64,000 bases of DNA from assembly GCF_001717955.1 (NCBI RefSeq), contig NZ_CP014168.1, positions 3,195,501 to 3,259,500 of the forward strand, written 5' to 3'. Below, piece after piece: positions 1 to 64,000 of the stretch (its first letter is position 1; each line of letters starts with the position of its first letter). A program made the position numbers and the translations under genes. The DNA is from Sphingomonas panacis. GTDB lineage: Bacteria > Pseudomonadota > Alphaproteobacteria > Sphingomonadales > Sphingomonadaceae. The notes beneath the pieces were generated by a model. That model saw nothing but the letters and a program-made list of their open reading frames with translations. It was not told where the DNA came from and ran no database searches.

Positions 1-255
1 GATGCGCGCGTGCCGGAGGACAAGATCCTCGCGCCCGGGCTGATCGACACCTGTTCGAATTACCTCGAACACCCCGAACTGGTCGCGCAGCGGATCGAGC
101 GGTTCGCGGCGATCGTCGGCAAGGACCGCGTGGTCGCCAGCACCGACTGCGGCTTCGGCACCTTCGCCGGCTATGGCAAGATCGACCCGGCGGTGACATG
201 GGCCAAGCTGCGCGCGCTGCGCGAAGGCGCGGATATCGCCGGCGCGCGGCTGTGA
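1..255 (+). CDS. MetE-like methyltransferase, C-terminal end (partial)
   Basis: This is the last 84 codons of a gene whose start lies outside the window. The protein ends like the C-terminal barrel of the cobalamin-independent methionine synthase (MetE)/UROD-like superfamily. It has an LAPGLIDTCSNYLEHPE segment followed by STDCGFGTF, where the Cys matches the last zinc ligand of the family. Many such short-family members are not methionine synthases and sit in catabolic clusters, so the substrate is unknown. The stop TGA overlaps the GTG start of the next gene, which implies one operon with the SnoaL-like protein and the hydrolase. The family call is fairly firm; the reaction is not. Confidence 0.7.
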   Translation, partial: DARVPEDKILAPGLIDTCSNYLEHPELVAQRIERFAAIVGKDRVVASTDCGFGTFAGYGKIDPAVTWAKLRALREGADIAGARL

Positions 256-644
256 CCCCGGAAGCGCGCCGCGCCGCCGAGTGGGACTGTACCCGGCTCG
301 TGCATCTGTACGCCAATCTCAACGATCAGGCGCGCTGGGCCGAGGTGGCCGCGCTCTACGCCGCCGATGGCTGCATGACTCGCCCCACCGCGCCGGATTC
401 GCCGGTGATTGGCCGGCCCGCGATCCTCGCCGCCTTCGAAAGCCGGCCACCCCGCACGACACGCCACGTCTGCGCCAATGTCGTCATCCAGGTCCAGAGC
501 GAGACGACCGCGCACGGCAGCAGCGCGATGCTGTTGTTCACCGCTGCCGGCACGCCGCCGCTGGTCGGCGGGTTCGAGGATCGGTTCGTCCACACGGAAC
601 AGGGCTGGCGCTTCGCCGAACGGCGCGGCACCCTGACGTTCTGA
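252..644 (+). CDS. SnoaL-like / NTF2-fold protein
   Basis: A 130-residue protein of the SnoaL-like NTF2 fold. It has an N-terminal helix segment (DCTRLVHLYANLNDQARW), then AALYAADGCMTRP and GRPAILAAFESRP, and a C-terminal strand (GGFEDRFVHTEQGWRFAERR), the usual order for this domain. Members act as small hydrolases, isomerases or dehydratase-like subunits on ring compounds, or only bind ligands; no catalytic assignment is possible here. The GTG start at 252 overlaps the TGA of the preceding gene in a GTGA junction, so the two are probably translationally coupled. A longer reading from 198 would run through the upstream coding region and is less likely. Confidence 0.72.
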   Translation: MTPEARRAAEWDCTRLVHLYANLNDQARWAEVAALYAADGCMTRPTAPDSPVIGRPAILAAFESRPPRTTRHVCANVVIQVQSETTAHGSSAMLLFTAAGTPPLVGGFEDRFVHTEQGWRFAERRGTLTF

Positions 645-734
645 TCGCGCCGCCCGACCCACCGCGCAGAGGCACGGGCGGAGCCTGCCATTTTCCCTCA
701 GCGCCGATAGGTGTGCTCGCACAGGAGACCGTTC

Positions 735-1487
735 ATGCATGAGAATCCCGCCGCCGGAGAAAGTACGCCGCTTCTGCTACTGCCCGGTCTGATGTGCGAC
801 GCACGCATTTTCGCGGGCCAGCTCGCCGGCCTCGCCTCAGCGCGTATGGCGGCCGATTATGGCGATCTCGATGATCTCGGCGCGATGGCCGAGCGGCTGC
901 TCGCCGCCGCACCGCCGCGCTTCGCGCTGCTCGGCCATTCGATGGGCGGCCGCGTCGCGCTTGAAGTGGTGCGGCGGGCACCCGAACGCGTCGCGCGCTT
1001 CGTTCTGGCCAGCACCGGCGTCCACCCGCGCCGCGACGGCGAGCAGGAGAAACGCCACGCGCTTCGCGATATCGGGCGCGCACAGGGGATTTCCGCGCTG
1101 GTCGATGTCTGGTTGCCGCCGATGCTCGGTGCCGCCGCCGCGCGCGACACCGCGCTGGTGGAAACGCTCGCCGCGATGTGCCGCGACGCCGGCATGGCGC
1201 GCTACGAGGCGCAGGAGGCGGCCTTGCTCAACCGGCCCGACGTCACCGCATTGCTGCCGAGCATCGACTGCCCGGTGCTGGTGATCGTTGGAAGCGAGGA
1301 CCGCTGGAGTCCGCCTGAACAACATCGCGCGATTACGGCGGCCATCCCCGGTGCCGAACTCGTGGTGATCGACGGCTGCGGGCACATGCTGCCTGTCGAA
1401 GCGCCCGGTGCCGTCAATGCCGCGCTATCCCGCTGGCTCGCGGAGCCGCCGGCTACGCCCTGCCAAAACGGCTACGCGCCTCAGTGA
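735..1487 (+). CDS. alpha/beta-fold hydrolase
   Basis: A 250-residue alpha/beta hydrolase. LLLLPGLMCDARIF gives the oxyanion-hole region, GHSMGG holds the nucleophile Ser near residue 68, GSEDRW the acid near 188, and GCGHMLPVEAP the His near 216, so the triad is complete. The ATG at 735 follows a good ribosome-binding site (aggag), whereas the longer start at 711 has none. It lies about 90 bp after the SnoaL-like gene and ends tail to tail with the MFS gene, overlapping it by 7 bp. The context suggests hydrolysis of an ester or a ring-cleavage product, but the substrate cannot be read from the sequence. Confidence 0.8.
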   Translation: MHENPAAGESTPLLLLPGLMCDARIFAGQLAGLASARMAADYGDLDDLGAMAERLLAAAPPRFALLGHSMGGRVALEVVRRAPERVARFVLASTGVHPRRDGEQEKRHALRDIGRAQGISALVDVWLPPMLGAAAARDTALVETLAAMCRDAGMARYEAQEAALLNRPDVTALLPSIDCPVLVIVGSEDRWSPPEQHRAITAAIPGAELVVIDGCGHMLPVEAPGAVNAALSRWLAEPPATPCQNGYAPQ

Positions 1488-2788
1488 AACACCGCGGCCG
1501 TGGCCGGATCACGCAGGCGCGGCGCCAGATCCGTCAGCCGCCGGTACGCGAACAACAGCAGCAGCGTCGCCACCGCCGGCGTGACGATCATCGTCGCCAA
1601 TCCGTAGCGCAGCGATTCGGTGCCATAGCCCGGCGCCAGCACGTCGCTGACGAGCCCCACGACGAACGGCGCCATCGCGCTGCCGATCAGGCCGAACGCG
1701 AACAGCATCAGCGTCGAGGCGAGCGCGCGGACGCGGTGGCTGACCATATCGCTGCCGAGCGCGAAGCAGGGCGCGACGCCGAGCGAGATCAGGAACGTCA
1801 TCATCGCGGTCGCCGTCATCGCGCCGGTGAGAGTCGGCGCGAACACGAACAGCGCGAGGAACGGCGTCGCGAGCGGCGTCGCGATCAGCGGCACGAGCAA
1901 CCCGGCACGCGCGCTGCCGCGACGCCGGACCAGCAGCGTCGCGAGCACGCCGCCGATAACGGTGCCGGCGATGCCGCTGATCCCGACCGCCGGCCCGATC
2001 ACCGCGCCGACCTCGGCGAGCGGCACGTGATGGCTGCGTTGCAGAAACGCCGGGCCCCACGCGCCGAGCACCGCGCCGACCGTGCCGAGAAAACCGATGC
2101 CGAGCGACAGCGGCACGAAGCCGGGCGTCGTCAGCACGCGCCCGATCGCTCCGCGCGCGTCACCATCGGCGGTAGCGTCGAGCGATAGCCCGTCCGTGCG
2201 TCTTGCCGGGTCGCGCACCGCGAAGACCATTGCCACCATCAGCACCAGCCCGCCCACGCCGCACATGACGAACATCCATCGCCAGCCATGCGCCGCCGCC
2301 AGCACGCCCGCGAGGATCGAGCCACCGACCAGACCCACGAACGTCCCCGCCTGAAACATCGCGACCGCGCGTGGCCGCTCGGCCGGTACGCGCAGATCGC
2401 CGATCATCGACAGCGCGACCGGGAAGACGGTCGCCTCGCCGACCCCGACGAGCACCAGCGCCGTCGCCAGACTCGCGAAGCCGGTGGCGGCGCCGATGAA
2501 CGCCGTCGCGATCGACCAGATCGCCACCCCGACCAGCAGGATGAATTTGCGGTTGCCACGATCGACCCAGTGCGAGATCGCGACACCCGCGACCAGATTG
2601 AAGGCGATGAAGATCGCGCCGTTCAGCAGTGACATCTGCGTGTCGCTGAGCAGCAGGTCGCGCTTGATCGGATCGACCACCACGCCGAGCAACGCGCGAT
2701 CCCCCCAACTCAGCGTGTTGGCGAGGAAGAGGGCCACGAGCGTCGCGCCCGCACGCGTGCCCGGGCCGGCAGGGTCTTGAGACGTCAT
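1481..2788 (-). CDS. MFS transporter
   Basis: A 435-residue major facilitator superfamily permease with about 12 hydrophobic segments. The N-terminal half carries LSWGDRALLGVVVDPIK, typical of the spinster/hexuronate/aromatic-acid-like MFS group, and the loop after TM2 reads HWVDRGNRK, a variant of the family's loop motif. It sits in the inner membrane as the last gene of the divergent operon MBL hydrolase, fumarylacetoacetase, amidohydrolase, MFS, so it probably imports the substrate degraded by those enzymes. The ATG at 2788 has a GGAG about 10 nt upstream; the GTG at 2797 would sit too close to it. Substrate unknown. Confidence 0.82.
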   Translation of the reverse strand: MTSQDPAGPGTRAGATLVALFLANTLSWGDRALLGVVVDPIKRDLLLSDTQMSLLNGAIFIAFNLVAGVAISHWVDRGNRKFILLVGVAIWSIATAFIGAATGFASLATALVLVGVGEATVFPVALSMIGDLRVPAERPRAVAMFQAGTFVGLVGGSILAGVLAAAHGWRWMFVMCGVGGLVLMVAMVFAVRDPARRTDGLSLDATADGDARGAIGRVLTTPGFVPLSLGIGFLGTVGAVLGAWGPAFLQRSHHVPLAEVGAVIGPAVGISGIAGTVIGGVLATLLVRRRGSARAGLLVPLIATPLATPFLALFVFAPTLTGAMTATAMMTFLISLGVAPCFALGSDMVSHRVRALASTLMLFAFGLIGSAMAPFVVGLVSDVLAPGYGTESLRYGLATMIVTPAVATLLLLFAYRRLTDLAPRLRDPATAAVFH

Positions 2789-2849
2789 CGCTATCACTCT
2801 CCTGCTTCGGCCGCTCGTGCGGCTCGCGTCTGTTTCGGCGTTCGCGGCG

Positions 2850-3896
2850 TTACGTAAGCGTCAGTCCCAGCAGATCGGCGGCGTTCAGCCCCAGAATACG
2901 CGCCTGATCCGCGTCGCTCAGCCGCGCGTGGAAGCCGACTGGATCGGGCTCCGCCATGTCGAAGGGATAATCGCTGCCGAGGCACAATTTATCGGCGCCG
3001 TGTGTCCGCACGAGGCTGTCGAGCTGGTCCTGATCGAACACCAGCGTGTCGAGCCAGAGCTTGCGCAGGTAGCTGGACGGGGCGTGCGTGCAATGTTCCG
3101 AACAGTCGCCACGCGCGCGCCAGCCGTGATCCATCCGGCCCCAATAGCCCGGCATGTATCCGCCACCGTGCGCCACGCAGATCCGCAAGCCGGGATAGCG
3201 GTCGAGCACGCCGCCGAAGATCAGATGCCCAACCGCCAGAGTCGATTCGAGCGGGTTGCCGATCAGGTTGTTGAAATAATATTCGCTCATCCGCTGCGCA
3301 TGCGTGAAGCCAAGCGGATGGATGAAGATCAGCACGCCCAGGTCTTCCGCTGCCGCCCAGAACGGCCGGAAGCGTTCATCATGGTAATCCACGCCATTGA
3401 CGTTCGAGCTTATCTCGATCCCGCGCAGATCGAGGTCGCGCACGCAGCGGCGCATCTCCTCGACGGCGAGGCCGACGTCCTGCAACGGCACCGTTCCCAT
3501 GCCGACAAAACGGTCGGGCGTGGCGGCGACGGCGGCGGCGATCCCGTCGTTGACCGCGCGCGCGGCGGCGCGCCCGGTGTCGGCATCGGTGAAGTAGAAA
3601 TACTGGCCGGGGCTGGGGCTGATCGCCTGCACGTCGATGCCGAGCCGATCCATGTCCGCGAGCCGCGTATCGACCGTGTTGAGGGTCCGCCCGATCGTGG
3701 CGAACTGCGCGCGGTTGACCTCGCTGGTCTTGGCGCTGGTGAAGTCGTTGATGCCCGGCGGCGGGCCGGGATATTTGCCCTGCACGATCGCGTCGGCGGC
3801 AGGAATGCCGAGATGGCAGTGGATATCGACGACGAGGTGGCGCCCGCGCGCGGCGACGCGGATCGGCTGGCGGTCGCCGCAGGTGGTGATGGTCAT
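2850..3896 (-). CDS. amidohydrolase family protein (ACMSD-like)
   Basis: A 348-residue metal-dependent TIM-barrel amidohydrolase of the amidohydrolase_2 type, the group of 2-amino-3-carboxymuconate-6-semialdehyde decarboxylase and related nonhydrolytic decarboxylases/hydrolases. VDIHCH near residues 24-28 gives the first metal ligands, VAHGGGYMPGYWGR the later His, and CLGSDYPFDM the Asp close to the C terminus. The start forms an ATGA overlap with the stop of the upstream fumarylacetoacetase gene, so they are translationally coupled. Context suggests a step in the degradation of an aromatic or dicarbonyl compound. The exact reaction, decarboxylation or hydrolysis, is open. Confidence 0.82.
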   Translation of the reverse strand: MTITTCGDRQPIRVAARGRHLVVDIHCHLGIPAADAIVQGKYPGPPPGINDFTSAKTSEVNRAQFATIGRTLNTVDTRLADMDRLGIDVQAISPSPGQYFYFTDADTGRAAARAVNDGIAAAVAATPDRFVGMGTVPLQDVGLAVEEMRRCVRDLDLRGIEISSNVNGVDYHDERFRPFWAAAEDLGVLIFIHPLGFTHAQRMSEYYFNNLIGNPLESTLAVGHLIFGGVLDRYPGLRICVAHGGGYMPGYWGRMDHGWRARGDCSEHCTHAPSSYLRKLWLDTLVFDQDQLDSLVRTHGADKLCLGSDYPFDMAEPDPVGFHARLSDADQARILGLNAADLLGLTLT

Positions 3897-5197
3897 GCGT
3901 GTGTCTCCGTGCCGGTGCGTGCCGGGAGGATGGTGCCGGTGCAGTCGCCGAAGCCGATCGGGCGGAAGCCCGCGGCGTGGGCGCGCCCGCGAAGGATCAG
4001 TGTGTCGCCGTCCTCGAGCATCGTCCGCGTCGAGCCGTCGGGCAGCGCGATCGGGCTGCCGCCGCGCATCGTGATTTCGGCGAGACAGGCGCGCGCGGTA
4101 TCCGCCGCGCCAGAGACGGTGCCGGTGGCGATCAGATCGCCCGCCTCCAGCGGCGCGCCGTTCGAGGCCTGATGCGCGGCCATCTGCGCCAGCGTCCAGT
4201 ACAGGTCCGCCAGCTCGGTCTCGACGATCCGCGCGTGCGCTCCGGCAGCGGTCGCGAGATCGGCCGTCAGCGTGACGGCAACCGCGCCGTGCGTCCGGTC
4301 GGCGGCATCGAGCAGATACGTAGGCACCGCCGGCTCACCCGTGGGCCGGCCGCGCGCGGCGGCGCGGAACGGGGCGAGCGCTTCCATCGTCACGATCCAT
4401 GGGCTGATCGTCGTCAGGAAGCTCTTGCCGAGATGCGGCCCGAGGATCATCTCGAAGAACTGGATGCCGCGCGCCGACCAGTCATTGACCAGACAGCAGC
4501 CGAACAGCAGTGCCTCCGCCTCGGCGACGCTGACGGGCGTGCCGATCGGGTTGCCGCCGCGCAGCCAGGCGCCGAATTCCAGCTCGAAATCGAGCAACGG
4601 CTCTGGCCCCCATTGCACCGCGCCGCTGGCCGGCGGTGTCTCGAACTGGCCCATCGGGCGGATCACCGGCGCACCGCTCGCCCGCACCGAACTGGCGCGG
4701 CCGTTATAGGCAACCGGCAGCGACAGCGCGGCGAGCTTAGGCACGCCGCCGCCGCCCATCCGCGCGATATGATCGTAGGAGGTGCAGAAATCGGTGAAGG
4801 CGGATGGCTTGAGCGGCATCAGCAGTTCGGCGTCGTCGATCGGGACGAGTACAGGTTCCAGCACCGCGCGATGTGCACTGTCGTCGCGGAACAGCGCGAA
4901 AATCTCCGCGCGCAACGCGCTGACGGCAGCGGGGGCGGCGGCGAGCAAGGGCAGCAGGGTGTCGTGCGACCCTGCCTTCGCCGCGTCCAACGCCGCTTCG
5001 CCGAGCAGGCCGGTCGCGGCGAGCGCGGCAAGATCGATGATGCTGTCACCCAGCGCCACGCCGCCGCGCGGCGAAGCCGCTGCGGTGCGGAACACGCCGA
5101 ACGGCAGATTCTGCAGCGGGAAGTCGGTGTCGCCATTCGCGCTTTGGACCCAGCTCATCGCGGCCGGGTCGTGCGTCGCGTTCAGCTCAATGGTCAT
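3893..5197 (-). CDS. fahA: fumarylacetoacetase
   Basis: A 434-residue fumarylacetoacetase, the enzyme that splits fumarylacetoacetate to fumarate and acetoacetate at the end of the homogentisate route. The N-terminal SH3-like domain shows LQNLPFGVF. The catalytic region shows FTDFCTSYDH near residue 136, ELEFGAW near 204 (metal-binding Glu pair) and NDWSARGIQFFE near 237. The length matches the family. Start: ATG 5197 has GAGG 8 nt upstream, while 5215 adds six residues without a better site. It overlaps the MBL gene by 11 bp upstream and the amidohydrolase by 4 bp downstream. No homogentisate dioxygenase or maleylacetoacetate isomerase is in view, so the enzyme may serve a related diketo acid. 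Confidence 0.87.
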   Translation of the reverse strand: MTIELNATHDPAAMSWVQSANGDTDFPLQNLPFGVFRTAAASPRGGVALGDSIIDLAALAATGLLGEAALDAAKAGSHDTLLPLLAAAPAAVSALRAEIFALFRDDSAHRAVLEPVLVPIDDAELLMPLKPSAFTDFCTSYDHIARMGGGGVPKLAALSLPVAYNGRASSVRASGAPVIRPMGQFETPPASGAVQWGPEPLLDFELEFGAWLRGGNPIGTPVSVAEAEALLFGCCLVNDWSARGIQFFEMILGPHLGKSFLTTISPWIVTMEALAPFRAAARGRPTGEPAVPTYLLDAADRTHGAVAVTLTADLATAAGAHARIVETELADLYWTLAQMAAHQASNGAPLEAGDLIATGTVSGAADTARACLAEITMRGGSPIALPDGSTRTMLEDGDTLILRGRAHAAGFRPIGFGDCTGTILPARTGTETHA

Positions 5198-6170
5198 GGC
5201 CGCACACCTCGGCATGACGCTGCGATTCCCAATGATAGCGGCCCATCGCGCCGAACAGGTCGCGCGATTCCTCCGGGGTGAAGGTGGTGCCCCATTGGCG
5301 ATAGAGTGAGAACACGTTGGCGACGATCCGCTCGGGGTCTTTCCAGCCGCGATATTCGGTCATGGTGATGTCGCGAGCGGCGTCGTTCCAGCCCATGCCG
5401 GCATCGAAACGCTTGCGTGCCTCGTCGCGGACATATTCGAAATAGTGTTTGAGGTTCGCGACCGCGGTCACATCCGTGATCGGTCCGTGGCCCGGCACGA
5501 CGATTTCGGGATCGAGCGCGATGATATGCGCGCACGCGGCGATCCAGTTCTCGATCGGCCCCGACCACATGATCGGATGGCCCTCGTTGAAAAGGAGGTC
5601 TCCGGTGAAGACGGTGCGGTCGGACGGCACCCAGGCGATCGTGTCCGAACTGGTGTGCGCGGGGCCGAGATCGATCAGCTCGACGGCCTTGTCGCCAACG
5701 GTCACGGTCATCTGCCCGTCGAACAGCGTGGTCGGAAAGGTGAACGTGTCCATCCCGCCGAAATCGAAATTGCCCATCGTCTCGAACAGGAATGCGCCGG
5801 CATCGCCCATGTTCATGTAATTGGTGCGAAGCGAGGCGAGGCTTTTGGGATCATATTCGTTCATGTCTTCGCGGCATGCCGTCGTCGCGATGATCTCCGC
5901 GCCCTCGACCGCGCCGTTGCCGAGGAAGTGATCGGGATTGGCGTGGGTGTTGAACAGCCGGTCGATGCGATCCCCGCCCGGCACCTTTTTGAACGCTTCG
6001 AGCATGTCGCGGGTCAGGTCGAGCCCCATCAGCGTATCGACCATCAGCGTCTGCCCCCGCGACACCACCAGGCCCGCGTTCGACCAGCCCCAGCCACCAT
6101 CGGGCTGGACATAACCATAGAGGCCATTGCCCAGATCATGCACGCCGCGCGTGAACGGCCAGTTCGGCAT
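5187..6170 (-). CDS. MBL-fold metallo-hydrolase
   Basis: A 327-residue metallo-beta-lactamase-fold hydrolase and first gene of the minus-strand operon. The metal motif reads THANPDH near residue 76, where the usual HxHxDH has Asn in place of the second His. Further ligands are the His in GPAHTSSDT near 168, the Asp in TGDLLFNEG near 187 and the His in PGHGPITD near 225. No signal peptide is seen, so it should be cytoplasmic. Its partners, fumarylacetoacetase and an amidohydrolase, suggest a lactone, thioester or ring-product hydrolase. The Asn substitution occurs in some MBL subgroups and need not inactivate the enzyme. Confidence 0.8.
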   Translation of the reverse strand: MPNWPFTRGVHDLGNGLYGYVQPDGGWGWSNAGLVVSRGQTLMVDTLMGLDLTRDMLEAFKKVPGGDRIDRLFNTHANPDHFLGNGAVEGAEIIATTACREDMNEYDPKSLASLRTNYMNMGDAGAFLFETMGNFDFGGMDTFTFPTTLFDGQMTVTVGDKAVELIDLGPAHTSSDTIAWVPSDRTVFTGDLLFNEGHPIMWSGPIENWIAACAHIIALDPEIVVPGHGPITDVTAVANLKHYFEYVRDEARKRFDAGMGWNDAARDITMTEYRGWKDPERIVANVFSLYRQWGTTFTPEESRDLFGAMGRYHWESQRHAEVCGHDH

Positions 6171-6222
6171 CCGTCTCTCCTATGTAGTATTTGACGCGAG
6201 TGTACGGCGATAATTCCGCTTT

Positions 6223-6236
6223 GCAAGAATTCTTGC
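6223..6236. promoter_or_regulatory. perfect 14-bp palindrome, candidate TetR operator
   Basis: GCAAGAATTCTTGC is perfectly self-complementary and lies in the 100-bp gap between the divergent starts of the MBL-fahA operon and the TetR gene. TetR dimers usually bind such palindromes between divergent genes, so this is the best candidate operator for autoregulation and control of the catabolic operon. Binding is inferred. Confidence 0.5.
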
Positions 6237-6270
6237 GCCGTTGCCCAAGCCGGCTTCGCCTGCCAACACG

Positions 6271-6945
6271 ATGCGAATGGCAAAGACACCTGCAAAACCT
6301 GATTCCGCTCCCGCGAAACAGCCCGGAGAGAGACGCCGGAAGGGGCGCCCGGCGGGCAGCGGCGGCGGCGCTATCCGCGAATCGGTACTGGCGGCGGCAC
6401 TTGCGCTGCTGCGAACGCTGCCGCCCAACCGCGTATCGGTCGCGGCGGTCGCGCGCGCGGCGGGAGTCGATCCGGCGCTGGTGCGCTATTATTTCGGCTC
6501 GCGGGAGGCTTTGCTGCTCGAAGTCGCGCAACTTCTGGCGGAATCCGATCCGCCCGAATATGCCAGCGAACACCCGGTCGCCGCGCTTGAGGAGTTCATC
6601 CACCGCACGTTCCGCTTCAGCCGGTCAGCCAAATACATGCAGCGGCTTATGGTGGAGGAGCTGAGCGGCGCGCGCTCGGCAGACGTGCGCAATCAGGTGC
6701 GCGCGTGGAACCGGCGGCCAATCGAGTTCTACGAAAACCTGAAGCACGATGCGGAAGGTGAGGAACTCGCGGATTTCAATCCGCTGTTCCTGCACCTCGC
6801 GATCGTCGGCATCAGCGATTTCTTCATGTCCGGGCAGGCGCTCATCAAACTGCTCGTGCCGCCCGGTTCCGACATGGCCGCGCTGGAGCATGACTATGAG
6901 CGGTTCGTCGTGCGCTTGCTGCTCGACGGCCTGCGCGAGCGCTAG
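6271..6945 (+). CDS. TetR/AcrR family regulator
   Basis: A 224-residue regulator with an N-terminal TetR helix-turn-helix: VSVAAVARAAGVDPALVRYYFGSREALLLE is the recognition helix region, near residues 50-80. It is preceded by a basic linker (GERRRKGRPAGSGGG). The C-terminal ligand-binding domain is not assignable to an inducer. It is divergent from the MBL-fumarylacetoacetase-amidohydrolase-MFS operon with a perfect palindrome in between, so it is probably that operon's local repressor. Start: ATG 6271 or 6277 are both possible and neither has a strong ribosome-binding site; a TTG at 6241 would place the start in the spacer next to the operator. Confidence 0.85.
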   Translation: MRMAKTPAKPDSAPAKQPGERRRKGRPAGSGGGAIRESVLAAALALLRTLPPNRVSVAAVARAAGVDPALVRYYFGSREALLLEVAQLLAESDPPEYASEHPVAALEEFIHRTFRFSRSAKYMQRLMVEELSGARSADVRNQVRAWNRRPIEFYENLKHDAEGEELADFNPLFLHLAIVGISDFFMSGQALIKLLVPPGSDMAALEHDYERFVVRLLLDGLRER

Positions 6946-6960
6946 GCGAGGGGTCTCACC

Positions 6961-8586
6961 TCAGTCCCGCAGCGCTCCCGGTGCCGGCGGGCGCGGAGGC
7001 ATGCTCGTGAAGAACGCGAGCTTTTGCGCGCTCGGCCAGTCGGCGGTCGTCACGGGCGTTCCGAGTTTCAGCAGACGCGGCTGCTTCGCCTGATAGACCG
7101 GCCAGCGCAGCGCCTTGGTGTCCGGCTTGCCGGTCCGCGCGAAAGCCACCAGCGATTCGAGCATCTCGCCGCTGAACGCCCGATCCGCCGCGGTCCAGTC
7201 GCGCGTCTTTCGGTACAGGTTGAAGCTGTCCAGCGTGCCCAGCCAGAACGGCACCTCGGACGTGTGATACGAACCCGCTGTCGCCGGATCGAGGTCCGGG
7301 AAGGTCACGCCCGGCGCATAGGAATGCGCGCGCGCGAACATGTACGAATAGACGGGCGCGCGGCCACGCACACCCTGCGCCGTCGCCCACGCCTTCATCG
7401 CCGCGACCATCGTCGCGTCGCGGTCGGCGAGATGCGCCTGCGCGCGCGCCGCCTCATCGGTCGAGGCCGGATACAGTTTCAGGAAGGCCTCGGTCCGATC
7501 GCCAAACCGTTCCGCCGCGCGCGTGCGGTAATCGGCAAGATCCTTGATGGTGCCGAAGCCGCCGAGCGCCTCGTCCTTGGCGAAGCCGAGCAGGAGCGGC
7601 ACGTCGTTCTGCTCGCCCCTCGCGAAGATCGCATCGACCGGCGCGGGCAGCACATAGCCGTCCTGGATCGGGCCGACGCCCGGTGAGCCGGGCGTGCGCG
7701 GCACGATCAGCCGGTCAGCGGAGAGGCGACGCATATCGGCGATGCTGCCGAACTTCATCACCTGACGATAGCGTTCGCCATCCCGCTCGCCCTCGGCCAG
7801 CGAGCGCATCGCGGCAGGACCGGCACCGCCGATCAACGCACCGCTCATCCCGACCGCGCGCTGGAACAGGCCGCGCGCGAGGGGACTTGCCTGCAAGGCC
7901 AGCACCGACATCGACCCTGCCGACTGACCGGCCACCGTCACATTGTCCGGGTCACCGCCGAACCTGGCGATGTTGCGCTTGACCCACGTGAGCGCGGCGA
8001 TCTGGTCGAGAAATCCGTAATCCCCCGACGTCTTGTGTGGCGACTCGCGCGACAGCTCGGCGTCAGCCAGAAAGCCGAGCACGCCGAGCCGGTAGTTCAG
8101 ATTGACGAACACCGCGCCGCGCTGCGCCACCGCCTCGCCGCCGTAGAGCGGCATCCCGCCGGACCCGATGAAAAAACCGCCGCCGTGGAGGAAGACGATT
8201 ACCGGCGCCTTCTTCGCGCCGGGTTTTGCCCAGACGTTGAGGTACAGGCAGTCTTCGCTGGTGACTTCGGCGCCCGAATATTGGTTGGTGTTCAGGTTCC
8301 GCTGCGGCTGCATGCATTGTGGGCCGTACCGGTCCGCATGATAGGTGCCGGTCCACGCCCGAACCGGCTGCGGATCGCGCCAGCGCAGGTCACGCACCGG
8401 CGCAGCCGCATAAGGAATGCCGAGATACGCATCCACCCCGGACGCTGTCTTGATACCATCGAGCCGCCCCGCGTCTGTCACGACGGCGGGTGCAGCAGGC
8501 TGGCCCTGAGACACAGCTTGCGCCGGCAACGCGCCAAGCGCGAGCGCGAGAAGGCCAAGCGGCGCGGCGCGGAATGAACTCTTCAC
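6961..8586 (-). CDS. type-B carboxylesterase, exported
   Basis: A 541-residue carboxylesterase/para-nitrobenzyl esterase family protein with a Sec signal peptide (APLGLLALALGALPAQA). The nucleophile motif is GQSAGS near residue 220, in place of the common GESAG. The acid lies in FAKDEALGG near 335 and the His in GSYHTSEVPFW near 440. FLHGGGFFIGSGG forms the oxyanion hole. The GTG at 8586 follows AGGAG by 8 nt, unlike the TTG at 8592. It is the third gene of the GH2-uxuA operon, 39 bp after uxuA. The setting suggests a periplasmic esterase that removes acyl or uronoyl ester groups from hemicellulose fragments; the substrate is not proven. Confidence 0.85.
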   Translation of the reverse strand: MKSSFRAAPLGLLALALGALPAQAVSQGQPAAPAVVTDAGRLDGIKTASGVDAYLGIPYAAAPVRDLRWRDPQPVRAWTGTYHADRYGPQCMQPQRNLNTNQYSGAEVTSEDCLYLNVWAKPGAKKAPVIVFLHGGGFFIGSGGMPLYGGEAVAQRGAVFVNLNYRLGVLGFLADAELSRESPHKTSGDYGFLDQIAALTWVKRNIARFGGDPDNVTVAGQSAGSMSVLALQASPLARGLFQRAVGMSGALIGGAGPAAMRSLAEGERDGERYRQVMKFGSIADMRRLSADRLIVPRTPGSPGVGPIQDGYVLPAPVDAIFARGEQNDVPLLLGFAKDEALGGFGTIKDLADYRTRAAERFGDRTEAFLKLYPASTDEAARAQAHLADRDATMVAAMKAWATAQGVRGRAPVYSYMFARAHSYAPGVTFPDLDPATAGSYHTSEVPFWLGTLDSFNLYRKTRDWTAADRAFSGEMLESLVAFARTGKPDTKALRWPVYQAKQPRLLKLGTPVTTADWPSAQKLAFFTSMPPRPPAPGALRD

Positions 8587-8625
8587 GGGCAACTCTCCTG
8601 GAATTTTATAGTTTTACGATATTTC

Positions 8626-9825
8626 TCACGCTGCGTTGACAGCGGCTGCCGTGAGCCGCGCCGAAGCGACCCCGCGCTCCAGCCCCCGCAGCTCGGCAAG
8701 GCCGCGCATCCGACCGATCAGCGAATAACCGGGGTTGGTCGTCCGCGAGAGATCGTCGAGCATCTGATGCCCGTGGTCCGGCCGCATCGGGATCGAACGC
8801 CCCTCGCGCGCGGACAGCGCGACCGCCGCAGCGACCACGGCCGGCATGTTCGCGTCGCCTTCGAGATGCGCCGCCTCGTGGAACGCGCCATTGAGCTCGC
8901 GCTGGACCGAACGGAGGTGGAGGAAGCCGATCCGGCTGCCAAGCCGCTCGACCATTCCCGGCAGGTCGTTATCGGCGCGCACCCCGAACGAGCCAGCGCA
9001 AAAGCACAGCCCGTTCGCCTGGCTCGGCACCCGCGCGAAAAGCTGGGCGACATCGTCCTCGGTGCTCACCACGCGCGGCAGTCCGAACATCGGAAAAGGC
9101 GGATCGTCCGGGTGAACGACCAGCCGAATGCCGACCTCCTCCGCCACCGGACACACCGCCTCCAGGAACGCGACGTGACGATCGCGCAGGCGTCGCGCGT
9201 CGATATCGGCATAGGTTTCGATCGCACGCAGGAATTCGGCGGAGGTGAAATGCTCCTCGCTGCCCGGCAGCCCGGCGATGATCGTGCGTTCTAGGCGGCT
9301 ACGGTCATCCGCGCTCATCGCGTGGAAACGTCGCTCGGCGGCGGCCAGGATCGACGCGGCATAGTCCCGCTCCGCATTGGGCCGGCGCAGGATGTGGACA
9401 TCATAGGCGGCGACCGCCTCCAGTTCGAAGCGCAGCGCACGGGCACCGTCGGGCAATTCCCAGGCGAGGTCGGTCCGCGTCCAGTCCAGCAGCGGCATGA
9501 AATTGTAGGTGACGACAGTGATGCCGTTCGCGGCGAGGTTGCGCAGACTGGCCTGATAGGTTTCGATCAGGTGATCGTAGTCGTCACCGCCAGTCTTGAT
9601 GGTCTCATGGACCGGCAGGCTTTCGACCACTGTCCAGCCGAGCCCGGCGGCCTCGATCATCGTCTTGCGCGCGGCGATCGCCTCGTGAGTCCATAACGCG
9701 CCATTGGGGACGTCGTGGAGCGCGCTGACCACCTCGGTAGCACCGGCTTGCCGGATATCCCGCAACGCCACCGGGTCGGCGGGGCCGAACCAGCGCAGCG
9801 TTTGGGTCATCGGATGGAATGTCAT
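8626..9825 (-). CDS. uxuA: mannonate dehydratase
   Basis: A 399-residue mannonate dehydratase, which converts D-mannonate to 2-keto-3-deoxy-D-gluconate in the cytoplasmic glucuronate route. Recognised from MTQTLRWFGPADPVALRDI at the N terminus, the HDVPNGALW segment, VVHPDDPPFPMFGLPR and LCFCAGSFGVR (metal-binding His and Cys positions), and MRPDHGHQM near the C terminus. The length fits the family. The ATG at 9825 has GGAGG 7 nt upstream and overlaps the stop of the GH2 gene as ATGA. The linkage to a GH2 enzyme and an esterase suggests that the uronic acid comes from glucuronic-acid side chains. uxaC and uxuB are not in the window. Confidence 0.92.
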   Translation of the reverse strand: MTFHPMTQTLRWFGPADPVALRDIRQAGATEVVSALHDVPNGALWTHEAIAARKTMIEAAGLGWTVVESLPVHETIKTGGDDYDHLIETYQASLRNLAANGITVVTYNFMPLLDWTRTDLAWELPDGARALRFELEAVAAYDVHILRRPNAERDYAASILAAAERRFHAMSADDRSRLERTIIAGLPGSEEHFTSAEFLRAIETYADIDARRLRDRHVAFLEAVCPVAEEVGIRLVVHPDDPPFPMFGLPRVVSTEDDVAQLFARVPSQANGLCFCAGSFGVRADNDLPGMVERLGSRIGFLHLRSVQRELNGAFHEAAHLEGDANMPAVVAAAVALSAREGRSIPMRPDHGHQMLDDLSRTTNPGYSLIGRMRGLAELRGLERGVASARLTAAAVNAA

Positions 9826-12491
9826 CGTGCAACCTCCACCGCGGATACGATCGCTTCGCTCTTGCTAGGCCGGAAGGCGAGGGTGAGCAGGCCGCCGCGC
9901 ACCGTCACCGGGAAACTGCGGCGGAGGGCGGTCAACGGCGCACCGGCCGCTTTCGCCACGTCGAGCGCGCGCAGCGTCGGAACGCCATCGGCGAGGACGT
10001 CGAAGATTCGCTCGCCGGGCTTCGCGGACGGCTCCACGAAGGTGAGCGTCACGGTATAGCGCCCGTCGTCGAGCGGCACCCGATAGGCGAAGTCGCCCTT
10101 CCGATAGGTCGCCGCGATCGCGCCGTCGGCTGTGCCGGCGATCGGCGTGGCGACGGTCGGTTTGCCATAATCGGCTGGCTTGTCGACCGTTGCCGCTGTG
10201 CCGCCGGTGAAGAACGTGTCGGAACCGAAGTGCCCGGTGGAACTCGCCCCCGCGACCAGCGCGCCGCTGTCGATCCGAACGGCGCGCGCCACATCGTCGC
10301 CGACGTGCCACGCGATCGTGTCTTCGATCTGCGCTTGTGGGAACGTGCCGCGCGCGACGACCTGGTTCGCGCCGCGCGCCAGCCGTACCGCCGGCCATAT
10401 GCAGATTTTCTGCGGACACGCCGCCAGCGTGCCGATCGATTTGCCGTTGACGAGCAACTCGGTGCTCGGCGCGTTGCTGTACACGCGCACCTCGGTGGTC
10501 GCGAGAGCACGATCGACATAACGGCGGCCGGTCACGTGGACCGTCGGCATGGCCGACCAGTTCGCCTTGTAGAAATAATAGGCGTCCTTACGGATCTTGC
10601 GATCGAACGTCACCAGACCCTTGGTGTTGATGTCGGTCGCGTCGCCTTCCTGCCGGACGGTGCTGGCGAAATCGAACCCGGCCCACAGCCAGCTTGCCCA
10701 CAGATAGGGCTTGCTCGCCAGCACGGCCCAATTGCCTTCGTGAATCCAGCTCTCGACCTCCTCGGGCTGCATCCGTCCACGCGAGTCGACCGGGCCGCCC
10801 AGCACGTTATCGGTGTGAACGGTCGTCGCGCCGCCGCCACCGAACTCGGTCACCGCGAGCGGCTGATCCGGCCGTTTGGCGTGGAGCGCGTCCAGCGCCG
10901 GGCCAAGATCGCTCGGGGTGCCGTAATACCAGCCGAAATAGCGGTTCGCGCCGCCAAGATCGGCAGCGGGCGCGGTGACGGGCACGTCGACGCCGGCGGC
11001 GAACAGCCGGCCCTCGCAGCACGTCGCGAGGCTGCTCGGCCGGCTCGGGTCGAGCTGATGCTCCAGCGTGTTGAGTTCGCGCAGGAGCGGCATGGGGTCG
11101 GGTGGCGTGCCGGCCGCGCCGGCGAGGAAGGCGGGAAGCGAATTGCCGAAGTCCACCTCGTTGGCGATTCCCCAGTTCGCCACCGAAGCATGATTGCCGT
11201 TCTGGCGAATTTCCTCGGTGAGTTGCTGGCGCGCATTGGCGAGCAAGCCGGGCGATGCCTGCTTCGCGCCGCCCAAGGTCCATTGCGAAACGAGCGGAAT
11301 TTCGTCCCACACGATCAGGCCGTAGCGATCGGCGAGATCGTGGATCGGTTGACCATGCTGATAATGCGTCAGGCGGATCGTGTTGGCGCCCATTTCGCGC
11401 AGGATCGCGACGTCCTGTTCGGTGTCCGTCGCATCGATCGCCCAGCCTTTGCCCTCGCGGTCCTGATGATAGCCGACACCGTGCAATGGGTAGGGCTTGC
11501 CGTTCAGGAACAGCCCACGCGCCGGGTCGAAGCGCATTTGCCGAATTCCAAAGGTCTGATCGACCCGGTCGAGCACGCGGCCGTTTGCCGAGAGCACTTC
11601 GACCAACAGGCGATACAAATACGGATCAGTGGTGCCCTGCCACAGATGCGCGTTGGGCACGGCGAGCGACTGCCGCACATTGCCGCCGCTTTTCTGAGCG
11701 AGCGAGAGCGTCTCCATGGCGTCCGCGGCAACGTTGCCGGCGGCGTCGATCAACCGCGTGACGATCCGCACCGGCGCCTTGGCGCTGCCGTCGTTGCGTA
11801 GCTTGATCTCGACGCCGACGGTCGCTCGCGCGCCGTCGATCGCCTGTGTCGTCGCGTATACCCCGGGGCCGCCGGCATCGAGCATGTCGATATGGACCGG
11901 GTCCGTGGTGATCAGCCGCACCGGGCGGTACAGGCCGCCATGAACGAAGAAGTCGCCGTTCAGCGGAAGCGTGTCGGCGGTGGTGGTGCCGGGGGCGGGC
12001 TTGGTGTTGTCGGTCTTGACGACCAGAAGATTGCGCTCGCCGGGGCGAAGCGCATCGGTCGCGTCCAACCGAAAGCGTGAGAAACCGCCCTGATGCGTGC
12101 CGAGCAACGTGCCGTTGAGCCAGACCGTCGCAACGCGGCTGGCGGCGTCGAATTCCAGCCAGTTGCGCTTGCCGCGCAGGTCCGCCGAAGGTGTGAAGCC
12201 GAGGCGATACCAGCCGATCCCCTGCGCCTTGTTGATCGACTCACGTCGATTGAGGTGCGTCGCCGGATCTGGAAGATAATAGCCGACCCGGTTCCAGGTG
12301 TGCGGCACGCTGACGACGGACCAGTCGGCATCGCGAAAGCTTGGCGATTCGACGCCACGCAGCGCGTCATCCTGTTTGAAGCGCCAGCCATCGCTGAGCT
12401 GGACGGTCGGCCGCGCGTCGGGTGTCTGGCCGGTCGCGGCGACGCTCCAACATAGCGCGGCACATGATGCAGACGCCCACAATAGCCTCAC
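9822..12491 (-). CDS. glycoside hydrolase family 2 protein with malectin-like C terminus
   Basis: An 889-residue exported GH2 enzyme. Domain order: signal peptide (LLWASASCAALCWSVAATG), jelly-roll sugar-binding domain (GWRFKQDDALRG to about residue 210), Ig-like domain, and a TIM barrel with acid/base Glu in NWGIANEVDFG near 447 and nucleophile Glu in LAVTEFGGGG near 549. A DUF4982-like segment follows around 650-740 and a malectin-like carbohydrate-binding domain to the end. The GTG at 12491 lies 5 nt after GAGGAGG; reading on to 12788 would enter the promoter. It heads the operon with uxuA and the esterase. Beta-galactosidase or beta-glucuronidase are both possible; uxuA favours a uronic-acid-bearing substrate. 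Confidence 0.88.
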   Translation of the reverse strand: MRLLWASASCAALCWSVAATGQTPDARPTVQLSDGWRFKQDDALRGVESPSFRDADWSVVSVPHTWNRVGYYLPDPATHLNRRESINKAQGIGWYRLGFTPSADLRGKRNWLEFDAASRVATVWLNGTLLGTHQGGFSRFRLDATDALRPGERNLLVVKTDNTKPAPGTTTADTLPLNGDFFVHGGLYRPVRLITTDPVHIDMLDAGGPGVYATTQAIDGARATVGVEIKLRNDGSAKAPVRIVTRLIDAAGNVAADAMETLSLAQKSGGNVRQSLAVPNAHLWQGTTDPYLYRLLVEVLSANGRVLDRVDQTFGIRQMRFDPARGLFLNGKPYPLHGVGYHQDREGKGWAIDATDTEQDVAILREMGANTIRLTHYQHGQPIHDLADRYGLIVWDEIPLVSQWTLGGAKQASPGLLANARQQLTEEIRQNGNHASVANWGIANEVDFGNSLPAFLAGAAGTPPDPMPLLRELNTLEHQLDPSRPSSLATCCEGRLFAAGVDVPVTAPAADLGGANRYFGWYYGTPSDLGPALDALHAKRPDQPLAVTEFGGGGATTVHTDNVLGGPVDSRGRMQPEEVESWIHEGNWAVLASKPYLWASWLWAGFDFASTVRQEGDATDINTKGLVTFDRKIRKDAYYFYKANWSAMPTVHVTGRRYVDRALATTEVRVYSNAPSTELLVNGKSIGTLAACPQKICIWPAVRLARGANQVVARGTFPQAQIEDTIAWHVGDDVARAVRIDSGALVAGASSTGHFGSDTFFTGGTAATVDKPADYGKPTVATPIAGTADGAIAATYRKGDFAYRVPLDDGRYTVTLTFVEPSAKPGERIFDVLADGVPTLRALDVAKAAGAPLTALRRSFPVTVRGGLLTLAFRPSKSEAIVSAVEVAR

Positions 12492-12540
12492 GCAATCCTC
12501 CTCGTATCCATGCTTTCGCAGCACGTTCGCAGATTGATTA

Positions 12541-12562
12541 GGCCAAATATCTAAAATTGGCC
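12541..12562. promoter_or_regulatory. inverted repeat GGCCAA-N10-TTGGCC upstream of GH2
   Basis: Perfect 6-bp arms lie about 50 bp before the GH2 start, inside the 410-bp divergent gap between the GH2 operon and the TonB-dependent receptor (12492-12901). The same gap holds an 8-bp palindrome, CTCATGAG, at 12819-12826, nearer the receptor, and AT-rich stretches at 12792-12805. No -35/-10 pair is clear enough to call. The repeat could be an operator for a hemicellulose regulator, but that is inference. Confidence 0.35.
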
Positions 12563-12901
12563 AGTGCAATCTTCTTTCGACGCGCCGATTTGACCGGTGT
12601 GTCGCACGGAAATTTGCCGGCGCGCCGTCACCAAATGCCTCTGCATAAGACCAAGCGCAAAATATTCCTAGGGAAAAGATAAAATGCCGAACGACCCGTG
12701 TCGTACACGTCGTAACCGTGCACCGCACAGGGCGGAACGGCACCGTGGAAGACGTGGGCGACCCCGCTCGCATGCTGAGGACAGCCATAAGCTCATATAA
12801 AAAACGAATGCTATTCCACTCATGAGAGTGATTTGACTAATCATTCACGAGGGTGTCCAATTCGATAAAGCTGGTCAAACCAGTAATGAGGGAGATGGTG
12901 T

Positions 12902-15900
12902 GTGAAGCGAGGATTGTTTCTGTTGTGTTCAGTGGCCGGCATCGGTCTGGTCAGTCCAGCATTGGCGCAGACCGCCGGTGGAACCGCCGCACCCGTTCCA
13001 AACGCCGACGGCCAGGCTCCTGCGGACGCGGCGCAAGCGCCTCACGGCCCTGACGGCTCGGTCATGCAAACTGCCGCGCCCGATGACGCGAACGTCGCCG
13101 ACATCGTGGTTACCGCCTCCCGCATCGGCAGGGCCGGGTTCAACGCACCGACGCCGACGGTTGTGGTCGGCGCCGCCACGCTCGAACAGCGCGCTGCCGT
13201 CAACGTCGCCGACGTGCTCAACGAAGTGCCGTCCTTCCGCCGCACAGCCGCGCCGGAATCGGGCGGCATCGGCAACGTCGGCGCCAACAACGTCGATCTG
13301 CGCGGGCTGACGCCGGTCCGCACGCTCGTTCTGCTCGATCGTCTCCGCCTGCCCGGCGTCACCGTGCCGGGCCAGACGGTCGCCGGGGTTCCCGATCTCA
13401 ACATCATCCCCACCGCGCTGATCAAGCAGGTCGATGTCGTCACCGGCGGCGCCTCGGCCGCTTACGGGTCTGATGCGGTTGCCGGCGTGGTCAACCTCCA
13501 GCTCAACACCAAGCTCCAGGGCATCAAGGCGAACGCGCAATATGGCGCGACCCGCTACAACGACGCGCGAGAATTCTACGATTCGATCGCCGCCGGCACC
13601 GGCTTCGCGGACGGCCGGGGCCATATCGTCGTCGGCGGCGAGTATCAGCACAACGACGGCACCGACCTGTTCAACGACAAGCGCGCATGGGGCCGGCAGA
13701 ATGCCGCGCTGGTGTCGCTCCCGGCCAACCGTGCCGCCGGGCTTCCGGCCAATCTGGTGGCCAACAACGTGACATTCGGCACGCTCACCACCGGCGGACT
13801 CATCACCCCGACGGTCGCGACCAATCCGGTCGCTTTGCGCAACCTTCAGTTCGTGGTCGGGCCGAACGGGGCGACCACCACCGCGCCGTTCGACGCCGGC
13901 GCGTATCAGGGGCAGATCGCGACGCAGATGATCGGCGGCAGCAACGTCAGCCCGTATCAGGTGCTGCGCGGGCCGTCCGAACGCTACAATCTGCTCGGTC
14001 ACGTCACCTACGACTTCAGCGATCATGTGTCGGTGTGGGCGCAGGGCCTGTACTCGAACGTCTACACGCACAACGTCAGCGCGCAGATCCGCGCCGCGAC
14101 GGGCGGCACCGGACCCTTCATCACAATTCGCCGCGACAACGCCTATCTCCAGCAGGCGCTGACGCCGGGGCAACTCGCGCTGGTGCCGGCGGGCGGGTTG
14201 AGCATCGGCTATCTCGGCAATGATTTCGGTCCGCCCGCTCTCGATACCACCAATGAGACGACGCGGTTCGCGGGTGGCCTGAAAGGCGCGTTCGGCAGCG
14301 GTTGGCGATGGGACGTGAGCGGCAATTACGGCCGCAACAAGAGCGTTCAGCTCACCTCCAACTCCGCCATCACCGGCAATTTCAACAATGCGGTCGATGC
14401 GGTTCGCGTCACCTCTGCCAATGTCGGCGCCTCCGGGTTGCCGATCGGGTCGATCGCCTGCCGCTCGACACTGGCGACGCCGACCAATGGCTGCGTGCCG
14501 ATCAACATTCTCGGTCAGGCGAGCTATTCGCCTGCGGCATATGCCTATGCGTTCGGCACCTCCCGCGCACAGACGATCAGCACTTTGCTCGAAGGATCGG
14601 CGAATATCAGCGGCGAGCCGGTGTCGCTCTGGGCCGGCCCGGTCACGGTCGGCGCGGGCGTCGAGATCCGCCGCGAAACGCTGGAGACAAACGTCGATGC
14701 GACGAGTCAGGCCGGGCTGTTCGCGGCGCGCGTGGCGCGGAATTCGCCCCACGTCGGCCAGACCGTCAAGGAAGTCTATGGCGAGGTCATCATCCCGCTT
14801 CTGAAGGACGCATCCTTCACCAAGTCGCTCGAATTCAACGGTGCCGCGCGCTACACCAACTATACCACGTCGGGGTCGGTCGGCACCTGGAAGGTCGGCC
14901 TCACCTGGAAGCCGATCCAGGACATCCTGTTCCGCTCGACGCTGTCGCGTGACATCCGCGCGCCTTCGCTGCCGGAACTGTTCACCCCGTCGGTCGCGTC
15001 AGTGCCGTCGCCGCTCACCAACGGCGCCGCGACCGACGTTCGTCCGGCCTTCGTCAACCAGGCCGCCTATGCATACAGCGCTATCACCGGCGGTTCGGCG
15101 AAGCTGACGCCGGAGATCGGCCATACCTTCACCGCCGGCGTGGTCTTCCAGCCGCGCTTCCTGAGCCGCTTCCAGGCGTCGGTCGATTTCTACCGGATCA
15201 GGGTTTCCAATGCGATCGGCGCCACCTCGCCGGCGACGATCATCCAGAACTGCGTCGGCACCGGCACCGCATCGGCGGGCAATCCCTATTGCCAGCTCAT
15301 CAGCTTCGCGAACAACGATCTGGCGAACGGCGCGATCCTGAGCGTCAACGGCGCCAACGCGAACTTTGCGGAGTTCCGCACCAAAGGCCTCGATATCGCC
15401 GCCTCCTATATGCAGCCGCTCGATGAGATCAGCGCCAAGCTGCCCGGTCGGCTGGCACTGACCGCGCAGGCCACGCACGTCATCGAATATCGCTCATCGC
15501 TCGACGTGTCGTTGCTGTACCCGAACGGCGTCAATCGCGCCGGGCAGACCGGCGCGCTGTTCGGCGGCTCGGCGGGGTTGCCGAGTTGGCAGGTCAACGG
15601 CAACATCGATTACAAGGTCGGTCGGCTCGATGTGAACGCACAGATCCGCCACATCAGCAAAAGCCACCAGAACAATGCGCTGATCGGCCCGGATCAGACT
15701 GGCTACAGCCCGGCGCTGTTCAACAGCATCAGCAACAACGTGATCCCGGCGGTGACGTATTTCAACTTCGGCGCCAGCCTCAACATCGGCTCGGAAAAGG
15801 TGCGCAGCGAAGTGTATTTCGTCCTCAACAACGCGTTCGACAAGGCTCCGCCGCTTCCCGCGATCAACAACAACGCTTATTACGATCTGCTCGGTCGCGC

Positions 15901-15931
15901 TTACCGCATCGGGGTGCGCTTCGGCTTCTGA
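12902..15931 (+). CDS. TonB-dependent receptor
   Basis: A 1009-residue outer-membrane TonB-dependent receptor. It has a signal peptide (GLFLLCSVAGIGLVSPALAQ), an Ala/Pro-rich linker, a TonB-box-like DIVVTAS near residue 65, a plug domain with RGLTPVRTLVLLDR and VVTGGASAAYGSDAVAGVVN, and a long beta-barrel ending YRIGVRFGF with the terminal aromatic needed for Bam insertion. It is the large 'iron-complex/carbohydrate' type common in sphingomonads. GTG start with GGGAG upstream. Divergent from the GH2-uxuA-esterase operon, so it likely imports xylan- or glucuronoxylan-derived oligosaccharides rather than siderophores; the ligand is not shown by sequence. Confidence 0.92.
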   Translation: MKRGLFLLCSVAGIGLVSPALAQTAGGTAAPVPNADGQAPADAAQAPHGPDGSVMQTAAPDDANVADIVVTASRIGRAGFNAPTPTVVVGAATLEQRAAVNVADVLNEVPSFRRTAAPESGGIGNVGANNVDLRGLTPVRTLVLLDRLRLPGVTVPGQTVAGVPDLNIIPTALIKQVDVVTGGASAAYGSDAVAGVVNLQLNTKLQGIKANAQYGATRYNDAREFYDSIAAGTGFADGRGHIVVGGEYQHNDGTDLFNDKRAWGRQNAALVSLPANRAAGLPANLVANNVTFGTLTTGGLITPTVATNPVALRNLQFVVGPNGATTTAPFDAGAYQGQIATQMIGGSNVSPYQVLRGPSERYNLLGHVTYDFSDHVSVWAQGLYSNVYTHNVSAQIRAATGGTGPFITIRRDNAYLQQALTPGQLALVPAGGLSIGYLGNDFGPPALDTTNETTRFAGGLKGAFGSGWRWDVSGNYGRNKSVQLTSNSAITGNFNNAVDAVRVTSANVGASGLPIGSIACRSTLATPTNGCVPINILGQASYSPAAYAYAFGTSRAQTISTLLEGSANISGEPVSLWAGPVTVGAGVEIRRETLETNVDATSQAGLFAARVARNSPHVGQTVKEVYGEVIIPLLKDASFTKSLEFNGAARYTNYTTSGSVGTWKVGLTWKPIQDILFRSTLSRDIRAPSLPELFTPSVASVPSPLTNGAATDVRPAFVNQAAYAYSAITGGSAKLTPEIGHTFTAGVVFQPRFLSRFQASVDFYRIRVSNAIGATSPATIIQNCVGTGTASAGNPYCQLISFANNDLANGAILSVNGANANFAEFRTKGLDIAASYMQPLDEISAKLPGRLALTAQATHVIEYRSSLDVSLLYPNGVNRAGQTGALFGGSAGLPSWQVNGNIDYKVGRLDVNAQIRHISKSHQNNALIGPDQTGYSPALFNSISNNVIPAVTYFNFGASLNIGSEKVRSEVYFVLNNAFDKAPPLPAINNNAYYDLLGRAYRIGVRFGF

Positions 15932-16057
15932 CGATCGGTGGAAAATGGTCGCGTCGGGTGGGTGGGGCCACCCGACGGCACCCGTCCGATACGCGGGCAG
16001 CGGCATCTGCCGACGCCGAACGTGTGGCTTGGCGGGGATCATGCTACGGTGGCCCGC

Positions 16058-16378
16058 ATGTCAAATTCCCGAAGCAATACCGGCGCCGTCGACGTCGATG
16101 GTCTCACCTACGACTGGCGGTTCCAGCGCGAGCCCCAATGGTCGGACGACGAAGGCTGGAAAGGGATGGTGATTTCCCTGCTGCAAAGGGACGCCCAGCG
16201 CGAGGCCCTGCTCGAATTCCCCGCGCCCAAGCGTCTGTTGAAAGGGTTGCCGCGCGGGCGCCTTCAGCTTGATGACGCAACGGTTTCTCGCGGCGTGCGC
16301 GCGGCGTTGGCCGCGGGGTGGGAGCCGATGTCGCGGGGCAGGCCGATGGTCTTCACGGTGGATGCCGAAGGCAACTGA
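16058..16378 (+). CDS. conserved hypothetical protein
   Basis: A 106-residue protein without recognisable catalytic motif or membrane segment. It reads as soluble, with VDGLTYDWRFQREPQWSDD followed by EGWKGMVISLLQ and a basic middle (LLKGLPRGRLQL). I recognise it only as a short conserved-type hypothetical and can give no function. The ATG at 16058 is preferred because the residues before it (from 15938) read like non-coding spacer after the receptor gene. It lies about 125 bp downstream of the TonB-dependent receptor on the same strand and 57 bp before the YkgJ-like gene. Confidence 0.55.
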   Translation: MSNSRSNTGAVDVDGLTYDWRFQREPQWSDDEGWKGMVISLLQRDAQREALLEFPAPKRLLKGLPRGRLQLDDATVSRGVRAALAAGWEPMSRGRPMVFTVDAEGN

Positions 16379-16435
16379 GGCGTGGACCTGCGTCAGGCCC
16401 TTGTTTTCCGGCTCGCGTAGCGGCACCCGGCGCGG

Positions 16436-16996
16436 ATGCACACCGAGACCGATCTCGAAACCATGATATTGGGGCCGGTCCTGCCGGATCGTGCCTGCGG
16501 CGATTGCACGGCGTGCTGCACGGTGCTCGCGGTGGATACCCCCGATTTCAAAAAGCCTGCGGAAACGCCGTGCACCCACCTCGGCACGGGCGGGTGCACT
16601 ATCCATGACATCCGTCCGCGCATCTGCCGGACGTGGTTCTGTGCATGGCGACGGGTCGCGACCATGCCCGATTCAGCTCGGCCGGATCGATCCGGCCTCC
16701 TTGTCTCGCTCAATTTCGTTCATCAGCCGCAGAACTGCTTCGAGGGCGTCGCGATCAACGTCCGCGTGCTCGCCGGTAGCGACGCGATCGGCAACGGCAT
16801 GGCCGCCGCGATCCTCGACATAATGTGCGATCAGTTGGTCCCGGTCTGGTTCAGCGATGGATCGAAGAAGATGTTGATGCATCCCGAGAATGACGTGGCG
16901 CGTCTCGTCCTCTCGGGGGATGCGGCACCGGCACATCTGCAGGACGAGGTTGCCGCATGGCGCGAGCGCTACGGCGTATTCGCTGCGGACGCGTAG
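16436..16996 (+). CDS. YkgJ family cysteine-cluster protein
   Basis: A 186-residue protein with the cysteine pattern of the YkgJ/CxxCxxCC (UPF0153) family. CGDCTACCTVL is near residue 22, CTHLGTGGCTIHDIRPRICR near 44-65 and WFCAW near 68, enough to bind a metal, probably zinc or an Fe-S centre. The family has no settled biochemical role. The C-terminal half is soluble and includes a segment WFSDGSKKMLMHPEND. It sits in the same direction as the hypothetical gene before it and the GH43 gene about 150 bp after it, without overlap. Confidence 0.83.
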   Translation: MHTETDLETMILGPVLPDRACGDCTACCTVLAVDTPDFKKPAETPCTHLGTGGCTIHDIRPRICRTWFCAWRRVATMPDSARPDRSGLLVSLNFVHQPQNCFEGVAINVRVLAGSDAIGNGMAAAILDIMCDQLVPVWFSDGSKKMLMHPENDVARLVLSGDAAPAHLQDEVAAWRERYGVFAADA

Positions 16997-17150
16997 ATCG
17001 TGACGGACTGGCGTTCCGCCGCGCGCCCCGGCGTATGATCCGGCAGTCGGCGTGCGGTGCGCCGAAACGGAATGGATTTTCGCCGCCGCCCGCCGCATGC
17101 ATCCCCGCGCGGCGGCTGCGGTCTATGCGGTCGATCTTGGAAGGAACACC

Positions 17151-18518
17151 ATGCGGAAATTGCTGACCGGGCTGGTGCTGGCGACGCTCGCGGCGGGGCA
17201 GGGGACCGCCGCCGCGCCAGCGGAGCCGCGCTGGGATGCACCCGGCGATGCCAACCCGCTGCTGCCCGGCTATTTCGCCGATCCATCGATCGTCCATGAT
17301 GCCGGCCGCTGGTACGTGTTCGCGACGATCGACCCGTGGGGCGACGACCGGCTCGGCCTCTGGACATCCGCGAATGGACGCGACTGGACCTTCTCGACGC
17401 CCGACTGGCCGACCAAGGCCGCTTCCACCAGCCCCACCTCGGGCGATTCGAAGGTCTGGGCGCCCTCGGTGGTGAAAGCTCCGAACGGGCACTGGTACAT
17501 GTACGTTTCGGTCGGCAGCGAAATCTGGGTCGGCACCGCGCCATCGCCGGCGGGGCCGTGGCGCGACGCGAACGGTGGCCGGCCGCTCGTGTCGAAGAGC
17601 TTCGCGCCCGCCTACCACATGATCGACGCCGAAGCCTTCGTCGATACGGATGGGCACGCCTATCTGTACTGGGGGTCGGGGCTGAACTGGGTCAACGGTC
17701 ACTGCTTCGTCGTCCGGCTCGCGCCTGACATGGTGCATTTCGACGGAACGCCGCGCGACGTGACGCCGGCGAACTATTTCGAGGCGCCCTTCATGCTGAA
17801 GGCGGGCGGCCACTACCTGCTGACGTACAGCGACGGCAACACCACCAAGGACACGTACAAGGTCCGCTACGCGATCGGCGACACGCCGCTCGGGCCGTTC
17901 CGCGAGGCCGCGAACAGTCCGCTCCTCGAAACCAGCGTGGCGCGGGACGTGGTGAGCCCCGGCCACCATGCCGTGTTCCGCTCGGGCGAGCAGGCCTATA
18001 TCCTGTATCATCGCGCCGCGCTGCCGTGGCCGCGCGGCGGGGACGAGGTTCTCCGCCAGGTCGCCGTCGATCCGCTCAGCATCGGAGCGGACGGCACGAT
18101 CGGCACGGTACACCCGTCGCACGGTGCGGCGGTCGCCGGGTTCGCTCCGGCGCGGGATCGTGGCCTGCCGTGGCGCGCGTCCGGCAGCAACGATTCCGAC
18201 GCGCTGTACGGCCCCGCGCGCGCGGCGGATGACAATTACGCGACGCTTTGGAAGCCGGCGGCCGGCCCTGCCCAACTGGTCGCCGACCTGGGGCGTGTCC
18301 GGCGCGTGACGGGCAGCCGCTTGCGCCCGGAATATGCCACACGCGACTATCGCTTCGCTGTCGAGGCGTCGTCGGACGGCAGGACGTGGCGACAAATCGT
18401 GCCGGTCGGCACGCATCGCGGCTCTCCCATCGCGGTGAGTCACTCCATCGATGCGCGTTACTTGCGCCTCACCTTTCCCGATGGCGGCGCCGCACTGTGG
18501 GAATGGTCGATCGACTGA
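17151..18518 (+). CDS. glycoside hydrolase family 43 with F5/8 type C domain
   Basis: A 455-residue exported GH43 enzyme. A signal peptide (LLTGLVLATLAAGQGTAAA) precedes a five-bladed propeller domain. The general-base Asp lies in YFADPSIVHD near residue 43, the pKa-modulating Asp in AEAFVDTDGHAYLYWG, and the acid Glu in YFEAPFMLKAGGHYLLTY near 212. From about residue 341 a discoidin-like (F5/8 type C) domain follows, a common carbohydrate-binding appendage. The ATG at 17151 has GGAAGGA 6 nt upstream. Xylosidase or arabinofuranosidase activity fits the hemicellulose genes around it. A hairpin directly after the stop may end the transcript. Confidence 0.88.
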   Translation: MRKLLTGLVLATLAAGQGTAAAPAEPRWDAPGDANPLLPGYFADPSIVHDAGRWYVFATIDPWGDDRLGLWTSANGRDWTFSTPDWPTKAASTSPTSGDSKVWAPSVVKAPNGHWYMYVSVGSEIWVGTAPSPAGPWRDANGGRPLVSKSFAPAYHMIDAEAFVDTDGHAYLYWGSGLNWVNGHCFVVRLAPDMVHFDGTPRDVTPANYFEAPFMLKAGGHYLLTYSDGNTTKDTYKVRYAIGDTPLGPFREAANSPLLETSVARDVVSPGHHAVFRSGEQAYILYHRAALPWPRGGDEVLRQVAVDPLSIGADGTIGTVHPSHGAAVAGFAPARDRGLPWRASGSNDSDALYGPARAADDNYATLWKPAAGPAQLVADLGRVRRVTGSRLRPEYATRDYRFAVEASSDGRTWRQIVPVGTHRGSPIAVSHSIDARYLRLTFPDGGAALWEWSID

Positions 18519-18520
18519 TC

Positions 18521-18540
18521 GCCGGCGGTATTCCGCCGGC
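18521..18540 (+). terminator. hairpin after GH43 gene
   Basis: GCCGGCGG-TATT-CCGCCGGC forms a perfect 8-bp stem with a 4-nt loop, two bases after the GH43 stop. No T-run follows, so it may act as a weak or Rho-assisted terminator or as an mRNA-stabilising end. The rest of the 268-bp gap to the RsmB-like gene shows nothing recognisable. Confidence 0.5.
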
Positions 18541-18787
18541 TGCGGCGTCGGCGCGTCGATGATGCGCGACCACGCCGAGCAGCCGATCGACGTCGGCGGC
18601 GACAGGAACTGCGTCGGAGGCGAGGTTTCGATCAGCCGAGGCGCGGGACCGAAGAGGCCGGACGCGATCAACCCGGGTAAACGCTGACCTGTCCTAGGCG
18701 GCACAAAGCTGGCAAAGCCATTTGCATGACCGCCCGAACGCCGAATCCGCCCGCCGCAAACCCCAGCCAGCCGGCCGGACCCCAAGC

Positions 18788-19963
18788 ATGACCCCCGCAG
18801 CCCGCGTGCAGGCGGCGATCGATCTGCTCGACGAGATTCTCGAAGCCGCCCGGCGCGGCGGCGCGGCGGCGGATACGCTCATCGCGCGCTATTTCGCGAC
18901 GCGGCGCTATGCCGGCAGCAAGGACCGGCGCGCGGTGCGCGAGCTCGCCTATGCGGCGATCCGGTTATGCGGGGAGGCGCCCGTCACCGGCCGCGCGGCG
19001 ATGCTCGCGGTGGCGGCGCGCGATCCGGCGCTGGCGGCGTTGTTCACGGGCGAGGGCCATGCGCCCGCGCGGATCGCGCCCGACGAGCCGGTCGCGGCCG
19101 AGGGCGTCGCGCCCGAATGGCTTCGCACGGCGCTGGCCGCATCGGGTCTCGCCGATGCCGAGCTCGCCGCGCTGGTCGAGCGCGCGCCGCTCGATATCCG
19201 CATCAACCGGCTCGTCGATGTGGCCGTGGCGATCCCCGGTGCCGAGCCGATCCCTGGCCTGCCCGATGCGCTGCGGCTGCCCTCGGGCGTCAACGTCGAG
19301 GCGCTGCCCGAATGGGCGGCGGGTGCCATCGAGGTGCAGGACGCCGGCAGCCAGATCGTCACGCTTGCGGCGCAAGCCGCGCCGGGCCAGCGCATCGTCG
19401 ATCTCTGCGCAGGCGCCGGCGGCAAGACGCTCGCGCTTGTCGTGGCAATGATGAATGACGGTGCGATCTTAGCCAGCGATAGCGATCGTGGGCGACTTTC
19501 GCGACTTTTGCCTCGCGCCACGCGCGCCAGCGCGTCGATCGTGACGACGCGGCTGCTCGATCCCGGCCGCGAGGCCGAGGCGCTCGCCGACTGGGCGGAC
19601 GAGGCCGATTGCGTGCTGATCGACGCGCCCTGCTCGGGCACCGGCACGTGGCGGCGCAATCCCGAGGCGCGCTGGCGGCTCACGCCCGATCGCCTCGCGC
19701 GGCTGGTCGAGACGCAAGGCCGCCTACTCGACGTCGGCGCCGCGCTGGTCAAGCCGGGCGGCGCGCTCGTCCACATCGTCTGCTCGCTGCTCGATGCCGA
19801 GGGCGCGGGGCAGGTCGCGCGCTTTCTCGTGCGCCATCCGCGTTGGCGCGCCGAGCCGCTCGCGCTGCCGGCGGGCCGCGCGCACGGCGACGGCATGCGG
19901 CTGACACCAGCGCATGACGGCACCGACGGCTTTTTTGTCGCACGCCTGCGAGCCCCGTGTTAG
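18788..19963 (+). CDS. RsmB/NOP family RNA m5C methyltransferase
   Basis: A 391-residue SAM-dependent RNA cytosine-C5 methyltransferase of the RsmB/NOP2/SUN family. An N-terminal NusB-like helical domain (residues 1-120) is followed by the Rossmann-fold domain: IVDLCAGAGGKTLAL near 204 binds SAM, DAPCSGTGTWRRNPEA near 279 carries the catalytic Cys region, and VCSLLDAEG near 331 carries the second Cys. The likely target is 16S rRNA, as for RsmB at C967, but paralogues exist, so no symbol is given. The start at 18788 opens directly into the conserved AARVQAAIDLLDEIL helix; the longer start at 18722 adds Pro/Arg-rich residues unlike the family. Confidence 0.87.
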   Translation: MTPAARVQAAIDLLDEILEAARRGGAAADTLIARYFATRRYAGSKDRRAVRELAYAAIRLCGEAPVTGRAAMLAVAARDPALAALFTGEGHAPARIAPDEPVAAEGVAPEWLRTALAASGLADAELAALVERAPLDIRINRLVDVAVAIPGAEPIPGLPDALRLPSGVNVEALPEWAAGAIEVQDAGSQIVTLAAQAAPGQRIVDLCAGAGGKTLALVVAMMNDGAILASDSDRGRLSRLLPRATRASASIVTTRLLDPGREAEALADWADEADCVLIDAPCSGTGTWRRNPEARWRLTPDRLARLVETQGRLLDVGAALVKPGGALVHIVCSLLDAEGAGQVARFLVRHPRWRAEPLALPAGRAHGDGMRLTPAHDGTDGFFVARLRAPC

Positions 19964-19995
19964 CGTCAGTCATTGTGCCGAAACTGGAGTGGATC

Positions 19996-20499
19996 ATGCG
20001 CTATCTGTCCGTCGCCGCTGCCGCTGCGATGACGCTGTTGACGGTATCGACGGCGGTCCACGGCCAGCGCCCGGACAGCGCGATCGACGTGCGCGCGCTC
20101 GCGTTGGTCGAGACAGGCAGGGCCGCGCAGGCCGCCGGCAATCTCGATGGTGCGATCGACGCCTATGAGAGCGCGCTGGCGGTCGATCCGCGTACCCGCG
20201 CGGCATTCATCGGCCTCGGTGAAGTCGCCCGCACGCGCGACCTGCCGGGGAAGGCGATCCGCTTCTACCGCGAGGCGCTGGAGTTGCAGCCCGACGACGT
20301 CGCGGCGCTGAAGGAGCAGGGCGAGGCGCTCGTCCAGCAAGGCGCGGTCGAGCGCGCCAAGACGAACCTCACCAAGCTGCGCACCGTCTGCGCCAAACGA
20401 ACCTGCCCCGAGATCGCGCAGTTGAGCGCGGTGATCGCCAAGGGGCCGCCGATCGTCACCGCCTCAGCGACCCCGGTGGCCAAGAGCGAGAAGAACTGA
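19996..20499 (+). CDS. exported tetratricopeptide-repeat protein
   Basis: A 167-residue protein with a signal peptide (MRYLSVAAAAAMTLLTVSTAVHG) and two to three TPR units: ALVETGRAAQAAGNLDGAIDAYESAL, then PRTRAAFIGLGEVARTRDLPGKAIRFYREAL, then ALKEQGEALVQQGAVERAKTNL. It should be periplasmic and act as a protein-protein scaffold; no partner is evident. The ATG at 19996 follows CTGGAG. It starts 32 bp after the RsmB-like gene, suggesting co-transcription, and ends 6 bp from the convergent MFS gene. Confidence 0.8.
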   Translation: MRYLSVAAAAAMTLLTVSTAVHGQRPDSAIDVRALALVETGRAAQAAGNLDGAIDAYESALAVDPRTRAAFIGLGEVARTRDLPGKAIRFYREALELQPDDVAALKEQGEALVQQGAVERAKTNLTKLRTVCAKRTCPEIAQLSAVIAKGPPIVTASATPVAKSEKN

Positions 20500-20505
20500 A
20501 CCGGG

Positions 20506-21732
20506 CTACGCTTTCGCCTCCGCCACGAAATCGACGTCGCGCCGCTCGGGGCCAATCGCGGTCCAGATCACGATGACGACGACGGTGATCCCGGCGACGA
20601 GCGCCAGCGCGAAGCCGTAATCGCCGCCGTGGCTCTCCGCGACACTCGCCTGGATCACCGCGTTGCGCGAGGCGATCAGATTGCCGAGTTGATACGCGAA
20701 GCCCGGAAACATGCCGCGCACCGCCGCCGGCGACAGTTCATTGAGGTGGACCGGCACGATCCCCCACGCGCCCTGCACCGCGACTTGCATCAGAAACGCG
20801 CCCGCGCCGAGCATCAGCGGCGTGCTCGAGAACGCCCACAGCGGGATCACCGGCAACGCACACAACGCGCCGATGATGATCGCCCGCTTGCGCCCGATCG
20901 TTTCGGACCAGATGCCGAAGCCTATCCCACCAACGATCGCCCCCGCGTTCATCACCATCGCCAGAAGCCCGGCGGTCTGTGTGGAGAGGTGATGCTGTTC
21001 TTTGAGGAAGGTCGGATACACATCCTGCGTGCCGTGGCTGAAGAAGTTGAACGCGGTCATCAGCACGACGAGATACAGCGCGATCTTCCAGTTGTTGAGC
21101 AAGGCGGTGATCGGATTGATGCGCGGTTTTTCGGAGAGCGCTTCGAACGCCGGGCTTTCCTCGACGTGCATGCGGATCAGGAAGACGAGGATCGCCGGCA
21201 CCACCCCGATCAGGAACATGCCGCGCCAGCCGATGTGATCGAACAGCAGGAAGAAGACGAGGCTCGCGAGGAAATAGCCCGAAGGATAGCCGCTTTGCAG
21301 CAACCCGGAAACGAAGCCACGCATCTTCGCCGGAATGCTCTCCATCACCAAGCTGGCGCCGATGCCCCATTCGCCGCCCATTGCGAAGCCGAACAGCGCG
21401 CGGATGACGAAGAGCGAGGTGAGAGACCAGGCGAAAGCGGACAATACGGAGAAAGCTGAAAAGGCGAGGATGACAATCATCATCACCGGTCGCCGGCCAT
21501 ATCGGTCGGCGAGCAGACCGAACACGAACGCGCCGAACGGGCGCGCGGCGAGTGTGAAGAAGGTCGCTTCCGCGGTTGTCTTGACGTCGGTGCCGAATTC
21601 CCTGGCGACCGCCGAGAACATGAACACCATCAGGAAGAAATCGAACGCGTCGAGCGTCCAGCCGAGATAGCTCGCCCAGATCGAGCTTTTCTGCGCCCCG
21701 GTGAGCGATTTCAAATCGGCGAAAATGCTCAT
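20506..21732 (-). CDS. MFS transporter (SHS/metabolite:proton symporter type)
   Basis: A 408-residue 12-TM permease. ASYLGWTLDAFDFFLMVFMF in TM1 and LADRYGRRPVMM in the TM2-3 loop are characteristic of the sialate/lactate:H+ symporter (SHS) and related organic-acid/sugar MFS groups, and MGGEWGIGASLVMESIP matches the TM4-5 region. It lies 99 bp downstream of xylA on the same strand. A 31-bp hairpin and a separate palindrome occupy that gap, so it may have its own promoter. The position suggests import of a pentose, sugar acid or hemicellulose breakdown product. The ATG at 21732 has GGGGG upstream. Confidence 0.83.
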   Translation of the reverse strand: MSIFADLKSLTGAQKSSIWASYLGWTLDAFDFFLMVFMFSAVAREFGTDVKTTAEATFFTLAARPFGAFVFGLLADRYGRRPVMMIVILAFSAFSVLSAFAWSLTSLFVIRALFGFAMGGEWGIGASLVMESIPAKMRGFVSGLLQSGYPSGYFLASLVFFLLFDHIGWRGMFLIGVVPAILVFLIRMHVEESPAFEALSEKPRINPITALLNNWKIALYLVVLMTAFNFFSHGTQDVYPTFLKEQHHLSTQTAGLLAMVMNAGAIVGGIGFGIWSETIGRKRAIIIGALCALPVIPLWAFSSTPLMLGAGAFLMQVAVQGAWGIVPVHLNELSPAAVRGMFPGFAYQLGNLIASRNAVIQASVAESHGGDYGFALALVAGITVVVIVIWTAIGPERRDVDFVAEAKA

Positions 21733-21745
21733 CGTGCCCCCGGTT

Positions 21746-21770
21746 CCGTGTCAGGCGTTACGTGACACGG
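21746..21770. promoter_or_regulatory. inverted repeat CCGTGTCA-N9-TGACACGG upstream of MFS
   Basis: Perfect 8-bp arms lie 14 bp before the MFS start codon. The position could serve as an operator or, in the 5' leader, as an RNA hairpin near the ribosome-binding site. No regulator gene is adjacent. Confidence 0.4.
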
Positions 21771-21792
21771 TCGGTTGCGATTGGGAAGCGCT

Positions 21793-21823
21793 GGCCGCCA
21801 CCCGAACAGTTCGGATGGCGGCC
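21793..21823 (-). terminator. long hairpin between xylA and the MFS gene
   Basis: A 31-bp inverted repeat has arms GGCCGCCACCCGAAC and GTTCGGATGGCGGCC, matching at 14 of 15 positions, with a loop of three bases or fewer. It lies 9 bp after the xylA stop. It lacks a T-run, so it probably attenuates or protects the xyl mRNA rather than being a classical intrinsic terminator. Confidence 0.5.
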
Positions 21824-21831
21824 GATCGAGA

Positions 21832-23142
21832 TCAGATGAAGCGGTTGATGAGATTCTCGAGCCGCTCCTGCTGGCCCGAACGCGGCTTGGGATCGAGCGC
21901 CTTTTCGACCGCGAGATCGGCGATGCCGGCGAGATCGAGCCGGCCGATCTGCGTCCCGAGATCGCCGGTCCAGCCGGCATACCGCTCAGCCTTGATCGCA
22001 TCGACGCGGCCGTCCTCGATCAGCTTGGCAGCGCCGAGCAGACCACGCGCGACGGTGTCGATGCCGCCGATATGGCCGTAGAACAGATCGACCGCATCCA
22101 TCGACTGGCGACGCACCTTCGAATCGAAGTTGAAACCGCCGTCGGTGAAGCCACCCGCACGGATGATCTCGACCATCGCCAGCGTCAGCTCTTCGGCCGA
22201 GTTGGGGAATTGGTCGGTGTCCCAGCCATTCTGGTGATCGCCGCGGTTGGCGTCGATCGAGCCGAACAGGCCGAGCGCGTTGGCAGTCGCGATCTCATGC
22301 TCGAACGTGTGCCCAGCGAGCGTTGCGTGGTTCGCCTCGATGTTGACGCGCACTTCGTTCTCGAGGCCGTAGCGCTTGAGGAAGCCGTATACGGTCGCGG
22401 TGTCGAAGTCGTACTGGTGCTTGGTCGGCTCGTGCGGCTTCGGCTCGATCAGGATCGTGCCCTTGAAGCCGATCTTGTGCTTATGCTCGACGACCAAGCT
22501 GAGGAAGCGGCCGAAATTGTCGAGCTCGCGCTTCAGATCGGTGTTGAGCAGCGTCTCATAGCCCTCGCGACCGCCCCACAGCACGTAGTTGCTGCCGCCG
22601 AGCCGGTGAGTCGCTTCGAGCGCGTCGCGGACCTGCATCGCGCCGAAAGCGTAGACTTCGGGATCGGGGTTGGTCGCGCCGCCGGCGGCGAAGCGCGGGT
22701 GGCTGAACAGATTGGCGGTGCCCCACAGTAGCTTGCGGCCCGACGAGTCCTGGAGCTTCTCGAGATGATCGACCGCTTCGGCGAAGAATGTGCGATGCTC
22801 GGTGACGTTGTGCGCGTCGGCCATCACATCGATGTCGTGGAAGCAGTAGAACGGGATGTCGAGCTTCGAAAAGAAGTCGAACGCCACTTCGCGCTTGGTT
22901 GCCGCAGCGGCGCTGTCGTTCGGACCCTTGTGCCACGGGCGGTTGAAGGTGCCGCCGCCGAACACGTCGCTGCCCTGCCAGACGAAAGTATGCCAGAAAC
23001 AGGCGGCGAAGCGGAGGTGATCCTCCATCCGCTTGCCGAGTACGACCTTGTCCTTGTCGTAGTAGCGATAGGCCAGCTCGTTGGTGCTGTCTGGGCCTTC
23101 GTATTTAATCGTCGGGATGTTTGCAAAGAAGTCGATGGCCAT
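21832..23142 (-). CDS. xylA: xylose isomerase
   Basis: A 436-residue xylose isomerase, interconverting D-xylose and D-xylulose in the cytoplasm with two divalent metals. It starts [17 protein letters not shown], with [15 protein letters not shown] carrying the catalytic His, FYCFHDIDV the second conserved His/Asp region, [17 protein letters not shown] the metal-binding Glu/Lys/His cluster, and GSIDANRGD the later ligands. The length fits class II enzymes. The ATG overlaps the xylB stop by one base (TGATG), so the two are coupled. This is the third gene of the GH43-xylB-xylA operon. Confidence 0.96.
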
Positions 23143-24605
23143 CAGGCACTCCTTGGGGTGATATTCTGGGGGGTGATGTGAGGATAGGCTTCGCGAAAGG
23201 CGGCGAGCTTGGGGGCGAGGCGATCGACCAGCGCGGCGTCGGGCTCGATGACATGCGCGATCGGCGGGGCAACGCACACCTCGGCGGGCGAGCCGCCATC
23301 GACCGCGAGCTGCGCGAGCCGTGCCGCGCCGAGCGCAGGGCCGACTTCACCGCCCTGAAGATATACCAACGGGGTGTTCAGCGCGGCGGCAAGCGTCGCG
23401 CCCCAGTAACGCGAGCGCGCGCCGCCGCCGATCACGGACAATTTCGCGACCTCGGTGCCAGCACCCCGCAAAGCGTCGAGCCCATCCGCAAGCGCAAACG
23501 CCACGCCTTCGAGCACCGCCTGCGCGAGCCGCTCCGGCCCGGTGTCGTTATCGAGGCGGAGGAACGCGCCGCGCACCTCGGCGTCATTGTGCGGCGTGCG
23601 CTCACCGGACAGATAGGGAAGGAACAGTTCCGGCCCATTCGCCGGCCCGGCCTTTTCGGCACGCGCGAACAGATCGGCCGCACCGGCCGCTCCGGTTAGC
23701 CGCGCGACCCAGTCGATGCAGGACGCGGCGGAGAGATGCACAGCCATCTGGTGCCACATATCGGGCAGACAGTGGCAGAAGGCGTGAACCGCGCGGGCCG
23801 GATTGGGCTTGAACGCATCGTTCGCGACGAAAATCACGCCCGAGGTACCGAGCGACAGCAAGGCGTCACCGTTCTTGACGACGCCGACGCCGGCTGCGCC
23901 GGCGGCATTGTCACCGCCGCCGCCTGCGACGGGCACCTGCGGCATGCCCCAGAGTTCGGCCACGGCGGCGCTTAGCCGTCCGGTCGCCTGCGGTCCTTCG
24001 ACCAGCGTGGGCATCTGGCTGGCATCCAACCCGCATGCGGCGAGCAGGTCATCGCTCCATTTGCGACCGGCCACGTCGAGCCAGAGCGTACCCGCCGAGT
24101 CCGACATGTCGGAAGCCTTGTCGCCGGTCATCAGGAGCCGGACATAGTCCTTCGGAAGAAGTACCAGCTTGGTCGCTGCGAACACCTCGGGTTCGTGCTT
24201 GCGAACCCACGCCAGCTTGGGCGCGGTAAAGCCCGGCATCACGATATTGCCGCCGACCGTGCGGAATTGCGGCGTTGCGGCTTCCAGTTCGGCGCATTCG
24301 GCATGGCTGCGGCCGTCGTTCCACAGGATCGCTGGGCGTAGCGGCGTGTCATCCGCGCCCAGCAAGGTTGCGCCGTGCATTTGCCCGGCGAGGCCGACGC
24401 CGCGCACCGCGCGCCGCACATCGGGATCGATCGCCTGCACCGCAGCCGTCGTCGCCGCCCACCAGCTATCGGGGTCTTGTTCGGACCAAAGCGGGTGAGG
24501 GCGCTGGACGGTGAGCGCCGCCGTGCCCTGGCCGACGACACTACCGTGTGTGTCGATGACGACGGCCTTGACGCCTGACGTGCCGATATCAATGCCGAGG
24601 AACAT
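23142..24605 (-). CDS. xylB: xylulokinase
   Basis: A 487-residue FGGY-family sugar kinase that phosphorylates D-xylulose to xylulose 5-phosphate. The N-terminal ATPase motif reads [18 protein letters not shown], with SEQDPDSWW and [11 protein letters not shown] in the substrate domain, [14 protein letters not shown] in the middle (catalytic Asp) and [17 protein letters not shown] near the C terminus. It begins 4 bp after the GH43 gene and ends in the TGATG junction with xylA, so the three genes form one transcription unit feeding the pentose phosphate pathway. Confidence 0.95.
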
Positions 24606-24609
24606 GCGG

Positions 24610-25701
24610 TTACTTCACGAAGGGGTTGATGGTCTTGATCGAGCCGTCGGGATTAAAGGACAGCTCGGTCACCTTGGCGTTGCGGAGGTGGTTCTTGTTG
24701 CTGAGCTGCGTATCCGCATAGAACAGCCACCACTTGCCGGCATTCTCGATGATCGAATGGTGCGTCGTCCAACCCTGTACCGGCAGCAGGAAATGGCCGC
24801 GGAACTTGAACGGACCATAAGGACTCGTGCCGGTTGCATAGTTCAGGAAATGCGTGTCGCCGGTCGAATAGGTATAATAATAGGTGCCGCCGCGCTTGAA
24901 CATCCACGACGCTTCGAAAAAGCGCTTGTCGTGATCGCCGCCCTTTACCGGCTGCCCATCTTCGCCGAGGATCACTGCATCGCGTGGTTTTTCGGCGAAG
25001 CTCTTCATGTCTGCGTTCATACGGACGACCTTCCCCGAGAGTGCGGGCTTGTCGTCCTGCATCAGATCGGTGTCGCTGCCGTTCGGATCATACGTCCCTT
25101 TGGCCCAGCGTTGAAGCTGGCCGCCCCAAATGCCGCCGAAGTACATATAGGTCTTGCCGTCGGTATCCGTAAACACCGCCTGGTCTATCGAGAAACTGCC
25201 CGGAATCGGCTTGGGTTCGGCCTTGAACGGACCCATTGGGTTCTTCGAAGTCGCTACCCCGATGCGGAAAGCGCCGAGGCCGTTCTTGTCCTTGGTTTTG
25301 TCGCGTGCAGGGAAGTACAGGTAATAGGTGCCGTTTTTATAGGCGGCGTCGGGCGCCCACATCTGTTTCGACGCCCATGGCACCTGCTTCAAATCGAGGG
25401 CGACTGGGCCGACCGTGACCGGTCCGCCGATTCGGTCCATTCGCAGCACGCGGACATCGTGCATCGCGTATTGGTTGCCGAGGTCATCATCCGGCGTTTC
25501 GGTCGGAACGTCATGCGAGGGATAGACGTAGATCTTGCCGTTGAAAACGTGCGCCGACGGGTCAGCGGTGTAGATCGACGTGACCAGCGGTTGCGATAGG
25601 AAGCGCGACGCATCGGCGCCCTTGCTGTCCTCATGCGCTTGCGCTGTCGCTGCGCCTGCGCTGAGCAGCGCCGCGATTGTGATCGATGTCCGAAATAGCA
25701 T
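24610..25701 (-). CDS. glycoside hydrolase family 43 protein
   Basis: A 363-residue exported GH43 enzyme with a signal peptide (MLFRTSITIAALLSAGAATAQA). The general-base Asp is in YTADPSAHVFNGKIYVYPSHD near residue 47, and the acid Glu is in FFEASWMFKRGGTYYYTYS near 265. PDAAYKNGTYYLYFPARD and IDQAVFTDTDGKTYMYFGG are family hallmarks. It leads the operon with xylB and xylA, which argues for beta-xylosidase or related xylan-debranching activity. The ATG at 25701 starts the signal peptide; a GTG at 25713 is less likely because it would touch the ribosome-binding site. Confidence 0.9.
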   Translation of the reverse strand: MLFRTSITIAALLSAGAATAQAHEDSKGADASRFLSQPLVTSIYTADPSAHVFNGKIYVYPSHDVPTETPDDDLGNQYAMHDVRVLRMDRIGGPVTVGPVALDLKQVPWASKQMWAPDAAYKNGTYYLYFPARDKTKDKNGLGAFRIGVATSKNPMGPFKAEPKPIPGSFSIDQAVFTDTDGKTYMYFGGIWGGQLQRWAKGTYDPNGSDTDLMQDDKPALSGKVVRMNADMKSFAEKPRDAVILGEDGQPVKGGDHDKRFFEASWMFKRGGTYYYTYSTGDTHFLNYATGTSPYGPFKFRGHFLLPVQGWTTHHSIIENAGKWWLFYADTQLSNKNHLRNAKVTELSFNPDGSIKTINPFVK

Positions 25702-25741
25702 GCCGTTCACCACCCTCTTAGCCTTCTGGAGAGGCTCGATT

Positions 25742-25763
25742 GATACGATAGCGCTACCATATC
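25742..25763. promoter_or_regulatory. LacI-type operator upstream of GH43-xylB-xylA
   Basis: A 22-bp near-palindrome centred on AGCGCT (25750-25755) reads GATACGAT-AGCGCT-ACCATATC. Outer arms GATA/TATC and the core match exactly; two positions per inner arm differ. The CG-centred core is typical of LacI/GalR-family operators, including those known for xylose regulators in alphaproteobacteria. It sits 41 bp before the GH43 start. No LacI-type regulator gene is in the window. Confidence 0.6.
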
Positions 25764-25839
25764 GGGGAAGAACGGGTGTGGCAATTGCGCGCCGCAGGGC
25801 TTTTTTCGGGGCAAACGCGCCACCGGGTAGTGGAGCGGC

Positions 25840-26379
25840 CTAACGCCAGAGCGTGTTCGCCGGCGCGCGCGATTCGGCCCCAATCAATGTCGCGATTTCA
25901 GGCACGGCGAAATCCTCGATATCGACGAAGCGGCTGCCCCAGCTATCGACCAGGGTGAGCAGATGGCCGACGAGCGGCGCGGTACGATGCTCGACCACCA
26001 GCGATCGGAACGGCAGCGGCAACGTCGGACTGGGTTGCAACGCTTGCGCCAGCGGTGCCTGTGCGGGGGTGAACGACAGCGGCGAGAACAGGCAGGCACC
26101 GGCGATGTTGCCAAGGTAGGATTTGGGCGAAAGCTGCGCCCAGCGCACCACGGCAAGGCAGGCAAGGCCGCGCGCCACCACCACGTGCGGTTCGCCCGCC
26201 AGGCGCGCTGCCTCGTCAAGTTGCATCGCCCAGAAGCCGCGATGATGCTTGTGGCTCATGTCGAGCGTCAGCGTGCGGACATCTTTGCGGCCCGCCGCCG
26301 GCCATTCGGGCGCACGGTCGCCCGCCACCGCCACGGTGAGGAACGGATGGGTGCCTAAAAGCTCGCTCTCCAACGTCAT
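25840..26379 (-). CDS. degenerate RBBP9/YdeN-like alpha/beta hydrolase
   Basis: A 179-residue protein whose order of segments follows the RBBP9/YdeN serine-hydrolase family: DEAARLAGEPHVVVARGLACLAVVRWA, then ACLFSPLSFTPAQ, LPFRSLVVEHRTAPL and DSWGSRFVDIEDFAVPE. In active members the first stretch reads GHSLGCLA; here it is ARGLACLA, so the nucleophile Ser is absent. The region after WGSRFVD, which normally carries the catalytic GH-N motif, reads IEDFAVPE, so the His is absent too. It should therefore be catalytically dead or have a new role. The reading frame is intact. It is followed by the LysR gene on the same strand, 135 bp away. Confidence 0.6.
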   Translation of the reverse strand: MTLESELLGTHPFLTVAVAGDRAPEWPAAGRKDVRTLTLDMSHKHHRGFWAMQLDEAARLAGEPHVVVARGLACLAVVRWAQLSPKSYLGNIAGACLFSPLSFTPAQAPLAQALQPSPTLPLPFRSLVVEHRTAPLVGHLLTLVDSWGSRFVDIEDFAVPEIATLIGAESRAPANTLWR

Positions 26380-26514
26380 GACCGGACTCCTCAGGGGATC
26401 TGCGCCGTTCGGGTCGGGTGGGCCGCGACTCCAGTTCAGGGCGCGGATGATATTCCTATCACGCGCCTAGGCAATCGCCCTTGCGTCGAATCGACGACGC
26501 GATGCGCCGGTCCG

Positions 26515-27408
26515 TCAATCGTCGCCGGACGTCGCTTCGTCGCAGATATCGAGAAAGGCGCGGACGCCGGAGGTGACGTATTTCTCGCGGTGGGAGACGA
26601 TGTAGAAGCGCCGGTGAAGATCGAGGTCGGCGACTTGGAGTCGGGCCACGCGGCCTTGTGCGAGCGCGTCGCGCGCGGCGAGTTCGGAGACGCAGCCGAT
26701 CAGGTCGCTGACCGCGACCATCTCGATGATCGCTTCGATCTGCTGCACTTCCATCGCGATCCGCCAGTCGCTCCAATGCGGGTGCATCGCGCGGTCGAGC
26801 GTCTGGCGCGTGCCCGATCCCGGCTCCCGCACCACCCAGCGTTCGGCGAGCAGATCGTCGATCGGGCAGCGCGCACGGCCGGCGAGGCGGTGGCCGGGCG
26901 CGCAGATCATCACCAGTTCGTCGCCGAGCCAGTCGCGAACGAGCAGATCAGGGTGCGCGTACTCGCCTTCGACCAGCGCGATATCGAGCGAGAAATCGGC
27001 GATCCGCGCGACGATGCTTGCGGTGTTGTCGATCTCCAGCGCGGGGACGGCGCCGGGATGACGCTGCGTGTAGGCGTGGATCAGTCTTGGTGCGACGTGG
27101 TTGCCGATCGTCTGCGTGGCGCCGAGGCGGAACGTGCCGGGGCCTTTGCGGCCGGCGAGAAGCGCGTCGATCTCGGCAGCGCGATCGAGCAGGTCGCGCG
27201 CGGGGGCGAGCAGCGCGCGGCCGGTTTCGTTGATGCGCAGGCGCTTGCCGGCGCGGTCGAACAGCGGGTTTCCGTAGCGGCGTTCGAGTTCGAGCAGCGC
27301 CGCGCTCGCGGCGGATTGCGACATCGCGAGCGCATCGGCGGCGGCGGAAACATTGCCATCGTGAGCCACAGCGACGAAGATCTGGAGATGGCGGAGGCTG
27401 AAGCGCAT
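26515..27408 (-). CDS. LysR family regulator
   Basis: A 297-residue LysR-type regulator. The N-terminal winged HTH reads MRFSLRHLQIFVAVAHDGNVSAAADALAMSQSAASAALLELE, and the effector domain starts near residue 90 with PGTFRLGATQTIGNHV. The ATG at 27408 opens directly into the HTH; the longer frame to 27741 crosses the neighbouring gene. It is divergent from the ferredoxin-NADP reductase gene across a 154-bp gap. In pseudomonads the LysR regulator FinR is placed the same way and activates fpr under oxidative stress, so a similar role is a reasonable inference. The effector is unknown. Confidence 0.88.
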   Translation of the reverse strand: MRFSLRHLQIFVAVAHDGNVSAAADALAMSQSAASAALLELERRYGNPLFDRAGKRLRINETGRALLAPARDLLDRAAEIDALLAGRKGPGTFRLGATQTIGNHVAPRLIHAYTQRHPGAVPALEIDNTASIVARIADFSLDIALVEGEYAHPDLLVRDWLGDELVMICAPGHRLAGRARCPIDDLLAERWVVREPGSGTRQTLDRAMHPHWSDWRIAMEVQQIEAIIEMVAVSDLIGCVSELAARDALAQGRVARLQVADLDLHRRFYIVSHREKYVTSGVRAFLDICDEATSGDD

Positions 27409-27562
27409 AGCGGCTTTATCGATGATCTTTAGCGATATTACCAGTTTTTCGGATGATCGTTCGGCGCCTATCTGCGGGACATCATAGTGTTGACCTTGTT
27501 CGATGGGTCTGTAGAGGCGGCGGGCACGTCTCTTCGGTTTGACTGAACGGAATCCTGTTACA

Positions 27563-28378
27563 ATGAACGCGCCTGTCACCACCCCGCGGCTGATCCCCGA
27601 CAATGCGGCCTTCCACTCGGTCGAGGTCAAGTGGGTCCGCCATTGGAACGAGCATCTGTTCAGCTTCGCGATCGAGCGGCCGGCGTCGTTCCGGTTCCGC
27701 TCGGGCGAGTTCGTGATGATCGGCCTCGACGACGGCGCCAAGCCGCTGATGCGCGCCTATTCGATCGCCAGCCCGGCCTATGCCGAGGAGCTGGAGTTCC
27801 TCTCGATCAAGGTCGAGGACGGCCCGCTCACGTCGCGTTTGCAGAAGATCCAGCCGGGCGATCAGCTCTATCTCGGCCGCAAGCCGGTCGGCACTTTGGT
27901 CTGCGATGCGCTGCTGCCGGGGAGCCGGCTGTTCCTGCTTTCGACCGGCACCGGCCTCGCGCCGTTCCTCAGCCTGATCCGCGACCCCGACGTGTACGAG
28001 CGCTTCTCGCAGGTCGTGGTGGTGCACAGCGTGCGGCGTGTCAGCGATCTCGCCTATCATGACGAGATGACCGCACAGCTCGCCGACGATCCGCTCGTCG
28101 CCGACGAGGCGGCGGCGCAGTTCCATTACATTCCGACCGTGACGCGCGAGCCGTTCCGCAACGGCAAAAGGATCGACGGGCTGATCGAAGACGGCACCTT
28201 GTTCGAAGCGCCGTTGACCGGCCCGAAGAAGCTCGACCCCGCCACCGACCGGGTGATGCTGTGCGGCAGCAACGCGATGATCCATGATTTCGCGAAAATG
28301 CTGGAGGCGGAGGGCTTCAAGGAAGGCTCGAACGCGCATCCGGGCGATTTCGTGATCGAACGGGCGTTCGTGGGCTGA
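27563..28378 (+). CDS. fpr: ferredoxin--NADP reductase
   Basis: A 271-residue FAD-dependent ferredoxin-NADP(H) reductase of the bacterial subclass, moving electrons between NADPH and ferredoxin or flavodoxin in the cytoplasm. FRSGEFVMIG and RAYSIASPAY form the FAD-binding site, LLSTGTGLAPFLSLI the NADP-binding site, and MLCGSNAMIHDF the later nucleotide site. It ends YVIERAFVG-like (FVIERAFVG), as in subclass-I bacterial enzymes without a C-terminal Tyr. The ATG at 27563 is chosen over an upstream TTG at 27539. It is divergent from a LysR regulator. Confidence 0.92.
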   Translation: MNAPVTTPRLIPDNAAFHSVEVKWVRHWNEHLFSFAIERPASFRFRSGEFVMIGLDDGAKPLMRAYSIASPAYAEELEFLSIKVEDGPLTSRLQKIQPGDQLYLGRKPVGTLVCDALLPGSRLFLLSTGTGLAPFLSLIRDPDVYERFSQVVVVHSVRRVSDLAYHDEMTAQLADDPLVADEAAAQFHYIPTVTREPFRNGKRIDGLIEDGTLFEAPLTGPKKLDPATDRVMLCGSNAMIHDFAKMLEAEGFKEGSNAHPGDFVIERAFVG

Positions 28379-28388
28379 TACACGTGCT

Positions 28389-28418
28389 CCGGCGGAGGTC
28401 GGGGGCGCCGGGTTTTTG
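28389..28418 (+). terminator. intrinsic terminator after fpr
   Basis: CCGGCG (28389-28394) and CGCCGG (28406-28411) pair over an 11-nt loop and are followed by GTTTTTGG. This lies 11 bp after the fpr stop and is a plausible Rho-independent terminator. Confidence 0.5.
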
Positions 28419-28445
28419 GTATCCGGCCCGCCAAGTTACATAGCG

Positions 28446-28465
28446 GCCCCGGTTTCCGCCGGGGC
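28446..28465. repeat. GCCCCGG/CCGGGGC hairpin upstream of DUF4403 gene
   Basis: A perfect 7-bp stem, GCCCCGG-tttccg-CCGGGGC, lies in the spacer between fpr and the DUF4403 gene. It could be a short palindromic repeat unit or part of a second terminator. No other copy was found by eye in this window. Confidence 0.35.
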
Positions 28466-28522
28466 GACGGTGTGGCCGGCACCGCTATGCCGCTGGAGCG
28501 TTGTCCGTGCGGGAGAAGCGGT

Positions 28523-29992
28523 TTGGCGTCACGTTCGATCGTCGTGCTCGCCGTCGCGTCGCTGCTGGTCAGCGCGTGCGGCCACAAGGTGCAGGTGCCG
28601 CCGCCGCCGAAGGTGGATACAGCCCCCGATTTCCCGCTGGAAACATCGTCGATCGTCGTGCCGATGTCGGGCTCACTCGACGCCGTGCAACGCGCACTGG
28701 AAGCGAAGACGCCGCGCCGGTTGTGGGACATCGACAAGCAGCTCGACACATGCGTCCACGCGAAGCGCATCAACCTCAAGATCATCAAGGTGAAGCTGCT
28801 GCCCGATCTCGGCTGTCGCGTGGTGGGCGAGGTGACGCGCGGGCCGCTCGTGCTGGGCGGTAGCGGCGACCGGCTGACGATCACTTTCCCGGTCCACGCG
28901 ACGATCGCGGCGGAGAAGATCGGCGGGGTAGTCAGCGAGACCGCGACCGGCGATGCGATGGTGCATGCGGTGGCGCGGCTCTCGATCACGGGCGACTGGA
29001 AGCCTGCGGCCAAGGTGCGGATCGCCTATGACTGGACCAACGCGCCGGGGATCGACTTCCTCGGTCAGCGGATCGAATTCGCCAGCAAGGCCGACGCGCG
29101 GCTGAAGCCGGTGATCGCCAGCCTGGAGCAAAGCCTGCCGCGCGAACTGAACAAGATCGATCTGCGCGCCAAGCTCGCCTCGGCCTGGGCGCAGGGCTTC
29201 ACCTCGATCATGCTCAACCGCGAGAAGCCGCCGGCGTGGATGCGGGTGACGCCCAGGCGGCTCGGCTTCGGCGGCTATCGTGTCTCGGGTCGCACGCTGA
29301 CCTTGCTGCTCTCGGCCGACGCATTGACGGAGACATTCGTCGGCAACCGGCCGAGTGACCCGGTCGCGACGCCGCTGCCGCCGCCCGCCCCCGAGACCGG
29401 CAAGCAGGGCATTGCCTTCTTCATTCCGGTGCTGGCCGATTACGCGCAACTGGAGCCGGTGGTGAAGCGCACGCTGGTGAAGCGTGCGAAGAAGGGAATA
29501 TCACTGGCGGGCGTCGGTCCGGTCGATGTCGAATTCGGGGACGTGACGGTCTATGCGACCACCGACGGGTGTCTCGCGATCGGCGTGGTGGCGAAGGCCA
29601 AGGCGCGCAACGCCTCTTTGCTGGCGACCAAGGGGCAGGTGTGGCTGACGGCGGTGCCGTATAACGTGCCGGGCTCGCAACTGGTGCGCGCGCGCAACGT
29701 GGGGATCGTGACCGATACCGACAGCGAGGTGACCAACCTGCTGATCGCCGTGTTCAAGGACGGTTCGATCCGCGAGAGCATCGCGCAGGGGCTTAGCCAC
29801 GATTTCGCGCCCGATTACGACAAGGTGCTGCGCGCGGCGCGCAAGGCGATCGGCAGGCGACGCGAGGGGGATCTGGTGCTGTCGGCGGACGTGAGCAAGG
29901 TGGAGAACGGGACGCTGGCGGTAACGGGGAAGGGGCTGTTCATGCCGGTTCGTGCCGCCGGACAGGCGAGGATCACCTACGCGCCACGGTGA
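28523..29992 (+). CDS. DUF4403 family lipoprotein
   Basis: A 489-residue DUF4403 protein with an N-terminal lipoprotein signal (SIVVLAVASLLVSACGHK, lipobox LVSA-C), so it should be anchored in the envelope facing the periplasm. The body is a repeated mixed beta fold of the lipid-binding BPI/TULIP-like appearance, with DIDKQLDTCVHAKRINLK and RGPLVLGGSGDRL. The function is unknown. The TTG at 28523 has GGGAGA 6 nt upstream and gives a normal signal length; ATG 28487 would add 12 residues with two extra Cys. It stands alone between terminator-like hairpins and the convergent N-formylglutamate amidohydrolase gene. Confidence 0.78.
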   Translation: MASRSIVVLAVASLLVSACGHKVQVPPPPKVDTAPDFPLETSSIVVPMSGSLDAVQRALEAKTPRRLWDIDKQLDTCVHAKRINLKIIKVKLLPDLGCRVVGEVTRGPLVLGGSGDRLTITFPVHATIAAEKIGGVVSETATGDAMVHAVARLSITGDWKPAAKVRIAYDWTNAPGIDFLGQRIEFASKADARLKPVIASLEQSLPRELNKIDLRAKLASAWAQGFTSIMLNREKPPAWMRVTPRRLGFGGYRVSGRTLTLLLSADALTETFVGNRPSDPVATPLPPPAPETGKQGIAFFIPVLADYAQLEPVVKRTLVKRAKKGISLAGVGPVDVEFGDVTVYATTDGCLAIGVVAKAKARNASLLATKGQVWLTAVPYNVPGSQLVRARNVGIVTDTDSEVTNLLIAVFKDGSIRESIAQGLSHDFAPDYDKVLRAARKAIGRRREGDLVLSADVSKVENGTLAVTGKGLFMPVRAAGQARITYAPR

Positions 29993-30013
29993 TCCTCGCC
30001 GGAACGGGGACGA

Positions 30014-30781
30014 TCAGAGGGCTGCGCTTAGAACCTGCTGCAGTATCTCGGCCCAGTCGCGGATCTGCGCTTCGCTCGTCAGCAGATCCTGGCGGATTTC
30101 GGTCTCCACATAGCGCCGCCCCGCCGCGAAGGCGTGGTTGGGGATGGTGAAGTCGATCGTGTCCATCGCATAAGGTTCGTTGTCGCCGACCACCAGATCG
30201 CCGCGCGCTTCGAGCGCCGCCAACACGCGGTTCGCATACGCCTCGTCGCCGCCGCCGTGGAGAACGCCGATCTGCCACGGCCGCGCGAAGCCGCGCATAG
30301 CCGGCGTGAAGCTGTGCAGCGCGACCAGCACCGTGTCCTCACCGGCCGCATCGCGGCGCTCGAGTTCGGCGGCGATCGCGGCCTGATAGGGGGCGTGGAT
30401 CGCCGCGATTCGCGCCGCGCGGGCGGCGGAGTCGAGTGTGGCGTTGGCGGGGATCGGGGTTCCGTCGCTGACCAGTGGCATCGCGTCGACCGCGTCCGGC
30501 GATCGGTTGCAGTCGATCACCAGCCGCGAATAGCGTTGCGCGATGAAGGTCGCGTCGAGCCGGTCCGCCAGCATCCCGCCGAGCGCGGCGATGCCGATGT
30601 CCCAGCCGATGTGGCGCTCCAGATCGGCTTCGGCCACGCCGAACGGCTCGAGCGCGCGCGGCACCCGATTGCCGGCATGATCGCCGATCAACAGGAACGA
30701 TGCGCGCCCGTTCGGGTTGATGATCCGCACGGGCGACGGCTCGTCCGCCTCCAGCAGTGATTGGCTCGGCTGGCTATTCAT
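30014..30781 (-). CDS. N-formylglutamate amidohydrolase family protein
   Basis: A 255-residue protein of the N-formylglutamate amidohydrolase family, which releases glutamate and formate from N-formylglutamate at the end of one histidine-degradation route. LLIGDHAGNRVPRAL, HIGWDIGIAALGGML, RYSRLVIDCNR and ALHSFTPAMRG carry the conserved His/Asp/Arg residues. No hut genes are nearby, so it may act on another N-acyl amino acid. The start codon at 30781 is only 13 bp from the divergent transglutaminase start, and no ribosome-binding site is visible. The longer start at 30826 would overlap the opposing gene. Confidence 0.82.
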   Translation of the reverse strand: MNSQPSQSLLEADEPSPVRIINPNGRASFLLIGDHAGNRVPRALEPFGVAEADLERHIGWDIGIAALGGMLADRLDATFIAQRYSRLVIDCNRSPDAVDAMPLVSDGTPIPANATLDSAARAARIAAIHAPYQAAIAAELERRDAAGEDTVLVALHSFTPAMRGFARPWQIGVLHGGGDEAYANRVLAALEARGDLVVGDNEPYAMDTIDFTIPNHAFAAGRRYVETEIRQDLLTSEAQIRDWAEILQQVLSAAL

Positions 30782-30794
30782 GTGAAGAAGCGCG

Positions 30795-31685
30795 ATGCCT
30801 TTGCTGACTCTGTCCCATATCACCACCTATAGCTACAGTCGGCCCGTGTCATTCGGCGAGCACCGCATCATGGTGCGCCCGCGCGAGAGTTACGACCAGC
30901 ATCTGGTCGATGCGCAACTCCATATCACCCCGGAACCGGCCGACGTGCGCTGGTTGCAGGACGTGTTCGGCAATTCGGTGGCGATCGCCACGTTCGACCG
31001 GCGCGCGAAGGATCTGGTGATCGACAGCCGCATCCGCCTGCGCCACGAGCCGGCCGATCTCCAGACCGTCGATATCGAGCAATATGCGCGGCTTTACCCC
31101 TTCACCTACAATTCCGAGGAAATGCCGGACCTGCTCCGCTCGATCGAGCGCCAGCATCTCGATCCGCTCCGGCAGATCGACGAATGGGCGCGCGGCTTCC
31201 TGAGCACCACCGGCCAGACCGACACGCTGGCGATGCTGTCGGACATGACCGCGTCGATCCGGCGCGACTTCACCTATGTCGCGCGCCACGAGAAAGGCAC
31301 GCAGACGCCGATCGAGACTCTCACCAAACGCAGCGGCACCTGCCGCGATTACGCGATGCTGATGATCGAGGCGGTGCGTGCGCTGGGGTTCGCGGCGCGC
31401 TTCGTCTCGGGCTATGTCTACAACCCCTCGCAGCGCGACGAGCGGCGCGGCGGCGGCAACACCCATGCGTGGGTGCGTGTGTATCTACCCGGATCGGGAT
31501 GGGTCGAGTTCGATCCGACCAACGGCATCATCGGCAATCGCGGGCTGATCCGCGTCGCGGTGGCGCGCGACATCTACCAGGCGGTGCCGATCTCGGGGAC
31601 ATGGGCGGGTTTTCCGGGAAGTTTCCGGGATATGACGGTGAGCGTGGACATTTCCGTCGAGGATCGCGTTACGACACCGATATGA
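30795..31685 (+). CDS. transglutaminase-like cysteine protease family protein
   Basis: A 296-residue protein with a bacterial transglutaminase-like N-terminal beta domain (TTYSYSRPVSFGEHRIMVRPRES) and a transglutaminase core. The triad is complete: Cys in RSGTCRDYAML near residue 178, His in NTHAWVRVYLPG and Asp in WVEFDPTNG. These proteins act as cytosolic peptidases or amidases or, in some clusters, help make or break amide bonds; the substrate is unknown. It leads the operon with a second transglutaminase-like gene and a GH130 gene, and is divergent from N-formylglutamate amidohydrolase. GAAGAAG lies before the ATG. Confidence 0.87.
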   Translation: MPLLTLSHITTYSYSRPVSFGEHRIMVRPRESYDQHLVDAQLHITPEPADVRWLQDVFGNSVAIATFDRRAKDLVIDSRIRLRHEPADLQTVDIEQYARLYPFTYNSEEMPDLLRSIERQHLDPLRQIDEWARGFLSTTGQTDTLAMLSDMTASIRRDFTYVARHEKGTQTPIETLTKRSGTCRDYAMLMIEAVRALGFAARFVSGYVYNPSQRDERRGGGNTHAWVRVYLPGSGWVEFDPTNGIIGNRGLIRVAVARDIYQAVPISGTWAGFPGSFRDMTVSVDISVEDRVTTPI

Positions 31686-31719
31686 ACTTGCGCCAGCGGC
31701 GCCGGAGACCGAAACGACG

Positions 31720-32532
31720 ATGTTGATCCGCGCCGGTTATGAAATTCGTTATGAAACGGACGTCGCCACGCCGATGCTGGCACTGCTCAGCATTCACCCG
31801 TCGCGCAACAAGGATCTGGTGACGCCACACCGTATCGTCGCCGCGCCCGACGTGCCGGTGTACGGCTATACCGATTCGTTCGGCAATATGTGTACGCGCA
31901 TCACCGTGCCCGCGGGCGGGCTGACCCTGTCCTGCGACTTCACCGTACAGGATGACGGGCTGCCCGACCCGGCCGCGCCCGATGCCGAGCAGCATGCGCT
32001 GGAGGATCTGCCCGACGACGTGCTGATCTATCTGCTCGGCAGCCGCTATTGCGAGACCGATCGGCTCTCGCAGGTGGCGTGGTCGCTGTTCGGCAACGCC
32101 GCGTCGGGTTGGGAGCGCGTGCAGGCGATCGTCGACTTCACGCACAACCAGATCGAGTTCGGCTACAATTATGCCCGCCCGACCAAGACGGCGTGGGACG
32201 CGTATCAGGAGCGGCAGGGCGTGTGCCGCGATTTCGCGCATCTCGCGATCACCCTGTGCCGCTGCATGAACATTCCGGCGCGCTATTGCACCGGCTATCT
32301 CGGCGACATCGGCATTCCTCCGGTCGACGCACCGATGGATTTCTCCGCCTGGTTCGACGTGTATCTGGGCGGGCGCTGGCATACGTTCGACGCGCGGCAC
32401 AACCGGCCGCGGATCGGGCGTATCCTGATGGCGCGCGGGCGCGACGCGACCGACACGGCGCTGACCACCACTTTCGGCCCGGCCCGGCTGGTCGGCTTCG
32501 ACGTGCATACCGATGAGGTCGCGGTCGCCTAA
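31720..32532 (+). CDS. transglutaminase-like family protein, His of triad replaced
   Basis: A 270-residue second transglutaminase-like protein, 34 bp after the first. It has the same architecture: an N-terminal beta domain (MLIRAGYEIRYETDVATPM), then the core with Cys in RQGVCRDFAHLAIT near residue 170 and Asp in WHTFDARHNRPRIG near 224. Where the first protein has HAW, this one reads DFSAWFDVYL, so the usual His is Ser. I recall this variant as normal for this subgroup, so it may use another residue or be a partner subunit. Its TAATG junction couples it to the GH130 gene. Confidence 0.84.
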   Translation: MLIRAGYEIRYETDVATPMLALLSIHPSRNKDLVTPHRIVAAPDVPVYGYTDSFGNMCTRITVPAGGLTLSCDFTVQDDGLPDPAAPDAEQHALEDLPDDVLIYLLGSRYCETDRLSQVAWSLFGNAASGWERVQAIVDFTHNQIEFGYNYARPTKTAWDAYQERQGVCRDFAHLAITLCRCMNIPARYCTGYLGDIGIPPVDAPMDFSAWFDVYLGGRWHTFDARHNRPRIGRILMARGRDATDTALTTTFGPARLVGFDVHTDEVAVA

Positions 32533-33848
32533 TGGAAGATATCATGGCTGAGACCCACCCCTGCCTGCGCAAGCTCGACATCGAGTTGCGCCCCGATGCC
32601 AGCCGAACCGTGATCCGGCCGTTCCTGCCGTCCGACCCCGCCGGGTTCGACCATCAGCCCGAAGACCGCACGACGCGGATCATCCGCCGCGTGCTCGCCT
32701 TCGATGATGCGGCGGTGGCGCGACAGATCGAGCGGCTGTGGGAATCGATCGGCCATGCCGAGCATGGCGCGAAGTCGGCGCTGCTCACGCGCGGCGCCGA
32801 TCTCGCCGGGCGGGTCGAGGGACTCGACGTTGGCACGCTCGACGAGAATCGCCGGTTGCTGATGGGCGCGTATTTCAGCGCGGAATATTCGTTCGAGTCG
32901 GCGGCGTTGTTCAATCCGAGCATCGTCGCCTGGCCGATCGACCCGCAGCCGGTCGGCGATACGGACTTCGTGCTGTCGCTGCGTGGGATCGGCGAGGGGC
33001 ATCTCTCCTCGGTGACGTTCCGCACCGGCGTGTGGCGCGCCGATGGCGAGGTCGAGATCGCCGCGCCGGCGCCGAGCGGCGTGCCGCCGATCACCACGCC
33101 GGTCCAAGGCTGGCAGGACGCCGACACGATCCAACTCGATTGCTCAGGCAGTTGCGAGCCTTCCGAGACGGTGCTGTTCCCGGTGGTGGAGAGCCAGAGC
33201 CGCGGCATTGAGGATCTGCGGCTCACGCCGTTCGCGATCCCCGACCGGCCGCTGACCTTCATCGGCACCTATACCGCGGTGGGCGCAGCCGGCGCGCGGC
33301 AGGAGTTGCTCCAGACCGACGATTTCCGCACCTTCAAGATGCATCCGGTGCGCGGCGATCTGGCCAACGCCAAGGGCATGGCGCTGTTCCCGCGCCAGAT
33401 CGGCGGGCGCTACCTGGCGCTGGGGCGGCAGGACAATGAGAATTTGTGGCTGGCGGAGTCGGATGATCTGCTCACGTGGCGCGCGCAAGGCAAAGTGCTT
33501 GAGCCGCTGTATCCGTGGGAGAGCGTGCAGATCGGCAATTGCGGCTCGCCGATCGAGATCGACGAAGGCTGGCTGGTGCTGACTCACGGCGTCGGCGTGG
33601 TGCGCAATTACTGCATGGGCGCGGTGCTGCTCGATCGCGACGACCCGGCGAAGGTGCTCGGCCGGCTTGCCGAGCCGTTGCTCGAACCCAGCGACCATGA
33701 GCGTAACGGCTATGTCCCCAACGTGGTCTATAGCTGCGGCGCGCTGGTGCGCGGGCGTGAGATGCTGCTGCCTTATGCGGTGGCGGATGATTTCACGCGC
33801 TTCGCGATCGTCTCGATCGACGGGCTGCTCGCGGCGATGCGAGGCTGA
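32532..33848 (+). CDS. glycoside hydrolase family 130 protein
   Basis: A 438-residue GH130-type five-bladed propeller enzyme. The family comprises beta-mannoside phosphorylases and beta-1,2-mannosidases. RRLLMGAYFSAEYSFESAALFNPSIV opens the propeller domain; FIGTYTA, GNCGSPIEIDEGWLVLTHGVG and NYCMGAVLLDRDDPAKVLGR follow, and NGYVPNVVYSCGAL ends the core. Whether it phosphorolyses or hydrolyses cannot be decided from what I can see. No signal peptide is present, so it acts in the cytoplasm. Its start overlaps the stop of the second transglutaminase by one base, a tight and unusual pairing. Confidence 0.85.
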   Translation: MEDIMAETHPCLRKLDIELRPDASRTVIRPFLPSDPAGFDHQPEDRTTRIIRRVLAFDDAAVARQIERLWESIGHAEHGAKSALLTRGADLAGRVEGLDVGTLDENRRLLMGAYFSAEYSFESAALFNPSIVAWPIDPQPVGDTDFVLSLRGIGEGHLSSVTFRTGVWRADGEVEIAAPAPSGVPPITTPVQGWQDADTIQLDCSGSCEPSETVLFPVVESQSRGIEDLRLTPFAIPDRPLTFIGTYTAVGAAGARQELLQTDDFRTFKMHPVRGDLANAKGMALFPRQIGGRYLALGRQDNENLWLAESDDLLTWRAQGKVLEPLYPWESVQIGNCGSPIEIDEGWLVLTHGVGVVRNYCMGAVLLDRDDPAKVLGRLAEPLLEPSDHERNGYVPNVVYSCGALVRGREMLLPYAVADDFTRFAIVSIDGLLAAMRG

Positions 33849-33854
33849 AGGTCA

Positions 33855-34173
33855 TGGTGCGGGCGGGGGGACTTGAACCCCCAAGGGCCTCGCGGCCCGA
33901 CGGATTTTCGTACCCGCTACGGCTTTCGCCGCCGCTCACCCGCAGGGCAAGCGTTTGTGGTCTGGACTATCCCTTCACCATGCCCCGCTCGCAGGAGCGG
34001 GGTGCAGGTGCTGCCCGTCTAGTCTCTACACCTTCCCGCCGGGATGGGCGGGCTTGGCTCGGGATCGCCATTTTACAGGGTTCCCCGAATTTGAGCAGTT
34101 CTACTTCGCGGGTTTCCCCGTGAGCACTCAAGTCGTCTAAGTCCGGTGCGTCTACCGATTTCGCCACGCCCGC
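33855..34173 (-). tRNA. tRNA-Leu(UAA) interrupted by a group I intron
   Basis: Exon 1 is 34139-34173 (35 nt, GCGGGCGTGGCGAAATCGG... to C32-U33-U34) and exon 2 is 33855-33908 (A35-A36 onward, with encoded CCA). Joined, they give a class II tRNA of 89 nt. The acceptor stem GCGGGCG/CGCCCGC is perfect, the D arm is GGCGAAATCGGTAGACGC, the anticodon loop CUUAAAA (anticodon UAA), the variable arm GGGCC-GCGA-GGCCC and the T arm GGGGG-TTCAAGT-CCCCC. Four of five anticodon-stem pairs hold; 27-43 is C/U. It is flanked by the GH130 gene on the opposite strand and ihfB upstream on the same strand. Confidence 0.92.
33909..34138 (-). ncRNA. group I self-splicing intron in tRNA-Leu(UAA)
   Basis: 230 nt without an ORF. 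The signature elements are present in order on the minus strand: P (AATTCGGGGAACCC, 34078-34091), Q (AATGGCGATCCCGAGCCAAG, 34053-34072), R (AGAGACTAGACGGG, 34014-34027) and S (AAGGGATAGTCCAGACC, 33959-33975). The 5' exon ends ACUU and can pair with GAGU at intron nt 10-13, giving the U.G splice-site pair; the intron ends in G (33909). The site, between U34 and A35, equals that of cyanobacterial and plastid tRNA-Leu(UAA) introns, and the size is similar (IC3-like). Splicing itself is inferred. Confidence 0.9.
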
Positions 34174-34233
34174 ATCATCGGGGGGTGCATAAACGGCAAG
34201 TCGGGATCAGCCAAGCGCGATTGTGCGCGCGAC

Positions 34234-34512
34234 TCAGACGTTGAGGCGCAGGCGCATTTCCTTGCCGGGCTTGAAATAGGGGACTCGCTTCGCGGTGACA
34301 TCGACCAGCTCGCCGGTGCGCGGATTGCGACCGGTGCGGGCGTCGCGCGCGCGGGTGGAGAAAGCGCCGAAGCCACGCAACTCGACTCGTCCGCCGGCTG
34401 CCAAACGCTTTGAAATTTCATCGAAAAAGGTCGCGACGATCGCTTCGATATCGCGCGGCGCCAGATCCGGATTCTGTTCGGCCAGCATCTGGACCAGTTC
34501 CGATCGGATCAT
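34234..34512 (-). CDS. ihfB: integration host factor subunit beta
   Basis: A 92-residue HU/IHF-family DNA-bending protein. [26 protein letters not shown] forms the dimerisation helices, and [28 protein letters not shown] carries the family signature and the beta arm with the Pro that intercalates in DNA, followed by [11 protein letters not shown]. The beta-subunit assignment rests on this N terminus and on the position next to rpsA, its usual neighbour. The ATG at 34512 is preferred; the ORF continues upstream (MAGAYGA) without family similarity. It is preceded by a terminator-like hairpin of rpsA. Confidence 0.93.
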
Positions 34513-34666
34513 TGCGCCGTAAGCTCCCGCCAAAATACGTCTACGATCTCACCACAATCTCACAGGATAGAGATCGGGGGATTTAAATAGACTTAGATCA
34601 ATGAGGAGCGGGTGTAAACGGAATTATGGCCGAAAGGGCCATTGTGGTGCAAGCCGGAAAACGAAG

Positions 34667-34695
34667 GTGGGCCGCCGGCGCTGCCGACGACCCAC
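34667..34695 (-). terminator. terminator-like hairpin after rpsA
   Basis: On the minus strand GTGGGTCGTCGGC-AGC-GCCGGCGGCCCAC forms a 13-bp stem with two G.U pairs and is followed by CTTCGTTTTCC. It starts about 10 bp after the rpsA stop and lies before ihfB, so it should end most rpsA transcripts. Confidence 0.65.
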
Positions 34696-34705
34696 CCAGT
34701 TCGGA

Positions 34706-36427
34706 TCAGCGCTTCTCGTTGCGCGCCTTGAGCGCCTCGCCGAGAATGTCGCCAAGCGATGCGCCCGAGTCGGACGAACCGTACTGCGCCACGGCCTGCT
34801 TCTCTTCGGAGATCTGCATCGCCTTGACCGAGAAGGTCGGCTTCTTCGAACGATCGAAGCCGGTCACCATCGCGTCGAACTTCTGGCCGACCTGGAAACG
34901 CTCCGGACGCTGTTCGTCGCGGTCGCGGCCAAGATCGGTGCGCTTGATGAAGCCGGTCGCGCCATCGTCGCCGACCTGAACTTCGAGGCCCGCGTCGCGG
35001 ACTTCGAGAACGGTGACGGTGACGACCGCGTTCTTGTTGAGGCCCGAGCCGCCGCCGCCTGCGGCGACTGCGCCACCGGCTGCCGGAGCACCACGCTCAA
35101 GCTGCTTCATGCCGAGCGAAATACGCTCCTTCTCGGCGTCGATGTCGAGCACGACAGCCTGAACGACCTCACCCTTGCGATGCAGGTTGAGCGCGTCCTC
35201 GCCCGACACGCCCCAGGCGATGTCCGACATGTGGACCATGCCGTCGACGTCGTTGTCGAGACCGATGAACAGACCGAATTCGGTCGCGTTCTTGACTTCA
35301 CCCTCAACGGTCGAGCCGATCGGATGCGCTTCGAGGAACGCCTCCCACGGATTGGCCTGGGCCTGCTTGAGGCCGAGCGAGATGCGGCGCTTGTCGGGAT
35401 CGACCTCGAGCACGACGACATCGACTTCCTGCGAGGTCGAGACGATCTTGCCGGGGTGGACGTTCTTCTTGGTCCACGACATTTCCGAAACGTGGACGAG
35501 GCCCTCGATGCCGGCTTCCAGCTCGACGAACGCACCATATTCGGTGATGTTCGTGACGCGGCCGGTGAGCTTCGCGCCGACCGGATACTTGGCCGATGCA
35601 CCATCCCACGGATCGCTCTCGAGCTGCTTCATGCCGAGCGAGATGCGCTGCGTGTCCTTGTTGATGCGGATGATCTGAACCTTGACGGTATCGCCAATGT
35701 TGAGAACTTCCGAAGGATGACCGACGCGCTTGTAGCTGAGATCGGTGACGTGCAGCAGGCCATCGATGCCGCCGAGATCGACGAACGCACCGTAATCGGT
35801 GATGTTCTTGACGACGCCGTCGATGATCTGACCCTCGGCGAGGCTCAGGATCAGGCCCGAACGCTGCTCGGCGCGGGTCTCTTCGAGGATCGCGCGACGC
35901 GACACGACGATGTTGCCGCGCTTGCGGTCCATCTTGAGGATCTGGAAGGGCTGGGGAATGTCCATCAGCGGCGTGACGTCACGCACCGGACGGATATCGA
36001 CCTGCGAGCCGGGCAGGAATGCCACGGCGCCGTTGAGGTCGACCGTGAAGCCGCCTTTGACGCGGCCGAAGATGACGCCCTCGACGCGCGCGGTCTTGGC
36101 GAATTCGGTTTCGAGCGTGTCCCATGCGGCTTCGCGGCGGGCGCGGTCGCGCGACAGCATCGCTTCGCCGTGGACGTTCTCGACGCGATCGACATAGACT
36201 TCGACTTCGTCGCCAACCTTGAGATCGGCCTTCTGGCCAGGGGCTGCGAATTCGCGCAGCGGCACGCGGCCTTCGGACTTGAGGCCCACGTCGATCACGG
36301 CGAGATCATTCTCGATGCCGGTGACGGTGCCCTTGACGACGCGGCCTTCGAAGCTGTCGGCGCCGCCGAGCGTCAGTTCAAGAAGAGCTGCGAAATCGTC
36401 GCGGGTGGGGGATGCCATAGTGGCCAT
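34706..36427 (-). CDS. rpsA: 30S ribosomal protein S1
   Basis: A 573-residue ribosomal protein S1 with six S1 (OB-fold) domains, needed for mRNA binding at translation start. Typical segments are GTVTGIENDLAVIDVGLKSEG in domain 1, GGFTVDLNGAVAFLPGSQ in domain 2, KNITDYGAFVDLGGIDGLLH in domain 3, TEYGAFVELEAGIEGLVHVSEMSW in domain 4 and LFIGLDNDVDGMVHMSDIAW in domain 5. The ATG at 36427 is 9 nt after AGGAA; ATG 36418 is an alternative. It lies in the conserved order cmk-rpsA-ihfB. S1 usually represses its own mRNA; no specific leader structure is called here. Confidence 0.96.
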   Translation of the reverse strand: MATMASPTRDDFAALLELTLGGADSFEGRVVKGTVTGIENDLAVIDVGLKSEGRVPLREFAAPGQKADLKVGDEVEVYVDRVENVHGEAMLSRDRARREAAWDTLETEFAKTARVEGVIFGRVKGGFTVDLNGAVAFLPGSQVDIRPVRDVTPLMDIPQPFQILKMDRKRGNIVVSRRAILEETRAEQRSGLILSLAEGQIIDGVVKNITDYGAFVDLGGIDGLLHVTDLSYKRVGHPSEVLNIGDTVKVQIIRINKDTQRISLGMKQLESDPWDGASAKYPVGAKLTGRVTNITEYGAFVELEAGIEGLVHVSEMSWTKKNVHPGKIVSTSQEVDVVVLEVDPDKRRISLGLKQAQANPWEAFLEAHPIGSTVEGEVKNATEFGLFIGLDNDVDGMVHMSDIAWGVSGEDALNLHRKGEVVQAVVLDIDAEKERISLGMKQLERGAPAAGGAVAAGGGGSGLNKNAVVTVTVLEVRDAGLEVQVGDDGATGFIKRTDLGRDRDEQRPERFQVGQKFDAMVTGFDRSKKPTFSVKAMQISEEKQAVAQYGSSDSGASLGDILGEALKARNEKR

Positions 36428-36571
36428 AAAGGAGTCGGTTCCTAGTCTTACGTTTCCGGCCGGCCGGTTGTCTCCGGCGGTCTTCTAGCCGATACGCCGC
36501 GAAAGCCTCATGCCGCCGCAGCATCCGCACGTATGGGCGAAGCGGAGAAATGCCCGATCAAAGCCGAACGG

Positions 36572-36639
36572 GCGCAAGAGGGCAAACCTCCGCGCCTTCC
36601 TCCGCGAGCACCTGCCCGCTGGACCGCGACTCTATAGCG
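36572..36639. repeat. direct repeat copy 1 (upstream of rpsA)
   Basis: A 68-bp segment resembles 37161-37226 in the same orientation. The shared core CCGCGAGCACCTGCCCGCTG differs by one base, and flanking matches include GCGCAA at the left and ATAGCG at the right. The two copies flank the VOC gene. It lies in the 274-bp gap between VOC and rpsA, which shows no gene. Confidence 0.55.
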
Positions 36640-36701
36640 CGCGGCGCCCCTGAAGGCAAGGCGAGGCCGGGCCGCGCAAGGCGCCGCACCGCAGCCCGAT
36701 T

Positions 36702-37058
36702 CTATTCGGCCGGCGGCTGCCAAAGCTCGATCGGATTGCCTTCGGGATCGTGGACACGGGCGAAGCGGCCCGTCTCGGGTGTGTCCCACGCCGGGTCCGT
36801 CACGACGGGGATATCGGCGGCCCGCAACGTGGCAAGCAGCGCCTCCAGATCATCGACGCGGAAGTTGAGCATCCACGGCTTGCCCGCCGGCCACATATCG
36901 GTGTTCACGGCGAAAGGCATGAAAACCGTCGGCCCGGCCGCCTGTTGCCACGGCGCATAGCCCTCACCACCGACGCCCAGATAGGTGCGATACCAAAGCC
37001 GCAACGCATCGGGATCGTCCGCCCGGAAGAAGATGCCACCCACGCCGGTCACGCCCAT
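36702..37058 (-). CDS. VOC (glyoxalase/bleomycin resistance-like) family protein
   Basis: A 118-residue single vicinal-oxygen-chelate domain protein. It has VGGIFFRADDPDALRLWYRTYLG in the first beta-alpha unit, WMLNFRVDDLEALLATLRAADI in the second, and FARVHDPEGNPIELWQPP at the end with the Glu metal ligand. Family members include glyoxalases, dioxygenases and antibiotic-binding proteins; the substrate is unknown here. The ATG at 37058 follows GAGGAGGG closely; the longer frame to 37214 reads through the direct repeat and is unlikely. The gene is inserted between cmk and rpsA and framed by the two repeat copies, as if it entered this conserved block later. Confidence 0.8.
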   Translation of the reverse strand: MGVTGVGGIFFRADDPDALRLWYRTYLGVGGEGYAPWQQAAGPTVFMPFAVNTDMWPAGKPWMLNFRVDDLEALLATLRAADIPVVTDPAWDTPETGRFARVHDPEGNPIELWQPPAE

Positions 37059-37160
37059 CACGCCCTCCTCGACAGCCGCACGCAGCCTATCGTCTCCGCG
37101 TGGAAAGCAAAGGGGGAACGGTGCGTAGGCGCGGGTCGTCGATGGATCAGCGCTGCTGAG

Positions 37161-37226
37161 GCGCAAAAGGAGCCCTTCGCGCCGTCCGCCGCGAGCACCT
37201 GCCCGTTGGACCATGATCCGATAGCG
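37161..37226. repeat. direct repeat copy 2 (upstream of VOC gene)
   Basis: The 66-bp partner of the repeat at 36572-36639. It lies about 100 bp upstream of the VOC start, as copy 1 lies about 145 bp upstream of rpsA, so both could be versions of the same promoter or leader region. Confidence 0.55.
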
Positions 37227-37538
37227 TAGAATCCCTAGAGTGGCGTGGAAGCGTGGGTATCGCTACGCATGCTGCGCGGCACAGTCGCCGACCGCCGGAG
37301 GCGGCGGCGTCAAGCGGTGCTGCCGGCGCAAGCCGATATAATGGGTCGCAAAATAGGGGGTGGGGATGTTGCTGCGGTGCAAGCGAGGTGGTGTGATCGC
37401 CCTGGAGATTCGCGTCAGCACGGTGTTGCTCGCAAGGGCGCGGCGCGCGACCGACCGTCCAGTCGGGGCGGCGCTCGTCTCGGTCTAAGGTGGGGACGCA
37501 AGCGCGCGCCGCTTGCGTCCCGACCGGACTCGCCGCGC
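37227..37538. other. spacer without recognisable gene
   Basis: About 310 bp between repeat copy 2 and the end of cmk. Reading frames here are short or are antisense continuations over cmk; I see no RNA gene and no clear terminator. The GC content stays high. Confidence 0.4.
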
Positions 37539-38183
37539 TTATCCCCGCGCGCGCTCTGCCTTCAGCTTCACTTGTCGCTCGACCAGTTCGATCGCGCGCT
37601 TGAGCGCGGCTTCGATCGACAGGAAGCTCGTGTCGAGCAGCGCCGCGTCGTTGGCGGCGACGAGCGGCGCGCTGCTGCGCATCGAGTCGCGCTGGTCGCG
37701 GGCGCGGATGTCGGCAAGCACCTTGTCCATGCTGACGTTCGAGCCGCGATCGCGCAGTTCCGAATGGCGGCGGCGCGCGCGGATGGTCGGGGTCGCCTTG
37801 ACGAACAATTTGGCGTCCGCCTCGGGTGCTATCACCGTGCCGATGTCGCGGCCGTCGAGGACAGCGCCGCCGGGCTGGTTGGCGAAACGACGCTGGCGGT
37901 GGAACAGCGCCGCGCGCACCAGCGGATGCGCCGAGACGATTGAAGCACGCTTGCCGGTCTCGTCGTCGCGCAAAATGGGATCGTCTAGCAACGCCTCATC
38001 GAAATCACATGCGGCGACCGCATCCGCCTCGATCGCGGGATCGAGATCGTGCCGCGCGACGTTGGCCGCGACCGCACGGTAGAGCAGCCCGGTATCGAGA
38101 TAGGGCAGGCGGTAATGGCTGGCGAGCGCGCGGGCAATCGTGCCCTTGCCCGAGGCGGCGGGTCCGTCGACGGCGATGATCAT
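37539..38183 (-). CDS. cmk: cytidylate kinase
   Basis: A 214-residue (d)CMP kinase that phosphorylates CMP and dCMP with ATP. The P-loop reads [11 protein letters not shown] at residues 4-14, followed by [12 protein letters not shown] (CMP binding), [20 protein letters not shown] (conserved DGRDIGTV) and the lid [18 protein letters not shown]. The start overlaps the aroA stop as ATGA. aroA-cmk-rpsA-ihfB is a common proteobacterial order and supports the call. Confidence 0.96.
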
Positions 38184-39526
38184 GCCGGCTGCATTGCGTT
38201 GGTGCCACGCAGCTTGTCCAGCGATTCGAAGAAGATCGGATAGCTGGTTGCGATCGGGGCGGCGTCGTCGAGCGTGAGCGGCGCCCGCGTATAGAGTCCG
38301 GCGACCGCCATGCTCATCGCAATCCGGTGATCGAGCTGGGTGGCGACGGTGCCGCCGCCGGCAATAGCTTCGCCGCCATTGCCCTGTACCGCCAGGCCGT
38401 CCTCATATTCCTGCGTTTCGACGCCACATGCGCCGAGGGCGGCGGCCATCGCGGCGATCCGATCCGATTCCTTGACGCGCAGCTCATGCGCACCGCGCGC
38501 GACGGTGCGGCCTTCGGCGAAGGCGGCGGCGACGAACAGGATCGGATATTCGTCGATCATGCTCGGTGCGAGTTCGGCGGGCACCTCGATCGCCTTGAGC
38601 TGGGCGTGGCGGACTCGCAGATCGGCGACCGGCTCGCCGCCGACCTCGCGTGGGTTCAGCTCGGTGATGTCGGCGCCCATCATCCGCAAAGCGGTGAAGA
38701 TGCCGGCGCGGGTGGGGTTGAGGCCGACATTCTCGACGATCACATCCGAACCGGGCACGATCGTCGCCGCGACGACGAGGAAGGCGGCGGAGGAGGGATC
38801 GCCCGGCACGACGATCCGCTGCGGCTTCAGTTCGGCCTCTCCGGTGATGGCGATGATTCGGCCGGCAGGGCTGTTCTCGACCTCGACGGTCGCGCCGAAA
38901 CCGCGCAGCATCCGCTCACTATGGTCGCGCGTCGCGATGGGTTCGATGACGCGGGTGATACCGGGGGTGTTGAGGCCGGCGAGCAGCACCGCCGACTTCA
39001 CCTGCGCCGATGCGACGGGGAGCGTATAGTCGATCGGGATCGCGGGGTTGGTGCCACGCAGGATCAGCGGCAGCCGGCCGCCCGGATAGGACGTGAAGCT
39101 CGCGCCCATCCGCGACAGCGGCTCGATCACCCGGCCCATCGGGCGTTTGGTGAGAGAGGCGTCGCCGGTGAAGGCGGCGGTGATCGCGTGGCTCGCGATC
39201 AACCCCATCAGCAGCCGGGTCGAGGTGCCGGAATTGCCCATCTCGAGCGCGCCCTGCGGCTGGAGCAGCCCGCCGACGCCGACGCCGTGGATTCGCCAGA
39301 TGCCATCCGCGCCACGCTCGATCTCAGCGCCCATCGCGCGCAGCGCGGCGGCGGTGGCGAGCACATCCTCGCCCTCCAGCAGCCCCTCGACGCGGCTTTC
39401 GCCGACCGCGAGCGCGGAAAACATCAGCGCGCGGTGACTGATCGATTTGTCGCCGGGCACGGCGACACGACCGCGCAGCGGGCCGGAGGAATGGATTTGG
39501 CGGGGCGTGGGATTGGGATGGGGCAT
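38180..39526 (-). CDS. aroA: 3-phosphoshikimate 1-carboxyvinyltransferase (EPSP synthase)
   Basis: A 448-residue EPSP synthase, sixth step of the shikimate pathway, joining shikimate 3-phosphate and PEP. Motifs include [18 protein letters not shown] near the N terminus, [46 protein letters not shown] (catalytic Asp) and [21 protein letters not shown] rather than GNAGTAMR places it with the class II, glyphosate-tolerant type seen in alphaproteobacteria. It is coupled to cmk by a 4-bp overlap. Confidence 0.96.
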
Positions 39527-39631
39527 CGGGGCCGGGCTTTTGACAGCGCCCTTGCGCTATGGCAAGGCGCGCGCCACTTTGACGGGGTCCACCCCCAGGG
39601 TTATCCGAAGTTTGAAAGGTCCAAACGGCAC

Positions 39632-39949
39632 ATGATTAAGCCGGAATGGGGCACGAAGCGATCGTGCCCGAAGTGCGCAACGCGTTTCTACGATCTCGGT
39701 AAGGACGATCCCGTCACCTGCATCGAATGCGGGTCGACGTGGGAGCCGGAGCCGATCCTCAAGTCGAAGCAGCCGCTGCCGTTCGATTCGCCCAAGCCCG
39801 AAGCGTTGAAGAAGGACGACGATCTCGCCGGTGACGACGAGGCGCTGGACATCGGCGAGGACGAAGAGCCTTCGCCCGACGACGAAGTCGATCTCGGCGG
39901 CGACGACGATCTCGGCGTGGAAGCGCCGACCGAAGACGAAGAACACTGA
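39632..39949 (+). CDS. TIGR02300 family protein
   Basis: A 105-residue protein with an N-terminal zinc-ribbon-like part, WGTKRSCPKCATRFYDLGKDDPVTCIECG, containing two CxxC pairs, followed by a long acidic tail rich in Asp and Glu (residues 55-105). This matches the alphaproteobacterial TIGR02300 (FYDLN acid) family, whose function is not known. It lies divergent from aroA and is followed by a hairpin and tRNA-Ala, a typical alphaproteobacterial arrangement. Confidence 0.9.
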   Translation: MIKPEWGTKRSCPKCATRFYDLGKDDPVTCIECGSTWEPEPILKSKQPLPFDSPKPEALKKDDDLAGDDEALDIGEDEEPSPDDEVDLGGDDDLGVEAPTEDEEH

Positions 39950-39967
39950 TCTCGTAAAAAAAATGGC

Positions 39968-39993
39968 GGCAGGCGGCGATTTCGCCGCTTGCC
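39968..39993. terminator. hairpin after TIGR02300 gene, A-run on the left side
   Basis: GGCAGGCGGCG and CGCCGCTTGCC pair at 10 of 11 positions with a 4-nt loop (ATTT). An A-run (39957-39963) precedes it, so an intrinsic terminator is complete only for transcripts on the minus strand; on the plus strand there is no T-run. Confidence 0.5.
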
Positions 39994-40051
39994 AAGCCAG
40001 CGACGCCCCGCTAGTGGCGTCGCCTCCCGAGACCGAAAGGTCTGGACGAAT

Positions 40052-40127
40052 GGGGCCGTAGCTCAGCTGGGAGAGCGTTCGCATGGCATGCGAAAGGTCA
40101 GGGGTTCGATCCCCCTCGGCTCCACCA
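40052..40127 (+). tRNA. tRNA-Ala(GGC)
   Basis: A 76-nt cloverleaf with encoded CCA. The acceptor stem is GGGGCCG/CGGCTCC with one G.U pair, the D arm GCTCAGCTGGGAGAGC, the anticodon arm TTCGC-ATGGCAT-GCGAA giving anticodon GGC, and the T arm GGGGG-TTCGATC-CCCCT with one G.U pair. Confidence 0.96.
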
Positions 40128-40571
40128 TTCCTCCTTGATGTCACGAGACGTTTGGTGATCGGGGTTTGATACCCTGAAAGTTGCCCTGGTGCAGGGCGAA
40201 CGATCGCGGCCTAAAGCGAACGATATCGCGGGTCATTTCCGCGGTTGTCCCCCAGGGTTTTTATTCCGCCCCCTTAATGCTCGTAGCCGTCTTTGATCCG
40301 GCGATTTTGCGCTGTTGGTCGTTCGCGAGCCCGTCCAGGCCAGCGCATCGCCGCATTTGCCTTGTGGCGGCCGAAAATCTTTCGGGCCCGCGCATTTGCA
40401 GCGCTGAAACATGTCCAAGCCGCAGTCGCGCATTGCTTCGAACAAGATGCAATTCAGCCGGTCGTATGCCCGTCAGAGTTGGTCGGGATCAGGACGCCGT
40501 GGACCGTGTCTCACCGCGTGGTGCAGCTTGGTGGCGTAGCCGCATCGATCTCCGGTCGGTCCGGGCTGGGG
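40128..40571. other. spacer without recognisable gene
   Basis: About 440 bp between tRNA-Ala and the decayed repeat at 40572. A long plus-strand reading frame crosses it but resembles no protein, has biased arginine and cysteine content and lacks a ribosome-binding site. No repeat of the tRNA 3' end was found that would mark an integrated element. Confidence 0.4.
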
Positions 40572-40735
40572 CCGCAACGCCGCAATGTTCCGGCAATCGA
40601 CACGAACGAATGCGGTCGTGCCCGACGAAGGCGAACCAACATCGAAACGACGCTCTCTGCCGCGTTGCAGGTCTATCGGTGCAGGCTCCTGCCGTTGCGT
40701 CTGCCCAGGCAAGCAACGCGCGTTTGCGCAGCGAG
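40572..40735 (+). pseudogene. remnant of promoter and signal peptide of an outer-membrane barrel gene
   Basis: The first 29 bp (40572-40600) match 43524-43552 at 28 positions. Further matches follow: a GTCGTGC stretch, ATCGAAA, and a signal-peptide region. In frame, the remnant reads VAGLSVQAPAVASAQA against VAGLLVLAPAIACAQA in the intact gene at 43608. The ATG is lost and the reading frame does not continue into a barrel; the SIMPL gene starts 40 bp later. This is a decayed partial duplicate, not a working gene. Confidence 0.65.
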
Positions 40736-40777
40736 GCCAGGCCGGTTCGAATACTGCTCTACAATAAGGAACCCAGA

Positions 40778-41509
40778 ATGCGCTTGCCCATCTCTTCGCT
40801 CGCCGCGCTGGCTACGGCCACACTCGCGCCGGTCGCCGCCTCCGCCCAAATCGCATCCGCACCCGTGTTGATCGACGGCACCGTTCTGGAGGTGGTCGCC
40901 GAGGGCAGGACCACGCGTGCGCCGGATCTGGTAACGATCAACACCGGCGTCGTGACCCAGGCGCCAACCGCGACCGCCGCGCTGACCGACAATGCCGGTC
41001 GTGTTCAGCGCGTCGTCGCCGCGCTCAAGGCGGCAGGTGTGGCCGATCGCGACATCCGTTCGGCCAACATCTCGCTCCAGCCGCAATATCGATATGCCGA
41101 CAACACGCCGCCGGTGATCACCGGCTACCAGGCGTCGAACACGATTTCGGTCAGGTTTCGCGATATCGCCCGCGCGGGCACGCTCCTGGATGCGCTGGTA
41201 CGCGAGGGTGCAAATCAGATCGACGGTCCGAATTTCCTGATCGAAAAGCCCGAGACGGCGCTCGACGAGGCACGCGCCTATGCGATGGCGAAGGCCAATG
41301 TCCGCGCCGCGCTCTACGCCCGCATCGCTGGGTTGCGGGTCGATCGCATGCTGTCGATCTCGGAAAATCCGGCCGCGAACGCCCCGATCGCGATCAGTGC
41401 GATGCGCGAGAACATGGCCGGCGCGGCCTCGGCGTCCGACACGAAGGTGATCCCCGGCGAGCAGGACGTGACCATACGTCTGTCGGTCCGCTTTCTGCTC
41501 AAAAAATAA
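40778..41509 (+). CDS. SIMPL domain protein (DUF541), exported
   Basis: A 243-residue periplasmic protein with a signal peptide (SLAALATATLAPVAASAQ) and a SIMPL/DUF541 domain: EGRTTRAPDLVTINTGVVTQAPTA, then AGVADRDIRSANISLQPQYRY, YQASNTISVRFRDI, and a C-terminal DVTIRLSVRFLL. Relatives such as E. coli YggE lower oxidative stress effects by an unclear mechanism. The ATG at 40778 has AAGGA 7 nt upstream; a frame running back to 40181 is not coding. It stands alone downstream of the decayed duplicate, whose promoter region it may have inherited. Confidence 0.85.
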   Translation: MRLPISSLAALATATLAPVAASAQIASAPVLIDGTVLEVVAEGRTTRAPDLVTINTGVVTQAPTATAALTDNAGRVQRVVAALKAAGVADRDIRSANISLQPQYRYADNTPPVITGYQASNTISVRFRDIARAGTLLDALVREGANQIDGPNFLIEKPETALDEARAYAMAKANVRAALYARIAGLRVDRMLSISENPAANAPIAISAMRENMAGAASASDTKVIPGEQDVTIRLSVRFLLKK

Positions 41510-41534
41510 CCGCGCTAAGGAGAGGTCGGCGCAG

Positions 41535-42554
41535 TTAGGAGCGGTTCGCCGACAGGATCGCCCTCAGGATCGCCTCAGACCGCTTCTGGCCATAGCCGTG
41601 ACCATAAGCGCTTGAGGTGATGGCGACCACCATGCGGCGGGTCGGGATGACGTATATCTTGTTCCCGCCATTTCCCGAGGCGAAGGATATTGCGATCGGT
41701 TTGCCATCGACCTGCAGGACCTTCGAATACCAGAGATAGCCATAGCCATCGGCATAGAGATCGTTGGCGATGGTGACCTTTGGTGCGAGCGAGTCCCGAA
41801 TCCAGCGGGCGCTGACGATCCGGCGCCCTCGATACAGACCCTCCCCACGGACCATCTCGCCGATCGCGGCGAAGCTGCGCGCGGTGAGAGACAGATTGCC
41901 CTGGCCTTTGGTGTAGCCTGCCGAATCCGCGTCCCAGCGCCAGCGACGGATGCCCAGCGGTGCGAACAGTGCGGTTCGGGCGAAATCCGCCATCGTTTGG
42001 CCAGTCGCCTTCGCGACCACGACGCCGGCGGTGTAGGCGGTGAGCGAATTGTACCGATAGCGTGATCCCGGTGGATCGGCACGGGGAACGGTGAGCAGGA
42101 ACGCCAGCGGATCGGGCGCCGCATCGAGTTTGTCCTCGTTGCCCGGCGATGCTGGATCCTCGTCGAACGCGGCCAGCCCGGACCGCATCGTCAGAACATC
42201 CTTGATGGCGACATCACCGATCGCGCTGCCCCTGGATTCGGGCCAATAGGTGGAAATCGTATCGTCCACCCCGTGTATCTTGCCCCGGTCGATCGCTATT
42301 CCGGCCAGGAGTGACGTCACGCTCTTTCCAGCAGACCGTACGTCATGAAGCGTGTCTGCCGTCTCGCCATTGTAATAGCGTTCCCCGACCATGCGACCGT
42401 CGCGCAGCACCACCACCCCGCGCAGATCGGGGTGCGGGTCGTGGTCGAAGGTCGCCAGGAGCGTGTCGAGTGCGGGATCGATGCGGGACGGCGCCGACGC
42501 CGCGCACAAGGCGACGGCGCCGAGCGCGATGCCGATGGCTTTAAGGTGAATCAA
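41535..42554 (-). CDS. class C beta-lactamase-like serine hydrolase, exported
   Basis: A 339-residue serine hydrolase of the beta-lactamase class C/penicillin-binding protein-like fold. A short signal peptide (AIGIALGAVALCAASA) precedes the core: the SxxK motif SAGKS near residue 80, LTMRSGL, the YxN motif YRYNSLTAY near 165 and a C-terminal GNGGNKIYVIP in place of the KTG box. Such proteins are often esterases or peptidases rather than true beta-lactamases. The TTG at 42554 lies 8 nt after AGGAA and gives the signal peptide; earlier starts run into the AraC gene. It is 29 bp after that gene on the same strand, so co-transcription is likely. Confidence 0.82.
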   Translation of the reverse strand: MIHLKAIGIALGAVALCAASAPSRIDPALDTLLATFDHDPHPDLRGVVVLRDGRMVGERYYNGETADTLHDVRSAGKSVTSLLAGIAIDRGKIHGVDDTISTYWPESRGSAIGDVAIKDVLTMRSGLAAFDEDPASPGNEDKLDAAPDPLAFLLTVPRADPPGSRYRYNSLTAYTAGVVVAKATGQTMADFARTALFAPLGIRRWRWDADSAGYTKGQGNLSLTARSFAAIGEMVRGEGLYRGRRIVSARWIRDSLAPKVTIANDLYADGYGYLWYSKVLQVDGKPIAISFASGNGGNKIYVIPTRRMVVAITSSAYGHGYGQKRSEAILRAILSANRS

Positions 42555-42583
42555 GAGCGAGGTTCCTGTATGGAGGCAGGGTC

Positions 42584-43408
42584 TTACTGGCGCGTGGCAG
42601 CGTCCGCGTCTTGTATCCGCGCAACATCGCGCGATCTGCGCCACTGCGCGGGTGTGGTGTCGAGACGGGAGCGAAAGGCGCGGGTCAAATGGGCCTGATC
42701 GACGAAACCAGCCGATTGTGCGACCGCGGCGAGCGAGGCGACGCCCTCCCCGAGCATCGCCGCTGCGCGTTCCAGCCGATGTCCGCGCAGATACTCGCCA
42801 GGCGAACACCCGAGAAAGCGTCGAAATACGCGAGCAAGATGAACCGGATGCACCCCGGCGTCCGATGCGACCGCGGCAACGGACATATCGGGATCGTGGC
42901 TCGTGAAGATCATCTCGACGGCACGGTTGAGCCAGCTTGGCGGCACTTGGGCCGACCGGGCCTCGTCGGATGAGAGGGGCGATATGGCGGCGTGAAGCTG
43001 CAGGGCATTCGCTTCCAAACTGAACGGCGTCGCTGCGTCGATGTCGCGTGCGATGCCGTGAGCCAAACGGTGGGCATAAGGATCGCGCAGACAGAGTGCG
43101 GCGGCTTCGGGGCCTGTGCCGCCAGAGATGGCGACGAAGCGGCCCTTGCCGCCATGAAACCGATCCTGATGCGTCGTCCCCGGCGGATTGTAGATCAGGA
43201 CGGGCGTATCGGACACCAGCGGAGCGCCGACCGCCGACGACATATAGCCGCCGGCAAGCACGAGGACGAAATGCGCCTCCTCGTGGCTATGCCGCTGAAC
43301 TTCCTCCTCAGGGGCGTTCGCGTTCAGCAGGTGGAAGCTGAAGCCCCCGGCCTCTCGGCCCTCGGGGCCGCTGCCCCAAAAATCCATCCTTGCCCGCCTG
43401 AGAACCAT
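42584..43408 (-). CDS. AraC family regulator with cupin domain
   Basis: A 274-residue AraC-type regulator. An N-terminal cupin-like sensor domain (VQRHSHEEAHFVLVLAGGYMSS, with PPGTTHQDRFHGGKG) precedes a C-terminal double HTH: MSVAAVASDAGVHPVHLARVFRRFLGCSPGEYLRGHRLERAA and VAQSAGFVDQAHLTRAFRSRLDTTPAQWRR. The inducer is unknown. The ATG at 43408 has AAGGG 6 nt upstream. It precedes the serine hydrolase gene in an apparent operon and may control it and itself; it is divergent from the outer-membrane barrel gene. Confidence 0.86.
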   Translation of the reverse strand: MVLRRARMDFWGSGPEGREAGGFSFHLLNANAPEEEVQRHSHEEAHFVLVLAGGYMSSAVGAPLVSDTPVLIYNPPGTTHQDRFHGGKGRFVAISGGTGPEAAALCLRDPYAHRLAHGIARDIDAATPFSLEANALQLHAAISPLSSDEARSAQVPPSWLNRAVEMIFTSHDPDMSVAAVASDAGVHPVHLARVFRRFLGCSPGEYLRGHRLERAAAMLGEGVASLAAVAQSAGFVDQAHLTRAFRSRLDTTPAQWRRSRDVARIQDADAATRQ

Positions 43409-43523
43409 TCGTGGCCCTTGCCACGCGCTCGACCACTTCGCCACGTATACAGGCCGGCGAAATGCGCCGGATACGGATTTCTTGGCGTCTTGATCGCCCG
43501 GAGAACGGGACGCTCTCACTTAT

Positions 43524-43676
43524 CCGCAACGCCACAATGTTCCGGCAATCGACCGGGGGGAAAGGCAGTCGTGCGGCCTAACCAAGGCCAAATCGAAAGG
43601 TATCTTGATGAAGCTCTTCTCTCTCGTTGCAGGTCTGCTGGTGCTGGCGCCCGCCATCGCTTGTGCGCAGGCGCGT
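43524..43676 (+). repeat. source copy of duplicated promoter/signal region
   Basis: This upstream region and first codons of the barrel gene at 43608 have a decayed counterpart at 40572-40735. The 29-bp left part (43524-43552) is nearly identical between copies; the rest matches in blocks. Since the 29-bp block is the best kept, it may be a functional promoter or operator element. Confidence 0.55.
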
Positions 43677-44225
43677 GACGTACACGACGCGCCGACATTC
43701 GGCGGGATCAAGGTCGGCGCCGACATCGACTACCGCTGGATGGAGGCCGAATATTCCCTCCCACGCATTGCATCGGACATCGATCGGAAGAAGGGCGGTA
43801 TCGGATACCGGGCCCATGTTGGATATGATGCCCAGATCGGCACTATGATGGTAATCGGCGCCGAGGGCGGCATTGGCCGGGGCGGAAAGACGCTCTCGGT
43901 CGCCAGCGTCACGGGCGACTATTCGATCAAGCCAAGCTGGAGTTGGGACATCTCCGGCCGCGTCGGCGTGCTCGCCGCTCCCACTGTCCTGCTGTACGGC
44001 CGTGTCGGATATAGCTGGCTGCGGGTCCGGGAAAAGACGGACTTCCGTGCGATCACGTCGAAAGATCTCAACACCAGCGCAACCGAGAAGGGGTTTCTCT
44101 ACGGCGGAGGAATCGAGACGGCCGTCTCGCCGGGGCTGTTCGTCCGTGCCGAATACAACCGGATAAACTACCATGATGGCCTGAAGACATCGCGGGCCTC
44201 GCTGGGGGTTTCGGCCGGATTCTGA
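43608..44225 (+). CDS. outer-membrane beta-barrel protein (OmpA-like/opacity type)
   Basis: A 205-residue exported protein with a signal peptide (LFSLVAGLLVLAPAIACAQA) followed by alternating strands that fit an eight-stranded small barrel: GGIKVGADIDYRWMEAEY, GYRAHVGYDAQIGTMMVIGAEGG, WSWDISGRVGVLAAPTVLLYGRVGYSW, GFLYGGGIETAVSPGLFVRAEY and the terminal SLGVSAGF, ending in Phe as Bam-dependent barrels do. The function is probably structural or adhesive and is not certain. The ATG at 43608 has AAAGG 7 nt upstream. A two-component system follows 90 bp downstream. Confidence 0.8.
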   Translation: MKLFSLVAGLLVLAPAIACAQARDVHDAPTFGGIKVGADIDYRWMEAEYSLPRIASDIDRKKGGIGYRAHVGYDAQIGTMMVIGAEGGIGRGGKTLSVASVTGDYSIKPSWSWDISGRVGVLAAPTVLLYGRVGYSWLRVREKTDFRAITSKDLNTSATEKGFLYGGGIETAVSPGLFVRAEYNRINYHDGLKTSRASLGVSAGF

Positions 44226-44315
44226 GACTCTCCCTTCATAATGCGCTAACTGGCCGGGGGCGCACGCGCGCCCGGCCGGGATCGGCGTACCGATTACCAG
44301 GCTTGGGACTGAAGA

Positions 44316-44990
44316 ATGCGCATATTGCTGATCGAGGACGAAGCCGGGATGGCGACCGCGCTTCGCACGGTCCTCGAGCGCGAAGGTATTGTCGTCGACC
44401 ACGTCGCGAACGCGGCGGATGCGAGGGAAGCGGCACGATCGGGAACCGCCGATCTGATCCTGCTGGACCGGACGCTGCCCGATGGGGACGGGCTGGCGCT
44501 GATCCCCGGCATTCGCCGCGATAGTCCCGGTGTTCCCATCATCGTGATCAGTGCCCGTGGAGACGTCACGGATCGGGTATCCGGTCTCGACACCGGGGCC
44601 GACGATTATCTGCCGAAGCCGTTCGCGATGGAGGAAATGCTCGCGCGGGTTCGCGCGGTCAGGCGCCGCCCCGCGAGCGTGTCGGTCCAACTCGTCCAGC
44701 TCGGCAATCTCGCCTACGATCTCGCCAATGACGAGGCCACGGTTGACGGTGATCGCCTGAATCTTCCCCGGCGCGAGTTGCTCGTGCTCGCGGCGCTGAT
44801 GCGGCGACGTGGCCGCACGGTGCCGCGCAACGCGCTCGAAGACGCGGTTTACGGGTTCGACGACGAGATCCAGTCCAACACGCTCGATTCGCATGTCTCG
44901 CGGCTGCGCAAACGCCTGTCCGAAGCGGGCGGCGCGGTCGAGATTCATGCGATCCGGGGCGTCGGCTATCTGCTTCGTCAAACGCCATGA
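44316..44990 (+). CDS. OmpR/PhoB family response regulator
   Basis: A 224-residue response regulator. The receiver domain shows MRILLIEDEAGMATAL (acidic pair), the phosphoacceptor Asp in DLILLDRTLPDGDGLAL near residue 51, IVISARGD (Thr/Ser position) and YLPKPFAMEE (Lys near 102). The C-terminal winged helix reads LVLAALMRRRGRTVPRNALEDAVYG and NTLDSHVSRLRKRLSEAG, ending AIRGVGYLLR. It overlaps the kinase gene by 4 bp (ATGA), so they form a coupled pair. The target genes are unknown; the outer-membrane protein just upstream is a natural candidate. Confidence 0.94.
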   Translation: MRILLIEDEAGMATALRTVLEREGIVVDHVANAADAREAARSGTADLILLDRTLPDGDGLALIPGIRRDSPGVPIIVISARGDVTDRVSGLDTGADDYLPKPFAMEEMLARVRAVRRRPASVSVQLVQLGNLAYDLANDEATVDGDRLNLPRRELLVLAALMRRRGRTVPRNALEDAVYGFDDEIQSNTLDSHVSRLRKRLSEAGGAVEIHAIRGVGYLLRQTP

Positions 44991-46312
44991 TCGTCGCCAG
45001 GCCGAAATCGCTGAAGCGGCGACTGATCGTCCGACTTCTCGCATTCCAGCTGGGGATTCCGTTCGTCCTCGCCATCGTCTTCGCGATGTGGCTGAGCCGC
45101 GCCGATGACGGCGGCATCCTGATGACACCGAAGTTCGCGAGAGTCGCTGCGACCGCGATCCATCGCTCCCCCGACGGCAGGTTGCGCGTCGAGGAAACGC
45201 GAGACCTGGCGGAGATGCGTCGAACCGCCCCCGATTTCTGGTTCATGGCGCGCAGCGGCCGGGGTGAAATCGTCGGTACTGGCAGCGTTCCCGCCGCATA
45301 TCGCGAATTCGGCCGCTATTTCGAGGCGGGGAAACCGGTCTTTTCCGACGGGGCGACGCCAAGCCGCATCCCGCTTGTGGTCCTTTGGAACATCACGGGT
45401 CCGGCCGGCGAGTTCACGGTCATGGGCAAAGGGGACACGTTCAGCGCCACGTTCATGGTCCTGCTGTTGTCGAACCTCCTGCTGCTTCCGATCCTGGGTT
45501 TGATAACGATCGTGACGATCGCGGTTACGCCATTCATCGTCCGCCGCGCCCTGGCCGGGCTGAGCGTGATCGCCGAGGAGGCGCAAGGCATCAACATCGA
45601 CCGCCGTGGATCGCGGCTGCCGGTCGCGGACATACCGTCGGAGGTCGTGCCGCTGGTTCTCGCGGTGAACGGCGCACTCGAGCGCCTCGACCAGGGATAT
45701 GAGCGGCACCAGCGCTTCATCGCGGATGCCGCGCACGAACTGCGGACTCCGATCGCGATTCTCCAGGCCAAGATCGAGGCGGCCGATGCGCCGGTCGTCG
45801 CGTATGCCTTGAGCCGCGACGTGGCTCGGCTGGCGACGCTGACCGAACAGCTCCTGGACATCCAGCGCGCCGACCGGGGCGCGCCGATGGCGCCTGTCGA
45901 TCTTGCCTCGCTCGCGCGACGGGTCATCGGCGACCTCGCGCCGCTCGTCATCGCCAGCGGCGGCGAACTGGCCGTGGTCGTGGTGCGGAACGGTTCCGTG
46001 CTCGGCGATGCGCCTGCCATGGAGCGCGTCCTGGCAAATCTGGTCCAGAACGCGATCGAGCACGGCGGACGCATGGTTACGATCCATGTCGATGGCCCGG
46101 TGATGGAGGTGGAGGACGACGGCCCCGGCATACCCGAGGAGGAACGGGAGCGGGTTTTCGAGCCGTTTCATCGGCTCCGGGCGCGTCAGACCGGCGCTGG
46201 CTTGGGCCTGAACCTGGTCCGACAGATCATGGATCGTCATCGTGGCCGCGTCGAGGCGCACGATGCGCCGAACGGCGGAACGATCATGCGGCTGGAATTC
46301 GTCGAACGATAA
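44987..46312 (+). CDS. sensor histidine kinase (HAMP-HisKA-HATPase)
   Basis: A 441-residue inner-membrane sensor kinase. TM1 lies at residues 10-32 (FQLGIPFVLAIVFAMWL), a periplasmic sensor of about 120 residues follows, and TM2 is near 155-185 (LLLSNLLLLPILGLITIVTI). After a HAMP-like linker come the H box FIADAAHELRTPIAILQAK near 247, the N box LANLVQNAIEHGG, the G1 box VEDDGPGIPEEERERVFEPF and the G2 box GAGLGLNLVRQIMDRHRG. The signal is unknown. It pairs with the OmpR-type regulator by an ATGA overlap and is convergent with the large propeller kinase, 27 bp apart. Confidence 0.93.
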   Translation: MIVARPKSLKRRLIVRLLAFQLGIPFVLAIVFAMWLSRADDGGILMTPKFARVAATAIHRSPDGRLRVEETRDLAEMRRTAPDFWFMARSGRGEIVGTGSVPAAYREFGRYFEAGKPVFSDGATPSRIPLVVLWNITGPAGEFTVMGKGDTFSATFMVLLLSNLLLLPILGLITIVTIAVTPFIVRRALAGLSVIAEEAQGINIDRRGSRLPVADIPSEVVPLVLAVNGALERLDQGYERHQRFIADAAHELRTPIAILQAKIEAADAPVVAYALSRDVARLATLTEQLLDIQRADRGAPMAPVDLASLARRVIGDLAPLVIASGGELAVVVVRNGSVLGDAPAMERVLANLVQNAIEHGGRMVTIHVDGPVMEVEDDGPGIPEEERERVFEPFHRLRARQTGAGLGLNLVRQIMDRHRGRVEAHDAPNGGTIMRLEFVER

Positions 46313-46339
46313 GCCTGGCCCTGTTCTCACCTCGTCGCC

Positions 46340-49300
46340 TCATAGCGTCGACCGGGGGCGTGCGCGGCGAGCGAGGCGCCGGAGAAACGATCCGGGTCGC
46401 GCGAACGCGATACGACGCGGAACGCTGACGGTGACAACGGCGCCTCCGGCTTCACGGTTGGCGAGCGACAGTGTCGCCGAGATCGCGTCCGCGCGCTCAC
46501 GCATGCCGGGCAGCCCGAAATGCCCTTGCAACCACCCGTTCCGCAGCACCTCGGGAGCGAAGCCGCGGCCGTCGTCGGCGATCGTCAGGACCAAATTCCG
46601 GCGCGTGAACGCGACCGACAGCGTGGCCTCGTGCGCGCGCGCATGGCGGACAACATTGGCGAGCGCCTCGCGCGCGATTGCGGCGAGTTCGTCCGCCACC
46701 GGATCGCAGATGGGTTCGGGATCGCCCAGTTCCAGCACGGTGACGGTCGGCCCGTCGGCAACCTGATCCGCGATGCCGCGCAACATCTCGGACAGGGTCC
46801 GGGTCCGTCCCGCGCCACGCAGCGCGCGGACCTTGTCGCGGCTTTCCACCAGGACGTCGTCGCCGCGCTCCAGTGCCGCTTCCATCAGGCTTTGCGTGTG
46901 GCCGTCCGGCGGCAGGATGTTGGCGACCGCCTGAAAACGCAGCATCAGCCCCTGCACGCCCTGAAGCAACGTATCGTGCAGTTCGCGTGCGATCCGTTCG
47001 CGCTCCGCGACCTGCGCGGCGATGAGGTTGCGGGTCCGCTCCGCGCGCACGCGTTCGCGGGCGCGGAACACGAGCGCCACGAGCGTTGCCACGAGCAGAA
47101 CCGCGATCAGGCGGAACCACCAGCTTTGGTAAAAAGCCGGGGCGATGGTGAGCGCGACGGTGGCGCCAGTCTGGTTCCACACCCCGTCGGCATTCGCGGC
47201 GATCACCTGAAACACCCACCGGCCTGGCCCGAGATTGGTATAGGTCGCCTGACGCCGTGGTCCCGGGTCGATCCAGCCTTCATCGACCCCGGACAGACGG
47301 TAGCGAAACCGCACGCGTTCCGGGTCGAGCAGGCTCAGCGCCGAATAGTCGATTTGCACGCGTCGCGTTTCTGCCGGCAACGCGAGTTCGGGCGCTGGTG
47401 TTCGTACCATTCCGTCCGTCGTGATCGACCGGATCACCACCGGCGGCGGCAGCGGATTGCGCAGCCGACGATCCGGATCGACCGAGGCGACGCCCTGGCT
47501 TGCGGCAAGCCAGATCCTGCCGTCGCCGCTGCGCAGTGCGGTTGGATAATTGGCGTCCTGTTGCGCCGCGCCGGGTAATCCATCGGCGGTGGTGAGCAGG
47601 CGGTAGGCGAGCGAACCATTCCCCGCAGTGGCGACCGCCGCGACCGTGGTGAGCACCACGCCCCGCAAGCCGTTGATCCACAGCCCGCCGGATGGCGTCT
47701 GCGCGATGCCGGTGACGCCCGCCAGCACGGGAACCTGATCCGAGGTGAGGCTGGTGAAGCGCTTTCCGTTACCGATCGCGATGCCATTGTCGCCACCGAC
47801 CAGAACAGGGCCACCGGGATGCGCCGCCGGAACGACGAGATTGATCCGGCCGACATCGATGCCGGCTTTGACAGGCGCGCAGCCACGGGGGGAGCAGCCG
47901 ATCAGCCGGCTCGCCGCGAAGAACCACGCGCCGGCTCGCCCGCTGAAGGGGAGACGCAGCGCGCCGTCCAGCCGGGGATCGCCGGTCACGCGCCAGTGCC
48001 GCCACCCGCTCGGGGACAGCCTGAAGATGCCGCGACCGATGATCTCGATGACGGGCGTGCCGGATTCGTCACGCGCCCAGGCGTTGACGCTGCCGGGCAG
48101 GGGCGGCAGCGCGAGCGGCACCAGCCGGGTTCCGGCGAGCGCCAACAGGCGTCCGCCGTGCTCGACGATCAGCCTGTTACCGTCGGCCGCGATCAGGTCG
48201 GGGCTGGCCGGCAGGCGCAGCAGCGGCTGCAACGATCCGTCGGCGGTGGCGCGCGTCAGCATCCCGCGCGGCGTGGTGACATAGACGGCGCCATCGTCGA
48301 GCCGGGTCTGGGCGTAGGCGCCGTAGGAGATCGCACCGAGCGTATCGGCGCGCATCAGGATCGCCGGGCGGAAACGATCGAGACCGAGGTTGCTGCCGAT
48401 CCAGATCGCGCCTTCGCGATCCTGAAAGATCGGGACGGCAGCGTTGGCGCTCAGCCCGTCGCGCGCCGTCCAATGCTCGACCCCGGTGGACGACAGGCGG
48501 CTGACCCCGCCATTCTCGTCGGTCCACCAGATCGCGCCCTGGCGATCGACCAGCGCACGCTTGATCTCGCTTTCCCGTCCGGCGAGCGTGATACGAATGT
48601 CTTTCAGGCCACTATTCCGCGAGATCCCGCCGGCGGTGCGCAGCAGGAGGACATGGCCATCGGGCGTTGCCAGCAGGCGGTCGCTCCGCCGCGCCGGTGT
48701 GACGGTGGCGAAGCCGCGGCTGCCGGGTGTACGCCGCAGGATCGCGGCATCGGTGCCGATCCACAGGCTCCCGTCTGGCCCGGCCACCATGCTGAAGACC
48801 TGGCCGGTGTGGGTTTGGTCGCGCTGGCCGAGCCAGTGCCACCGCGTGCCGTCAAACCGCGCCAAGCCATGATCGCCACGCGAGATCGCGGCCCAGAGCG
48901 TGCCGCCGCGGTCGCGCACGAACTGATGCACGCTGCCGCCGCGCGAGCCGAAGTCGGTCAACCGACCGTGGCTCAATCGCGCGATCCGCCCGGAATAGAA
49001 ACCGATCCACAGATCGCCGTTCGGCAGCGCCAGCAGGGCGGTGATGTTGCGATCGGACATGCGGCCGGCACTTGGCCGCACCTCCTCGAAGCGGATGCCG
49101 TCGAAGCGGTACAGCCCGGCGCCCGTCCCGAGCCACAGAAAGCCGTCCGCCGACTGAGCGATCACCCACACGTCGGGCGGAGCGCCGTCCTCCAGTTTCC
49201 AGACGGTGTGGTGGAACTGCTCCGGCGCGGGGCTTGGCGCGGCGGCGCGGACGGGCGCCGCTGCCGCGAAGATCGCCAGCAAAACGACCAGCCGGAGACA

Positions 49301-49363
49301 CCGCTCATACAGCCGCATACGGTTCGGAGCCGCGCTTCGGGTCACGAACCGACCATGTTTCAA
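46340..49363 (-). CDS. beta-propeller two-component sensor kinase (HisKA_3)
   Basis: A 1007-residue sensor kinase. A signal/membrane segment (LRLVVLLAIFAAAAPVRAA) precedes a periplasmic two-bladed-repeat propeller (W-(L/I)-G-T/S repeats such as DGFLWLGTGAGLYRF, DGSLWIGTDAAILRR, EGAIWIGSNLGLDRF) to about residue 640, then a Y_Y_Y-like domain near 690 (RVRFRYRLSGVDEGW), a TM near 754 (LIAVLLVATLVALVF), HisKA_3 with ERIARELHDTLLQGVQG near 793, and an HATPase domain ending near 990. The TTG at 49363 has GAGGAG 5 nt upstream; ATG 49318 is an alternative without a site. No NarL-type partner regulator is nearby, so it is an orphan here. Confidence 0.9.
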   Translation of the reverse strand: MKHGRFVTRSAAPNRMRLYERCLRLVVLLAIFAAAAPVRAAAPSPAPEQFHHTVWKLEDGAPPDVWVIAQSADGFLWLGTGAGLYRFDGIRFEEVRPSAGRMSDRNITALLALPNGDLWIGFYSGRIARLSHGRLTDFGSRGGSVHQFVRDRGGTLWAAISRGDHGLARFDGTRWHWLGQRDQTHTGQVFSMVAGPDGSLWIGTDAAILRRTPGSRGFATVTPARRSDRLLATPDGHVLLLRTAGGISRNSGLKDIRITLAGRESEIKRALVDRQGAIWWTDENGGVSRLSSTGVEHWTARDGLSANAAVPIFQDREGAIWIGSNLGLDRFRPAILMRADTLGAISYGAYAQTRLDDGAVYVTTPRGMLTRATADGSLQPLLRLPASPDLIAADGNRLIVEHGGRLLALAGTRLVPLALPPLPGSVNAWARDESGTPVIEIIGRGIFRLSPSGWRHWRVTGDPRLDGALRLPFSGRAGAWFFAASRLIGCSPRGCAPVKAGIDVGRINLVVPAAHPGGPVLVGGDNGIAIGNGKRFTSLTSDQVPVLAGVTGIAQTPSGGLWINGLRGVVLTTVAAVATAGNGSLAYRLLTTADGLPGAAQQDANYPTALRSGDGRIWLAASQGVASVDPDRRLRNPLPPPVVIRSITTDGMVRTPAPELALPAETRRVQIDYSALSLLDPERVRFRYRLSGVDEGWIDPGPRRQATYTNLGPGRWVFQVIAANADGVWNQTGATVALTIAPAFYQSWWFRLIAVLLVATLVALVFRARERVRAERTRNLIAAQVAERERIARELHDTLLQGVQGLMLRFQAVANILPPDGHTQSLMEAALERGDDVLVESRDKVRALRGAGRTRTLSEMLRGIADQVADGPTVTVLELGDPEPICDPVADELAAIAREALANVVRHARAHEATLSVAFTRRNLVLTIADDGRGFAPEVLRNGWLQGHFGLPGMRERADAISATLSLANREAGGAVVTVSVPRRIAFARPGSFLRRLARRARPRSTL

Positions 49364-49513
49364 CCAGTCTCCTCAAAGGCCGCGAGCGGCGACACGCGTG
49401 CGATGCCGCGCCGGACGGGCCGGGCCAAGGTTATTTCGTAGAACACCACCACCCTGCACCGAAAATGTCAGAATAGAACAAGAACCGCTATCACCTGCGC
49501 CTATCATCGCGGC

Positions 49514-51877
49514 ATGAGCCAGAAGCGTCCGGACGGAATTCGCGAGTATGACGAGCCAGCCGGTGGCTGGGGCGCGCTACAGGCGGTCGCGGCCGCGCTG
49601 AAGCGCGAGCAGGTGGTGGTGCAGGGCGTTCGCACGCTCCTCCAGAACAACCAGCCGAGCGGTTTCGATTGCCCCGGCTGCGCCTGGCCAGACCCCAAGC
49701 ATACGTCCGCGTTCGAGTTTTGCGAGAATGGCGCCAAAGCGGTGACGTGGGAATCGACCGCCAAGCGCGTCCCGCCAGATTTCTTCGCGCAGCATAGTGT
49801 CTCCGAACTGTGGAAGCGGCCCGATCATTGGCTCGAAGGGCAGGGGCGGTTGACCCATCCGATGCGCTACAATCCGGCGACCGACCATTACGAGCCGGTC
49901 GCGTGGGACGAGGCGATCGCCGATATCGCGGCGCGGCTGAACGCGCTCGACCATCCCGATCAGGCGGAGTTCTACACCTCGGGCCGCGCGTCGAACGAGG
50001 CGGCATTCTTGTTCCAGCTCTTCGCCCGCGCGTTTGGGACCAACAATTTCCCCGATTGTTCGAACATGTGCCATGAGCCGACTTCGGTCGGGCTGCCGCA
50101 GTCGATCGGCATCGGCAAGGGCACGGTCAGCCTCGAGGATTTCGACCACTGCGATTTCATCCTGTCGATCGGCCATAACCCCGGCACCAATCATCCGCGC
50201 ATGATGACCGCGCTGCACGACGCCGCCAAGCGTGGCGCCGCGATCATCGTGTGCAACCCGTTCCGCGAGCGCGCGCTGGAGCGGTTCCAGGCGCCGCAGG
50301 TGCCGCTCGAAATGGCGACGATGACGTCGGAGCCGATCGCATCGGCCTATTATCAGGTGAAGGTCGGCGGCGACGCGGCGATGCTCAAGGGGATCAGCAA
50401 GGCGCTGATAGACCTCGATCGCGCGGCGCGATCGGCGGATGCCGCGCCGGTGCTCGATCGCGCGTTCATCGCCGGGCATACCGCCGGGTTCGACGCGTTC
50501 GTCGCCGATCTCGACCAGACGCGCTGGGCCGATATCGAGACGGCTTCGGGGCTGACGCAGCGCGATATCGAGAGCATCGCGCGCGCCTACGCCAAGTCGA
50601 CCGCGGCGATCGTCTGCTACGGCATGGGCATTACCCAGCACCGCACCGGCACCTGGAACGTCCAGCAGATCGCCAATCTGCTGCTGCTGCGCGGCAATAT
50701 GGGGCGGCAGGGCGCGGGCATCTGCCCGTTGCGTGGCCATTCGAACGTGCAGGGTAACCGCACCGTCGGCATCACCGAAATCCCGTCGCCTGCGCTGCTC
50801 GCCGGGATCAAGGCCGCGTTCGGCTTCGATCCGCCGACCAAATTCGGCCATTCAGTGGTCCACGCGATCGCGGCGATGCGCGACGGCACCGCCAAGGCGG
50901 CGATCTGCTTGGGCGGCAATCTGGCGGTGGCGGCACCCGACCCGCAGGCGTGTTTCGCGGGCTTCCGTAAGCTCGACCTGGCGGTGTCGCTCGCCACCAA
51001 GCTCAACCGCACGCACCTGCTGACCGCGAAAGCCACGTACATCCTGCCGGTGATCGGCCGGACCGAACGCGACGCGCAGGCGAGCGGGGCGCAGGCGATC
51101 ACTGTCGAGGATTCGATGTCGATGGTCCATGCTTCGCGCGGCTTCCTCACTCCGCCTTCGGGTGAGGTGCGTTCGGAGCCGTGGATCATCGGCCAGCTCG
51201 CCCGCGCGACGCTGGGCGAGCGCGTGCCGGTCGATTGGGAAGGGCTGGTCGGTGACTATGAGCGCATCCGCGACGGAATCGAAGCGGTGCTGCCCGATTT
51301 CGAAGGCTATAACGCACGCATCCGCCAGCCGGGTGGTTTCATGCTGCCCAATTCGGCGGCGATGCGGATCTGGAAGACGCCGAACGGCAAAGCCAATTTC
51401 CTGATCTTCCCGCATCTCGAAGAAGATCTCGACACCGACGAGCCCGATGTCCTGCGCCTCGCCAGCATGCGCTCGCACGACCAATACAACACCACCATCT
51501 ACGGGCTCGACGATCGCTATCGTGGCGTGTTCGGCCGGCGCGACGTGGTGTTCCTCAGCCAGCGGGAGATGGACCGGCTCGGTTTCGCCGAGGGCGATCT
51601 CGTCAATGTCGAAACCGCGCTCCGCTTTGCCCACCCCGATCGCATCGTCCGCGCGCTGACATTGGTCCGCTACGACCTGCCCGACGGATGCTGCGGCGCC
51701 TATTACCCGGAGACCCAGCCGCTGATCGCGCTCGAGCATATCGATCCGCAGTGCCTCACGCCGTCCTACAAGTCGGTTCCGGTGCGGCTGCGGCGCGCGA
51801 GCGCGGACGACGCCGCGACGACGACGGTGGTGCGCGAGGGGCTGGTCGGGCGGGCATCGAATGGAGGCGGGTCATGA
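49514..51877 (+). CDS. FdhF/YdeP-like molybdopterin oxidoreductase
   Basis: A 787-residue molybdopterin oxidoreductase of the YdeP/FdhF-like group. FDCPGCAWPD near residue 51 and FEFCENGAKAV form the Cys set for an Fe-S cluster. NMCHEPTSVGL near 184 puts Cys at the Mo-ligand position held by selenocysteine in FdhF. NPGTNHPRMMTAL, RGNMGRQGAGICPLRGHSNVQG and the C-terminal RSHDQYNTTIYGLDDRYRG complete the core. No Tat signal, so it is cytoplasmic. The substrate is not established for this group (formate is a guess; E. coli YdeP is linked to acid resistance). Its stop overlaps the cioA start (ATGA), tying it to a quinol oxidase. Confidence 0.9.
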   Translation: MSQKRPDGIREYDEPAGGWGALQAVAAALKREQVVVQGVRTLLQNNQPSGFDCPGCAWPDPKHTSAFEFCENGAKAVTWESTAKRVPPDFFAQHSVSELWKRPDHWLEGQGRLTHPMRYNPATDHYEPVAWDEAIADIAARLNALDHPDQAEFYTSGRASNEAAFLFQLFARAFGTNNFPDCSNMCHEPTSVGLPQSIGIGKGTVSLEDFDHCDFILSIGHNPGTNHPRMMTALHDAAKRGAAIIVCNPFRERALERFQAPQVPLEMATMTSEPIASAYYQVKVGGDAAMLKGISKALIDLDRAARSADAAPVLDRAFIAGHTAGFDAFVADLDQTRWADIETASGLTQRDIESIARAYAKSTAAIVCYGMGITQHRTGTWNVQQIANLLLLRGNMGRQGAGICPLRGHSNVQGNRTVGITEIPSPALLAGIKAAFGFDPPTKFGHSVVHAIAAMRDGTAKAAICLGGNLAVAAPDPQACFAGFRKLDLAVSLATKLNRTHLLTAKATYILPVIGRTERDAQASGAQAITVEDSMSMVHASRGFLTPPSGEVRSEPWIIGQLARATLGERVPVDWEGLVGDYERIRDGIEAVLPDFEGYNARIRQPGGFMLPNSAAMRIWKTPNGKANFLIFPHLEEDLDTDEPDVLRLASMRSHDQYNTTIYGLDDRYRGVFGRRDVVFLSQREMDRLGFAEGDLVNVETALRFAHPDRIVRALTLVRYDLPDGCCGAYYPETQPLIALEHIDPQCLTPSYKSVPVRLRRASADDAATTTVVREGLVGRASNGGGS

Positions 51878-53259
51878 ACCCGCTGCTGCTCTCGCGCCTC
51901 CAGTTCGCCTTCACGATGGGCTACCATATCCTGTGGCCGGCGTTCACGATCGGCCTTGCGTGGTTCATCGTCTTCCTCGGTATCGCGGGGTTCCGCACGC
52001 GCGATCCCGCCTACCGGCAGTTGCAGCGTTTCTGGATACGGGTGTTTTCGCTCGCCTTCGGGATGGGCGTGGTGACTGGCGTGGTGATCTCCTACCAACT
52101 CGGGCTCAACTGGTCGAACTACGCGCAGCGCACCGCCGACGTGATCGGCCCGCTGTTCGTGATGGAGGTGCTGACCGCGTTCTTCCTGGAGGCTGGATTC
52201 GTCGGCATCATGCTGTTCGGGCAGGGGCGGGTCGATGACCGGCTCCACTTCGCCGCCTGCGTGATCGTCGCGACCGGAACGGTGATATCGGCGTTCTGGA
52301 TCATCGCGGCGAATAGCTGGATGCAGACCCCGACCGCCTTCACGACCTTGCCCGACGGGCGGTTCGTCGCGACGAGCTTCTGGGGTGTCGTGTTCAGCCC
52401 GTCGATGCCGTACCGCTTCGCGCATATGGTGACGGCGAGCTTCGTGACCGGATCGTTCGTCGTCGCCGGCGTATCGGCGTTCTGGCTGTGGCGCGGGCGG
52501 GACGAGGATCGCGCGGCGGCGCGCGCGAGCTTCTCGCTGGCGCTGTGGCTCGCGATGGTGCTGGTGCCGGTGCAGATGGTGATCGGCGACCAGCACGGCC
52601 TCAACACGCGGCAATACCAGCCGATCAAGCTCGCCGCGATCGAGGGGCGGTGGGAGACGCTCGGTCGCGCGCCGCTCAACCTGATCGCCTGGCCCGACCA
52701 GACGGCACAGAAGAACGCCTTCGCGATCGAGGTGCCGTTGCTCGGCAGCATCATCCTCACCCATTCGCTCGATGGCGTCATCCAAGGGTTGAAGACCGTG
52801 CCCGCAGCGGAGCAGCCGCCGGTGCTGCCGGTGTTCTTCGCCTTTCGCATCATGGTCGGCTGCGGGATGCTGATGCTGGTGATCGCGGGGACGGGACTCG
52901 CGCTGCGGCGGGGCGGGCGGCTGTACCGCGCGCGCTGGTTCCAGATGCTGTGCATGGCCGGCGTGCCGCTCGGCTTCATCGCGACGCTGGCGGGCTGGAC
53001 GATCACCGAGGTCGGGCGGCAGCCCTATGTCGTGTACGGTCACCTCCGCACCGCGCAGGCGGTGTCGCCGATCGCCGGCGGGATGGTCGCCGGCTCGCTC
53101 GCGGTGGCGCTGGTGCTGTATAATCTGCTGCTGCTCGGCTTCTTTTGGTACGCCGGGCGGATGGTGCTGAAAGGCCCCGCCGATCCGGCGCCTGCCGCGC
53201 CGGTCGGGCGGCCGGCGGGGGCGATCGGGTTCGGCGCGACGACGGACAAGGCGAAGTGA
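51874..53259 (+). CDS. cioA: cytochrome bd-type quinol oxidase subunit I (CioA type)
   Basis: A 461-residue integral membrane subunit that oxidises quinol and passes electrons to O2. LQFAFTMGYHILWPAFTIGLAW carries the heme-b595 His near the N terminus; GVVTGVVISYQLGLNW, EAGFVGIMLFGQGRV and WIIAANSWMQTPTAF follow. The Q loop is short (GRWETLGRAPLNLIAWPD), as in the cyanide-insensitive CIO branch, not the long-loop E. coli bd-I. The ATG at 51874 follows GGAGG by 7 nt and overlaps the stop of the YdeP-like gene; its own stop overlaps cioB (TGATG). All three genes are therefore translationally coupled. Confidence 0.93.
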   Translation: MNPLLLSRLQFAFTMGYHILWPAFTIGLAWFIVFLGIAGFRTRDPAYRQLQRFWIRVFSLAFGMGVVTGVVISYQLGLNWSNYAQRTADVIGPLFVMEVLTAFFLEAGFVGIMLFGQGRVDDRLHFAACVIVATGTVISAFWIIAANSWMQTPTAFTTLPDGRFVATSFWGVVFSPSMPYRFAHMVTASFVTGSFVVAGVSAFWLWRGRDEDRAAARASFSLALWLAMVLVPVQMVIGDQHGLNTRQYQPIKLAAIEGRWETLGRAPLNLIAWPDQTAQKNAFAIEVPLLGSIILTHSLDGVIQGLKTVPAAEQPPVLPVFFAFRIMVGCGMLMLVIAGTGLALRRGGRLYRARWFQMLCMAGVPLGFIATLAGWTITEVGRQPYVVYGHLRTAQAVSPIAGGMVAGSLAVALVLYNLLLLGFFWYAGRMVLKGPADPAPAAPVGRPAGAIGFGATTDKAK

Positions 53260-54272
53260 TGCCGGGTTTCGACTTTCCCACCTTCTTCGCCTGCGCCGCC
53301 GGGCTCGTCATCGCCTTGTACGTGACGCTCGACGGGTTCGATCTCGGCGTCGGCATCCTCTTTCCGCTCGCGCCGCGCACCGCCGATCGCAACGTGATGA
53401 TCCGCTCGCTCGCGCCGATGTGGGACGGTAACGAGACCTGGCTGGTGCTGGGCGGGATGGTGCTGCTGGCGGGCTTCCCGACCGCCTTCTCCATCCTGCT
53501 TCCCGCCTTCTATATTCCGCTCGCGCTGATGCTGTTCGGGCTGGTGCTGCGCGGCATCGCGTTCGAGTTCCGGGCGCAGCGCGGCGTGTTCGAGATCGCC
53601 TGGTCGGCGGCGTTTTCGGGCGGATCGGCACTGGCGGCATTCTGCCAGGGCGCGATCCTCGGCGCGTTCATCGACCGGCGTATCACCGTAGTCGATGGCC
53701 GGTTTGCGGGTGGATCGTTCGACTGGTTCGGCATCTTCCCGGTCGCGACCGGGCTTGGTGTGGTGGCCGGCTATGCGTTGCTTGGCGCCGGCTGGCTGAT
53801 CTGGCGCACCGGCGGCAGCACGCAGGTGTTCGCACGCGAGATCGCGCGCCCGGCGCTGCTGGCGACTGGCGGGGCGATCGCGCTGGTCAGTATCTGGACC
53901 CCGCTCAGCCTGCCGCAGATCGCCGCGCGCTGGTTCACCTGGCCGGGATTGCCGCTGCTCGCGCCGTTGCCGATTCTGGCTGGTGCGGCGTGGCTGGCCG
54001 CGTGGCGTGGATTATGGTCTGCACGGCGACAGTGGCTGCCGTTCGCGGCGTCGATCGTGCTGTTCCTCGCCGCCCTGGTCGGGATCGGCGTCAGCATATG
54101 GCCCGCCGCGGTCCCGGGCGCGCTGACGATCTGGCAAGGCGTGTCGCAGCCGCGCACGCAGATCATCGTGGCTTGCGCGCTGGTTCTCATCGTGCCGGTG
54201 ATCCTCAGCTATGTCGCGTTCAGCTATTGGGTGTTTCGCGGCAAGGTCGAGGATCAGGAGGCGGTGTATTGA
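53259..54272 (+). CDS. cioB: cytochrome bd-type quinol oxidase subunit II (CioB type)
   Basis: A 337-residue membrane subunit II. ALYVTLDGFDLGVGILFPLA and MWDGNETWLVLGGMVLLAGFPTAF are the hallmark of CydB/CioB, and eight to nine TM segments follow. It ends in a conserved YVAFSYWVFRGKV. It starts at the TGATG junction with cioA. No short CydX-like gene is seen after it; the next sequence is an AraC pseudogene on the other strand. Confidence 0.93.
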   Translation: MPGFDFPTFFACAAGLVIALYVTLDGFDLGVGILFPLAPRTADRNVMIRSLAPMWDGNETWLVLGGMVLLAGFPTAFSILLPAFYIPLALMLFGLVLRGIAFEFRAQRGVFEIAWSAAFSGGSALAAFCQGAILGAFIDRRITVVDGRFAGGSFDWFGIFPVATGLGVVAGYALLGAGWLIWRTGGSTQVFAREIARPALLATGGAIALVSIWTPLSLPQIAARWFTWPGLPLLAPLPILAGAAWLAAWRGLWSARRQWLPFAASIVLFLAALVGIGVSIWPAAVPGALTIWQGVSQPRTQIIVACALVLIVPVILSYVAFSYWVFRGKVEDQEAVY

Positions 54273-54287
54273 CGGATGGTGCGCGGA

Positions 54288-54596
54288 TCAGGTGCGCTGC
54301 CAGATCCGGGTCCATACCAGCGTGGTCTCGCCGACGAGCTTTCGGAAGAGCCGGGTGAGATGCGCCTGATCGGTCAGTCCGCATGCTCAGGCGATCTGGC
54401 TGAGCGAACCGGTGGTCGTCACCCTAATCCGCTGCGCGCGCTCGATCCGTCTGCGTGTTATGAACGTGTGCGGCGTGTCGCCGTGCTGATCTTGAACGCC
54501 CGACAGAAATGGCCGTTGCTGAGCCGGGCGATGTCCGAAAGGCTACCGACCGACTATCGCGCTGCGGCGATCGTCGCCGCGCTTGGCCCCGCCGGC
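54288..54596 (-). pseudogene. AraC-family regulator pseudogene (C-terminal HTH)
   Basis: The minus strand encodes a broken AraC double HTH: SDIARLSNGHFCRAFKIST, then, after a one-base deletion near 54478-54486, GDTPHTFITRRRIERAQ and GSLSQIA, an in-frame TGA at 54387-54389, and finally ACGLTDQAHLTRLFRKLVGE to the stop at 54288. A further stop (TAG) at 54554-54556 interrupts the 5' part, and no sensor domain remains. Intact relatives read LSQIALACGLTDQAHL across the stop. It fills most of the 400-bp gap between cioB and the MFS gene. Confidence 0.8.
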
Positions 54597-54681
54597 TGAT
54601 CGCCCCCAACCTTCGTATCGGTATTTCCGGCGCGCTCGCATGAGCTAGATCGGACCCAGGATCTTCCGAGGAGTTATCGTG

Positions 54682-55875
54682 ATGTCGACCAGAGCGTCCG
54701 TGGATGCGCAAAAACCGCCCGCGAAGCCGCTGACCTATGGCGTCACGCTGGCGATGGCGGTGGCGACGGGGATCGGCGTCGCCAACATCTATTACAACCA
54801 GCCGATGCTCGGCATCATCGAGCGCGACTTCCCCGGCACCGCGGCGGGGATGATCCCGACCGCGACCCAACTGGGCTATGCCGCCGGGCTGTTCCTGCTC
54901 GTGCCGCTGGGCGATCTGGTCGAACGCAAGCGGCTGATCCTGATCCAGTTCGGCGTGCTCGCGCTGGCGCTGGTCGCGGCGGCGGCGGCGCCCACGGTCG
55001 GTCTCGTCATCCTCGCCTCGCTGCTGGTCGGCGCGGCGGCGACGGTCGCGCAACAGATCGTGCCCTTCGCCGCGCATCTTTCCGCGCCCGAACGGCGTGG
55101 TGCGACGGTCGGCGTGGTGATGTCGGGGCTACTGTGCGGCATTCTGCTCAGCCGCACCTTGGCCGGCTTCGTCGCGACGCATTCGGGATGGCGGGCGATG
55201 TTCTGGCTCGGCGTGCCGATGGCGGTCGCCGCCGCTGCCCTGATGGCGCTGCGCCTGCCGCGCAGCCATCCCGATAGCGGTCTGCGTTATGGCGCGTTGT
55301 TGCACTCGCTTGTCGATCTGTGGCGTGAGTTCGGCGCGCTGCGGCTGGCGGCGGTGACGCAATCCTTGCTGTTCGCGGCGTTCAGCGCGTTCTGGACGAT
55401 CCTCGCGCTGCGCTTGCAGGAGCCGCGCTTCGCGCTGGGCGCCGAGATCGCCGGGCTGTTCGGGGTCGTCGGCGCGGTCGGGATTCTGGCCGCGCCGATC
55501 GCCGGCCGCATCGCCGACCGGCGCGGGCCGCATCAGGTGATCGCGCTCGGCGCTGTGCTGACGCTGGCGTCATGGGTGGTGTTCGGCCTGTGGACGTCGA
55601 TCGCGGGGCTGGTCGCGGGTGTCATCCTGCTCGATTTCGCGGTGCAGAGCGCGCTCGTCTCCAACCAGCACATCGTCTACGCGCTGCGGCCCGAGGCACG
55701 GTCGCGGCTCAACACCATCTTCATGGGCGCAATGTTTCTTGGCGGCGCGGTGGGTTCTGCCGGTGCGACGATCGCGTGGAACGCCGACGGCTGGAGCGCG
55801 GTGGTGCTGCTCGGCGGTGGCTTCGCGCTGGTCGCGGCCGCATTACAACTCGTCAGCCTGCGCGGGAGGGCCTGA
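54682..55875 (+). CDS. MFS transporter
   Basis: A 397-residue 12-TM MFS exporter or permease. [21 protein letters not shown] in TM1 and [14 protein letters not shown] after TM2, with [19 protein letters not shown] in TM5, resemble the YgaY/drug-export MFS group. The ATG at 54682 has GAGGAG 8 nt upstream. It ends 3 bp before the FAD monooxygenase gene, which implies an operon; an enzyme that modifies a compound and a pump that exports it is one possible link. The AraC pseudogene lies upstream on the other strand. Confidence 0.83.
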
Positions 55876-55878
55876 TCG

Positions 55879-56979
55879 ATGCGGATCGTGATCGCCGGAG
55901 GCTCGCTCGCGGGCCTGTTCGCCGCCGGACTGCTGCGGCGGGCCGGGCATGAGGTTCACGTCTTCGAGCGGTCTCGTGGTGGCCTCGCCGGGCGCGGTGC
56001 CGGGCTGGTCCCACAGGAGGAGGTGTTCACCGCGCTGCGCGCGTTGTCGCTCGACCATCTTGCCACCATCGGCGTGGTCGCGCGCGAGCGGATCTTCCTT
56101 GATCTCGACGGCAGCGTCGCCGGGCGCGTGGCGACTCCGCAAATGCAGGTTTCGTGGGACCATCTCTACAGCGGGCTGCGCGATCTGCTCGGCGAGCGCG
56201 ACTATACGCTCGGCCGGGCGGTCGCGCGCGCCGGGCAGGGCGATGGCGCGGCGTGGCTGGAGTTCGAGGACGGCGGCCGCGAGACCGCCGATCTGGTGAT
56301 CGGCGCCGACGGTGTCGGCTCGGCGGTGCGCGCGGCGGTGATCGGCCTGGAGCAGCAGGCGCGCTACACCGGCTATGTCGCATGGCGCGGGCTGATCCCG
56401 GAGGACGCATTGCCTGCCACGGCGGCGGACGTTCTGCTCGACCGGTTTGCCTTCTATACTGGCGAGCGTGCGCAGGCGCTCGGCTATGTCGTGCCGGGTC
56501 CGGCGGGCGAACTCGAACCGGGCCGGCGGCGCTATAATTGGGTCTGGTACCGCCGCGCCGACGATCTCGCGGCCACGCTCACCGACCGCGCCGGGCGCGC
56601 GCATCCGTTTTCGCTGGCACCGGGACAACTTACCGATCAGGCGCGCGACCGGCTACGGCGGGACAGCGCGACCTTGCTGCCGCCGCAGTTCCGCGCCGCG
56701 CTGCTCGCCGAACCTGATCCGTTCGTTCAGGCGATCTTCGACTACGAGGCGCCGCAGATGGTGCGGGGCCGGCTCGCGCTGATCGGTGACAGCGCGTTCG
56801 TGGCGCGGCCGCATACCGCGATGGGCGTCGCCAAGGCGGCGGGCGACGCGCTCGCGCTGGCGACGGCGCTCGCGGCGCATCCGGCCGAGCCGGCATTGCA
56901 GGCCTATCAGCAGGCGCGGCTGTGGAACGGGCGGGCGATCGTCGATTACGGTCGCAAGCTGGGCGCCTTCATGGCTTGA
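55879..56979 (+). CDS. FAD-dependent aromatic-ring monooxygenase family protein
   Basis: A 366-residue FAD-binding class A monooxygenase-like protein. The dinucleotide site MRIVIAGGSLAGLFAAGLLRRAG ends with the acidic FERS, GLAGRGAGLVPQEEV follows, and DLVIGADGVGSAVR (DG motif) and RLALIGDSAFVARPHTAMGVAKAAGDA (GD motif) complete the flavin site. Substrates of such enzymes are often aromatic or polycyclic; none can be named here. It is 3 bp after the MFS gene and about 110 bp before the EmrA-like efflux gene. Confidence 0.86.
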   Translation: MRIVIAGGSLAGLFAAGLLRRAGHEVHVFERSRGGLAGRGAGLVPQEEVFTALRALSLDHLATIGVVARERIFLDLDGSVAGRVATPQMQVSWDHLYSGLRDLLGERDYTLGRAVARAGQGDGAAWLEFEDGGRETADLVIGADGVGSAVRAAVIGLEQQARYTGYVAWRGLIPEDALPATAADVLLDRFAFYTGERAQALGYVVPGPAGELEPGRRRYNWVWYRRADDLAATLTDRAGRAHPFSLAPGQLTDQARDRLRRDSATLLPPQFRAALLAEPDPFVQAIFDYEAPQMVRGRLALIGDSAFVARPHTAMGVAKAAGDALALATALAAHPAEPALQAYQQARLWNGRAIVDYGRKLGAFMA

Positions 56980-57091
56980 CGTATCGGCTGGCGATGTGCG
57001 GATTGTCCAAATCTGGCGCGGGGCGTGCAAGACGGCAGGGGTAGCGGCCGGCACGACCCGGTCCGTCGTCGAGGGGGAAAGCAGACACGAT

Positions 57092-58189
57092 ATGGCGACG
57101 ACCGCTCCGCCCGCGCCTGTCGTCGAGGATGCGCCGGTCGTGCGCGGGCGGCGCTGGCTCTCGACGCTGATCGGCCTTGCTGCGTTCGTGCTGGCGGCGA
57201 TCGTGCTGATCCTCTGCATCCGATCCTGGGATCGCTGGGTCGGCGACCGGCGCTATCAGGAAACGATCGACGCCTATCTGCAATCGGACCTGACGCCGAT
57301 CGGCGCGCGCGTCGCCGGCTATGTGCGCGCGGTGCCGGCGCAGGATTTCGAAACGGTGCGGGCAGGCCAGACGCTCGTCCAGATCGACGACGACGATTAC
57401 CGCGCGAGCTACGATCAGGCGCAGGCCAACGCGGCGGTGGCCGTTGCCGCGATCGGCAATCTGATCGCGCAACAGGCGCTTCAGCGCGCCAATATCGCCG
57501 CCGCGAGCGCATCGGTGCAGGCGTCGAACGCGCTGGCGGCGCGCGCGCGGCAGGCGGCGGCGCGGCAGCGCACGCTGTTGCGCGACGGATCGGGCTCCGA
57601 GGACCAGCGCGAGGCGACCGACACCACCGCCGCGACGACCGCCGCGCAGGTCGAGCGCGATACCGCGTTGCGGCAGGCTGCGATCCGCCAGTCGGGCGTG
57701 CTGTCCGCGCAGATCGCGCAGGCCCATGCGTCGCTCGTCGCCGCGCGCGCCGCCGCCGACCTCGCGCGGATCAACCTGCGCCACACGCGTATCGTCGCGC
57801 CGCAGGACGGCGTGCTCGGCCAGCGCCAGGTGCGGCCGGGGCAATATGTCGCGGTCGGCGCGCAGCTCACGACGCTGATGCCGCTGCCGCACGTCTGGGT
57901 GATCGCCAATTTCAAGGAAACCCAGATGACCCACGTGCGGCCGGGGCAGCGTGCGACGGTCACCGTCGATGCCTATCCCGGCCATGTCATCCGTGGCCAT
58001 GTCAGCGGCTATGCGCCGGGCACGGGCTCGCAATTCGCGCTGCTGCCGCCGGACAACGCCACCGGCAATTTCACCAAGATCGTCCAGCGGCTCGCGGTGA
58101 AGATCGCGATTGACGATCCCGCGTCGATTGCCGGCCTGCTCAGGCCGGGCATGTCGGTGTCGGCGACGATCGATACCGGGGTGCATTGA
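57092..58189 (+). CDS. HlyD/EmrA-type membrane fusion protein
   Basis: A 365-residue periplasmic adaptor of a tripartite pump. One N-terminal TM (LIGLAAFVLAAIVLILCI, residues 27-44) is followed by a biotinyl-lipoyl half (SDLTPIGARVAGYVRAV), a long alpha-helical hairpin rich in Ala/Gln (about 110-220), the second lipoyl half (RHTRIVAPQDGVLGQRQVRPGQYV) and a beta-barrel with WVIANFKETQMTHVRPGQ. It connects the EmrB-like MFS pump with the outer-membrane factor encoded next. The TGATG junction couples it to the pump gene. Confidence 0.92.
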   Translation: MATTAPPAPVVEDAPVVRGRRWLSTLIGLAAFVLAAIVLILCIRSWDRWVGDRRYQETIDAYLQSDLTPIGARVAGYVRAVPAQDFETVRAGQTLVQIDDDDYRASYDQAQANAAVAVAAIGNLIAQQALQRANIAAASASVQASNALAARARQAAARQRTLLRDGSGSEDQREATDTTAATTAAQVERDTALRQAAIRQSGVLSAQIAQAHASLVAARAAADLARINLRHTRIVAPQDGVLGQRQVRPGQYVAVGAQLTTLMPLPHVWVIANFKETQMTHVRPGQRATVTVDAYPGHVIRGHVSGYAPGTGSQFALLPPDNATGNFTKIVQRLAVKIAIDDPASIAGLLRPGMSVSATIDTGVH

Positions 58190-59757
58190 TGGCGGGCACT
58201 CCGCCGAGGCCGTGGCTGGGGATCGCGGCGGTGCTGTTCGGCGCGTTCATCTCGACGCTGACCGGGCGGCTGTCGACCTTCGGCCTCGCCGACATTCGCG
58301 GCGCGGTCCACGCCGGGTTCGATGACGGCGCGTGGATCACCACCGCGCAGACCTGCGGGCAGATGCTCGTCACCCCCATAGCGATCTGGGCGGGCGGCGT
58401 GTACGGCCCCCGCCATGTCCTGATGTACGGCGCGGCGCTGTTCGCGCTGGCCTCGACGCTGATCCCCTTTTCGGGGTCGCTAGAACCGTTGCTGATGCTG
58501 CAATTCCTCTCTGGGGTCGGCTCGGGCACGTTCATCCCGCTCACGCTGCCGGTCGTGCTGCGCTCGCTCGCGCCCAAATATTGGGCCTATGGCATCGTCG
58601 TCTATGCGCTCAACCTCGAACTGTCGCTCAACATCTCGGCGTCGCTCGAAGGCTGGTATATCGATCATCTGAGTTGGCACTTCATCTTCTGGCAGAGCGT
58701 GCCGCTGGCGCTGGCGATGATGGCGTGTCTGTACTTCGGACTGGCCCGCAACCCGCTGCCGCGCACGCCGAAGCGCCCCGATCTGTTCGGCGTGATGACG
58801 GCGGCGATCGGGCTGGCGCTGATCTATGCGGCGCTCGACCAGGGCAATCGCCTCGACTGGTTCGCCTCGGGTACGATCGTCGGCCTGCTCGCCGCCGGTG
58901 GCATCCTGCTGCTGGCGGCGGTGGCGCATGTGATCCACACGCCGAGCGACTGGTTCGACCCCAAGGGCGCTTTGCGCTGGCCGCTGCCCGTGCTCCTGCT
59001 GATGGTACTGGTGCTGCGGCTCACGATCCTGTCGACGGCGTTCCTGATCCCGCAATTCCTCATCTCGGTGCGCGGCTATCGCAGTCTCGAGGTCGGGCAG
59101 GCGCTGGTGTGGATCGCCATCCCGCAGTTGATCGCCGCGCCCGTCGCCGCAGTGTTGTTGCGGCGAATGGATTCGCGCTGGACCGCCTGTACGGGGCTGA
59201 TCGCTGTCGGCATGGCGTGCTGGATCGTCTCGCGCACGCTGACGCCCGAATGGGGGCCGCACCAGTTCCTGCCGACCCAGTTGCTGCAAGCGCTCGGGCA
59301 GACGCTGGCGCTGAGCGGAGTGGTGTTCACCTCGATCCAGCACATGAAGCCGGAATCGGCGCTGACCTTCGGCGCGATGGTGCAGACGGCGCGGCTGATG
59401 GGCGGCGAGATCGGTCTTGCCTTCACCGCCACGCTGGTGCGCGTGCGCGAGCAATATGCATCGAGCCGGATCGGCGAGCATGTCGTGCGCGGCGCGGACT
59501 CGGTGGCGATCCGCTTGGAGGATTATGCCGCGCTGCTGACGAGCCGGTCGGGCAGTACCGGCGGCGCCCGGTCTTATGCGATGCTGGCGGGGGCGGTGCG
59601 GCAGGCGGCGGAATTGCAATCGGTGATCGACGGCTTTCTGGTGATCGGATTGGTCGCGTTCGCGGCGGTCGGCGCGATGCTGCTGCTCGATCGCGCCCCG
59701 CCGAGCGCGGCGTCGTACCGGCCGTTCCGCTTTTCGTTCTGGCGTAAGCTGCGATGA
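58189..59757 (+). CDS. DHA2-family MFS efflux pump (EmrB-like)
   Basis: A 522-residue drug:H+ antiporter of the DHA2 family with about 14 TM segments. VLFGAFISTLTGRLSTFGLADIRGAV, DDGAWITTAQTCGQMLVTPIAIWAGG and the family motif C-like stretch LSGVGSGTFIPLTLPVVLR support it. It works with the HlyD-like adaptor upstream and the outer-membrane factor downstream. Both junctions overlap (TGATG at the 5' end, ATGA at the 3' end). The exported compound is unknown. Confidence 0.92.
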   Translation: MAGTPPRPWLGIAAVLFGAFISTLTGRLSTFGLADIRGAVHAGFDDGAWITTAQTCGQMLVTPIAIWAGGVYGPRHVLMYGAALFALASTLIPFSGSLEPLLMLQFLSGVGSGTFIPLTLPVVLRSLAPKYWAYGIVVYALNLELSLNISASLEGWYIDHLSWHFIFWQSVPLALAMMACLYFGLARNPLPRTPKRPDLFGVMTAAIGLALIYAALDQGNRLDWFASGTIVGLLAAGGILLLAAVAHVIHTPSDWFDPKGALRWPLPVLLLMVLVLRLTILSTAFLIPQFLISVRGYRSLEVGQALVWIAIPQLIAAPVAAVLLRRMDSRWTACTGLIAVGMACWIVSRTLTPEWGPHQFLPTQLLQALGQTLALSGVVFTSIQHMKPESALTFGAMVQTARLMGGEIGLAFTATLVRVREQYASSRIGEHVVRGADSVAIRLEDYAALLTSRSGSTGGARSYAMLAGAVRQAAELQSVIDGFLVIGLVAFAAVGAMLLLDRAPPSAASYRPFRFSFWRKLR

Positions 59758-61160
59758 TGCGCCGGCTCGTCCTTGCCGCCGCGCTTGCGGCCGGTGGCTG
59801 CACGATGGGGCCGCACTATCGGCCGCCGCAACCTGCTTCCGGCGCGACGGGCGGGTTCATCGGCGGGGGCGGCGGAGCGGCGCCCGTGCCTGACGCGTGG
59901 TGGACGTTGTACGACGATCCCGCGCTCGGCCGGCTGGTCGATGCGGCGTTCGCTGCCAACACCGATCTGCGTGCGGCCGAGGCCAACCTCGACTCCGCGC
60001 GCGCCGCTCTGGCCGGCACGCGCGCGGCGCGGCTGCCCACGACGACCGAATCCGCAGGCACGAGCTATGGCCGCACCAGCACGCAAGGCCAGATCGCCGG
60101 CGCGCTCGGCCGCGAGGCGAAGACCGACTGGACCGAGGCGTTCGGCGGCGATCTTGCCTATGAGGTCGATCTGTTCGGCCGTATCCGCCGTTCCGTGGAG
60201 GCTGCGCGTGCCGATGCAGATGCCGCCGCCGCCGAGCGTGACGCGGTGCGCGTGCTGGTCGCGTCAGAGACGATCCGCGCCTATGTCTCGGCGTGCGCGG
60301 CCGCCTATCAGGTCGATGTCGCCAGGCGATCGGCGGACGTCGCGTTGGAGCAGAAGACGATCATCGCGCGTGGATACGCCGCCGGTGGCGCCGCGCGGTT
60401 CGACGTCGCGCGCACCACGACGTTGCTTGCGCAGACCCGCGCGGCGATCCCGACGCTGGAGGGCGAGCGCCGCGCGGCGCTGTTCGCGCTTGCCGCGATG
60501 CTGGGCAGGACGCCCGATGGCGTGCCGCATGGGGCGGAAATGTGCCGGAAGCCGCCTGAACTCAGTCAGGCGCTGCCGGTCGGCGATGGCGCCGCGCTGT
60601 TGCGACGGCGGCCCGACGTGCGCCTCGCCGAACGGCGGGTCGCCGCCGCGAGTGCGCGGATCGGGGTCGCCGAGGCGGATCTGTTGCCGCGCATCAGCCT
60701 GCTCGGATCGCTCTCGACCGCCGCGCCGGCAGGTGTGAGCCTTGGCACGCGAGCCTCGACCAGCTTCGGTATCGGCCCGTTCGTCAGTTGGTCCTTCCCC
60801 AATCTCGGTGCCGCGCGCGCGCGGGTGGCGGCGGCGCGCGCCGAGGACCGCGCCGCCGTCGCGCGGTTCGACGGCACCGTCGTCACCGCGCTCAAGGAGG
60901 TGGAGCAGGCGCTGGCGCGCTACGCCGCCGCGCTCGAGCGCGCCCGCGAACTCGACGCGGCCGAAGCCAGCGCGCGGCAGGCGTTCGAGCTGGCACGTGG
61001 CCGGCACGATGCCGGCGCGGCGAGCCAGCTCGACCTGTTGCTGAGCGAACAGGCCCTGATCGAAGCACAGGCGGCGGTCGCACAGTCGCGCGCGCAGCGT
61101 ACCGATTTGCTGGTCACGCTGTTCAAGGCTCTGGGCGGCGGCTGGCAGAGATCAAGCTGA
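59754..61160 (+). CDS. outer-membrane factor lipoprotein (NodT/TolC-like)
   Basis: A 468-residue outer-membrane efflux protein. The lipoprotein signal LAAALAAGGCTMGPHYRPP carries the lipobox with Cys, then two structural repeats of an OMF: WWTLYDDPALGRLVDAAFAANTDLRAAEANL and RLAERRVAAASARIGVAEADLLPRISLLG, and a second coiled-coil half to the end. It closes the efflux operon after the adaptor and the DHA2 pump, giving a complete tripartite system. The ATG at 59754 overlaps the pump stop; ATG 59757 is equally possible. Confidence 0.92.
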   Translation: MMRRLVLAAALAAGGCTMGPHYRPPQPASGATGGFIGGGGGAAPVPDAWWTLYDDPALGRLVDAAFAANTDLRAAEANLDSARAALAGTRAARLPTTTESAGTSYGRTSTQGQIAGALGREAKTDWTEAFGGDLAYEVDLFGRIRRSVEAARADADAAAAERDAVRVLVASETIRAYVSACAAAYQVDVARRSADVALEQKTIIARGYAAGGAARFDVARTTTLLAQTRAAIPTLEGERRAALFALAAMLGRTPDGVPHGAEMCRKPPELSQALPVGDGAALLRRRPDVRLAERRVAAASARIGVAEADLLPRISLLGSLSTAAPAGVSLGTRASTSFGIGPFVSWSFPNLGAARARVAAARAEDRAAVARFDGTVVTALKEVEQALARYAAALERARELDAAEASARQAFELARGRHDAGAASQLDLLLSEQALIEAQAAVAQSRAQRTDLLVTLFKALGGGWQRSS

Positions 61161-61343
61161 TATCGTCCAAGTCATGCGCGTCTTTGTCGAGTACCGTAAA
61201 ACCATCGTATGATTTCCGGGATCCGCCGTCTGAGCGATAACAACACCCGATCTGGTGACGCAAAGCCGAGGTGCTTTTCGCCTCGACTATGACGGGTCCG
61301 GTTTCGCACACCATAATCGCCCGAAGAGCTGGAAGGAGCCCCG

Positions 61344-62585
61344 ATGCCGAACGGGATCGATACGCTGACCCGACCGAACGAACCCGTTGCGACGTTCGCG
61401 GCGCTGTCGGTGCCCAATTTCCGCAGCTTCGTGACTGGCCAGGGCGTCAGCCTCGTCGGCTCGTGGACCGAAACTGTAGCGCAGGCGATCCTCGTCCTGC
61501 ACCTGACCAATTCCGCGCGGGCAGTGGGATTCGCCACCGCCGCCCGTTACTTACCAGTGCTGTTGCTGACGCCCTATGCGGGGCTGCTGGTCGATCGGAT
61601 GAGCAAGCGCCGCATCCTGATCCTCACCGCGTCATCGCTCGCGCTGCTGTCGCTCATCCAGGCGGCGCTGGTGTTGACCGGCTTGATGCGGATGGAGATC
61701 GTCTATGCGGTCGCGCTGGTGTTCGGATGCCTGTCCGCGCTCGACAATCCCGCGCGGCAGGCGTTCATCCCGGAGATGGTCGGCACGCGGCTGATCCGCA
61801 ATGCGGTGACGATCAACAGCACGATGGTCAATGTCGGGCGCGCGGTCGGTCCGCTGGTCGCGGCGCTGTTGATCGAGACGATCGGGATCGGCTGGTGTTT
61901 CCTTGTCAACGCGGGCAGCTTCGCCGCGGTGCTGGTCGCGCTCGCGCTGATGCACCCGGCGGCGCTCTTCCCGGTCAAGCGGGTGGCGGCCGCGCGCGGG
62001 CAGCTTGTGCAGGGTTTCCGCTATGCGCTGACGGTGCCCGAGATCATCGTGCCGGTGATGATGATGGCGCTGATCGGCACGTTCACCTACGAGTTCGAGG
62101 TCAGTCTGCCGATCTTCGCGAAGATGACGCTGGCGGGCGGCCCGGCTGCGTATAGCTGGCTGCTGGGGGCGTTCGGGGCGGGGTCGGTCGTCGGCGGGAT
62201 ATATTGTATGCTGCGCCCCGAAACCGGACTGCCACGGCTGATACGCGCATCGCTGCTCTATGCCGCCGGCATGGCTGCGGTCGCCTGCTCACCGTCGCAA
62301 GCGGTTGCGGTGCCGTTGCTGTTCATCGTCGGCTTGGCAAGCATCACCTTCATCACCACCGGCAATTCGACGATCCAACTCGCTTCGGCGCCCGAGTTTC
62401 GCGGGCGGGTCACGGCCTTGTGGTCGACCGCGTTCGTTGGCTCGACGCCGATCGGCGCATCGATCATCGGGCTGATCGACGCGGCAAACCCACGATGGGG
62501 ACTGGCGGCCGGCGCAGTCGCGTGCGCAGTTGCGGCCCTGCTCGGCATCCGGGCAGCGCCTTCATCGCGCGTCACCCATCACTGA
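61344..62585 (+). CDS. MFS transporter (EntS-like exporter)
   Basis: A 413-residue MFS protein of the EntS/MFS_3 group. NFRSFVTGQGVSLVGSWTETVAQAILVL covers TM1 and its approach, PYAGLLVDRMSKRRILI is the TM2-3 loop motif, and SALDNPARQAFIPEMVG with RNAVTINSTMVNVGRAVGP is typical. Relatives export siderophores, macrolides or other small molecules. The ATG at 61344 has GGAAGGAG upstream. It is 183 bp from the efflux operon and ends 7 bp into the convergent copC, so it forms its own unit. Confidence 0.87.
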   Translation: MPNGIDTLTRPNEPVATFAALSVPNFRSFVTGQGVSLVGSWTETVAQAILVLHLTNSARAVGFATAARYLPVLLLTPYAGLLVDRMSKRRILILTASSLALLSLIQAALVLTGLMRMEIVYAVALVFGCLSALDNPARQAFIPEMVGTRLIRNAVTINSTMVNVGRAVGPLVAALLIETIGIGWCFLVNAGSFAAVLVALALMHPAALFPVKRVAAARGQLVQGFRYALTVPEIIVPVMMMALIGTFTYEFEVSLPIFAKMTLAGGPAAYSWLLGAFGAGSVVGGIYCMLRPETGLPRLIRASLLYAAGMAAVACSPSQAVAVPLLFIVGLASITFITTGNSTIQLASAPEFRGRVTALWSTAFVGSTPIGASIIGLIDAANPRWGLAAGAVACAVAALLGIRAAPSSRVTHH

Positions 62586-62950
62586 ACCTTGAAGCTGAGA
62601 TCGCCGTCGGCGCGCTGCGTGTCGACCGATACGACATGATAGCTGAGCTTGTAGGTGCCTTTGGGCAACGGCTTGGGCGTGGTGGTGATTAGGGTCACGC
62701 CATCCGGGGCGATGCTGGTCGCGACCTTCATTTTCATTGGCGTATTCATCTTCATTCCGGGCATGGCGATCATCTCCAGCGACGCGCCGGTGGACTGCGT
62801 GACGAGCTTGTCCGAGAAAGTCACTTCCACGCGGCTGATCGGCGCCACCGTCGCATCGGGGGCCGGGGTGCTCGAGACGATCCGGGGATTTGCGAAAGCA
62901 GGCGCGGCGATGAGGGCTGCGGCGATGAACGGGGCGATAAGGCGGGGCAT
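62579..62950 (-). CDS. copC: copper resistance protein CopC
   Basis: A 123-residue periplasmic copper-binding protein. A signal peptide (LIAPFIAAALIAAPAFA) precedes the CopC/YobA beta-sandwich: NPRIVSSTPAPDATVAPISRVEVTFSDK, MPGMKMNTPMKMK (a Met-rich Cu(I)-type site) and the end YHVVSVDTQRADGDLSFKV. The N-terminal His of Cu(II)-binding CopC proteins is Asn here (ANPR after cleavage), so the Cu(II) site may be lost. The ATG at 62950 follows AGGAG by 6 nt. It is divergent from copA across 122 bp in which I see no clear operator. Confidence 0.87.
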   Translation of the reverse strand: MPRLIAPFIAAALIAAPAFANPRIVSSTPAPDATVAPISRVEVTFSDKLVTQSTGASLEMIAMPGMKMNTPMKMKVATSIAPDGVTLITTTPKPLPKGTYKLSYHVVSVDTQRADGDLSFKVQ

Positions 62951-63072
62951 GTAGATCTCCTGCGCTGGACGGGTGCCGGTCCGCAGAATAGGCGCGGTTG
63001 CCGGCTGCGTCATCGCAATCGTAGAATTCGCAAGCTGGCTCGCCACATAGGCGTGCTATGGACAGGAATATC

Positions 63073-64000
63073 ATGACGCCGCGGCGCAGGGACATATTGA
63101 GGATCGGCGGCGCAGGAGCGCTTACCGCCTGCTGGCCGGGCTGGGCGGCGGCGGTCTCCGCTGGCGTGCCCGTCGCGCCGGTGAGCGCGGGCGGCACCGA
63201 CATCGAACTGCGCATCGCCCACCAGATGCTGCGGATCGGCGGGCGCGAGACTCATGCGATCGGTATCAACGGCACCGTGCCCGGCCCGCTCATCCGGCTG
63301 CGTGAAGGGCAGGACGTGCGGCTTACCGTCGTCAACGATCTGGCGGACGAGGACACGTCAATCCACTGGCACGGGCTGCTGCTGCCCTTTCAGATGGACG
63401 GGGTGCCGGGGATCAGCTTCCCGGGTATCAGGGCGGGCAGCCGCTTCACCTACGAGTTCCCGATCCGACAGTCCGGCACCTATTGGTATCACAGCCATTC
63501 CGGGTTGCAGGAGCAGATGGGGCATTATGGCCCGATCGTGATCGATCCCGCAGGTGCCGATCCGATCGCGCATGATCGCGAGCATGTCATCGTGTTGTCG
63601 GATCACAGCCCGATCCATCCGCACACGATCTTCCAGCGGCTGAAGCAGCAGGGCGGGTATTTCAACTACCAGAAGCAGACGCTGGCCGGCCAGCTTGCCG
63701 GCCGCGACCAGACGGCGGCGGAGCGCCGCGCATGGGGCAAGATGCGGATGGACCCGACCGACATCTCCGATGTGACTGGCTCCACCTACACGTATCTGGT
63801 CAATGGCCGGGGCCCGGTGGGTGGCTGGACGGCGCTGTTCCGGCCCGGCGAACGGGTGCGGCTGCGCTTCATCAATGCGTCCGCCATGACGATCTTCAAC
63901 GTGCGAATCCCCGGCTTGCGGATGTCGGTGGTGGCGACCGACGGGCTGCCGGTGCGGCCCGTGACGGTGGACGAGTTCCAGATCGCCAACGCCGAGACTT
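63073..64000 (+). CDS. copA: copper resistance multicopper oxidase CopA (partial)
   Basis: 309 codons of a CopA-type multicopper oxidase that continues past the window. The Tat signal MTPRRRDILRIGGAGAL directs folded export. The first cupredoxin domain shows INGTVPGPLIRLREGQDV, the trinuclear-site motifs IHWHGLLLP and YWYHSHSGLQEQMGHYGPI, and the second domain starts before the edge (TYLVNGRGPVGGWTALFRPGERVRLRFINAS). It oxidises Cu(I) in the periplasm. The ATG at 63073 has AGGA 6 nt upstream; ATG 63058 is an alternative. The frame is open to the last base. Confidence 0.92.
   Translation, partial: MTPRRRDILRIGGAGALTACWPGWAAAVSAGVPVAPVSAGGTDIELRIAHQMLRIGGRETHAIGINGTVPGPLIRLREGQDVRLTVVNDLADEDTSIHWHGLLLPFQMDGVPGISFPGIRAGSRFTYEFPIRQSGTYWYHSHSGLQEQMGHYGPIVIDPAGADPIAHDREHVIVLSDHSPIHPHTIFQRLKQQGGYFNYQKQTLAGQLAGRDQTAAERRAWGKMRMDPTDISDVTGSTYTYLVNGRGPVGGWTALFRPGERVRLRFINASAMTIFNVRIPGLRMSVVATDGLPVRPVTVDEFQIANAET

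Follow-up and report, generated by a model that had tools for sequence, protein, structure and literature searches.

The window analyzed here, a 64,000-nucleotide stretch of the Sphingomonas panacis genome, carries at positions 33855-34173 on the minus strand a tRNA-Leu(UAA) gene in which a group I intron of 230 nt follows U34; ihfB-like and rpsA-like genes accompany it. The features of this locus are as follows (window coordinates):

34139-34173, minus strand: 5' exon of tRNA-Leu(UAA), 35 nt, with C32 U33 U34 at its end
33909-34138, minus strand: group I intron, 230 nt, characterized by its RF00028 match, covariation and reading frames
33855-33908, minus strand: 3' exon of tRNA-Leu(UAA), from A35 A36 A37 to CCA, the CCA being encoded
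34126-34129, minus strand: internal guide GAGU, predicted to form P1 with exon ACUU (34139-34142), which places a U.G pair at the 5' splice site
34107-34122, minus strand: P2 hairpin with GAAA loop, both-sided changes in 5 of 6 pairs
34079-34092, minus strand: P element, forming the 5' strand of P4, whose pairs do not vary among 27 homologues
34053-34066, minus strand: Q element (3' strand of P4 and start of P6), pairs invariant
34010-34031, minus strand: R element, comprising the P7 5' strand (34020-34024) and the P3 3' strand; both-sided change in 1 of 6 P3 pairs
33959-33975, minus strand: S element, including the P7 3' strand (33965-33969), assigned from the sequence
33976-34010, minus strand: P8 hairpin, two helices, both-sided changes in 8 of 12 pairs
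33920-33931, minus strand: P9 hairpin with GAAA loop, both-sided change in 1 of 4 pairs
33909, minus strand: terminal G at the 3' splice site of the intron, as read from its letters
34234-34533, minus strand: ihfB-like gene (bacterial DNA-binding protein; PF00216, E = 3.3e-30), conserved neighbour
34706-36427, minus strand: rpsA-like gene with six S1 domains (PF00575, E = 5.1e-94, 6 stretches), conserved neighbour

The two exons lie where the initial annotation had placed them; when joined, they fold into a complete 89-nt tRNA-Leu(UAA) that is recognized by ARAGORN, which calls the unjoined locus "tRNA-???". A second "tRNA-???" call, at window positions 54901-54993, falls within a long frame (54679-55875) and was set aside as a likely false positive. 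The intron contains the P, Q, R, and S elements and the P3-P8 core with the P7 pseudoknot; the 5' exon ends in a U that faces the guide G (ACUU/GAGU), and the intron ends in G, so every element that had originally been listed is present. The terminal G is found in all 200 parsed relatives, a letter that the parser demanded. The longest stop-free stretch within the intron spans 76 codons and, judged by such reading-frame lengths, the intron carries no sign of a homing endonuclease.

The Rfam search that had been proposed as a check returned a group I match over 33909-34138: in the 2 kb searched, RF00028 aligns along its entire length (model positions 1-253 of 253) with a score of 45.4 bits (E = 7.5e-10), and in the whole genome (5.32 Mb) the window intron is the sole match at E <=1 (E = 4.7e-10). 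This score falls short of the curated (gathering) score of 50 for RF00028, and a default scan of the window therefore omits the intron and reports only a tRNA-Ala. Covariation over 27 relatives (21 distinct introns from the genus and 6 near relatives) supports the predicted group I fold. The hand-drawn P1-P9 structure of 58 pairs is paired in 97.5% of the cells over these homologues, a value biased in its favour because the structure was drawn on the window's own sequence; when the partners are slid by 1 to 3 columns, pairing falls to 31-45%. Both-sided changes were seen in 21 of the 58 pairs, against a shuffled mean of 13.0 and with none of 500 shuffles reaching 21, a contrast that is inflated by the relatedness of the rows. 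The double changes back P2, P3, P6a, P8, P9, and the helix preceding P9; P1 is paired in every cell that has letters, with one A to G change, and P4, P5, P6, and P7 are invariant and therefore uninformative for covariation. A minimum-energy fold of the precursor, a type of fold in which pseudoknots are impossible, lacks the full group I core; its stability exceeds that of every one of 100 shuffles (z = -3.4). The size of the intron, the GAAA loops of P2 and P9, and the letters of P7 agree with those of subgroup IC3, suggesting a small, ORF-less, IC3-like group I intron of the tRNA-borne sort.

The presence of such an intron in a sphingomonad had been regarded as surprising, an impression that was not supported by a wider survey, which found introns at U34/A35 to be widespread in Alphaproteobacteria. 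Under strict filters, RF00028 matches 4 of 61 genomes (own genome included), and a scan of the genus with the P7 motif, two mismatches being allowed, detected it in 23 of 295 genomes (again with the own one), each time with no mismatch. All 23 introns of the genus interrupt tRNA-Leu(UAA) at the identical site U34/A35, between complete exons, and are 212-245 nt long; some of them are letter-identical to those of S. canadensis, S. yantingensis, and Sphingomonas sp. NFR15, in line with the sphingomonad host that had been proposed. In the family, the P7 motif (one mismatch allowed) is found in 27 of 249 genomes and 15 of 96 genera; besides the window's locus, 25 of 26 family loci are Leu(UAA), and ihfB adjoins 20 of the 26. 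The one exception is L460, from a Sphingomonadaceae genome, where the related intron interrupts a tRNA gene that reads as Lys. Sampled evenly, the class gave motif matches in 47 of 385 genomes, compared with 5 genomes for a reversed control motif, and its introns (L080-L129) reside, besides Leu(UAA), in tRNA-Arg(CCU), Thr(GGU), Lys(CUU), Lys(UUU), and Leu(CAA), as assigned by reading among the matches listed. A scan for Leu(UAA)-type introns with named hosts yielded at least 118 stretches, and the 115 core-parsed among those listed come from Alphaproteobacteria (63), cyanobacteria (26), Betaproteobacteria (9), Acidobacteria (9), Gammaproteobacteria (2), and unplaced proteobacteria (6). The window intron is thus ordinary for its clade, not exceptional, and is filed here as a further member of a kind already known; what surprises is how common such introns are and how easily they are missed. 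As a separate observation, the 5' exon carries R at -6 and G at -5 in all 145 parsed bacterial Leu(UAA) introns, whereas CCGACTT occurs in some intronless Sphingomonas genes, which possibly reflects a target preference.

A new finding is that in Sphingomonas, where the tRNA gene shares a locus with rpsA and ihfB, the intron is tied to one of two tRNA body types. Both rpsA and ihfB adjoin the tRNA at 20 of the 23 intron-bearing loci of the genus and at 45 of the 53 intronless ones, and the neighbouring genes are alike with and without the intron. A T stem reading GGGGG or GAGGG is found in all 23 intron-bearing genes and in 2 of the 53 intronless ones; the other 51 have a different T stem. The length of the variable arm was also tried as a marker of body type and was abandoned in favour of the T stem, as it misplaced 7 of the 23 intron-bearing genes. 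The intronless set, which consists of 13 of 30 pattern loci and 40 further fetched loci, is not a random draw, and its pattern favours the stem CGGACTT and was applied among the matches listed. In an exon tree of 55 rows, from which 21 of the 53 intronless rows are absent, 25 genes (23 with the intron and 2 without) stand apart from the other 30 with a support of 99. The pattern GTAGACGCNNCGGACTTAAAATCCG also picks up tRNA-Leu(CAA), so its tally of 217 of 295 genomes does not equal the count of intact UAA genes; among the 23 intron-bearing genomes, 17 have no match to GTAGACGCNNCGGACTTAAAATCCG and 3 have a CAA-type match, and in G210, G282, and G298, each with one match beyond the matches listed, an additional intact gene is possible. 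The link between intron and body holds for the genus, not generally: the T stems of intron-bearing Leu genes of the family (n = 25) read GGGGG in 15, GAGGG in 4, GCGGG in 3, and GTGGG in 3 cases, and all three GCGGG genes adjoin ihfB and rpsA.

On a host tree built from rpsA and ihfB (65 rows), the intron must have been gained or lost at least 7 times, and supported branches force 6 of these changes. The host topology is rejected by the intron core (AU test, p = 0.0004) and by the full intron (p = 0.001), and the intron topology is likewise rejected by the host data, in tests on 17-20 rows and 171-250 columns, under a model that takes no account of base pairing. The core-only repeat was made because the full-intron tree separates the near-identical introns L060 and L061, a sign of alignment noise. 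Taken together, the association with body type and the conflict between intron and host trees indicate that the intron probably moves with its tRNA gene; a kinship-aware test of intron against tRNA body, with 6 independent pairs of which 5 agree, 0 disagree, and 1 is tied, gives p = 0.0625, which is not significant. The simplest reading is whole-gene replacement, intron included: the intron would be gained and lost mainly with its host tRNA at the locus beside rpsA and ihfB, although in perhaps two cases it alone was lost.

Purely vertical descent in Sphingomonas, accompanied by repeated losses of the intron alone, would account for a single locus that occurs both with and without the intron and for introns common to related species. 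The two intronless tRNA-Leu(UAA) genes with an intron-type body (L381 and L412) also fit it; they are the sole candidates in the sample that differ by the intron alone and may be losses of precisely this kind. The T stem, however, differs in 51 of 53 intronless genes, and the intron and host topologies conflict, so that vertical descent appears rather unlikely as a general account. Independent homing, in which the intron enters tRNA-Leu(UAA) genes already in place by reverse splicing or through a trans-acting endonuclease, predicts that the resident tRNA body stays unchanged except for flanking conversion, whereas in the genus the bodies differ, and the window intron has no long frame; even with one site occupied in many lineages, and with kin introns in tRNA-Arg(CCU), Thr(GGU), and Lys genes that suggest past movement from gene to gene, homing seems improbable here. 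In the evolutionary part of the proposal, which as a whole is the less sure one, the intron would belong to a lineage of tRNA-Leu(UAA) introns that is old in proteobacteria and has been retained in a minority of Sphingomonas. With one locus, two tRNA bodies, and an intron tied to one of them, the choice between an ancestral intron and repeated transfer becomes testable within a single genus.

A second intact tRNA-Leu(UAA) gene, named in the initial annotation as evidence that would count against it, is absent from the 44 intact tRNA genes of the genome (RF00005), whose four intact leucine tRNAs have the anticodons CAG, CAA, UAG, and GAG (ARAGORN). BLAST with the joined exons against the genome returned both exons, next tRNA-Leu(UAG) (71%, full-length), and then short pieces. 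The UUA codon is rare but used (the 34 long frames examined in the window have 15,387 codons, 10 of them UUA), and with no other tRNA-Leu(UAA) available, splicing would be needed to read it; splicing of this precursor is presumably obligatory, and bacteria like S. panacis appear to depend on a ribozyme for their sole UUA-reading tRNA. In the proposed pathway, the precursor would fold, with exon ACUU pairing with the guide GAGU; an external guanosine would attack after U34, at the U.G pair; and the freed 3'-OH of the exon would attack after the terminal G, closing the anticodon loop and yielding the sole tRNA expected to read UUA. These steps are taken by analogy from tested relatives, the present analysis contributing the anatomy, covariation, single copy, and distribution. 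The window intron is almost surely functional, and we infer from the same analogy that it is self-splicing. That it has instead decayed and no longer splices, its tRNA gene being dispensable, might be argued from the low use of UUA, yet the core and splice signals are kept over 27 relatives with compensatory changes and the exons are complete in all 23 genes of the genus, which makes decay very improbable. The overall explanation, namely, a sole tRNA-Leu(UAA) gene with a group I intron after U34 that is removed by splicing and has evolved mainly with its host gene, is given a probability of about 0.88.

The insertion site had been identified as that of cyanobacteria and plastids, and 26 cyanobacterial loci do have their introns at the same position. 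They share with the window intron the U34/A35 site, exon letters ACUU/AAAAUC, a guide of the form GAG-, and the terminal G, and are of similar length (219-312 nt versus 230 nt). However, they form a separate clade, have GAGC as the guide in 24 of 26 cases in place of the window's GAGU, and carry a P7 strand GACTC (26 of 26) instead of GACTA; the P7 letters are GTGCAGAGACTCGACGG in 26 of 26 cyanobacterial introns and GTGTAGAGACTAGACGG in 23 of 23 introns of the genus, a comparison made with scan patterns that admitted such forms only. A quick, unrooted tree was built from 169 Leu(UAA) introns, with 24 of 43 distinct viral introns included; 81 of its 158 inner branches are unresolved. In this tree, all 26 cyanobacterial introns lie beyond a branch of length 1.7 with a support of 100. 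An intron of the cyanobacterial type on a contig labelled Tatlockia (L301, a Legionellaceae MAG, perhaps misbinned) also falls on the cyanobacterial side. The window intron groups with L063, L062, and that of Sphingomonas sp. NFR15 (support 99), the last at 91% identity. Around it is a set of 47 rows (support 95) comprising 22 introns of its own genus, 10 from other Sphingomonadales, 8 from Acidobacteria, and 7 from further Alphaproteobacteria; one intron of the genus, L072, lies outside. The acidobacterial rows within this proteobacterial set point to a transfer between phyla, although the inner forks are weak. A core tree that included introns of other tRNAs had few columns and poor resolution, and its tRNA labels were derived from crude patterns, at least one of them (L115) being wrong. 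Recent acquisition of the window intron from cyanobacteria, the transfer that the initial annotation had raised along with the phylogeny to examine it, has in its favour the shared insertion site and anticodon-loop exon letters of the 26 cyanobacterial loci, which the search pattern required, and is rejected by the long, fully supported branch, by the place of the window intron in a supported set mostly from its own genus and Sphingomonadales, and by the differing P7 letters, so that it is hardly credible.

Precedents outside cyanobacteria exist. Vepritskiy et al. (2002) reportedly described a tRNA-Leu(UAA) intron in a deep-subsurface gammaproteobacterium, which would place it in the same tRNA as the window intron but in another class. 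For the tRNA-Leu(UAA) intron of cyanobacteria, Rudi et al. (2002) reportedly proposed nested evolution with "recombination of the entire tRNA locus," the same idea as the whole-gene replacement suggested here, but in cyanobacteria. The tRNA-Ile(CAU) intron of Azoarcus is a compact tRNA intron of the IC3 kind, to which the window intron may also belong; it resides in a different tRNA. The tRNA-Arg(CCU) intron of Agrobacterium and Bartonella is, like the window intron, a tRNA-borne group I intron of Alphaproteobacteria, but it occupies a different tRNA and a different site; in the poorly resolved core tree, 6 Arg introns from the class sample stand beside a Leu subset without the window intron. 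Crystal structures of the Azoarcus intron are mentioned in a 2014 review (PMC3984707), where the phage introns then seen are all placed in protein genes. According to PMC7717549, the Bartonella tRNA-Arg(CCU) intron BbgpI self-splices in vitro and is spliced in vivo, and Paquin et al. (1999) are cited there for the sporadic distribution of tRNA-Arg(CCU) introns. A list in PMC4033280 assigns bacterial tRNA introns to cyanobacteria and a few alpha- and betaproteobacteria. No report of a window-type intron in Sphingomonas or of phage tRNA-Leu introns was found in the literature searched, older J. Bacteriol. papers being outside it.

Related genes occur on plasmids. A loose search with the window precursor matched 1281 of 72,556 plasmid records, mostly enterobacterial and some from Bradyrhizobium. 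In pCTX-M3 (L438:4000-4300; NC_004464.2, about 61822-62122), both exons of a tRNA-Leu(UAA)-like gene are present around a group I intron of 213 nt (RF00028, 36.8 bits, E = 7.9e-8), and the gene adjoins aac(3)-IId and a gene for an AAA ATPase; in the second plasmid record examined (Acinetobacter), aac(3)-IId is likewise near. The pCTX-M3 tRNA stretch was found in 1280 plasmid records, 1257 of them over at least 80% of its length, and 624 of the 5426 complete genomes of E. coli carry at least 80% of it; no annotated feature underlies the tRNA match in the six E. coli matches listed. A 1.8-kb query that joined the tRNA to the ATPase gene and aac(3)-IId is held over at least 80% by 1230 plasmid records, a threshold that could omit much of the tRNA (of the 8 matches listed, 4 are complete and the rest reach at most 78%). 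Within our own set, the introns nearest to that of pCTX-M3 are alphaproteobacterial (Reyranella, 86.7%; Methylocapsa, 86.4%), which hints at an alphaproteobacterial source for the plasmid segment.

Phages provide a second such setting. A scan of IMG/VR with the P7 motif yielded at least 120 stretches (L130-L249), and among the 120 matches listed, 55 have tRNA-Leu(UAA)-type exons around an intron at the U34/A35 site (such as L133, L140, and L152, the last on a 153-kb contig that encodes a tail fibre protein). Other matches listed appear to sit in further phage tRNAs; in L154, L168, L179, and L187, the intron interrupts phage tRNAs at ACTT/AAAATC (UAA) and the variable region is short, unlike that of a normal tRNA-Leu. 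Tentatively, and at odds that we put somewhat below even, the intron-bearing tRNA-Leu(UAA) gene may be a mobile unit: in Sphingomonas, intron and tRNA would be exchanged together for an intronless tRNA gene with another body at the fixed rpsA-ihfB site, and the unit would cross classes by way of phage tRNA arrays and of plasmids, where it apparently neighbours aac(3)-IId in over a thousand records. Against annotated phage records, a phage precursor query gave 49 matches, none over 80%; of the 30 listed, 21 consist of two pieces with a coverage of 22-23%, as expected of exons without an intron (for example, the 84-nt tRNA-Leu of S-TIM5), and three uncultured huge-phage records among them match over 60-65%. 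The window precursor itself has six partial matches in the annotated phage records.
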